Source: Chitinophagaceae bacterium
Lineage (GTDB): Bacteria > Bacteroidota > Bacteroidia > Chitinophagales > Chitinophagaceae
Direction: 5' to 3'
Length of the DNA stretch: 33,221 bases
Assembly (NCBI GenBank): GCA_025933775.1
Contig: JAICZH010000030.1
Coordinates: 1-33,221 of the forward strand
How positions within the stretch are numbered: the stretch's first letter is position 1; every line of letters starts with the position of its first letter. Of this stretch, positions 1 through 33,221 are shown piece after piece. Below the pieces are notes generated by a model. It did no database searches and was not told the origin of the DNA. It saw only the letters and a program-made list of their open reading frames with translations. Position numbers and translations under genes: made by a program.

Positions 1-142
1 AATAAAAAATCAGAATTTTTTTTAAACGAGACGATACATAATAGAACAAATAACATTCCCGAAAGCCTGTTAAAATTTTTTTAAGTATTTTCATTCTTCA
101 AAATGATTGCTGCATTGTTAATTTTAAATTTTTTTATTGATC

Positions 143-2719
143 ATGGATAACCAGTCCACACGCGGGTTGCAGCATTTTAGGAATTACGTTGGCATTAAGT
201 TTCAGCTGTATAACAGCTTGTTCACTTCATTGCCATTTCACCGAATTGAAAAAACAGGAATTCTTTTATCGCTGTTTGTAAACATTTGCGAAGAAGGCTA
301 TAAAAAAAAATTAAGCCCTGCAAAAATTATTGAAGATTTTTTTAAAAAACATACTTCACTTACATCTGAAGAAGATCAGACAGATGTGCTTTTCCGGTTT
401 ATTCAATTTGTAGAAAGACAAGTTGTATTATTTGATGCGCTTGAAGATGCCGCTTTCGTTCATGTAAATGATGTAGGGGGCGCCGGCACTTTAAAGCAAT
501 TAGAGCTGGAAGTTATTCAAAATAATAAAGTAGATGCCTTAGCAAAAAAGCTGGAGGATTTTTCAATAGAACTGGTGCTCACAGCGCATCCTACGCAGTT
601 TTATCCGGGCTCTGTTTTAGGAATTATTAATGATCTTTCAAAATCATTAACGCAAAATAATACAGCGCAGATAAATATGTATTTGCAACAATTAGGCAAA
701 ACGCCTTTCTTCAAAAAAGAAAAACCCACGCCTTATGATGAAGCGCTAAGCCTTATCTGGTATTTGGAAAATGTATTTTTTGCAGCGGCGGGCCGCATTC
801 GTACTTTTTTAAAAAATCAATTTCTACATGCCATTCATGAAAATAATCCTGTTATTAAAATGGGATTTTGGCCCGGTGGCGACAGAGATGGCAATCCTTT
901 TGTAAATACAGAAATCACTTTAAAAGTTGCTGATGCATTAAGAGGCGCAATTATAAAAAGCTATTATCTCGAAATACGCAAACTCAAGCGCCGCCTTACT
1001 TTCAAGGGAGTGGATACGCTTTTATCTGACTTAGAAAAAAAATTATATAATAATATTTTTATTCCCGGAAATAAAACACATTTAACTACAAAAGAAATAC
1101 TGGATGTATTAAATAATATAAGAGAAATACTTATTTACCAGCATAACGGATTGTTTCTTCATTTGGTGGATAATCTTATAAATAAAATTCATGTTTTTGG
1201 TTTGCACTTTGCATCCATTGATATACGGCAGGATAGTTCCATTCATAAAAAAGTATTTGAAGCATTAGCTGCTGCAGGCGATATTTTACCTGATGATTAT
1301 TTACAATTAAGTGATGATAAAAAAATAGAATTTCTTACTACGAATAATAAAATACTTTCTTCAATTGATTTTAAAGATCCCATTATCAACGATACATTCG
1401 AAAGCATTAAAGCCATAAAATTAATTCAGGAATATAATGGCGAGCCGGGCTGCAATCGTTACATCATAAGCCATAGCAGCAGCGCATTACATGTTTTGGA
1501 AGTATATGGTTTATTTATTTTATGCGGATGGAAAAAAGCAGAAATGCATGTGGATATTGTTCCCTTAATTGAAACGGTAGAAGATTTGCAAAATGCTGCA
1601 TCCACTGTAAAAATTTTGTATGAAAATAAAGAATACCGGAAACATTTGCAGAGAAGAAATAACACACAAACGATAATGCTTGGTTTTAGTGATGGCACCA
1701 AAGATGGCGGATATTTAATGGGCAACTGGAGCATTTATAAAACCAAAGAAGAACTTACTGCAGTTTCAAAACAATACGACATTGATGTGATTTTTTTTGA
1801 CGGGCGTGGCGGACCGCCTGCAAGGGGCGGCGGAAAAACACATAAGTTTTATGCATCTATGGGAAAAAATATTGCTAATAAAGAAATACAATTAACGATA
1901 CAAGGGCAAACGGTTAGTTCCAACTTTGGAACTATTGATGCAGCGCAATTTAATATGGAACAATTAATTCATGCCGGTATTTGGAATGATCTTTTATCCA
2001 ATAAACATATTACGCTTGAAAAAGATGAAGAAGCGCTTTTGCAGGAAATGGCTGATGAAAGTTATGATGCATACATCAAACTTAAAAATCATCCTGACTT
2101 TATGGATTATTTAATTCATATAAGCCCTTTAAAATTTTATAGCGAAACTAATATTGGCAGCAGGCCTGCAAAGCGAGGGGCAAGTAAATTAACCCTTGAT
2201 AATCTTCGCGCCATTCCGTTTGTGGGCGCATGGAGCCAGTTGAAACAAAATGTAACCGGCTATTATGGCGTGGGCACTGCATTGCAAAAAATGGAACACG
2301 AAGGAAAATTACATCAATTGAAAACTTTATATCAACATTCATTATTTTTTAAAACGCTTATTGATAATTGCGAAATGGCAATGAAGAAATGTTTTTTCCC
2401 GCTTACAGAATATTTAGCGAAAGATGAAAAATATGGTGAGATATGGAACATGATTTATAAAGAATATACTGTTACAGAAAAATATCTTTTTCAATTAACA
2501 GGCAAAAATGAGCTAATGGCTGATTATCCGGTAGAACAACAATCAATAGCTATGCGTGAAAAAATTGTTTTGCCTTTAGTAACCATTCAGCAATTTGCCA
2601 TTGAAAATATTCGTGAGATGGAAAAAGAAATGGTAAATAATAAATTAAAAGATACTTACGAAAAGCTGGCCATGCGTTGTTCATTTGGAATTATAAATGC
2701 AGGCAGAAATTCGGCGTAA
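143..2719 (+). CDS. ppc: Phosphoenolpyruvate carboxylase
   Basis: Cytosolic enzyme that carboxylates phosphoenolpyruvate with bicarbonate to oxaloacetate, refilling the TCA cycle. The 858-residue length is usual for the family. Visible signatures are LTAHPTQFYPG with the catalytic His near residue 149, the glycine-rich loop GRGGPPARGGGKTH near 553-567, and SRPAKRG near 674. The Gln after HPT (Glu in E. coli: HPTEI) and the PPA inside the loop differ from the proteobacterial form; I believe they are normal for the Bacteroidota branch, but that is from memory. The frame also opens with TTG at 137; I prefer ATG 143. No clear TAnnTTTG promoter is visible in the 142 upstream bases. The gene stands alone, followed by a tandem repeat element and convergent with a thioredoxin-like gene. 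Confidence 0.96.
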   Translation: MDNQSTRGLQHFRNYVGIKFQLYNSLFTSLPFHRIEKTGILLSLFVNICEEGYKKKLSPAKIIEDFFKKHTSLTSEEDQTDVLFRFIQFVERQVVLFDALEDAAFVHVNDVGGAGTLKQLELEVIQNNKVDALAKKLEDFSIELVLTAHPTQFYPGSVLGIINDLSKSLTQNNTAQINMYLQQLGKTPFFKKEKPTPYDEALSLIWYLENVFFAAAGRIRTFLKNQFLHAIHENNPVIKMGFWPGGDRDGNPFVNTEITLKVADALRGAIIKSYYLEIRKLKRRLTFKGVDTLLSDLEKKLYNNIFIPGNKTHLTTKEILDVLNNIREILIYQHNGLFLHLVDNLINKIHVFGLHFASIDIRQDSSIHKKVFEALAAAGDILPDDYLQLSDDKKIEFLTTNNKILSSIDFKDPIINDTFESIKAIKLIQEYNGEPGCNRYIISHSSSALHVLEVYGLFILCGWKKAEMHVDIVPLIETVEDLQNAASTVKILYENKEYRKHLQRRNNTQTIMLGFSDGTKDGGYLMGNWSIYKTKEELTAVSKQYDIDVIFFDGRGGPPARGGGKTHKFYASMGKNIANKEIQLTIQGQTVSSNFGTIDAAQFNMEQLIHAGIWNDLLSNKHITLEKDEEALLQEMADESYDAYIKLKNHPDFMDYLIHISPLKFYSETNIGSRPAKRGASKLTLDNLRAIPFVGAWSQLKQNVTGYYGVGTALQKMEHEGKLHQLKTLYQHSLFFKTLIDNCEMAMKKCFFPLTEYLAKDEKYGEIWNMIYKEYTVTEKYLFQLTGKNELMADYPVEQQSIAMREKIVLPLVTIQQFAIENIREMEKEMVNNKLKDTYEKLAMRCSFGIINAGRNSA

Positions 2720-2725
2720 GAAAAA

Positions 2726-2815
2726 ATAAAAAAGGGGCCGGATAAAAATCCACCCCTGTTATAATCCAATATCCTATGAAAAACCGAGTTGGAAGCTATG
2801 CAGCTTCATAATATT
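2726..2815 (-). ncRNA. Structured repeat element, copy A (sRNA-like or terminator)
   Basis: About 90 nt, almost identical to copy B at 2908-2995. Read on the minus strand it has a short hairpin (GAAGCT, loop, AGCTTC), about 40 invariant nt, then a hairpin of GGGGTGGAT pairing with ATCCGGCCCC (one bulged G), followed by a T-rich run. That last part is a good intrinsic terminator in the minus direction. On the plus strand the small hairpin followed by ATAATATTTTT could weakly terminate ppc. No family was recognised; it may be a dispersed repeat, a small RNA ending in its own terminator, or just a bidirectional terminator. No convincing promoter was found upstream on the minus strand. Confidence 0.5.
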
Positions 2816-2907
2816 TTTAATAGCTCTTTACTTTTAATTTTAGTGATAGACACCAGGTCTCATTAAAACGTTGCATCGGAGCAAATTATTACTTTAAATT
2901 TAAAAAA

Positions 2908-2995
2908 AGGGGCCGGATGAAAATCCACCCCTGTTATAATCCAATATCCTATGAAAAACCGAGTTGGAAGCTGCTGTTGCGGCTTCATAATATTA
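2908..2995 (-). ncRNA. Structured repeat element, copy B (sRNA-like or terminator)
   Basis: Second tandem copy of the element at 2726-2815, starting about 12 nt after the stop of the thioredoxin-like gene, so it can act as that gene's 3' UTR and terminator. The terminator hairpin is the same as in copy A except for one base in its loop (GGAT GAAA ATCC on the plus strand, against AAAA) and is followed on the minus strand by seven T. The small hairpin differs: here GAAGCTGC pairs with GCGGCTTC (one G-T wobble, 8 bp) instead of the 6-bp GAAGCT/AGCTTC, so the arm changed length while remaining a stem. The sequence between the hairpins is identical in both copies. Confidence 0.5.
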
Positions 2996-3007
2996 TTACA
3001 TGGCAAT

Positions 3008-3529
3008 TTACCACGATGATTTAAAAGTTGTTTTAAACACTTCAAAACTTTCAGTTTTGTAAGCCCCTTCTCCAAAATACTTCAAAATTGGTTCCATTTC
3101 TTTTGGTTCTAAAAATCCCTGTATTGAAATAGGCTCACTGTTATCATCAACAAATATTATTGTAGTTGGAAACCCAGGCTGCCCCGAAGTGGCATACATC
3201 GTAAAATCATTTACTTTATAATTTTCATTGTAGCTATACGATTTATTTTTCCAGTCAATAACACTTTTAGTTTCTGCATCTAATTTTACAGGGTAAAAAT
3301 GATCGTTGATATAGTTGATCACTTTTGAATTAGAATATGTTTTCTTATCCATTACTTTGCACCAATAGCACCAATTGGTATATAAATCTATTAAAGCAGG
3401 TTTTGGGTCAGATTGCATTTTTTCTTTCAGTTCGCTCATTTTTATCCATGCTAATTTATCATGCGCAGTTGATGTAACTTTGAAAGAGCATAAAAAAAAT
3501 AGAAATATTACTAAATTAAATTTTACCAT
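3008..3529 (-). CDS. Exported thioredoxin-fold protein (WCYWC)
   Basis: Thioredoxin-like protein of about 173 residues with an N-terminal hydrophobic signal peptide (KFNLVIFLFFLCSF), so it acts outside the cytoplasm. The redox motif is WCYWCK (Cys near 54 and 57), and GFPT near 121 supplies the expected cis-proline. The aromatic WCYWC centre is typical of DUF255-like and DsbD C-terminal-like thioredoxins and suggests a periplasmic thiol-disulfide role; the partner is unknown. The open frame continues upstream to 3598 without another convincing start; ATG at 3529 or 3538 puts the signal peptide at the N terminus. It is divergent from ubiX and followed by structured element copy B. Confidence 0.8.
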   Translation of the reverse strand: MVKFNLVIFLFFLCSFKVTSTAHDKLAWIKMSELKEKMQSDPKPALIDLYTNWCYWCKVMDKKTYSNSKVINYINDHFYPVKLDAETKSVIDWKNKSYSYNENYKVNDFTMYATSGQPGFPTTIIFVDDNSEPISIQGFLEPKEMEPILKYFGEGAYKTESFEVFKTTFKSSW

Positions 3530-3624
3530 TTTCAACATTACAATAGTAAACGTACGATTGATGTATTTTATTGGATTTAGAATAAAAAAATTATTCACGT
3601 TTAACTTATCTTTTTTTTAAAAAA

Positions 3625-3632
3625 TATTTTTG
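3625..3632 (+). promoter_or_regulatory. ubiX promoter -7 element
   Basis: TATTTTTG fits the Bacteroidota -7 consensus TAnnTTTG and lies 25 nt before the ubiX ATG at 3657. It overlaps the TTG at 3630 that an automatic start call would choose, which argues for 3657. The -33 region (GTTTAA near 3599) is only a weak match. Confidence 0.5.
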
Positions 3633-3656
3633 CACAAATGTGTAATTTTTTCATCA

Positions 3657-4217
3657 ATGCATAAAATAGTTGTTGCCATAACAGGAGCCAGCGGATCAAT
3701 ATATCCAAAGATATTGCTCAGTAAACTACAGTCGGTCAAAGATCAATGGTCTGCTCTCGGCATTATAATCACAGATAATGCCAAAGTTGTGTGGCAAACG
3801 GAATTAGAAAATAAAGATTATGATTCCTACGATGCAAAATATTTTTCTAAAAATGATTTCATGGCGCCATTTGCATCTGGCTCGGGCGATTACGATATTA
3901 TGATAATTATTCCTTGCAGCATGGGAACGCTTGGCCGCATCGCTTCCGGAGTTTCAGACGATCTTATATCAAGAGCGGCCGATGTTATTTTAAAAGAAAA
4001 ACGTAAACTCATTTGTGTAGTGAGGGAAACGCCTTACAGTCTTATTCACATTCGCAACATGGAAACGATCACCCTTGCTGGAGGAATCATTTGCCCGGCA
4101 ACGCCCTCATTTTATAGCAAGCCTAAAAATATTGAGGAAGTGGCGTCAACAGTGGTTGACAGGGCGCTTGATCTGGCGGGAATTAAAATTGAAACTTTTC
4201 GGTGGGGGAAAAAATAG
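3657..4217 (+). CDS. ubiX: Flavin prenyltransferase UbiX
   Basis: Makes prenylated FMN, the cofactor of UbiD-type decarboxylases, by joining dimethylallyl phosphate to FMN. The 186-residue protein shows the family motifs: AITGASGSIYPK at the N terminus (flavin-binding loop), PCSMGTLGRIASGVSDDL in the middle, and RETPYSLIHIRNM plus PATPSFYSKP towards the C terminus. Start taken at ATG 3657, which places the GASGS motif at the usual distance from the N terminus. No ubiD partner lies in this window, so the client enzyme must be encoded elsewhere. It has its own promoter element and is not obviously co-transcribed with the oxidoreductase that follows 96 nt later. Confidence 0.94.
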   Translation: MHKIVVAITGASGSIYPKILLSKLQSVKDQWSALGIIITDNAKVVWQTELENKDYDSYDAKYFSKNDFMAPFASGSGDYDIMIIIPCSMGTLGRIASGVSDDLISRAADVILKEKRKLICVVRETPYSLIHIRNMETITLAGGIICPATPSFYSKPKNIEEVASTVVDRALDLAGIKIETFRWGKK

Positions 4218-4313
4218 TTTGAAAACTGTATTTTTTTTAATTAATAATTAAGAAATTCAATAGCTTTAATTGTTCGGCAAAATTTCAATTCTTCACCTCT
4301 AAACAATTGCACA

Positions 4314-5669
4314 ATGCAAAATTCACGTCGCGAGTTTATAAAAAAATCTGCCATCACCACTGCAGGAGTTTACATGGGCGCTAATGCTTTCAGCGCTAAA
4401 AGTTATAAAAACATTATAGGTTCAAATGATCGTGTAAAAGTAGGCGTGGTGGGTTTTTCAGACAGGCATAGAAATTCTCATGCGCCTGCATTTATGAATC
4501 ATTACAAAGAATTAAATTTTGATATTGTAGCCGTATCAGATTTATGGAATAAGCGAAGAGAAGAAGGCGTTTCTTTTTGGAAAGATAAATTGCAGCATGA
4601 TATTATTGCCTGCCGCAACAATGAAGAAATGTATGATAAAAAATTGGTGGACGCTGTGTTCATCAGCACATCAGATTTTCAACATGCCTTACACGCAATA
4701 GAAGCAGTAAATGCAGGCTGCGATGCCTATTGTGAAAAACCTTTTGCAGAAACAATGGAAGACAATCGCGCCGCTTTGAAAACTATTAAAGCATCCAATA
4801 AAATTGTACAAATAGGTTCGCAAAGGAGAAGCGGCGCTAATTATATTGCTGCTGCTGATTTTATTCAATCAGGAAAATTCGGCCCTATAAAAATGGTGGA
4901 GCTTACGTGGAATGTAAATCAGCCGGGGCGCTGGCGCAGGCCCGCTTTGGTGGCACAGTTAAGAGAACAAGATACTGATTGGAAAAGATTTTTAATGAAC
5001 CGGCCAGCCGATAGTTACGATCCAAGAAAATATTTGGAATATCGTTTATTCTGGCCTTATTCATCAGGGCTTCCCGGTCAATGGATGAGCCATCAAATTG
5101 ATACGGTTCATTGGTTTAGTGGTTTGAAACATCCACGGAGCGCGGTTGCCAACGGTGGCATTTATATGTGGAAAGACGGAAGGAAAAACTGGGATACCAT
5201 TACAGCTGTTTTTGATTACGGTCCGGAAGATGATCCATCCAGTGGTTTCCAAGTTTCATTCCAGGCACGTATGGATAATGGTGATGAAAATCCTTCAGAA
5301 ATTTATTATTCCAATGGCGGCGAATTAAATTTAATTACTAATAAAGTTTCACCGCATGGTGGATTGACAAAACATTTTGCTGATGAAATGAATATGCAAC
5401 CGAATTTATTGCCTGAAGTAAATCTTGCACAAACTGAAAAAGTTGTTGCTTCGGCAAATACCGGCGGAGATAAACTAACAGACAACCATGTACGCAACTG
5501 GATGGAATGCGTTATCAGCCGCAAACAGCCACATGCTCCTGTGGAAGCAGGTTACAGCCATTCTATTGCCAACATTATGACCACTGCCGCTTCGCATACA
5601 GGTTTAAAAGCAACATTCGATGAAGCCACACAGGAAGTAATGGTAGGTGGCAAAGCTTTTAAATATTAA
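4314..5669 (+). CDS. Tat-exported Gfo/Idh/MocA family oxidoreductase
   Basis: NAD(P)-dependent sugar or polyol dehydrogenase-like protein, 451 residues. The N terminus carries a twin-arginine signal (SRREFIKKS followed by a short hydrophobic stretch), so it is probably exported folded with its cofactor; tatC lies in the same window. The Rossmann fold starts at KVGVVGF (43-48), and CEKPF near 140-144 gives the conserved EKP lysine. The region around WPYSSGLPGQWMSHQID is typical of the large exported Bacteroidota members. Substrate cannot be read from sequence. The next gene is a DUF6807 protein on the same strand, a frequent pairing that suggests shared carbohydrate-related work. Confidence 0.9.
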   Translation: MQNSRREFIKKSAITTAGVYMGANAFSAKSYKNIIGSNDRVKVGVVGFSDRHRNSHAPAFMNHYKELNFDIVAVSDLWNKRREEGVSFWKDKLQHDIIACRNNEEMYDKKLVDAVFISTSDFQHALHAIEAVNAGCDAYCEKPFAETMEDNRAALKTIKASNKIVQIGSQRRSGANYIAAADFIQSGKFGPIKMVELTWNVNQPGRWRRPALVAQLREQDTDWKRFLMNRPADSYDPRKYLEYRLFWPYSSGLPGQWMSHQIDTVHWFSGLKHPRSAVANGGIYMWKDGRKNWDTITAVFDYGPEDDPSSGFQVSFQARMDNGDENPSEIYYSNGGELNLITNKVSPHGGLTKHFADEMNMQPNLLPEVNLAQTEKVVASANTGGDKLTDNHVRNWMECVISRKQPHAPVEAGYSHSIANIMTTAASHTGLKATFDEATQEVMVGGKAFKY

Positions 5670-5696
5670 AGGAGTTTAATAAAGGATTTTTCTTTT

Positions 5697-5719
5697 CGTA
5701 TATGCGTAACCGTTAGTTA
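5697..5719 (+). repeat. 23-nt interspersed repeat, copy 1
   Basis: Contains TATGCGTAACCGTTAGTTA, preceded by CGTA. Identical to copies 2 and 3 except at the fourth base. Lies between the oxidoreductase and the DUF6807 gene. GTTAGTT inside the repeat can pair with AACTAAC at about 5742-5748. Confidence 0.8.
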
Positions 5720-5762
5720 GATGCCTGACTATCTGAAATAAACTAACTCCTGTAAAAAAATT

Positions 5763-6797
5763 ATGAAACCAGTACTAATATTTTTTGGATTTGTAATCGC
5801 TTATCATCCTATATCATTTGCCCAGAAAAAAGAAATGGTAAAAGTGATAAAATTAAAAACAGAAAATAAGATTGATGTTTTTATAAATAATAAACCATTC
5901 ACCAGTTTTTTATATCCTGATAGTTTGGAAAAACCAATTTTATTTCCGGTTCGTGGGGCCGATGAAACCATTGTTACCAGAGGGTTTCCGATTGACCCAA
6001 GACCCGATGAGCCAACGGATCATCCCCATCAAAAAGGTATTTGGTTTACTTATGAAAATGTAAATGGGCTCGACTTCTGGAATAATTCTTATGCAATCCC
6101 GGGAGAAAAAAAATATTTGTATGGATGGATAAAAACCGATAGCATTCTTAAAATTTCAGGCGGATTAAAGGGAATTATTGCGTATCATGCTAACTGGACC
6201 AATCAACGAAATAAAGTTTTGCTTGAAGAAAATACAACACTTACATTCAGCGGAACAGAACATCAGCGGATCATTGACAGAACAACGATTTTAAAAGCCG
6301 ATACAAACATAAATTTTACTGACGCTAAAGATGGTTTGTATGGAATGCGGTTGGCGCATGAGTTGCAAATTCCAAATACAACCAGCGAATCTGTTCAATA
6401 TGCGAATGATAAAAAAATACCGAAAGTATCTGATACAATTGCTAATGGAAATTATATAACCAGCGAAGGAAAAACCGGCGATGCTGCCTGGGGCACAAGA
6501 GCAAGATGGTGTAAAATATTTGCAAAAATAAAAAATGATTCCATAAGTATTGCAATGATCGATCATCCGCAAAACCCCGGCTACCCTACATTCTGGCATG
6601 CACGCGGCTATGGATTATTTGCAGCCAATCCTTTGGGAGAAAAAATTTTTACCAATGGAAAATCTATAAAAAATTTTCATTTAAACAAAGGCGAATCGGT
6701 TACATTTCGTTATCGGACAGTAATTGATTCCGGCAATAAAACGATTAGTGCAAAAGAATTGAATGAATTAGCCGATAAGTTTGCAAAAGAGAAATAA
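5763..6797 (+). CDS. Exported DUF6807 (PmoA-type) family protein
   Basis: 344-residue protein with a Sec signal peptide (residues 1-20, ending ISFAQKK). It resembles the Bacteroidota family annotated PmoA/DUF6807: conserved sites include PVRGADETIVTRGFPID, TDHPHQKGIWFTYENVNG and the C-terminal HPQNPGYPTFWHARGYGLFAANPLG. The name PmoA comes from a loose similarity to methane monooxygenase annotation; nothing here indicates methane oxidation. His-rich motifs (DHPHQKG) could bind metal or sugar. It follows the Gfo/Idh/MocA gene, and the two are often neighbours in Bacteroidota, so a role in processing an oxidised sugar or glycoside is plausible but unproven. It is flanked on both sides by copies of the 23-nt repeat. 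Confidence 0.85.
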   Translation: MKPVLIFFGFVIAYHPISFAQKKEMVKVIKLKTENKIDVFINNKPFTSFLYPDSLEKPILFPVRGADETIVTRGFPIDPRPDEPTDHPHQKGIWFTYENVNGLDFWNNSYAIPGEKKYLYGWIKTDSILKISGGLKGIIAYHANWTNQRNKVLLEENTTLTFSGTEHQRIIDRTTILKADTNINFTDAKDGLYGMRLAHELQIPNTTSESVQYANDKKIPKVSDTIANGNYITSEGKTGDAAWGTRARWCKIFAKIKNDSISIAMIDHPQNPGYPTFWHARGYGLFAANPLGEKIFTNGKSIKNFHLNKGESVTFRYRTVIDSGNKTISAKELNELADKFAKEK

Positions 6798-6801
6798 ATT
6801 T

Positions 6802-6824
6802 CGTGTATGCGTAACCGTTAGTTA
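6802..6824 (+). repeat. 23-nt interspersed repeat, copy 2
   Basis: Contains TATGCGTAACCGTTAGTTA, preceded by CGTG. It lies between convergent genes and reaches into rimO: the rimO stop codon (TTA on the plus strand, 6818-6820) is part of the repeat. Confidence 0.8.
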
Positions 6825-8128
6825 TGAATCACCACGCCTTCCAAATCATAATCAAAGGCATTTGTAATTTTTACATGCACAAAATCGCCCGGCGATAATT
6901 TTTTTTGTGAATGAACGATTACTTCATTATCCACTTCAACGCTGTCAAATTCGGTGCGGCCTACATATTTTCCGGCTTCTCTTTTATCAATGATAGCTTT
7001 AAAAATTTTACCAATTTTTTCTTCATTTTTCTTTAAAGAAATTTCCTGCTGCACTTCCATAATTTCTTGTGCACGTTGTTCTTTTTCTTCCGGCGAAACA
7101 TCATCAATCAAATTATAAGCGGATGTGTTTTCTTCATGCGAATAAGTAAAAATTCCTACGCGATCAAATTCAATTTTTTGTAAAAAGTTTTTTAATTCTG
7201 CTACATCATCTTGTGTTTCTCCCGGGAAACCCGCAATGAGCGTGGTTCTTAAGCAAATGCCGGGAATTTTACTTTTTATTTCAAAAATAATATTTTCCAT
7301 TTCTTCTCTTGTTATTTGACGCTTCATGGCTTGCAACATTTTATTGCTGGCATGTTGCAAAGGCATATCAAGGTAATTGCAAATGTTTTCTTTTTCTTTC
7401 ATCACATCAATTATTTCCATTGGAAATTTTGATGGATATGCATAATGCAATCGTATCCATTTGAGCCCTTTAATATCTGCCAGTGCATGAAGCAATTTTG
7501 GCAATTCTCTTTTTTTATAAATATCCAATCCATAATAAGTAAGTTCCTGTGCAATAAGCATAATTTCTTTTACTCCTTTACTTACTAAAAATTTTGCTTC
7601 ATCCACCAACGATTCAATTGAGCGGCTCATGTGTTTTCCACGCATTAAAGGAATGGCGCAAAAAGAGCAAGTGCGATTGCAGCCTTCACTTATTTTTAGG
7701 TAAGCATAATGATTCGGTGTGCTTAATACTCTTTCACCAACTAATTCTGCTTTATAATCAACATTAAATTTTTTTAAAAAAAAAGGTAATTCCATTGTTC
7801 CGAAAAATGCATCCACTTCAGGAATTTCATCTTCAAGATTTTGTTTGTAACGTTCGCTAAGGCAGCCTGTAACATAGACCTTGTCAAGCTTTCCGCGTTT
7901 CTTTAATTCTACTTGTTCTAAAATTGTGTTGATGCTTTCTGCTTTTGCCTTATCAATAAATCCACAGGTATTTACTACCACAATATTATGGTCGAGCTTT
8001 TTACTTTCATGTAAAACATTTACATCAGCAGCAGCAAGCTGGCCGCTCAATACTTCGCTATCCACCAGGTTTTTGCTACAACCAAGTGTGATAATATTTA
8101 CTTTATCTTTTTTATTTTTTGTTTTCAT
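6818..8128 (-). CDS. rimO: Ribosomal protein S12 methylthiotransferase RimO
   Basis: Radical-SAM enzyme that adds a methylthio group to an aspartate of ribosomal protein S12. The 436-residue protein has the N-terminal UPF0004 domain with three cluster cysteines (Cys17 in GCSKN, Cys55 in NTCGF, Cys89 in TGC), the radical-SAM motif CNRTCSFC (Cys150, 154, 157), and a C-terminal TRAM-like region ending DYDLEGVVIHN. LGCSKNLVDSE near the N terminus favours RimO over MiaB. It lies downstream of ftsY on the same strand with a 92-nt gap, as in other Bacteroidota. Its final codons and stop lie within a copy of the 23-nt repeat. Confidence 0.95.
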   Translation of the reverse strand: MKTKNKKDKVNIITLGCSKNLVDSEVLSGQLAAADVNVLHESKKLDHNIVVVNTCGFIDKAKAESINTILEQVELKKRGKLDKVYVTGCLSERYKQNLEDEIPEVDAFFGTMELPFFLKKFNVDYKAELVGERVLSTPNHYAYLKISEGCNRTCSFCAIPLMRGKHMSRSIESLVDEAKFLVSKGVKEIMLIAQELTYYGLDIYKKRELPKLLHALADIKGLKWIRLHYAYPSKFPMEIIDVMKEKENICNYLDMPLQHASNKMLQAMKRQITREEMENIIFEIKSKIPGICLRTTLIAGFPGETQDDVAELKNFLQKIEFDRVGIFTYSHEENTSAYNLIDDVSPEEKEQRAQEIMEVQQEISLKKNEEKIGKIFKAIIDKREAGKYVGRTEFDSVEVDNEVIVHSQKKLSPGDFVHVKITNAFDYDLEGVVIHN

Positions 8129-8139
8129 TTGCCACTAAT

Positions 8140-8220
8140 TACACGAATTGCACGAATTATTTTTATCGCATGAATGATATATCCACCAAACTAAAAAGCT
8201 GCACTTTCCCCCTTCGGGGG
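8140..8220. repeat. ftsY-rimO gap with repeat DNA and GC hairpin
   Basis: The gap holds a run resembling the common Bacteroidota spacer of repeated ATTCGTG/AATTACACGAATT words (8136-8160) and, right at the ftsY stop, a CCCCC-TTC-GGGGG hairpin (8208-8220). In the minus direction the hairpin follows the ftsY stop immediately; a T run comes only after about 10 further nt, so termination would be weak. Confidence 0.5.
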
Positions 8221-9180
8221 TTAGGGGGCTTCAAACAAACTATCAACAAATTCTTTTTTATCGAATATCAAAAGATCAGTTGCTTTTTCACCAACTCCTA
8301 TAAACTTTACAGGAATTTTAAATTGATCTGCAATCGCCAGCACCACACCGCCTTTTGCAGTGCCATCAAGCTTTGTAACAGCAATAGCAGTAACATCAGT
8401 TGCGGCGGTAAACTGCTTTGCCTGCTCCAATGCATTTTGTCCGGTGCTTCCATCCAATACTAATAAAACTTCGTGCGGTGCGCCGGGCAACGCTTTATTT
8501 ACTGAACGTTTTATTTTGCTCAATTCATCCATCAAATGAATTTTATTATGAAGCCTGCCGGCAGTATCTATTAAAACTACATCCATATTTTTTGCAACAG
8601 CGCTTTGTACTGCATCAAAAGCAACAGCACTGGGATCAGCTCCCATAGCATGTTTTACAATAGGAACATTTGTACGCTTGCTCCATATTTCCAATTGCTC
8701 TACTGCAGCAGCCCTGAAGGTATCAGCAGCCCCCAGTAAAACTTTTTTACCCGCTAAAGCAAAATTATGAGCAAGTTTGCCAATGGTTGTTGTTTTGCCT
8801 GCGCCGTTTACACCAACAATTAAAATTATATACGGCTTATGTGTAGCAGGCAATTCGTAACTGTTATAATTCGCAGGCGTATCAATCAACACAGACTGTA
8901 TTTCATCTTTTAAAATTTTATTAAGCTCGGCAGTATTAATGTATTTATCTTTTGCTACTCTTTTTTCAATGCCTTCAATAATTTTAATAGTAGTATCCAC
9001 GCCTACATCAGCGCTTACCAAAGCATTTTCAAGATCATCGAGCGCTTCTTCATCCACAGTACTTTTGCCGGCAATTGCTTTAGTGATCTTATCAAAAAAA
9101 CCTTCTTTTGTTTTTTGTAAGCCTTGGTCCAGGCTTTCCTTTTGTTCTTTCTTTCCAAATATTTTATCAAAAATTCCCAT
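8221..9180 (-). CDS. ftsY: Signal recognition particle receptor FtsY
   Basis: SRP-type GTPase that docks ribosome-nascent chain complexes at the inner membrane. From ATG 9180 the protein is 319 residues: a short N-terminal region (MGIFDKIFGKKEQKESL), the helical N domain, then the G domain with P loop GVNGAGKTTTIGKLA (123-137), DTAGRLHN and TKLDGTAKGG. It lacks the long acidic A domain of E. coli FtsY, as is common outside Proteobacteria. The frame extends to 9204 (MHFINFYT), but MGIFDK is the usual start. A TATTTTTG -7 element lies 22 nt upstream. It sits between the ribosomal protein genes and rimO. Confidence 0.96.
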   Translation of the reverse strand: MGIFDKIFGKKEQKESLDQGLQKTKEGFFDKITKAIAGKSTVDEEALDDLENALVSADVGVDTTIKIIEGIEKRVAKDKYINTAELNKILKDEIQSVLIDTPANYNSYELPATHKPYIILIVGVNGAGKTTTIGKLAHNFALAGKKVLLGAADTFRAAAVEQLEIWSKRTNVPIVKHAMGADPSAVAFDAVQSAVAKNMDVVLIDTAGRLHNKIHLMDELSKIKRSVNKALPGAPHEVLLVLDGSTGQNALEQAKQFTAATDVTAIAVTKLDGTAKGGVVLAIADQFKIPVKFIGVGEKATDLLIFDKKEFVDSLFEAP

Positions 9181-9201
9181 TGTATAAAAATTAATGAAGT
9201 G

Positions 9202-9209
9202 CAAAAATA
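9202..9209 (-). promoter_or_regulatory. ftsY promoter -7 element
   Basis: On the minus strand this reads TATTTTTG, a full match to TAnnTTTG, about 22 nt before the ftsY ATG at 9180. No clear -33 TTTG at the expected spacing. It suggests ftsY can be transcribed apart from the rpmB operon. Confidence 0.45.
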
Positions 9210-9293
9210 ATTAAAGCTCCCGCAACAGATGTTTGGAGGGATTTATAACTTTTAAAAAATTAAAACTTCCCAAAAGTTTATAAATATAATTTT

Positions 9294-9316
9294 CATATAT
9301 TCATCACCGTTAGTAA
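9294..9316 (+). repeat. 23-nt interspersed repeat, divergent copy 5
   Basis: Degenerate copy: TTCATCACCGTTAGTAA aligns with the right part of the 23-nt repeat. It shares ATCACCGTTAGT with copy 4 near 24150, suggesting two sub-types. Confidence 0.5.
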
Positions 9317-9342
9317 CACTTTTTGCAAATCCCAAAATAAAT

Positions 9343-9374
9343 AAAGCTATCCGCAACAAATGCAGGATAGCTTT
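9343..9374 (-). terminator. Terminator of the rpmB-rpmG-DUF4295 operon
   Basis: Perfect 10-bp stem AAAGCTATCC (9343-9352) with GGATAGCTTT (9365-9374) and a 12-nt loop, followed in the minus direction by ATTTATTTT. It lies 26 nt past the DUF4295 stop. A weaker relative (AAAGCTCCCGCAACAGATG) occurs at about 9213-9231. Confidence 0.75.
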
Positions 9375-9400
9375 ATGTAAAAATTTTTTAATCCAAAAAA

Positions 9401-9571
9401 TCAGCTGGCTAAAAATTGTTTCACTTTATCTTTATGAACAATAGATTCTTTGAAAGTGTATGAACCCGATTTAGGGCTGCGAACAGTACGTACCACTTTT
9501 GTCCAGTTTTTGGCTTCTGCGGCTGCTTTCTGGTCTTTTGTTTTGATAGCGGTTTTAGCTGATTTTGCCAT
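9401..9571 (-). CDS. DUF4295 family small protein
   Basis: 56-residue basic protein (MAKSAKTAIKTKDQ at the N terminus, KVKQFLAS at the C terminus) with the DUF4295 core VRTVRSPKSGSYTFKESIV. Members of this Bacteroidota-specific family sit directly after rpmG, as here, and are thought to be ribosome-associated; the exact function is not known to me. Start ATG 9571, stop TGA at 9401-9403. The strong operon terminator follows 26 nt later. Confidence 0.9.
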   Translation of the reverse strand: MAKSAKTAIKTKDQKAAAEAKNWTKVVRTVRSPKSGSYTFKESIVHKDKVKQFLAS

Positions 9572-9583
9572 TTTATTTAATTT

Positions 9584-9675
9584 GATAATGTGCCAATTGG
9601 CTAATGGGCCAATGGGCTAATTAAGAATCATTGATTAAGAACATTGGCTAATTATCGAATTAGCTAATTAGCTCA
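9584..9675. repeat. Degenerate GGCTAATTAG repeat tract
   Basis: Spacer between rpmG and DUF4295 built of imperfect units such as CCAATTGGCTAATG, GGGCTAATT and AGCTAATTAGC. Related to the cleaner octamer array between rpmB and rpmG. Sits inside an operon of ribosomal protein genes. Confidence 0.7.
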
Positions 9676-9858
9676 TTACTTTATTTCTTTATGTAATGTT
9701 ACCTTCTTTAAAATAGGATTGAATTTTTTCAACTCTAATCTTTCGGGCGTATTCTTTTTATTTTTCTTCGTTATATAACGGCTGGTTCCCGGCATGCCCG
9801 AATTTTTATGTTCTGTACATTCTAAAATTACCTGAACCCTATTTCCTTTTTTTGCCAT
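9676..9858 (-). CDS. rpmG: 50S ribosomal protein L33
   Basis: Small basic protein of the large ribosomal subunit, 60 residues. The family core [14 protein letters not shown] followed by [20 protein letters not shown] and the C-terminal [10 protein letters not shown] is clear. Only one cysteine is present, so this is the form lacking the zinc-ribbon CxxC pairs. It is the middle gene of rpmB-rpmG-DUF4295, separated from both neighbours by AT-rich octamer repeat DNA. Confidence 0.96.
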
Positions 9859-9891
9859 TTTATTAATTTGATTTATTTTATTAATTAAATT

Positions 9892-9924
9892 GGCTAATTA
9901 GCTAATTAGCTAATTAGCTAATTA
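9892..9924. repeat. Tandem octamer array (AGCTAATT)n
   Basis: Four consecutive units, GGCTAATT then three AGCTAATT, between rpmB and rpmG. The last unit runs into the rpmB stop codon (TTA on the plus strand, 9922-9924). Each AGCTAATTAGCT overlap is self-complementary. Confidence 0.85.
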
Positions 9925-10158
9925 AATCTTTGCTCCGCTTGCTCTCATTTCTTTTACAACATTATAAAGGCCGTTTTTATTAATGGTGCGAATTGCCTCA
10001 GAAGATAATTTTAAAGTGATCCATTTATTTTCTTCAGCCAAAAAATATTTTTTCTTTTGAAGGTTGGGTAAAAAACGCCTGCGTGTTTTAATATTTGAAT
10101 GCGAAACCTTGTTTCCTGTAACAGGCCTTTTTCCCGTAACCTGACATACTCTTGCCAT
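9922..10158 (-). CDS. rpmB: 50S ribosomal protein L28
   Basis: Large-subunit ribosomal protein, 78 residues, full length. It shows [22 protein letters not shown] followed by [16 protein letters not shown], as expected for L28. First gene of the rpmB-rpmG-DUF4295 cluster, with a promoter element just upstream. Its stop codon is part of an AGCTAATT repeat unit. Confidence 0.97.
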
Positions 10159-10178
10159 AATAATTTTTTTTCGGACGG

Positions 10179-10186
10179 CAAAGGTA
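10179..10186 (-). promoter_or_regulatory. rpmB operon promoter -7 element
   Basis: Minus-strand TACCTTTG matches TAnnTTTG, 20 nt before the rpmB start at 10158. The -33 region is T-rich (TTATTTTTCAGG) without an exact TTTG at the best spacing. Confidence 0.55.
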
Positions 10187-10245
10187 ATGAAGAATTACTT
10201 ACCTGAAAAATAATTAAATGACTTTTTATCCTGACACAGCGCCTC

Positions 10246-10297
10246 ACCCCCTCCCGATAGCTATCGGGACTCCCGAGGGAGAGGGGCTTTGAAGCTT
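10246..10297. repeat. GC-rich palindromic intergenic element
   Basis: In the gap between divergent rpmB and trx. Inner perfect palindrome CCCGATAGCTATCGGG (10253-10268); outer arms CCCCCTCCC and GGGAGAGGGG can pair around it. It is followed on the plus strand by GCTTTGAAGCTTTTT. Far more GC-rich than its surroundings; similar elements are common in Bacteroidota intergenic DNA. Confidence 0.6.
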
Positions 10298-10400
10298 TTT
10301 AACGGAGGTAAATCACACTATATATTAATTTGCATGACAAATAGTGTTTCAAACTTTCATAGGCATACTTTATGCAATATATTTTTAAAAAAAATTAATT

Positions 10401-10697
10401 ATGGAAACTTTCAGCAAAATAATTAATGACGAAAAACCGGTGTTGGTTGATTTTCATGCCACATGGTGCGGCCCGTGCAAAATGATGGCGCCGGAATTGC
10501 AAAAATTTGCTCAAAATAATAAAGAAAGCATACGTGTTTTAAAAATTGATATTGATAAAAATGAGCCAACCGCAAGCCAGTTTAATATACAAGGTGTGCC
10601 TACTTTAATTCTTTTTAAAAAAGGAAAAGTTTTGTGGCGGCAATCGGGAGCTATGAGTTCGCAGCAAATCAGCAATGCAGTTTTACCAAAAATATAA
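10401..10697 (+). CDS. trxA: Thioredoxin
   Basis: Cytosolic thiol-disulfide oxidoreductase, 98 residues, without a signal peptide. It has the canonical WCGPC active site (Cys23, Cys26) and cis-proline in QGVPTLI near 67, and ends soon after the last strand (GKVLWRQSGA then a helix), so it is a slightly short but complete thioredoxin. An OsmC-like gene begins 27 nt downstream on the same strand, suggesting a two-gene redox operon. The symbol is by type; whether it is the main housekeeping thioredoxin cannot be told from one window. Confidence 0.88.
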   Translation: METFSKIINDEKPVLVDFHATWCGPCKMMAPELQKFAQNNKESIRVLKIDIDKNEPTASQFNIQGVPTLILFKKGKVLWRQSGAMSSQQISNAVLPKI

Positions 10698-10724
10698 TCA
10701 CTTAACATCTTTATAAAAATATAA

Positions 10725-11141
10725 ATGGCAACAAATACGATCACATCTGTGCATGGCGGCGGAATGAGTTTTAAAACCAAAATTAAAAATCATGATGTAA
10801 TAATAGACCTTGACAAAGCCGGTGGTGGCAACAATTTGGGAACAAGTCCGAAAATATTAATGCTGGTTTCATTGGCTGGATGCACGGGGCTTGATGTGGT
10901 TACTATTTTAAATAAAATGAAAGTTAGCTTTTCTGATTTTTCTATAAAAGTGGATGCGCATGTTACAGAAACTGATCCAAAAATTTATGATGATGTTTCC
11001 ATAATTTATAGCATTAAAGTAAACTCAAAAGATGAATCGAAAGTAGTAAAAGCAGTTACGCTTTCGCAAGATAAATATTGCGGCGTAAGCGAGATGTTCA
11101 GGGCTTTTGCGAAACTAAAACATAAAATTATTTTTCTGTAA
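10725..11141 (+). CDS. OsmC/Ohr family protein
   Basis: 138-residue protein of the OsmC superfamily, whose members reduce organic hydroperoxides with two reactive cysteines. Both expected cysteines are visible: AGCTGLDVVTIL in the middle and KYCGVSEMFRAFAK near the C terminus. It belongs to the shorter YhfA-like branch (GNNLGTSPKILMLVSLAGCTG) rather than classical OsmC. It lies 27 nt after thioredoxin, a possible electron donor. A second OsmC protein occurs at 31512-31922. Confidence 0.86.
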   Translation: MATNTITSVHGGGMSFKTKIKNHDVIIDLDKAGGGNNLGTSPKILMLVSLAGCTGLDVVTILNKMKVSFSDFSIKVDAHVTETDPKIYDDVSIIYSIKVNSKDESKVVKAVTLSQDKYCGVSEMFRAFAKLKHKIIFL

Positions 11142-11159
11142 TTAAATTAGTGCAATGAA

Positions 11160-12041
11160 TTATTCTTTCCGCAATTTTCTTTCATTCCAAACACGTATCA
11201 TTTGAAAAGTAACGGCAATTAATATGAGCGTAAAGCCAAGATAAAATCCCGGGCCTAAAAATTTATTTTCTTTAAAAATGATAAATGCCATAATGATGGA
11301 ATACACCGGCTCAAAATTATAAGAAAGATTTACCGTAAATGCTGAAATATGTCTCAATGAATTTAAACTTAGAATAAAAGCAAATACCGTGCACACCCAT
11401 GATAAAATTAAAAGCCAGAACCAATCTGATGTTGTAGGCAAAAAATATGCTGCAGGAAAAAACTGAAAATATATTGGTAAAATAAAACAAAGCGCTATTA
11501 CCCCGCCCGTCATTTCGTACAACGTTACGGTTTCCGGTAAAAATTCTTTCAATAATGTTTTATTAAAAATAGGAAATAAACAGGCAAGCATTGCCGATAT
11601 TATTCCGAAAATAATTCCCATTTTATATTCAGGATAAAAATTAAAAATGAGGTAAATACCAGCAATGGCAAGCAGTCCCAGCAATACTTCCACCCAATCA
11701 ATTCTTCTTTTCATAATCATCGGTTCAAAAAAAGAAGTAAAAAAACCAATGGAAGATAAACAGGTAACAGAAACAGAAACGTTGGAATATTTTATGCTTC
11801 CATAAAAGCTTACCCAATGCAAAGCAATGATAGCGCCGGTGCCAAAAAGCTTCAACATATTTTTCCATGAATAAACTTTTAATTTTTTTTTTAAATATAA
11901 AATAATAGCTAAAGTAACCGCGCTTATCAACATGCGGTAAGCAGTTAAATAACCTTCATTTAATCGAATAAGTTTTCCGAGAATTGCAGTAAACCCAGCA
12001 AATAATATCGCAATATGCAATTGAAGAAAAACTTTTTTCAT
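11160..12041 (-). CDS. EamA/DMT superfamily permease
   Basis: 293-residue inner-membrane protein with about ten predicted hydrophobic helices in two repeats, the pattern of EamA (drug/metabolite) transporters. It starts MKKVFLQLHIAILFAGFTAILGKLI and has the family-like LNEGYLTAYRMLISA after helix 1 and SFEPVYSI-type context (NLSYNFEPVYSIIMAFIIF) in the second half. The cargo cannot be predicted. Fifty-six nt downstream of the third SRPBCC gene on the same strand, so it may be the last gene of the ArsR operon, although the gap contains low-complexity repeat DNA. Confidence 0.87.
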   Translation of the reverse strand: MKKVFLQLHIAILFAGFTAILGKLIRLNEGYLTAYRMLISAVTLAIILYLKKKLKVYSWKNMLKLFGTGAIIALHWVSFYGSIKYSNVSVSVTCLSSIGFFTSFFEPMIMKRRIDWVEVLLGLLAIAGIYLIFNFYPEYKMGIIFGIISAMLACLFPIFNKTLLKEFLPETVTLYEMTGGVIALCFILPIYFQFFPAAYFLPTTSDWFWLLILSWVCTVFAFILSLNSLRHISAFTVNLSYNFEPVYSIIMAFIIFKENKFLGPGFYLGFTLILIAVTFQMIRVWNERKLRKE

Positions 12042-12058
12042 GCATCAAATGTAGGGAT

Positions 12059-12095
12059 ATGTTTGATGTATGATGTGAGATGTACGATGTTTGAT
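12059..12095. repeat. Low-complexity GATGTGAGATGTACGATG repeat, left copy
   Basis: Built of TGATGT/ACGATGT words. Its reverse complement shares the core ACATCTCACATC with the tract at 13844-13880, so the two lie in inverted orientation on either side of the ArsR-SRPBCC genes. Confidence 0.6.
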
Positions 12096-12097
12096 AA

Positions 12098-12532
12098 TTA
12101 TTCGGGCATTCCTTTTCCTTCATTAATAAATTTTTCGAGGCCGACTGTAAGATGATGCCTCCATCCCACTTCACAGTCATTATAGCATTCAACACCGGGC
12201 ACTAAACCAACATGAGTAAAATCAATTTGTGTTGAATTTTTCTTTTCTGAAATTTTAAAAACCACTTGAGTGCCATTCCATTCTTTCCTGGCTTTAATCC
12301 AATCCAAATTGCAATCAGTTACTTTCCACACCACTTTTTGGTTTGGTATCAATTCGCTGATTTGAAAATCAACGTACGTTTCGCCAAAGTGAACACTGAA
12401 TTTATCATTCAACGTTTCTGCTTTACCTGTAAAATTCTTCGCCCACCAATGATTTACTTCACTTATTTTTTTCATTGCTTCTTCTGCTGAAGCATTTACG
12501 GTGATTGTTCGGTGAAAATTTTTATTTTCCAT
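12098..12532 (-). CDS. SRPBCC (START-like) protein c
   Basis: 144-residue protein of the SRPBCC/AHSA1-like fold: a helix-grip domain with a hydrophobic pocket. Visible features are NASAEEAMKKISEVNHWW at the N terminus, LIPNQKVVWKV in the middle and TQIDFTHVGLVP towards the C terminus. It aligns along its whole length with the preceding gene (12559-13011): both have WWxxxxxGxxxxLND, IPxxKVVW, GLVPxxECYNxC and a final GKG. They are probably tandem duplicates. Function is unknown; relatives are often called polyketide cyclase/dehydratase or ATPase activator, neither of which is supported here. Confidence 0.85.
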   Translation of the reverse strand: MENKNFHRTITVNASAEEAMKKISEVNHWWAKNFTGKAETLNDKFSVHFGETYVDFQISELIPNQKVVWKVTDCNLDWIKARKEWNGTQVVFKISEKKNSTQIDFTHVGLVPGVECYNDCEVGWRHHLTVGLEKFINEGKGMPE

Positions 12533-12558
12533 TTTTATTGATTTTTAAAATTTATAAG

Positions 12559-13011
12559 TTAAGATTGCTCATACCATTTGAGTTGCCCTTTACCAGTGGT
12601 TATTAAACTTTGTAAACTCTTTTGGATAAAGCCCGTCCATGCATCGCGGCACACATTGTAACATTCATAGGTTGGAACCAAGCCAATTTGAGTGAAAACC
12701 AACTGCGTTTTATTATCTTGTTTTGAAATTTCAAAAGTAATTTTATTGCCAACCCATTCATTTGGGTCTTTGGTAAATTTGAAATAGTTGTCCTCAACCA
12801 ACCAAACTACTTTTTTGTCGGGAATCATTTCAATTATTTTCATTTTGCTGCGATGATTGTCTTGGAAATGATACGACCACTCATCATTGAGTTTGTTAGT
12901 GTTGCCCTCAATTTCTTCGCTCCACCAACCACGAGGGTCATTAATTGCTTTATAAACTTCGGCTGGCGATTGCTCTACCAAAATGGTAGTGGTAAAATTT
13001 TGATTGTTCAT
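12559..13011 (-). CDS. SRPBCC (START-like) protein b
   Basis: 150-residue SRPBCC-fold protein with the N-terminal motif TTTILVEQSPAEVYKAI, IPDKKVVWLV, and TQLVFTQIGLVPTYECYNVC. A conserved Cys pair motif ECYNxC is shared with protein c. Its ATG (13011) overlaps the TGA of the arsR-type gene as ATGA, so the two are translationally coupled. Ligand and role unknown. Probable paralogue of the next gene, 26 nt downstream. Confidence 0.86.
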   Translation of the reverse strand: MNNQNFTTTILVEQSPAEVYKAINDPRGWWSEEIEGNTNKLNDEWSYHFQDNHRSKMKIIEMIPDKKVVWLVEDNYFKFTKDPNEWVGNKITFEISKQDNKTQLVFTQIGLVPTYECYNVCRDAWTGFIQKSLQSLITTGKGQLKWYEQS

Positions 13012-13328
13012 TTTAATTTATTATTTAAAAGGGTTTCTAATTTTTTGAGTTTCGTTGTCCAGAATTTATCAAAGTAATTGATAAAATCCTGCAATTCATT
13101 AAAGCCATCTTGTTTCAAAGTGCAATACCGTTCCCTGCCAATGTCTGTAATGGAAATGAAGCCTGCGTTATACATTATTTTTATATGCTTTGAAACGGCA
13201 GGCCGGCTCATATCAAAATTTTCTGCTAACGCATTTATCGTCATATTTTTTTTTGAAAGCAATTGCATCATTTGCCTGCGGCTTGGGTCGGCAATTACCT
13301 GAAAAACATCCAAGGTTTGGGTTGTCAT
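13008..13328 (-). CDS. ArsR-family winged-helix regulator
   Basis: 106-residue DNA-binding repressor-type protein starting MTTQTLDVFQVIADPSRRQ, with the helix-turn-helix MTINALAENFDMSRPAVSKHIKIM and wing FISITDIGRERYCTL. The metal-binding ELCVCDL motif of ArsR/SmtB is absent, so it probably does not sense metals; ArsR proteins coupled to SRPBCC genes form a separate, common class. The frame extends to 13379, but ATG 13328 is preferred because it overlaps the upstream stop as ATGA and gives the normal N terminus. It is sandwiched by ATGA overlaps on both sides and likely controls the operator in its own promoter. Confidence 0.92.
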   Translation of the reverse strand: MTTQTLDVFQVIADPSRRQMMQLLSKKNMTINALAENFDMSRPAVSKHIKIMYNAGFISITDIGRERYCTLKQDGFNELQDFINYFDKFWTTKLKKLETLLNNKLK

Positions 13329-13735
13329 TTTTTTATTGCGTTTAAAAGTTCTGATATCCGCGGTACCAAAATGGCCCACCCTTTATTGTGCTGTGTATAA
13401 TCTTCCAAAGCAGTGAACCCATTATGCACTAATTGCAACTCAGTTCCTTCTTCCTTTGGAATAAGCGTCCACATTACTTTTGAATTAAAAGGATTGCCGT
13501 CTTTAGCTGATTTTCTTTGCCACGAATAGGAAAGTTTGGTGAATGGTTTTATTTCTAACACTTCGCAATAATGTTCCATACCACCTGGGCTTGTAAAACG
13601 GAATTTGTGCCCCTGTATTGGTTGAAAGTCTGTTTTCATGAGCCATTGTTCTAATAGTTCGGGTTTAGTAAGATATTCCCAAACTTCTTGTGGCGATTGA
13701 TTGAAATACCATGTTTGTTTAATTTCTTTTTGCAT
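13325..13735 (-). CDS. SRPBCC/AHSA1-domain protein a
   Basis: 136-residue AHSA1-like SRPBCC protein, first gene of the operon. Typical features are QTWYFNQSPQEVWEYLTKPELLEQWLM at the N terminus, FRFTSPGGM, and the C-terminal HNGFTALEDYTQHNKGW before the last helix. Its stop TGA overlaps the regulator's ATG. This is the usual partner found with non-metal ArsR regulators and is more distant from proteins b and c than those are from each other. Ligand unknown. Confidence 0.9.
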   Translation of the reverse strand: MQKEIKQTWYFNQSPQEVWEYLTKPELLEQWLMKTDFQPIQGHKFRFTSPGGMEHYCEVLEIKPFTKLSYSWQRKSAKDGNPFNSKVMWTLIPKEEGTELQLVHNGFTALEDYTQHNKGWAILVPRISELLNAIKK

Positions 13736-13747
13736 AATATGTAATTT

Positions 13748-13789
13748 AAAAGTTACGCAAATATATAGGTAACTTTTAAGTTACGCAAA
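13748..13789 (-). promoter_or_regulatory. Promoter and operator of the SRPBCC-arsR operon
   Basis: Minus-strand promoter: -33 TTTG at 13789-13786, 20-nt spacer, -7 TATATTTG at 13765-13758, both good Bacteroidota matches, 23 nt before the first ATG. Overlaid is a perfect 9-bp inverted repeat, AAAAGTTAC (13748-13756) and GTAACTTTT (13769-13777), whose 12-nt spacer holds the -7 element. A second imperfect palindrome GTAACTT-TT-AAGTTAC spans 13769-13784. The 13-mer AAGTTACGCAAAT is repeated exactly at 13750 and 13778. Binding there by the encoded ArsR protein would block the promoter. Confidence 0.75.
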
Positions 13790-13843
13790 TTTTTTTTAAG
13801 TTTTTTTTTAATAGTGAAAAAAAAAATTTGCCTGGAAGGATTA

Positions 13844-13880
13844 ACATCATCGTACATCACACATCTCACATCGTACATTG
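13844..13880. repeat. Low-complexity CATCGTACATCACACATC repeat, right copy
   Basis: ACATC/GTACATC words upstream of the ArsR operon, inverted relative to the tract at 12059-12095. Similar spacers are scattered in Bacteroidota genomes. Confidence 0.6.
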
Positions 13881-13977
13881 CAATTATATGATGATCCCAC
13901 CTCTTACATCCGACATTAAATTAACAATCCTTTGTATAAAAAAAAATGATGCACTATAAATGTAGCGTTCATAGTTT

Positions 13978-13985
13978 TATATTTG
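13978..13985 (+). promoter_or_regulatory. -7 element upstream of the GT117 gene
   Basis: TATATTTG, a full match to TAnnTTTG, 25 nt before the ATG at 14010. No TTTG at the expected -33 position. Confidence 0.5.
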
Positions 13986-14009
13986 CCCCTGTTTATCTAA
14001 AACTTTTCT

Positions 14010-17000
14010 ATGAACTTTAAACGGGTTAACAACATAACAGGATGGGCTGTATGGCTTATTGCATCCATAGTTTATTTACTTACAATGGAATTAACGGGCA
14101 GCTTTTGGGACTGCGGCGAGTTTGCATCCAGCGCTTATAAATTACAAATCCCACATCCGCCAGGAGCGCCATTATTTATTTTATTGGGCAGGCTTTTCAT
14201 GATTCCATTTTCAAATCCTGATAATGCCATTCTTTCTCTAAACAGCATGAGCGCATTTATGAGCGGCTTCACTATTTTATTTTTATTCTGGAGCATTACC
14301 CACTTTGCGAGAAAAATTTTAGAAAAAAATAACCCAACTCCGCTTACCAGCAACCAAATTTTTTTAGTGATGGCTGCTGGTGTTGTTGGCGCATTGGCTT
14401 ATACTTTCAGCGATTCATTTTGGTACAGCGCCGTAGAATCGGAAGTGTATGCCAGCTCATCTTTTTTTACAGCAATAGTTTTTTGGGTTGTTCTAAAATG
14501 GGAGCAGGATGTTACAATTGAAATGGCTAATGGAATAAAAGGAAATTTTACCCGTGCCGATCGATGGCTCATTTTAATTTTTTATCTCATAGGACTTGCT
14601 GTGGGCGTGCATTTGCTGCCGATACTTACAATTCCGGCTATTGTGATGGTTTATTATTTTAAACGGTATGAAAATAAAACTAAATGGAAAACCTTCTGGG
14701 CTTTTGTTATTGCATGTCTCATTACAGGCATTGTGCAGGTGCCCATGATTCAATGGACGATTAAACTGGCAGGTGATTTTGATATTTTTTTTAAAAACAG
14801 TTTAGGGCTTCCATTCTTTAGCGGTTTTACTTTCTTTTTTATTTTACTGGCTTTTATTATTTATTATTTATTACGCCTTGCAAAAAAAAGAAACTGGAAT
14901 TTTTTAAAGCTCGCCATGTGGAGCTTTGCTTTTGTGTTGTTGGGCTTTTCTACTTATTATACCACGATGATTCGTTCGCTTGCCGATCCTGCAATTGATA
15001 TGTTTAATGTAGATAATCCTGTAAGCCTTGTTGGTTACTTAAGCCGTCAGCAATATGGTGATTGGCCAATTGTGTATGGACAGGATTTTACTGCGCAACC
15101 AACCGAAACTGTTGCTGAAGAGACTTATGTAAAGGGAAAAGATAAGTATGAAAAAAATGGTAAACAATATGTAACGGAATATGCGCCCGAAGACAAACAT
15201 TTTTTTCCGAGAATGTGGGATAATACAAATGATCAGGGTCATGCAGATTATTATGCAAGCTTTGCCGGCATTCAAAAGGATCAAAAAACAGGCGCTTATC
15301 TTGATAAACCCACAATGGCAAATAACTTCGCTTTCTTTTTTGGTTACCAGCTCAACTGGATGTATATAAGATATTTCATGTGGAATTTTGCAGGAAAGCA
15401 AAACGATTTGCAAGGAATAGATATGGGTAATGTAAGAGATGGCAACTGGCTTACGGGAATTCCGTTTTGGGATACTGCACGATTGGGCGATCAAAGCAAA
15501 ATGCCTGATAGCATTAAACACAATAAATCACACAATACCCTTTTTTGCCTGCCATTAATTCTTGGTATTCTTGGTCTCATTTATCAATATAAAAAAGATA
15601 AAGAAGATACTTTGGTTGTAGGATTGTTATTTTTCTTTACAGGTATTGCTATTGTTTTATATCTCAACCAGGCAGGCAATCAGCCAAGAGAAAGGGATTA
15701 CGCTTATGTTGGTTCGTTCTATGCATTTGCAATTTGGATTGGGCTTGGCGTTTTGTATGTAAAAGAATTATTTGAAAAATGGGCCAATAATAAAACAGCC
15801 AGTTATGTAGCTGCTGGCTTATGTTTACTTGCTGTTCCTGTGTTGATGGGCAGCCAGGAATGGAACGATCACGACCGCAGCAAAAAAACATTGGCACGCG
15901 ATATTGCCATAGATTATTTACAAAGTTGTGCGCCAAATGCCATTCTTATTACATTTGGTGATAATGATACCTATCCGCTTTGGTATGCCCAGGAAGTGGA
16001 AGGAATAAGAAGAGACATAAGAGTAATTAACTCCAGCCTCATGGGAACCGATTGGTATCTTAATCAACTTCGTTATAAAATAAATAAAAGCGCTCCGATT
16101 GATGTGTTATGGAATGCCGATCAAATTATAGGAAGCAAACGCGATGCGATATATTATTATCCTGATGCGCCGGGCGCAAAAGTAGATCAATCCAAACCGA
16201 TGGATCTTTATACAATGATGAAAGATTATGCCGGAAGTGATGACCCTAACCGGATGGTGCAAAATGGCGATGATTATTTAAATATTTATCCAACAAAAAA
16301 AGTTTCTATTCCTGTTGATACAAATTTGGTAAGACAAAATGGAACGGTGAATCCAGGAGATAGTGTAGTGAGCGAAGTTGTTTTTGATATTCCTAAAAAT
16401 GCTTTAGGCAAAAATGAAAGCGCTATATTAAATATTATGGCAGCCAACAAATGGAGGCGTCCCATTTATTTTACATCTCCTTATGATGAATTAGGCTTTG
16501 GTGATTATTTAAGAACGGATGGTTTAACGTATCGGTTTGTTCCTGTAAAAAACAGCGAAGTAAACCGCGATTGGGCTTATAATGTAATGATGAATAAATT
16601 TAAATTTGGTGATGCCAATGTTCCCGGTGTTTATTTTGATGAAGAAAACCGCAGACATTTAAACACCCTACGAATGCAGTTTGCACAAGTGGCTATCAGT
16701 CTTGCCGATCATAACAGGAAAGATGATGCAAAAAAAATGCTGGAGAAATGTGATAATATGATGTTGCAACAAAATTTTCCTTACGGGCTTGTATCGCGCA
16801 GGCAACAACAGGATCAAATTTCAGGGCAATTTTTGTGGGCAGCATATAAAGCTGGCGACTCAGCTCTTGCAAAAAAAGTTTCTGAATCATTGCGAAAAGA
16901 CCTCGAGCAACAAATAGTTTATTTTAATAGCCTTGATGAAGATAAGCAACAATCACTTGCTTATGAAAACCAGATTGTACAACAATTATTACAACAGGTT

Positions 17001-17120
17001 CAAGGCATGGAACAATATTTTAAAACGAATATGGATACCAATGCAGAAACTAAAAAAACAATCATTAATAATATACCTGCTCTTAAAAAAGAAAAGCCTG
17101 TGAATGATAAAACACAATAA
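14010..17120 (+). CDS. DUF2723 / GT117 membrane glycosyltransferase
   Basis: 1036-residue inner-membrane protein. The N-terminal half has about a dozen hydrophobic helices and the DUF2723 signature around residues 30-60 (GSFWDCGEFASSAYKLQ then HPPGAPLF); the acidic residues in that first loop match the position of catalytic acids in GT-C folds. The region around 560-590 has NQAGNQPRERDYAYVGSFYAF, and the outside half contains ITFGDNDTYPLWYAQEVEG. Related eukaryotic TMEM260 is a protein O-mannosyltransferase, and Bacteroidota perform general O-glycosylation of exported proteins, so a role as a lipid-linked-sugar-dependent protein glycosyltransferase is a reasonable inference. The C terminus is Gln- and Lys-rich. 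Single-gene unit with its own -7 element. Confidence 0.88.
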   Translation: MNFKRVNNITGWAVWLIASIVYLLTMELTGSFWDCGEFASSAYKLQIPHPPGAPLFILLGRLFMIPFSNPDNAILSLNSMSAFMSGFTILFLFWSITHFARKILEKNNPTPLTSNQIFLVMAAGVVGALAYTFSDSFWYSAVESEVYASSSFFTAIVFWVVLKWEQDVTIEMANGIKGNFTRADRWLILIFYLIGLAVGVHLLPILTIPAIVMVYYFKRYENKTKWKTFWAFVIACLITGIVQVPMIQWTIKLAGDFDIFFKNSLGLPFFSGFTFFFILLAFIIYYLLRLAKKRNWNFLKLAMWSFAFVLLGFSTYYTTMIRSLADPAIDMFNVDNPVSLVGYLSRQQYGDWPIVYGQDFTAQPTETVAEETYVKGKDKYEKNGKQYVTEYAPEDKHFFPRMWDNTNDQGHADYYASFAGIQKDQKTGAYLDKPTMANNFAFFFGYQLNWMYIRYFMWNFAGKQNDLQGIDMGNVRDGNWLTGIPFWDTARLGDQSKMPDSIKHNKSHNTLFCLPLILGILGLIYQYKKDKEDTLVVGLLFFFTGIAIVLYLNQAGNQPRERDYAYVGSFYAFAIWIGLGVLYVKELFEKWANNKTASYVAAGLCLLAVPVLMGSQEWNDHDRSKKTLARDIAIDYLQSCAPNAILITFGDNDTYPLWYAQEVEGIRRDIRVINSSLMGTDWYLNQLRYKINKSAPIDVLWNADQIIGSKRDAIYYYPDAPGAKVDQSKPMDLYTMMKDYAGSDDPNRMVQNGDDYLNIYPTKKVSIPVDTNLVRQNGTVNPGDSVVSEVVFDIPKNALGKNESAILNIMAANKWRRPIYFTSPYDELGFGDYLRTDGLTYRFVPVKNSEVNRDWAYNVMMNKFKFGDANVPGVYFDEENRRHLNTLRMQFAQVAISLADHNRKDDAKKMLEKCDNMMLQQNFPYGLVSRRQQQDQISGQFLWAAYKAGDSALAKKVSESLRKDLEQQIVYFNSLDEDKQQSLAYENQIVQQLLQQVQGMEQYFKTNMDTNAETKKTIINNIPALKKEKPVNDKTQ

Positions 17121-17575
17121 ATTTTTAGGATTAAGTATAATAATCACAAAGTATAATCTTGTCTAAATTTTTTGCTGAAAAAACAAATATTTTTTCTTGG
17201 ACCGTAGGTACATTTGATAGGTAAAAATTTAATTAAATTGGACCAGACGTTCCTTCGGAACGTTTCGTACATTTTGCTGAAAAAAATTTCTACCCATCAA
17301 AAGTCCCTCTGGGACTTGGAATAAATAACCTAACCCATGTTTGTAAAGATTCTGCGAACAAAATACTTAATCCTATAATTTTTTAATTATTCAAACCTTA
17401 TAGTTTTTAAAAACCGATAAGGTTTTATAATCCCGGATTTTTTTATTTAACAATCAAACCAAAGCTTAGGATAAATTGTTTTCGTAATTTGCTAATACGA
17501 ATTACACAAATTTCTCAATGACCTAATGACAAATGGCGATTGAATTTGCAAGATTATTTTTAAAAATTAAACAAC
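17121..17575. repeat. Gene-free 455-nt spacer of repeat DNA
   Basis: No gene seen. It holds ACCGTAGGTA at 17201-17210 followed by TTGATAGGTA, hairpin ACGTTCC-TTC-GGAACGT (17247-17263), hairpin AAGTCCC-TCT-GGGACTT (17301-17317), a direct repeat TTTTGCTGAAAAAA at 17170-17183 and 17272-17285, and a 9-bp inverted repeat AAACCTTAT/ATAAGGTTT (17393-17401, 17417-17425). These look like the composite dispersed repeats frequent in Bacteroidota spacers. The tract may separate the GT117 transcript from the VWA operon, but no classical T-tailed terminator was found. Confidence 0.65.
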
Positions 17576-18673
17576 ATGCGTGCCCATAATTTTTCCAAAT
17601 ACGATCCAAATGAAAATAATAAAACTTCTTTCGAGAAGCTGCTTGATTTTTTTATGCAATTGCTTACTTATACCAGCGGAGATGTTGGCGAAGCATTGAG
17701 CTGGCTCACAGAATTAGATAAAGAATATAATCTCACCAACGATGAATATGGAATGGGCGATTTTATTGAAGAGCTGAAAGATAAAGGATACATTGATGAA
17801 AACAGGCAAAACGGAGAAATAAAAATTACGCCCAAAACCGAGCAGGGAATAAGAAAAAGAAGCCTTGAAGAAATTTTTGGCAAGCTTAAAAAAACAAAAC
17901 AGGGTAATCACAATACTTTTAAGCCAGGCGGCGGAGATGAGATCAATCCTGAAACACGGCCATTTCAATTTGGCGATACGCTTGAGCAAATTGATTTTAC
18001 TTCATCCATTCGCAATGCACAAATCAATCATGGCATTGATAGTTTTATGATGCATGAAGATGATCTTGAAATTCGTGAAACAGATTTTAAAGGGCAAACA
18101 TCAACTGTTTTAATGATTGATATTTCGCACAGCATGATTTTATATGGCGAGGATAGAATTACGCCTGCAAAAAAAGTGGCGATGGCATTGAGCGAATTGA
18201 TAACAACCAAATATCCTAAAGACACGTTGGATATTGTAGTGTTTGGCAACGATGCATGGACGGTGGAAATAAAAGATTTGCCTTATTTGCAGGTTGGGCC
18301 TTATCATACCAACACGGTTGCCGGCCTTCAACTGGCAATGGATTTGTTGAGAAGAAGAAAAAATCCTAATAAGCAAATTTTTATGATAACAGATGGCAAA
18401 CCAACTTGCTTAAAAATTGGAAAGCGTTATTATAAAAATAGTTTTGGAGTTGACAGAAGAATTTTAAACCGGTGTATGAATCTTGCAGCGCAATGTAAAA
18501 AAATAAAAATACCTATCACTACATTTATGATAGCCAGCGATCCATACCTGCAAAGGTTTGTAACAGAATTTACTGAAACCAATAATGGCAAAGCTTTCTT
18601 TGCATCGCTCGACAGGCTCGGCGCTTTTATTTTCAGGGATTTTGAAAGTGGAAAAAGGAAGACGGTGTATTAG
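17576..18673 (+). CDS. VWA-domain protein
   Basis: 365-residue cytosolic protein. The N-terminal 120 residues are helical with an acidic face; the C-terminal half is a von Willebrand factor A domain with a complete metal-ion site: DISHSM (182-187), Thr in HTNTVAGL (about 245-247) and ITDGKPT (271-277). VWA proteins of this type work with MoxR/Mg-chelatase-like AAA+ ATPases, and such an ATPase is encoded just downstream at 19258, so the two probably form a metal-insertion or remodelling complex whose client is unknown. The pair is split by a frameshifted GxxExxY gene and repeat DNA, which would space the two genes by about 580 nt. Confidence 0.88.
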   Translation: MRAHNFSKYDPNENNKTSFEKLLDFFMQLLTYTSGDVGEALSWLTELDKEYNLTNDEYGMGDFIEELKDKGYIDENRQNGEIKITPKTEQGIRKRSLEEIFGKLKKTKQGNHNTFKPGGGDEINPETRPFQFGDTLEQIDFTSSIRNAQINHGIDSFMMHEDDLEIRETDFKGQTSTVLMIDISHSMILYGEDRITPAKKVAMALSELITTKYPKDTLDIVVFGNDAWTVEIKDLPYLQVGPYHTNTVAGLQLAMDLLRRRKNPNKQIFMITDGKPTCLKIGKRYYKNSFGVDRRILNRCMNLAAQCKKIKIPITTFMIASDPYLQRFVTEFTETNNGKAFFASLDRLGAFIFRDFESGKRKTVY

Positions 18674-18836
18674 TCTGAGCCATGATTTGAAAAAGATTTA
18701 AAAGATTAAAATCTGAACCATGATTTGGGGAGATTGAAAAAGATTAATAAGAAAAAAATAAATTATGTAATGAGAAAAAAAAGAAGCGATAATGTAAATC
18801 TTTTAAATCATTAAATCTCGCCAATCGTGGTTCAGA
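18674..18836. repeat. Repeat block left of the GxxExxY gene
   Basis: Contains TCTGAGCCATGATTTG (18674-18689) and TCTGAACCATGATTTGGGG (18712-18730), each followed by AAAAAGATT words, and then the inverted form TCTTTTAAATCATTAAATC ending CGTGGTTCAGA (18798-18836). The right end of the GxxExxY gene has the same inverted form (19226-19267). So the insert is bordered by inverted and direct copies of one sequence family. Confidence 0.7.
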
Positions 18837-18837
18837 A

Positions 18838-19244
18838 ATGGAAAAGAAAGAATATAAATATCATAATATAACTGAAAAAATTATTGGAGCAGGTATCAAG
18901 GTTCATGCTGCATTAGGCAATGGATTTCAGGAAGTCTTTATCAAAGGGCATTAGAAATTGAAATGAATGATTCAGGCTCAAAATTTAGCAGAGAATTCAG
19001 CATGCCTGTATATTATGAAGGCATTCAGATTGATGAACGAAGAGTAGATTTTTTTGTAGAAGAAAAAATAATGGTCGAAATTAAAGCGCTTGTTCAAATT
19101 AGAAAATGTTCATTTAGCACAAGCCAAAATTATTTAGAGGCTTACAATGTAGAAGTAGGTTTATTATTAAATTTTGGTTCAATTAGTCTTCAATTTAAAA
19201 GACTTGAAAATTCAAAGTTTAATCTTAATCCTTTAAATCAATAA
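18838..19244 (+). pseudogene. Frameshifted GxxExxY family gene
   Basis: Two frames together make a GxxExxY protein. The first frame starts at ATG 18838 (MEKKEYKYHNITEKIIGAGI, then KVHAALGNGFQEV) and stops at 18954. The second frame opens at 18939 with YQRALEIEMNDSGSKF and continues to VDFFVEEKIMVEIKAL, VEVGLLLNFG and the stop at 19244. One base is missing within 18934-18941, inside the name-giving motif: GFQEV, one lost codon, then Y. Either a true pseudogene or a sequencing indel. GxxExxY proteins are small, nuclease-like in fold (PD-(D/E)xK-like), function unsettled, and often tied to dispersed repeats in Bacteroidota. Confidence 0.85.
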
Positions 19245-19267
19245 ATCCACCCAAATCATGGTTCAGA
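19226..19267. repeat. Repeat right of the GxxExxY gene
   Basis: TCCTTTAAATCAATAAATC, then CCAAATCATGGTTCAGA. It matches the block ending at 18836 as a direct repeat, and the reverse complement of the left CTGAACCATGATTTGGGG units. The ATG of the downstream ATPase (19258) lies inside it. Confidence 0.75.
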
Positions 19268-20784
19268 CAACAATAAAAACTTTAGGCCAGTTAAAAGATA
19301 GCAATTATAAACCGCGATCTGTAAAAGAAGAATTGCGTGAAAATCTTATTAAAAAAATCAGTAAAAAAGAAATTACATTTCCCGGCATTATCGGTTATGA
19401 AGATTCGGTAATTCCTGATACCGAAAGAGCATTATTATCGCGGCATAATATTTTATTTTTAGGATTACGCGGGCAGGCGAAAACCCGCATGGCACGCCAA
19501 TTGGTTGATTTGTTAGATGAATATATTCCAATCATTCCGGGAAGCGAAGTGAATGATGATCCATTTCATCCATTAAGTAAATATGCCAAAGATTTAATTG
19601 AAGAAAAAGGTGATGATACGCCAATTGAATGGTTGCATCGCAGCATGCGTTATGGTGAAAAATTGGCAACGCCTGATGTAAGCGTTGCAGATCTTATCGG
19701 AGATATTGATCCTATAAAAGCTGCTAATTTAAAATTAAGTTATGCTGATGAAAGAGTAATTCATTATGGCATTATTCCAAGAAGCAATCGCGGCATTTTT
19801 GTAATAAATGAATTGCCCGATTTGCAGGCACGCATACAGGTTTCTTTATTTAATATTTTAGAAGAAGGCGATTTGCAAATAAGAGGTTTTAAATTAAGAT
19901 TGGCTTTGGATATTATGTTTGTGTTTACCGCCAATCCTGAAGATTATACTAACAGAGGCGCAATTGTCACGCCTTTAAAAGACCGCATCGAAAGCCAGAT
20001 TCTTACGCATTATCCTGTTACTATTGAAACGGCTTTATCAATAACCGAGCAGGAAGCGGGCATTCATGAAGATCAAATAAAAAAAATACAAGTAAGTGAT
20101 TTGGTAAAAAGATTGATTGAGCAAGTATCGTTTGAAGCACGTGCCAGCGAATATGTTGATAAAAAAAGCGGCGTCTCTGCAAGGCTTACAATTGCAGCGT
20201 ATGAAAATGCAGTAAGCGCTGCAGAGCGCCGTGCAATTATGAACAAAGAAAAAGAAACACAAGTTTGGATTAGTGATCTCGTAGGCATCATTCCATCCAT
20301 AACAGGAAAAATTGAATTGGTATATGAAGGCGAACAGGAAGGCCCGTACCAGGTTGCCTACAACTTAATGGAGAAGGCCATCCGCACACAGTTTGCTGTT
20401 TATTTTCCCAATCCTGAAACGTTTAAAAAAAGAAGAACAAAAGAAAATGTTGCAGATGAAAATCCTTACAAAACAATTATAAGATGGTTTGATGCAGGCA
20501 ATCATTTAAATCTTTTATTCGGATTAAAAGATGAAGAAAAAATTCAAATGTTGTATAAAGTGGATGGATTGTACGGCATTGTAAAAAAACATTTTCCTGC
20601 AGCCAATGCAAAAGAAAATGCTTTGCTGATGGAATTTGTTTTGCATGGCCTTTCATCTTATTCACTCATCAGTAAAAAAATTGTTGAAGGTAAAATAGAA
20701 TTTAAAGACCTGATGGGAAGCATGCTCAACTTAAGCACTCAATCTTTCAGAGATGAAGAATTGGATGAAGATGATTTTAAATAA
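19258..20784 (+). CDS. MoxR/Mg-chelatase-like AAA+ ATPase
   Basis: 508-residue ATPase of the helix-2-insert clade. Walker A is GLRGQAKT (69-76) with Ala where the standard loop has Gly before Lys; Walker B is FVINELPD (181-188) with Asn-Glu in place of the usual Asp-Glu; a downstream VFTANPEDYTNRGAIVTPLKDR holds the sensor Asn and arginine-finger region. Annotated relatives are called magnesium chelatase or sigma-54-interacting protein, but no chlorophyll pathway is near. It should partner the VWA protein at 17576. The start codon and first residues (MVQT) come from a dispersed repeat, so the native N terminus may have been altered; the next in-frame methionine is far downstream. Confidence 0.88.
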   Translation: MVQTTIKTLGQLKDSNYKPRSVKEELRENLIKKISKKEITFPGIIGYEDSVIPDTERALLSRHNILFLGLRGQAKTRMARQLVDLLDEYIPIIPGSEVNDDPFHPLSKYAKDLIEEKGDDTPIEWLHRSMRYGEKLATPDVSVADLIGDIDPIKAANLKLSYADERVIHYGIIPRSNRGIFVINELPDLQARIQVSLFNILEEGDLQIRGFKLRLALDIMFVFTANPEDYTNRGAIVTPLKDRIESQILTHYPVTIETALSITEQEAGIHEDQIKKIQVSDLVKRLIEQVSFEARASEYVDKKSGVSARLTIAAYENAVSAAERRAIMNKEKETQVWISDLVGIIPSITGKIELVYEGEQEGPYQVAYNLMEKAIRTQFAVYFPNPETFKKRRTKENVADENPYKTIIRWFDAGNHLNLLFGLKDEEKIQMLYKVDGLYGIVKKHFPAANAKENALLMEFVLHGLSSYSLISKKIVEGKIEFKDLMGSMLNLSTQSFRDEELDEDDFK

Positions 20785-20787
20785 TTG

Positions 20788-20810
20788 CGTTTATGCGTAA
20801 CCGTTAGTTA
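20788..20810 (+). repeat. 23-nt interspersed repeat, copy 3
   Basis: CGTT followed by TATGCGTAACCGTTAGTTA. Lies just after the ATPase stop, between convergent genes. Confidence 0.8.
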
Positions 20811-20837
20811 ATAGTGAAAATAAATTTGCAAGATTAG

Positions 20838-21419
20838 TTACCTGTTTATTGTAACCGGAGTGCCCACCGGAATATAACTATACAAATCTTTTGCTTCGGA
20901 ATATTTTAAAGAAATACATCCGTCCGTCCAGTTTTGATAATAATCAACTGTCCATTCTTCCTGCGGCCGCGTAGCGTGAATAGCAATACCACCGCCGATC
21001 TTGGCGCTTCTTGGAATAATTCCTTCTGCTTTTCTTTCATTAAATTTTTCAAGGCTTTGCTCATTAGGATAATCTAATAACAATTCATAACCCCATTTTG
21101 AATTGTTTTTTTTCAGCAGCACTTTAAATTTTCCTTCCGGCGTTCTTTTATCACCTTCCATATATTTATCACGCAAATCATTACTGCCGAAAACGCAGGG
21201 ATACGTGGCATACCAGCCCTGGTCGTCATACACTTTTAATTCATAATCTTTTTTTGAAATAATAATGTAATAAGAATTTTCAATATAATTTTTGCGGATC
21301 GTTTTTTTAAAAAAAGTGTTTGAAGAAACAACAGCATTATTTTTTTTATATGGAATAAAAGAAATAAATAATGAAGAAAAGATTATTGCAAATAATATGA
21401 AAGAAGTACGGTTTGTCAT
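20838..21419 (-). CDS. Exported L,D-transpeptidase-like protein (YkuD)
   Basis: 193-residue protein with an N-terminal hydrophobic anchor or signal peptide (FILFAIIFSSLFISFIPY). The YkuD catalytic region is present: IAIHATRP with His148 and WTDGCISL with the nucleophile Cys168, then SEAKDLY. The Asp before GC replaces the frequent His of the SHGC motif, a variation seen in the ErfK-like branch. Expected reaction is 3-3 cross-linking or lipoprotein attachment to peptidoglycan, acting in the periplasm. A TAATTTTG promoter element lies about 44 nt upstream. No partner gene is obvious. Confidence 0.87.
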   Translation of the reverse strand: MTNRTSFILFAIIFSSLFISFIPYKKNNAVVSSNTFFKKTIRKNYIENSYYIIISKKDYELKVYDDQGWYATYPCVFGSNDLRDKYMEGDKRTPEGKFKVLLKKNNSKWGYELLLDYPNEQSLEKFNERKAEGIIPRSAKIGGGIAIHATRPQEEWTVDYYQNWTDGCISLKYSEAKDLYSYIPVGTPVTINR

Positions 21420-21462
21420 CGAAGGAAAGCTTGCTGCAATTTATTTCAAACGCAACGGCATT

Positions 21463-21470
21463 CAAAATTA
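21463..21470 (-). promoter_or_regulatory. -7 element upstream of the YkuD gene
   Basis: Minus-strand TAATTTTG, a match to TAnnTTTG, about 44 nt before the ATG at 21419. Confidence 0.4.
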
Positions 21471-21528
21471 TTTTGCTTTGCAAACATGGATTTAACTTTT
21501 TTTTCAACAGATTATTTACTGTAAAGTA

Positions 21529-22338
21529 TTAATCCCATTTGGCTTCTTCTTTTACCTTTTGTTTATCTACGCGTTTGCTGATGAAAATACTTATTTCATA
21601 CAAAATAATTAAAGGAACAGCTACAATGGTTTGGCTTGTCCAGTCGGGTGAAGGAGTAATAACTGCAGCAACCACTAAAATAACCACGTAAGCATATTTG
21701 CGATACTGTTTTAAAAATTTTGGGGTAATGAGACCAAGCTTTGAAAGTACAAAAGCCAATATCGGAAGTTCAAAAGCAATACCGCAGCCTAAAATAATAT
21801 CGGTTAGGGTTTCAATAAAATCATCCAGAGTAGGAAGGTATTTATAAACGCCATGCGTGCCCAATTGAAAATTAGCCAGAAAGTTAAAAGTGAAAGGAGC
21901 CAATAAGTAGTATCCAAAAGCGCCTCCGCAAAAAAAACATAATGACACCCAGCCGATGCTGCCTCTTGCATATTTTAATTCTTTGGGAGATAAAGCAGGT
22001 TTTACAAAACGCCACAGTTCCCAAAAAAGATAAGGAAATGCGATGATTAAAGCACCAATAAAAGAAATAGAAATAGCCGACATGAAAGGGCCGCTCACAG
22101 TACTTCCAAGCAATGGAATATCTACCGGCGGCATACAAAGCGAATTGCCCAAATGCAGCTTGTGGCTTAGGTTACAAAGCCCGGTATAGGTTATAAAATT
22201 TTTACTTGCCGGAGCATAAATAATATGATCGAATACCCAATCAATCTTAAAGAAAATAACAATCCCAATTACTACCAGTACAATTGCCGACCGAACAATA
22301 TGCCAGCGCAAAACTTCCAGATGATCCAGAAAACTCAT
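21529..22338 (-). CDS. tatC: Twin-arginine translocase subunit TatC
   Basis: Inner-membrane receptor of the Tat pathway that exports folded proteins with RR signal peptides. About 269 residues from ATG 22338, with six hydrophobic segments, the N-terminal SFLDHLEVLRWHI, the conserved cytoplasmic loop FPYLFWELWRFVKPALSPKE, GIAFELPI and a final TPSPDWTSQ region. The open frame reaches TTG 22437, but that TTG overlaps a TATATTTG promoter element (22435-22442), so translation must begin downstream: ATG 22338 or possibly TTG 22413. A large insert with two cysteines (GLCNLSH and NSLCMPP) lies between the first two helices. The oxidoreductase at 4314 is a likely client. No tatA is in view. Confidence 0.94.
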   Translation of the reverse strand: MSFLDHLEVLRWHIVRSAIVLVVIGIVIFFKIDWVFDHIIYAPASKNFITYTGLCNLSHKLHLGNSLCMPPVDIPLLGSTVSGPFMSAISISFIGALIIAFPYLFWELWRFVKPALSPKELKYARGSIGWVSLCFFCGGAFGYYLLAPFTFNFLANFQLGTHGVYKYLPTLDDFIETLTDIILGCGIAFELPILAFVLSKLGLITPKFLKQYRKYAYVVILVVAAVITPSPDWTSQTIVAVPLIILYEISIFISKRVDKQKVKEEAKWD

Positions 22339-22434
22339 TTCTGTATCCTGGCTTTCAATTCCTCTGAATTTTTTGAAGAAAGCTTTTCTTTCTGAAGTTT
22401 TATTAATACTCAATACAATTTTTCTTAAGAATTG

Positions 22435-22442
22435 CAAATATA
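22435..22442 (-). promoter_or_regulatory. tatC promoter -7 element
   Basis: Minus-strand TATATTTG, full match to TAnnTTTG. It overlaps the most upstream in-frame TTG of tatC and thus rules that start out if used. No TTTG at the usual -33 spacing. Confidence 0.5.
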
Positions 22443-22521
22443 TACGAAGGCAATGATTGAAAGTTTTCTTTACAAAAAAGTTTACAATCGTTTTATATAA
22501 ATAAAAAAATAATTATAATGG

Positions 22522-24102
22522 TTAATGCATTGCCTGTGATAGATCCATTTTCTTTTTTCGATTGCCTTTTACCAGCAAAACAAAGGGAACGCATATTAAA
22601 AACAATGTGCCGAGATATAAAAAAACATCCATGTAAGACAATACAAGAGCTTGCTTTGATACGCTGAAATCCAACGCCTGGTAAGCAGTTTTTAAAGCAA
22701 CATCCGGAGTCATTCCTTTGCTCATAAAACCATGCTGCATCATGTTTACATGATTTTGCAAAATAGGATTGCTTACATCAAGATGGTTGATAATATTGGT
22801 ACGATGCACCATGTTTTGGCTCGATATAAATGTAGTAATTATGGCAACGCCAAATGATCCTCCCAACTGCCGCATCATGCCAGTAAACGCAGCGCCCTGG
22901 CCTATTTGCTTGCCATGAAGAGTAGAAAGAGCCAAAGTAGTAATGGGTATAAATAACATGCTTAATCCAAGCCCTCTTACTATCAAAGGCCACCAAAATG
23001 TTTGTTCGGGAGTGGCAGGAGTAAGAATTTTATAACACCAAAAACTATAAATAAAAAAAATGATCAGTCCACCAGCGGTAAGGTATTGTTGCTTTACACC
23101 ACGCTGCAGCAATTGCCCAATTACAGGCATCATTACAGCAGTAGCAATTCCCGAAGGAATAAACAAAAGCCCCGCCTGCTCTGCCGTCCAGCCAAGTGTA
23201 GACTGAGTATATAATGGAATAATAAATGTAGAGCCGTACAAACCGAACCCCAATAAAAAAGTAAGAATAGTTCCGACTCGAAGGTTTCCATTTTTGAGTA
23301 CCCGCAATTCTACAATCGGATTTTTATAAGTAAGTTCTCTCCAGATAAAAAAGAAAATACCAAGACCTGCAACGATAGATAATACAACAATCAGGTTATC
23401 ATTAAACCAATCATCATCATGTCCTTTTTCCAAAACATATTGTAATGAACCGATAGCAACTGCCAATAAAATAATTCCTAAAAAATCAATATGCTTACGC
23501 AAAGTTTTTTCAGAATATTTCGGACTGCGTATAAATTGTAGCGTGAGCAATGTGCCCGCGATACCAATGGGAATATTTATGTAAAAAATATATGGCCATG
23601 TAAAATGATCTACAATATAACCACCCAAAGGAGGACCGAGCGTAGGGCCTATAATTACGCCCAAACCATAGATGGCTTGTGCCATTCCGCGTTTTTCAAT
23701 CGGGTAACTTTCTGTGATGATGGTTTGAGAAGTTACTAATAATGCGCCGCCGCCCAATCCCTGCATAAAACGAAATATCACCAGTTCCCAAATGTTAGTA
23801 GCATTACCGCACAAAAAAGAGCATATTGTAAATATCATGATGGAAGTGGCGAAATAATTTCTTCTTCCAAATTGTTGTGAAAGCCAGCTGGTGAGCGGAA
23901 TTACAATTACATTACCTACTGCGTATGCCGTAATCACCCATCCTATCTCTGTAAGTGTAGCGCCAAGATTTCCCTTCATATCGGTAAGCGCAACATTTAC
24001 AATAGTGGTATCCACTATTTCAAGCAAGGCACATAATACAGCCGTAACAGTTACAATAGCCCTTCTTGCGCCATATTCTACCAATGAATCCTGTTGCTGC
24101 AT
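22522..24102 (-). CDS. DHA2-family MFS efflux pump (EmrB/QacA type)
   Basis: 526-residue inner-membrane drug:proton antiporter with 14 hydrophobic helices. Signatures: LLEIVDTTIVNVALTDMKGNLG in helix 1, WVITAYAVGNVIVIP, SQQFGRRNYF (motif A), FRFMQGLGGGAL and the motif-C-like GLGVIIGPTLGPPLGGYIVDHFTW. ATG 24102. It is the last gene of TetR-TolC-HlyD-MFS; with the periplasmic adaptor and outer-membrane channel it should form an EmrAB-TolC-type tripartite pump exporting hydrophobic compounds. A 23-nt repeat copy lies in the gap before it. Confidence 0.94.
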   Translation of the reverse strand: MQQQDSLVEYGARRAIVTVTAVLCALLEIVDTTIVNVALTDMKGNLGATLTEIGWVITAYAVGNVIVIPLTSWLSQQFGRRNYFATSIMIFTICSFLCGNATNIWELVIFRFMQGLGGGALLVTSQTIITESYPIEKRGMAQAIYGLGVIIGPTLGPPLGGYIVDHFTWPYIFYINIPIGIAGTLLTLQFIRSPKYSEKTLRKHIDFLGIILLAVAIGSLQYVLEKGHDDDWFNDNLIVVLSIVAGLGIFFFIWRELTYKNPIVELRVLKNGNLRVGTILTFLLGFGLYGSTFIIPLYTQSTLGWTAEQAGLLFIPSGIATAVMMPVIGQLLQRGVKQQYLTAGGLIIFFIYSFWCYKILTPATPEQTFWWPLIVRGLGLSMLFIPITTLALSTLHGKQIGQGAAFTGMMRQLGGSFGVAIITTFISSQNMVHRTNIINHLDVSNPILQNHVNMMQHGFMSKGMTPDVALKTAYQALDFSVSKQALVLSYMDVFLYLGTLFLICVPFVLLVKGNRKKKMDLSQAMH

Positions 24103-24144
24103 TTATTTTTATTAAAAAATTTTTTTAAAATAAAACTTAAACTG

Positions 24145-24167
24145 CGTTTATACATCACCGTTAGTTT
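24145..24167 (+). repeat. 23-nt interspersed repeat, divergent copy 4
   Basis: CGTTTATACATCACCGTTAG followed by TTT. Matches the consensus at about 18 of 23 positions and shares ATCACCGTTAGT with copy 5. It lies inside the efflux operon, between the adaptor and pump genes. Confidence 0.6.
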
Positions 24168-24184
24168 TAATTATCATAAAAAAA

Positions 24185-25336
24185 TTAATTGAGGTGCACA
24201 TCTACACTAACGTTCATGCCTGCACGAAGCCGGCTCAACAAAGAATCATTCGGATTGGTAAACTCAATTTTTACCGGAAGCCGCTGCACTACTTTTACGA
24301 AATTTCCTGTTGCATTATCGGGAGGCAGCAATGAAAACTTAGCGCCCGTAGCGGGAGAAAATGAAGATAACGTTGCCTGAAAATCATGTTTTGGAAATGC
24401 ATCTGCGTTTACAATTACTTCTTGACCTATTTTCATTTTTTTGTATTGAGTTTCTTTAAAGTTAGCTACCACCCATACATCATTATCGTGCACAATGCTA
24501 AAGGTTGTTTGTCCGGCCTGCAAAAATTGGCCAGGTTCTACGTTTACCTTCGATACCCTGCCATCTTGGGCAGCAGTAATTACTGTATAAGATAAATTTA
24601 ATTTTGCATCATCTACTTCTACCTGTTTCTGCTTCACTACTGATTCTGCCACATCAATAGATTGTGCAGTGGCATTGCTTTGCGATGCTACTACACCGGT
24701 TTGTGTGGAGGCTTGTTTCTTTTGTTGTTCCAATATCTGCAATTGCTTTTCTGCTGTTTCCTTTGCGGCCAGCGCTTGTTCATATTGCTGTTGGGTTATT
24801 GAATGATCGGTAATCAAATTTGCATATCGGTTATAATCCTGGGTAGCGCGCCATACATTTACTTTTGCGGCTTCTATTTGTGCATCTATAGTTTGCACAC
24901 CGGCCTGGGAAGTAGCGATGCCGGAGCGGGCTGCATGAGTATTGGCTTGTGCAGCATTTACACTGCTTTTTGCTGTGGCTAAAGCTGCCTCTGCCTGTTC
25001 CAGTTTTAATTTAAAATCGCGATCATCCAACACAATCAATGTGTCGCCCGAATGTACTTTTTGATTGTCTTTTACTTTTATTTCTTTTACATAGCCCGAA
25101 ACTCTCGGTATCACCGGACTTATGTCGGCTTCAATTTGCGCATCATCTGTTTCTTCATGATGCTGTGCATGATGATATTTTGACACACCAAACCAACCAC
25201 CACCTATTACAATAATAATAAGTATGATGATAAAAACCTTGCTTCGTTTTTTTGGTTCGCCGTTTGGTTTACCATTGGCTTCCTCTGCCGGTAACGAATC
25301 GGGTGGAGTTACTTTTTCATTTTCATTTGATTCCAT
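24185..25336 (-). CDS. HlyD/EmrA family membrane-fusion protein
   Basis: 383-residue periplasmic adaptor anchored by one N-terminal helix (KVFIIILIIIVIGGGWFGV). It has the N-terminal biotinyl-lipoyl half (PRVSGYVKEIKVKDNQKVHSGD), a long alpha-helical hairpin rich in Ala, Gln and Glu (about residues 115-235), the second lipoyl half (AAQDGRVSKVNVEPGQFLQAGQ) and a beta-barrel. It links the MFS pump to the TolC-like channel. An acidic, Ser-Pro cytosolic tail (ENEKVTPPDSLPAEEAN) precedes the anchor. The gene is 48 nt after the tolC-type gene. Confidence 0.94.
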   Translation of the reverse strand: MESNENEKVTPPDSLPAEEANGKPNGEPKKRSKVFIIILIIIVIGGGWFGVSKYHHAQHHEETDDAQIEADISPVIPRVSGYVKEIKVKDNQKVHSGDTLIVLDDRDFKLKLEQAEAALATAKSSVNAAQANTHAARSGIATSQAGVQTIDAQIEAAKVNVWRATQDYNRYANLITDHSITQQQYEQALAAKETAEKQLQILEQQKKQASTQTGVVASQSNATAQSIDVAESVVKQKQVEVDDAKLNLSYTVITAAQDGRVSKVNVEPGQFLQAGQTTFSIVHDNDVWVVANFKETQYKKMKIGQEVIVNADAFPKHDFQATLSSFSPATGAKFSLLPPDNATGNFVKVVQRLPVKIEFTNPNDSLLSRLRAGMNVSVDVHLN

Positions 25337-25384
25337 AAAACTAATTTATACGCTTTAATTTTTTTATTTTATACGATTTAATTT

Positions 25385-26722
25385 TTATTGTGCAGAAATT
25401 AATCCTGCTGTTGCTAATAATTTATTGTATGCAAGAAGTACATCAGCTTTGCCAACTGCCAGGTTTATTTTCGATTGAAGAACCGATAAATTTGCATCCA
25501 GCAAGTCGGCTGTGTTTACTAAATTATTATCATATTTATTTTTTGTGATACGATAATTTTCTATTGCCTGCGCAACCGCTTTTTCATACACTTCTATTTT
25601 CTTTTGGCTTAATAAATAATTTTCATAATCCTGGTTTACACGAAGCCTCACTGCATCATCAAGCTGCGCCTCATTTGCAGTAATTTCTTTTTCACGTGCC
25701 TGCGCCTGCATTATTTTAGCTTTTGTTTTCCATAATGATCCTAAATCGTATTTAATGCCAACGCCAATATTTATTGCATTCGTAATTGTGATAAAGTGCG
25801 GAATATCTGCTGCAATATATCCGCCGGTTAATGCAATGGATGGATACATTTCTGCTTTAGCTGCTGCAATGCCAGATGTGGCGGCCTTTTTCCGAAATGC
25901 CCATGCCATAATATCTTTGCGGTTTTGAAGCGCCAATTGTTCATAATCCTCTAAATTTTTCAGGCTGATATTTTTTTCAAAATTTGAAGAATCTATTAAA
26001 AGCATAGTTTGTTCAGGAAGGCCAAGCATCAGGTTCATATTTACATTAGCAATCTTTTGATTATTTTCTGCATCTAAAACCGAAAGCTCAATGTTAGAAG
26101 ATTGCAATTGCGCTTTTAATAAATCGTTTCGGGCAAGCAAACCATTTTGCTCCAATCGTGATAAAACGGAATCGCGTTGCAATGATTGTTGCAGATTTTC
26201 TTTAACCACTTTTACGGTTACGGCAGCTTTATAAAGATTGGTATATGCGTTGATCGTATTTAATATAACGGACTCTTTATCATTTTGTGCATCCAGCATA
26301 ACAGCCTGTTGCAAATATTTAGCTGATTCAATCCCATACCGAATTCTTCCTCCTGAATAAATGGGAAGCGATACATTGAAGATGCCATACATTGCCTGGT
26401 TTACATTTGAAGAACCTTTGCCACCGCCCGTGCTATCAGCGTTTGCGCTGCCGAATGCTTTTGTTTTAAAAGACAATACTGGCGTTGTTAAATAAGAACC
26501 GCTCACACTTGCATTGGGAAGTTTCGTATCATTAGCTTGTTTTAATACAGCCGTTGCCTGTTCTATCCGTGCTTCTGAAGCTTTTAATTGATAACTGTTT
26601 TGTATGCTTAAATTGATGGCGTCCTGCAAGGAAAGATTTTTTATATCTGTAGAATCCTGTGCATGCAAAGACAATGATGTTATGGAAAAAATAATAGCGG
26701 CTAATAATATCTTTTGTTTCAC
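25385..26722 (-). CDS. TolC-family outer-membrane efflux protein
   Basis: 445-residue outer-membrane channel with signal peptide (LLAAIIFSITSLSLHAQ) and two OEP repeats: NLSLQDAINLSIQNSYQLKA opens the first, and the second includes NRKDIMAWAFRKKAA. The start codon is GTG at 26722. It forms the exit duct for the HlyD-MFS pump encoded downstream and follows the TetR gene by 17 nt, so it is under the same control. Confidence 0.93.
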   Translation of the reverse strand: MKQKILLAAIIFSITSLSLHAQDSTDIKNLSLQDAINLSIQNSYQLKASEARIEQATAVLKQANDTKLPNASVSGSYLTTPVLSFKTKAFGSANADSTGGGKGSSNVNQAMYGIFNVSLPIYSGGRIRYGIESAKYLQQAVMLDAQNDKESVILNTINAYTNLYKAAVTVKVVKENLQQSLQRDSVLSRLEQNGLLARNDLLKAQLQSSNIELSVLDAENNQKIANVNMNLMLGLPEQTMLLIDSSNFEKNISLKNLEDYEQLALQNRKDIMAWAFRKKAATSGIAAAKAEMYPSIALTGGYIAADIPHFITITNAINIGVGIKYDLGSLWKTKAKIMQAQAREKEITANEAQLDDAVRLRVNQDYENYLLSQKKIEVYEKAVAQAIENYRITKNKYDNNLVNTADLLDANLSVLQSKINLAVGKADVLLAYNKLLATAGLISAQ

Positions 26723-26739
26723 GAAATATATTTTAAATC

Positions 26740-27372
26740 TTATTGCTTGAATGTTTTATTAGTTTTCAATAAATGAGAACGCATTAATTGCTTTAAATGT
26801 TCACTGATCCTTTCTTTTAATTTTTTGCTTTGGTAAGGATTAAAATCTTTATTTTTTCGCAACATTTTCCGGCACATTTCTTCTGATACCAAAATGTTGC
26901 TGATGGTGCCGATAATAGTGCATACCGTAAGCTCCGTATCCACTTTTTTAAAAACACCTTTTTCAATATTTTTTTGTAAAAATGTTTTTATGGTAAAAAT
27001 ATTCTGCAAAAGAATTTCGGTGATGGCATGGTGCAGCTTTGGCCGGTGGCTCAGCGATAATTCACGGTGAAGAAGATGGCTGAACTTGGGCGCTGCAAAC
27101 ATGCGCTCCACATAGCGGTCAATTATTTTATCCACTTTTTCAATGGGTGAAAGAGCCGTATTGCTATCCAGTTCTGCAAACATGGTTCTGGTGGCAGATG
27201 TTTTATATTCCACCACGCTTTCAAATAATTTTTCTTTTGAAACAAAATAATAATTGATCATGGCAATGTTTACGCCGGCAGCAGATGCAATTTCCCTCAC
27301 CGATGTGCCTTCAAATCCTTTCTGGCTGAAAAGATTCATGGCGGTTGTTATTATTTTTTCTCTTTTATCCAT
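26740..27372 (-). CDS. TetR/AcrR-family regulator of the efflux operon
   Basis: 210-residue repressor-type protein. The N-terminal helix-turn-helix is clear: MDKREKIITTAMNLFSQKGF, then TSVREIASAAGVNIAMINYYF and SKEKLFESVV. The C-terminal ligand domain resembles the CerR/DUF1956-type but is too variable to name a ligand. ATG 27372 is preferred to the TTG at 27387, which lies inside the promoter -7 element. First gene of the efflux operon, with a palindrome covering its own promoter, so autorepression relieved by a pump substrate is likely. Confidence 0.93.
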   Translation of the reverse strand: MDKREKIITTAMNLFSQKGFEGTSVREIASAAGVNIAMINYYFVSKEKLFESVVEYKTSATRTMFAELDSNTALSPIEKVDKIIDRYVERMFAAPKFSHLLHRELSLSHRPKLHHAITEILLQNIFTIKTFLQKNIEKGVFKKVDTELTVCTIIGTISNILVSEEMCRKMLRKNKDFNPYQSKKLKERISEHLKQLMRSHLLKTNKTFKQ

Positions 27373-27384
27373 TGGTAAAGAGTA

Positions 27385-27421
27385 CAAAGTTAAACACTTG
27401 TTTGAAATTAAACAAACGTTT
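27385..27421 (-). promoter_or_regulatory. Promoter and TetR-type operator of the efflux operon
   Basis: Minus strand: -33 TTTG at 27416-27413, exactly 20 nt, then -7 TAACTTTG at 27392-27385. Over it lies an inverted repeat, AAACGTTTGTTT and AAACAAGTGTTT (plus coordinates 27410-27421 and 27392-27403) with a 6-nt spacer and two mismatches. Transcription would begin only a few nt before ATG 27372, giving a very short leader. Confidence 0.8.
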
Positions 27422-27794
27422 AATTAATTTTTTTTATTCATTGAGTCATAGTAAATTCTTTTTATTAAACAAAAGGATAAATTGCAACGATAAAGTAATG
27501 AATCTTCAAGCAGATATTGGGGAATACTCGCAAACAAAAACTTTGTCGGAAAATACTGTATCAAAAATTACGTGCTTTTACTAAACTTGCAAGGAATAGA
27601 AAAAATAATGCAACGTTTTATAAACTAATATTGTCCTTACATTGATTTCGTTTTGCAAATTAATCTGCTGGTAAGAAGTAACTGCTACTTTAAAAAAATA
27701 ATACCTCTGTTTATGAAACACAAAATTTATTCATCAGCATTTATTTTCCTGAATCAAACTACATTTATAGATTTCAAATCTTAAAAATAAATCT
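27422..27794. other. Gene-free spacer, 373 nt
   Basis: AT-rich spacer between the efflux operon and the divergent lipoprotein gene. I see no gene, repeat or convincing promoter; TACATTTA near 27757 is a one-mismatch -7 candidate for the lipoprotein gene. Confidence 0.5.
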
Positions 27795-28334
27795 ATGAAA
27801 AAAATCATTCTTGCCTCGCTGATTATCTCTCTTTTTTCTTTTTCTAAATGCAAAAAAGATAAACCCGATAGCAATGGCCTGCCATCCGCAACACAAACCG
27901 GCGCTAATACTTTAGGGTTTTTATTAAACGGGCAACCATGGACTCCTAAGGGATTTAATGGCAGTACTACTAATTTGAGTATCTCCGTAGATGAAGGTTA
28001 TAAAAATGGAACATTTAATATCACTGCCTATAAAATTATAAATGGCACAAACAAACAGTATTTAGCATTTGGAATTGCAGATAGTTTAAATTTTCTATCA
28101 CCACCTGTAAGTATTGAAATTGGTAAACCATTGTTTGGGCTACTATTTACAAATAGTATTTGCACTTATGATGGATTTAATGATACTCTAATTTACAAAA
28201 GAGGGCAACTAACTCTGTCAAAGTTTGACAAAATTAATAGAATTATTTCAGGAACATTTATGGTCACTTTTTTTAAGAATAGTTGCGGCGACACTTTAAA
28301 AGTTACTGAAGGCCGCTTTGATTTGAAATATTAA
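27795..28334 (+). CDS. Putative lipoprotein, DUF6252-like
   Basis: 179-residue exported protein. The N terminus is a lipoprotein signal (MKKIILASLIISLFSFSKC) with the lipidated Cys at residue 19 followed by KKDKPD, a Bacteroidota-type tether with charged residues after the Cys. The remainder is a beta-rich domain beginning TLGFLLNGQPWTPKG, which recalls DUF6252 proteins (a guess from memory), with a C-terminal Cys pair (NSICTYDG and KNSCGDT) that may form a disulfide. Twenty-four nt separate it from the next gene, so the two may be co-transcribed. Confidence 0.75.
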   Translation: MKKIILASLIISLFSFSKCKKDKPDSNGLPSATQTGANTLGFLLNGQPWTPKGFNGSTTNLSISVDEGYKNGTFNITAYKIINGTNKQYLAFGIADSLNFLSPPVSIEIGKPLFGLLFTNSICTYDGFNDTLIYKRGQLTLSKFDKINRIISGTFMVTFFKNSCGDTLKVTEGRFDLKY

Positions 28335-28358
28335 TTTTTTAACCATAAAATTATTTTT

Positions 28359-28907
28359 ATGAAAAATCTTCTACGCAATTTTTTGCTTGCTTTAGCAATC
28401 TTATGTTCTTCAACAAGTAAAGCCCAGATTGATACTTCTACGATTGAGGGATTGTATCAATACATTTTTAATATCCTGGATAAAAATCAAATACCTACTC
28501 ATTATTTGGGTGAATATGGCGCTCCGGTTCTTACTATGGGCAGATATAACGGGTTATTAACCGATAGTAACACAGTTGATATAAATGTATGGCGCACGTT
28601 ATATTGGCAAATCGCTTCGACTTATGTAGGTACCGGTACTAATTCTTTTACTGCCATCACAAATGTAAATAACGCTATTAAACCGTTAGTAGCCGATACT
28701 CTTCCTATTCCTGTTCCTCTTTTATTTGCAAAATATAATAGCGTAAAAAGTGATGCTTTCAGCTTAAATCTTTTGCAAATTGTAAATAACCAGGTAAAAG
28801 ACGTGCCCGGGAGACCGCAAAGCCCTTACCAGCAAAATAATTTATTTGCAGCGACGCCTGTAAAAGCCTATACCAACACAGGAACAGCGAGTTTTATTTT
28901 TGTCTAA
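28359..28907 (+). CDS. N-terminal part of a split type IX secreted esterase-like gene
   Basis: 182 residues with a Sec signal peptide (LLRNFLLALAILCSSTSKAQ). The mature part (DTSTIEGLYQYIFNILDKNQIPT and onward) has no domain I can name. The frame ends FIFV-stop at 28905-28907, while the downstream frame continues the same protein from SNLFYTNGTATISS. Removing one T from the five-T run at 28897-28901 joins them as FILSNLFYTNG. So this and the next entry are almost certainly one gene of about 990 codons, broken by a real frameshift or a homopolymer sequencing error. Confidence 0.8.
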   Translation: MKNLLRNFLLALAILCSSTSKAQIDTSTIEGLYQYIFNILDKNQIPTHYLGEYGAPVLTMGRYNGLLTDSNTVDINVWRTLYWQIASTYVGTGTNSFTAITNVNNAIKPLVADTLPIPVPLLFAKYNSVKSDAFSLNLLQIVNNQVKDVPGRPQSPYQQNNLFAATPVKAYTNTGTASFIFV

Positions 28908-31326
28908 TCTTTTTTATACTAATGGCACAGCCACAATAAGCAGCATTTCTATTGACTTTGCTGATGGCGCCGGGTATCATCCCGTAACTCTTAATAATGC
29001 TATTACCGTTAACTACGCTGATACAGGAGTAAAGCAATTAAAAATAAAATTAGTATTGAGCGATGCCACTACCAGTGAGTGCTATTCAAATTTTTATGTG
29101 GCTAATGTAGTTAATCAAACCCAATTATATGATCCTAACAGTTATGACCTTTTACAACCCTTTTTTCCAGATGCAAATCAAAGTGGCGGGAATGTGTATG
29201 TGCGCTATAGTCGTAAAGGAACAGAAAGAACTATTACAAAGCCTCTGATAGTAGTTGAAGGCTACGACATAAACCATGTCGCTCCAGATATAATAGGAAA
29301 TTATGGCTATCAGGATTTTGTTAATGCTGTAATAAATGAGCCATACCCTGGCTTTGATTTTAATTATCATTTAGATGATTTGGCTGGTTACGATTTAATC
29401 TTTGTTGATTATACTGATGGCACGGATGATATAACACGCAATGCGACATTGCTGGAAAATGTAATTCAGTGGGTAAATACACAAAAGGCAATTAATGGAA
29501 GCGTAGAACAAAATGTGGTAATGGGCATAAGCATGGGCGGTCTTGTAAGTAGATATGCGCTTGCAGATATGACTAAAAAAAGTCTTTCAACAGGTACACG
29601 ATTATTAATAACCCATGATAGCCCACATGAAGGAGCAAATGTACCATTGGGTTTGCAGTATTTAATAGAAATGGCAGGGGGTGTGCATCTGTTCAGCTAT
29701 AATGTAAGAGATATATATCCGCAATATGATGAAGCCATTAACTTGTTGGCTCGCCCTGCAACGCAACAATTATTATTGTACCGGGCAACAGGTGCAAATA
29801 CTTCAGTTAATAATACTTTTTTAAATACAACATATAGAAACATGATTACGTTTAGCCCATCTGATCCGCAACCAACTTACAGTTTTGTTGCAACGAGCTT
29901 GGGCTCACAATGTGGTAACGCGCTTTTTCTCGCATATCAACAATTAGTTAATTCAGATGCAGACGTATTTTTGTTTTTCTTTCCTTTATTATCCTATCAT
30001 TTTCATACTACTATTAAAGCCTACGGAATGCCAAATACGGGTTCTACCAATCTTATCGCAAGTCTTTTATTAAAAAGTAAATTTAAATTGTTTGGGCTCA
30101 TTACCATTGCAAAACAAATTTATAATAACAGTGGTAACGCCCCTGGTACGCAACTTCCGGTAGATGGAGCTCCTGGAGGTAAGTATACGCTGATAAATGG
30201 AACAGTTCCCAGTGTAAAGCTTTTTTTACCAGTTGGTTTATTTAATATTTTTGGATCCGTATTTGTAAATACAGGTACACTTCCAACAGAATTTTGCTTT
30301 GTACCGGCAGGCAGTGCTTTAGACGTGTCACCATTTAATACTAATACCTTCTCACAAAAATTTGTTAGTGGAATGAATCCAAATTATCCCTCTACAAGTA
30401 AAAATTATATAGCTCAAGAAACTATTTCAGCGGGTGTTTATAATAACGATCACCCACGCTTTACCGCACGAAATGCAGAATGGCTATATGACCAAATGGA
30501 AAATATTGCCAATACTTTAAATTGTTCAGCTGAATGCAGCCCTGACTTATCAGTTTCAGTTTCTACAAATCCTATTTGCACCAGTGCAACAGCATCCATC
30601 GCTGGTTTATCTCCTTCTTCTACTGTTACATGGTCTGCTTCACCGACAGGAATTGTATCAATAACACCAAATGGCCAACAGGCAACGGTAACAAAGGTAA
30701 GCGCCGGAAATGTTACTATTACTGGAACGGTAAATTCATGCAATAGCTACTCAACAAATGTACATGTAGGTGGCTACGGCAGCGGTGATTATCCTGTTTC
30801 TGGTCCGGATAATGCTTCATGCAATGCTTATGTAACTTATACCACCAATCAATTAGCAGGCGCAACAAATTATGCATGGTTTTATCCAAGTGGCTGGACT
30901 TATATAGATGGACAAGGCACTTACATGTTAACACTTAGAACCAACAATACAAACGGCTATTATCAGGTAGGCGTGAGAGTAGCCAATACCTGCGATGCGG
31001 GAGGAAGCCCTGCAATTAAAAATACTTTTCTTAGCGGTTGTTCAGGATTTCATTACATCGTTTCTCCGAATCCTGCCACTTCCACTGTTAATGCAAGCGT
31101 TGCACAAAATAGTAGTGCAAGTGATGATTCAAAACCTTCAAGTCAATTATCAATTTCTGAAATTAATATTTATGATCAAACAGGTAATTTAAAAATCCAT
31201 AAAACCTATAGTAACATCAAAAATGCAAGTATAGATGTTAGTAGTCTTTCTACCGGAATTTATTTAATCGAAATTAAAAATGATACTTTTAAAGAAACAC
31301 AGAAATTGCAGATATTAAAAAATTAA
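28900..31326 (+). CDS. C-terminal part of split secreted alpha/beta hydrolase with type IX sorting domain
   Basis: About 808 residues from the apparent TTG, which is probably not a real start. Order: short beta domain; alpha/beta-hydrolase region with PLIVVEGYDI and nucleophile elbow GISMGG (Ser211), like PGAP1/lipase-type esterases; a long variable stretch; an Ig-like/PKD region (PDLSVSVSTNPICTSATASI onward); and a C-terminal type A sorting domain from YIVSPNPATSTVNASV to IYLIEIKNDTFKETQKL. The sorting domain marks export by the type IX system and anchoring or release at the surface. Substrate is unknown. It ends convergent with minus-strand DNA leading to osmC. Confidence 0.85.
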   Translation: MSNLFYTNGTATISSISIDFADGAGYHPVTLNNAITVNYADTGVKQLKIKLVLSDATTSECYSNFYVANVVNQTQLYDPNSYDLLQPFFPDANQSGGNVYVRYSRKGTERTITKPLIVVEGYDINHVAPDIIGNYGYQDFVNAVINEPYPGFDFNYHLDDLAGYDLIFVDYTDGTDDITRNATLLENVIQWVNTQKAINGSVEQNVVMGISMGGLVSRYALADMTKKSLSTGTRLLITHDSPHEGANVPLGLQYLIEMAGGVHLFSYNVRDIYPQYDEAINLLARPATQQLLLYRATGANTSVNNTFLNTTYRNMITFSPSDPQPTYSFVATSLGSQCGNALFLAYQQLVNSDADVFLFFFPLLSYHFHTTIKAYGMPNTGSTNLIASLLLKSKFKLFGLITIAKQIYNNSGNAPGTQLPVDGAPGGKYTLINGTVPSVKLFLPVGLFNIFGSVFVNTGTLPTEFCFVPAGSALDVSPFNTNTFSQKFVSGMNPNYPSTSKNYIAQETISAGVYNNDHPRFTARNAEWLYDQMENIANTLNCSAECSPDLSVSVSTNPICTSATASIAGLSPSSTVTWSASPTGIVSITPNGQQATVTKVSAGNVTITGTVNSCNSYSTNVHVGGYGSGDYPVSGPDNASCNAYVTYTTNQLAGATNYAWFYPSGWTYIDGQGTYMLTLRTNNTNGYYQVGVRVANTCDAGGSPAIKNTFLSGCSGFHYIVSPNPATSTVNASVAQNSSASDDSKPSSQLSISEINIYDQTGNLKIHKTYSNIKNASIDVSSLSTGIYLIEIKNDTFKETQKLQILKN

Positions 31327-31439
31327 GTTACTGCTTTATTCCATTCCTCAACATCAGAATATTTTATTTTTGGCGCTGAGGAATTTTTTATGGCATAAAA
31401 TATATTTTTCGATTTTTCTATTTCATCTAACAGTGATGG
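31323..31439 (-). pseudogene. Possible gene remnant (39 open codons, no start)
   Basis: An uninterrupted minus-strand frame with protein-like composition: SLLDEIEKSKNIFYAIKNSS then APKIKYSDVEEWNKAVT and a stop that overlaps the stop of the gene on the plus strand. No Met, Val or Leu(TTG) start is in frame and a stop lies just upstream. It could be the tail of a lost gene or chance; I do not recognise a family. Confidence 0.25.
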
Positions 31440-31511
31440 TTAAACGCAGTTTATAAAAAGTTCCACTGTTAAAGCAAAAACTTTTTCCAAAAAAGTATTT
31501 TAAAAAAACAA

Positions 31512-31922
31512 TCAGCTTAATGTAGCATCCATTGTAATATCTGCGTTCAGCAATTTTGAAACCGGGCAATTGGCTTTCGCATCTTTTGCAGCTCCATCAA
31601 ATTTTTCTTTACTGATGTTCGGCACTGTTGCTTTCACGGTTAAGTGTGATTGGGTAATAGCGCCATCGCCTAAAGTTATCTCGCATTTGGTTTCAATTTC
31701 ATCAGCCGTAAATCCTGCTGCCTGAAGAACAAAACTTAATTTCATTGTAAAGCAGCCTGCGTGCGCTGCTGCAATTAGTTCTTCGGGATTGGTGCCGGTG
31801 CCGTCTTCAAATCTTGATTTGTAAGAGTATTGCGTTTTATTAAGCACATTGCTTTGTGTGGTCAGTGTGCCTTTTCCATTTTTTCCATCGCCTTGCCATA
31901 AGGCTGTTGCATTTCTAATCAT
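31512..31922 (-). CDS. osmC: OsmC family peroxiredoxin
   Basis: 136-residue organic hydroperoxide reductase. Starts MIRNATALWQGDGKNGKG, has the Glu-rich NPEELIAAAHAGCFTMKLS with the peroxidatic Cys and the second Cys in KANCPVSKLLNADI, both typical of the OsmC rather than Ohr subgroup. It detoxifies organic peroxides in the cytosol. The region immediately upstream of its ATG is an octamer tandem repeat (31929-32024), so the promoter must lie within or beyond it. Confidence 0.93.
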   Translation of the reverse strand: MIRNATALWQGDGKNGKGTLTTQSNVLNKTQYSYKSRFEDGTGTNPEELIAAAHAGCFTMKLSFVLQAAGFTADEIETKCEITLGDGAITQSHLTVKATVPNISKEKFDGAAKDAKANCPVSKLLNADITMDATLS

Positions 31923-31928
31923 AGTTAA

Positions 31929-32024
31929 ATTGTTTTATTGTTTAATTGTTTTATTGTTTAATTGTTTTATTGTTTAATTGTTTTATTGTTTAATTGTTTA
32001 ATTGTTTAATTGTTTAATTGTTTT
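31929..32024. repeat. Tandem octamer array (ATTGTTTT/ATTGTTTA)12
   Basis: Twelve consecutive 8-nt units: four pairs of ATTGTTTT-ATTGTTTA, then three ATTGTTTA and one ATTGTTTT. It begins 7 nt upstream of the osmC start. Followed by CTTTTTA units at 32028-32053. Confidence 0.95.
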
Positions 32025-32256
32025 GTGCTTTTTACTTTTTACTTTTTACTTTTTTAGCATCAGATTATTTAAACAAATTAAATAAAAGATAGTTCAACCG
32101 AGTTAACAATTTTCATCTTAGAACTATCTTACCATGTCGCGTTCAGGAAACGTTGCTAATGACTTTAGAAAGGTATGAAATGAATTAATCCGAATTTTAA
32201 TTACATTTAATATCTTAACAATTGTAAAACTTTTTATAAAAATTGGAATATTAAAT
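32025..32256. other. Spacer with a long-loop inverted repeat
   Basis: Between osmC and the S41 peptidase gene. It holds CTTTTTA-type units to 32053 and a perfect 10-bp inverted repeat, AAGATAGTTC (32086-32095) and GAACTATCTT (32121-32130), with a 25-nt loop. TACATTTA near 32199 is a weak -7 candidate for the downstream gene. Confidence 0.55.
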
Positions 32257-33221
32257 ATGAGTTTGAATAAATCAATCCTTTCTATTCTTTTTGTCTGTTT
32301 CCTAAATATTTCCTATGGGCAAGGTGTAACAGCGATGTCAGCTTATGACAGTGCAACACAATATAGAAATATTGCGGATACATTATGGGATACGAATGTT
32401 CCGCCATCCAGGGAAAATCTTTTTAAAGCTCTTTCAATTCTTCATAAGGGCTTAGACTATTTAAATCAACCTTATGTTTGGGACCTTGCTCAGGGAAATG
32501 TTTATCTAAAGTTTCGGCGATTCAATATTTTAAATGACGTGGCGCATGTTTATAGCCTTTTAAGAGAAAAAGACAGTACGATAAAAACTTTAAGTACTAT
32601 GCTTGATATTGGAGGATATAATTTCAACAATATAGAAAAGGATACTGCTTTTGATTTTATAAGATCGGAAAAAGATTTTAAGGAATTGTTCGCTGACATG
32701 CATCGCAAAAAGGCACGATGGACAGATGATTTTTTAAAAACGCCATACCGTAATGATTTGCCATTAAATGAAAAAATTGCCGGATTGAGTTTACTATGGT
32801 CACAAGCCAAGTATAACTTTGTTCATTTCGATCATGCAAATATAGATTGGAACAAAGAGTATCTTGACTATTTAAATCTTATAGCTCAAACAAAATCTAC
32901 GGCAGAATATTATAAAATATTAATCAAATTTTATGCATCATTAAAAGACGGTCATACTAACGTATATTTTCCCAAAGAACTTGACGATTCATTTTATTCA
33001 CGACCGCCTTTTCGTACAGAATTGATAGAGGGACGAGTGTTTGTAAATGATATCTACAATGATACTTTAAAAAAAGTGGGCATTGAAAAAGGACTGGAAA
33101 TACTATTAATAAATGGTGAACCTGTACTGGAATATGCAAAGAATTATATTGAGCCTTTTCAAAGCAGCTCTACACCCCAAGACATGGATGTCCGCAAATT
33201 TACTTATGCATTGCTTGCGGG
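32257..33221 (+). CDS. S41-family peptidase, N-terminal part (runs off window)
   Basis: Open from ATG 32257 to the window end (321 codons, no stop), so only the N-terminal part is seen. It starts with a Sec signal peptide (SILSILFVCFLNISYGQG), then a helical region of about 150 residues (repeat-like FKALSILHKGLDYLNQ), then a domain with FYASLKDGHTNVYFP, the DGHT-type signature before the catalytic part of C-terminal-processing/tricorn-like S41 peptidases, and a PDZ-like section VGIEKGLEILLINGEPVLEYA. The catalytic Ser/Lys lie beyond the window. Probably a periplasmic or secreted protease of Bacteroidota type. Confidence 0.82.
   Translation, partial: MSLNKSILSILFVCFLNISYGQGVTAMSAYDSATQYRNIADTLWDTNVPPSRENLFKALSILHKGLDYLNQPYVWDLAQGNVYLKFRRFNILNDVAHVYSLLREKDSTIKTLSTMLDIGGYNFNNIEKDTAFDFIRSEKDFKELFADMHRKKARWTDDFLKTPYRNDLPLNEKIAGLSLLWSQAKYNFVHFDHANIDWNKEYLDYLNLIAQTKSTAEYYKILIKFYASLKDGHTNVYFPKELDDSFYSRPPFRTELIEGRVFVNDIYNDTLKKVGIEKGLEILLINGEPVLEYAKNYIEPFQSSSTPQDMDVRKFTYALLA

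Follow-up and report, generated by a model that had tools for sequence, protein, structure and literature searches.

Candidate small RNA units of the FopS kind, with a near-invariant 5′ seed and an intrinsic terminator, in Chitinophagaceae

The DNA analyzed here, called the window, is a stretch of 33,221 nucleotides from a Chitinophagaceae bacterium. It contains two tandem copies of a structured element, each of which is explained best, and with rather good confidence, as a candidate minus-strand small RNA unit of the FopS kind. Such a unit, of which a genome has several copies, consists of a single-stranded and near-invariant 5′ seed (about 25–28 nt) with an intrinsic terminator immediately after it. 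The computed support for this explanation consists of sequence conservation, covariation of the terminator, positioned promoter boxes in most copies of the family and a graded likeness to FopS. The mechanistic part is taken over from FopS, because the target tests showed no specific regulon.

Window copies and conserved core

Copy 1 (approximately 2726–2819) and copy 2 (approximately 2901–2998) are 175 nt apart, start to start, and both lie between the genes of phosphoenolpyruvate carboxylase (137–2719, plus strand) and a thioredoxin-like protein (3008–3598, minus strand). When read on the minus strand, both end in a GC-rich hairpin and a T run. The features considered are the following:

137–2719, plus strand: phosphoenolpyruvate carboxylase gene, converging on copy 1; a neighbor, outside the RNA
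2734–2756, minus strand: copy 1 terminator hairpin GGGGTGGAT-TTTT-ATCCGGCCCC, with T run to about 2728 (fold, covariation)
2758–2785, minus strand: copy 1 conserved open 5′ seed GGTTTTTCATAGGATATTGGATTATAAC (first 23 nt near-invariant over 109 copies)
2792–2807, minus strand: copy 1 small hairpin GAAGCT-GCAT-AGCTTC, just 5′ of the seed, genus-level (27-copy covariation)
2846–2875, minus strand: copy 1 promoter-like site TGCAAC-N17-nnnCTAT, 60 nt 5′ of the seed (motif search)
2909–2931, minus strand: copy 2 terminator hairpin, with T run to about 2902 (fold, covariation)
2933–2960, minus strand: copy 2 conserved open 5′ seed, the same as in copy 1 (sequence comparison)
2967–2986, minus strand: copy 2 small hairpin GAAGCCGC-AACA-GCAGCTTC, with one C.A mismatch on the minus strand (fold, covariation)
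3008–3598, minus strand: thioredoxin-like gene (Thioredox_DsbH, PF03190), with its stop 47 nt before the copy 2 seed; probable host transcript of copy 2

Elsewhere in the window, positions 28900–31326 correspond to a putative type IX-secreted protein with a PKD-like domain and a Por_Secre_tail.

The description of two nearly identical tandem copies in the original prediction was confirmed, with 99% identity over a 70-nt block (2728–2797 and 2903–2972) and 90% over a 21-nt block (2799–2819 and 2978–2998), and the single base difference that it placed in the terminator loop is real. On the minus strand, each copy consists, in this order, of the small hairpin, a few bases ending in AACTC, the seed, the GC-rich hairpin and the T run, and both copies fold into the small hairpin, a mostly open stretch of about 35 nt and the GC-rich hairpin followed by T. 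The folding energy of the minus strand was unremarkable (z = −1.79 and −2.09 for the two copies). Since the plus strand folded better relative to shuffled sequences (z = −2.55 and −3.83), the strand assignment is based on the T run and the promoters, not on energy. Concerning the small hairpin, the change from 6 to 8 bp that had been taken as compensatory is real on the plus strand, but on the minus strand the longer stem contains a C.A mismatch, so the two window copies by themselves are weak evidence of compensation.

Matches to copy 1 at E ≤ 1e-3 were obtained in 47 of the 99 genomes searched, own genome included, which excludes chance; 46 of the 47 came from the same family. From 93 loci, 109 distinct copies were taken, those with identical 75 nt being counted once. 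Two regex matches that were not of the window type (A-type) were left out (L049 at 2426, later identified as F-type, and L058 minus). Over the first 23 nt of the seed, every position was identical in at least 107 of the 109 copies, a count biased upwards because the copies were found by similarity. It agrees with the earlier remark that the conserved open linker would not be needed by a plain terminator. The terminator was analyzed in 71 copies chosen from the 109: 93.1% of the cells were paired and 55 double-change cells were counted versus 11.3 in shuffles (in either case, 0/500 shuffles as high), while the occurrence of changes on both sides in 6/10 pairs was a weaker result (29/500 shuffles as high). 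This covariation supports the proposal of a minus-strand intrinsic terminator, with GC hairpin and T run, and of a selected structure.

The small hairpin covaries over 27 copies of the own genus, with a mean of 6.59 pairs out of 7 and 17 different right arms, compared to 5.04 ± 0.17 pairs (maximum 5.63) when the left arms were permuted among the 27 copies. In the fixed register of this test, window copy 1 scores 4/7 because its 6-bp stem extends beyond the tested stretch. As a real and covarying feature, the small hairpin is added to the core at the level of the genus. The family-wide unit is a core of about 60 nt, formed by the near-invariant open 5′ seed GGUUUUUCAUAGGAUAUUGGAUU and then the covarying terminator. 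The unit of about 90 nt proposed originally holds for the own genus, but what is conserved across the family is the shorter core of seed plus terminator. The further copies with covarying stems on which the prediction depended were found in other genomes, both for the terminator and for the small hairpin.

Distribution, promoters and genomic context

A covariance model of the core (R1) matched 218 of 294 genomes of the family, in 78 of 101 genera, with 1–17 matches per genome. By table count, 29 of the 218 had weak matches only (E from 5e-8 to 7e-4), many of which are other subtypes. Outside the family, only four genomes matched R1, all of them weakly, in a 298-genome sample of the order. Five matches lie in the own genome, two on C36 and one each on C169, C137 and C51, the last of these being diverged. 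The exact 22-nt seed was present in at least 119 genome stretches; the titles of the 80 listed name Chitinophagaceae, Chitinophagales, Chitinophagia, Sphingobacteriales, Bacteroidetes/Bacteroidota, or genera, which among the matches listed include Niastella, Terrimonas, Flavihumibacter, Flavipsychrobacter, Puia, Ferruginibacter and Filimonas. In the viral-contig collection, the exact 22-nt seed occurred on one stretch only; a window-type RNA is located on one 236-kb IMG/VR contig (L345:5815-5873). The exact FopS 24-mer is present on 17 IMG/VR contig stretches.

Additional subtypes were reached from weak R1 matches; they begin like the window type and diverge after the first ~12 nt. They are a B-type (GGTTTTTCATAGGATATGGTTAAAAT), mainly of genus g7, a C-type (AGTTTTCATAGGGTACGGATTAAAA) that includes the own genome, a D-type (GGGTTTTCATAGGATAGTAACAA) and an F-type (GGTTTTTCATAGGATAAGGTTTAATGGTTAATGG) with 16 distinct copies. 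The F-type was seen as GGTTTTTCATAGGATAAGGTTTAATGGTTAATGG...GATTAG plus terminator at L448–L475 (e.g., L470:1438-1519). At another locus (L303:1501-1551 and 2023-2399), a tmRNA gene and a diverged seed RNA (TGTTTTTCATAGGTTAGCAACGGC) are about 470 nt apart.

Outside the own-genus loci, a TAnnTTT[GA]/TAnnTTCG box precedes the seed in 55 of 81 copies, at a distance of exactly 4 nt (50 copies) or 5 nt (5 copies). Over 400 nt upstream, 56 boxes fell in that 7-nt bin, versus no more than 6 in any other bin. Upstream of the box, a TTG starting 22–24 nt before it occurred 32 times over 56 copies, other spacings giving at most 7. The TAnnTTTG type is the consensus of the Bacteroidota −7 box according to PMC9723704. 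As the box ends 4–5 nt before the GG of the seed, transcription should start at or next to this GG and give an RNA of about 60 nt. So, the copies with a box directly 5′ of the seed look like standalone sRNA genes. The box occupies the same place in 26 of 29 B-type copies; among the F-type copies, 7 have a seed-adjacent TAnnTTTG box and 7 have TGCAAC 33–34 nt upstream. Neither promoter type (TAnnTTTG, TGCAAC) was found in 25 of the 81 copies outside the own-genus loci. An inverted repeat TACC-N7/8-GGTA is located 34–35 nt before the seed GG in 16 of 82 copies, and it occurs once elsewhere in the 400 nt. Its carriers include L024, L053 and L080. It is likely an operator, at the −33 region, of some regulator; presumably, it resembles sites of the NarL/FixJ type.

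The upstream gene is on the same strand in 60 of 82 other copies and on the opposite strand in 22. One recurring site has a gldN-like gene upstream, on the same strand (28 flank sequences), and a converging uvrC (29). These names come from one fragment of 161–200 aa per cluster, compared with NCBIfam, the GldN match having 40.3 bits, below the cut-off of 85.9. The genes converging on recurring sites (flanks of L003 and L021–L093) included uvrC (29), recQ (8, three from one locus) and recA (4); that all three are DNA-repair genes may be a coincidence.

At the window site, 17 own-genus loci were considered: 11 with two full copies, five with one, and one further locus in which the second copy is cut by the contig end. 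Considering the 27 distinct copies of the genus, 15 lie 32–47 nt and 11 lie 222–326 nt after the upstream same-strand stop, and the upstream same-strand gene belongs to the thioredoxin-like cluster in 26 entries. The TAnnTTTG box was in none of these 27 copies, both window copies included; the box-bearing exception in the 28-copy set, L021, is located at a different site. The sequence TGCAAC-N17-nnnCTA[AT] was found 59–94 nt before the seed in 8 of the 27 copies, window copy 1 among them; in 800 kb of two other genomes, searched on both strands (1.6 Mb), it occurred 4 times. We infer that this TGCAAC-type site is a promoter, of an alternative sigma factor; no published source for a promoter of this type in Bacteroidota was found in the literature search. 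The two window copies are thus probably expressed in different ways. The stop-to-copy distances and the gene cluster at the site suggest that copy 2 is probably the tail (3′ UTR) of the thioredoxin-like mRNA, while the TGCAAC-type site upstream of copy 1 suggests that it is probably an own transcript of about 110 nt. With the start points predicted in this way, transcripts of both kinds would expose the same open seed.

Relation to FopS and to other known RNAs

According to their description (PMC11697453), the FopS RNAs of Bacteroides thetaiotaomicron (RF04319, BTncRNA_FopS) are 14 paralogous sRNAs of 65–70 nt, with a single-stranded 5′ seed, GUGUUUUUCAUAGUAUUAGAUUUAAGG, followed by a Rho-independent terminator. 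They have standard Bacteroidota promoters, one member is derived from a 3′ UTR, and they are reported to be highly conserved within the Bacteroidaceae. In gut Bacteroides, according to the same text, they act as a post-transcriptional hub for the uptake of glycans: by pairing close to the start codon, they repress the translation of SusC, and the RRM-1 protein RbpB binds to their 5′ part.

The Chitinophagaceae RNAs share with FopS the presence of several paralogous copies per genome (5 in the own genome; 1–17 in 218/294), the layout of an open 5′ seed and then a terminator, which here is a covarying one in a core of about 60–62 nt, and, in most copies of the family, a standard Bacteroidota promoter at the 5′ end (55/81 copies, 26/29 of the B-type, 7/16 of the F-type; window copies, 0/2). 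The window units look longer than the core because of their 5′ hairpin. A member derived from a 3′ UTR is a further likeness, here probably window copy 2. The seed opens with GUGUUUUUCAUAG-UAUUAGAUUUAA in FopS versus GGUUUUUCAUAGGAUAUUGGAUUUUAA in the window type; the FopS consensus GTGTTTTTCATAGTATTAGATTTAAGGTTAACAAA, as it appears in the published text, and the window type both contain GTTTTTCATAG, the remainder being alignable. Compared to the FopS R1 seed GUUUUUCAUAGUAUUAGAUUUAA, the first 11–12 nt or so of the window seed (GUUUUUCAUAG) are identical, and the rest aligns with a 2-nt gap and differences. Unlike FopS, the window type diverges after these first ~12 nt, has another terminator sequence, is without an Rfam match and gave no SusC target signal in the computed tests. 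Furthermore, neither the genus-level 5′ hairpin nor promoters of the TGCAAC type or with an operator figure in the passages of the FopS description considered (PMC11697453).

The Rfam search gave no match at gathering for the window: RF04319 had none at its cut-off of 56 bits, nor any at E ≤ 5 for 2700–3020. The sub-threshold matches to other models in 2700–3020 (E ≤ 5), which were MicX (E = 0.013), TtnuCD26, RefA1, SorY, L20 leader and SQ1002, were read as chance. Full-length, sub-threshold matches to RF04319 were obtained for 4 of 13 F-type loci (30.6–36.4 bits, E from 0.095 to 1.2), the best score in Chitinophagaceae being the 36.4 bits of an F-type locus (L471). None of the 6 non-F-type loci matched at E ≤ 2, and the A-type viral contig (L345) had no match at gathering. 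Seventeen viral-contig FopS loci were picked by a 24-mer containing the shared seed start. Five of the 17 were compared with RF04319, and all five reach it, with 57.6–76.9 bits; model R1 finds 17/17, at the right place, with E from 6e-4 to 0.22. The F-type RNAs link the window RNA to FopS, though below the Rfam cut-off.

A mixed covariance model built with FopS rows (R2) was run on 395 genomes of the class and gave matches at E ≤ 0.01 in 118 of them, many weak. Its best matches came from the window's family and from f54; in three more families (f78, f87 and f98), it revealed FopS-type sequences that have promoter boxes. The weak matches in other families (E from about 1e-4 to 1e-2, with TTTTTCATAG plus terminator) were not counted as members; in most of the best of them, the TAnnTTTG box was absent.

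By the Rfam criterion, the window RNA is not FopS. On the strength of layout and graded likeness, we judge it to be a new branch of the FopS kind, and it is probably homologous to the Bacteroides FopS sRNAs. The proposal of an undescribed small RNA family was largely right, and the window has no Rfam match at gathering, but the kind of RNA is not entirely new, as it resembles FopS (RF04319; PMC11697453).

Two other Bacteroidota sRNAs can be compared. GibS of Bacteroides (PMC7366714) also has a conserved single-stranded 5′ seed, which pairs with translation start regions, and it carries the R1 seed common to FopS (PMC7366714, PMC11697453); it differs from the window RNA in its 145 nt, additional hairpins, second seed and non-standard promoter. 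Rfp18 of Flavobacterium psychrophilum (PMC9723704), compared by description only, is likewise a conserved sRNA of Bacteroidota. It has a transcript of its own, for which pairing with mRNA is predicted, but it would pair through a third stem-loop and not a 5′ seed. A Chitinophagaceae version of the RNA was not found in the literature, among the matches listed (titles and beginnings of abstracts).

Target tests, alternative explanations and significance

Because the core of the seed (UUUUUCAU) could pair with AUGAAAAA, its complement, pairing at start codons was the natural guess. For susC genes, 106 matches in two genomes were considered and 74 were used (53/53 in G142 and 21/53 in G023), from which 66 starts with ATG 55–140 nt before the match were compared with 500 other genes. 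The 66 starts paired with the seed no better than the others (p = 0.40), and relative to shuffled seeds 6 of 100 shuffles were as low. The start regions of 300 family genes paired better with the seed than with most shuffled seeds (1/60 as low). Start-codon pairing versus shuffles gave z values of −0.6 and −3.1 in two RNA-bearing genomes and −2.1 in a family genome without R1 match, so that, in this comparison of two genomes with one, specificity for RNA-bearing genomes was not seen.

Concerning short pieces of the seed complement, in 1404 predicted genes TCCT was not enriched before ATG (4 seen, 6.1 expected), and the counts for ATCCT and TATCCT were 2 versus 2.1 and 2 versus 0.7 expected, respectively. 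In 2.48 Mb, several k-mers of the complement were above expectation: TATCCTATGAA (8 versus 1.5), ATCCAATATCC (9 versus 2.7), CAATATCCT (73 versus 32) and, likewise, CCAATATCC; of the TATCCTATGA sites shown, 7/8 are further RNA variants. In the own genome, 18 nt of the complement were matched with 3 mismatches at 12 sites, versus 2 for the reversed control, and none of the 12 is a clear gene start. The pattern BTATCCTATGAAA matched in 96 of 147 genomes; 30 loci were inspected, and 15 were F-type RNAs, the rest being gene starts, intragenic sites, D-like RNAs and unclassified. The gene starts were about as many as a rough frequency product predicts.

A separate observation concerns the susC starts of G142 and G023 (L346–L415), many of which have GCTAT or TGCTAT directly before ATG. 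In the 1404 genes, GCTAT before ATG was seen 13 times versus 2.0 expected, in a sample enriched in susC because its windows were chosen around susC genes. It is possible that GCTAT/TGCTAT is a shared signal of translation or an sRNA target.

Other explanations have to be weighed against the sRNA unit. The copies could be conserved 3′-UTR terminator elements that end and stabilize upstream mRNAs, with the open stretch binding a protein such as RRM-1. This is suggested by the position of 15/27 genus copies, window copy 2 included, 32–47 nt after a same-strand stop, by the same-strand gene preceding 60/82 other copies, by the lack of a standard promoter box in both window copies, and by the occurrence of RRM_1 proteins (RbpB class) in 47 of 59 relatives, with two in the own genome. 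However, an element of this sort would not need a box exactly 4–5 nt before the seed, as found in 55/81 copies, and in 22/82 copies the upstream gene is on the opposite strand; we consider this explanation unlikely. It is also rather unlikely that the seed (GGUUUUUCAUAGGAUAUUGGAUU, with two GGA motifs) is a decoy that titrates an RNA-binding protein with no pairing to mRNA. Its conservation base by base, while computed pairing gives no regulon, would fit such a role, and RbpB does bind the 5′ part of FopS; but FopS, which has the same design, was shown to act by pairing (both points from PMC11697453), and the divergence of the subtypes after ~12 nt fits varied pairing partners better than one protein site.

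Most improbable of all would be a mobile or palindromic repeat (REP- or MITE-like), spread by copying and with the terminator as an incidental feature. Several copies per genome and tandem arrays of two to four are found, and three of the four L317 copies have flanks in common too. Against this, the flanks differ by eye outside tandem arrays, the exact 22-nt seed is on one viral-contig stretch only, and there is no sign of the match to a known transposon end that the original prediction had named as contrary evidence, because in many genera one site recurs between members of the same pair of gene families and the promoters are positioned relative to the seed.

If the copies are sRNA units of the FopS kind, transcription would begin close to the GG of the seed or, for the window copies, would give a longer RNA that carries a 5′ hairpin. 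The seed would then pair with mRNAs around the start codon and block translation, as FopS does on SusC transporters, and an RRM-1 protein may be involved in the repression. With copies under standard, operator-bearing or TGCAAC-type promoters, or in a 3′ UTR, one and the same repressor would be produced in response to different signals. Of the two window copies, copy 1 would be driven by a promoter of its own, and copy 2 would be carried along by the thioredoxin-like mRNA. A wider reading, which we advance as tentative, is that of a FopS-type family at the scale of the phylum, with the Bacteroides FopS as one branch. Subtypes A, B, C, D and F would keep the start-codon-complementary core UUUUCAUAGG while the rest varies, and the seed would be wired to varied promoters (of the alternative-sigma type or with the inverted-repeat operator) and to 3′ UTRs. 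With the same seed under separate promoters and in a 3′ UTR, one seed would integrate many inputs.

The Rfam model of FopS does not reach this RNA family of the Chitinophagaceae, and the exact seeds in Niastella, Terrimonas and Flavihumibacter, among others, allow genetic tests. If the Chitinophagaceae RNAs are of the same kind as FopS, a comparison of their subtypes could show which part of the seed is important, and the hub would be much older and wider, extending over the majority of the genomes in a large family of environmental bacteria.
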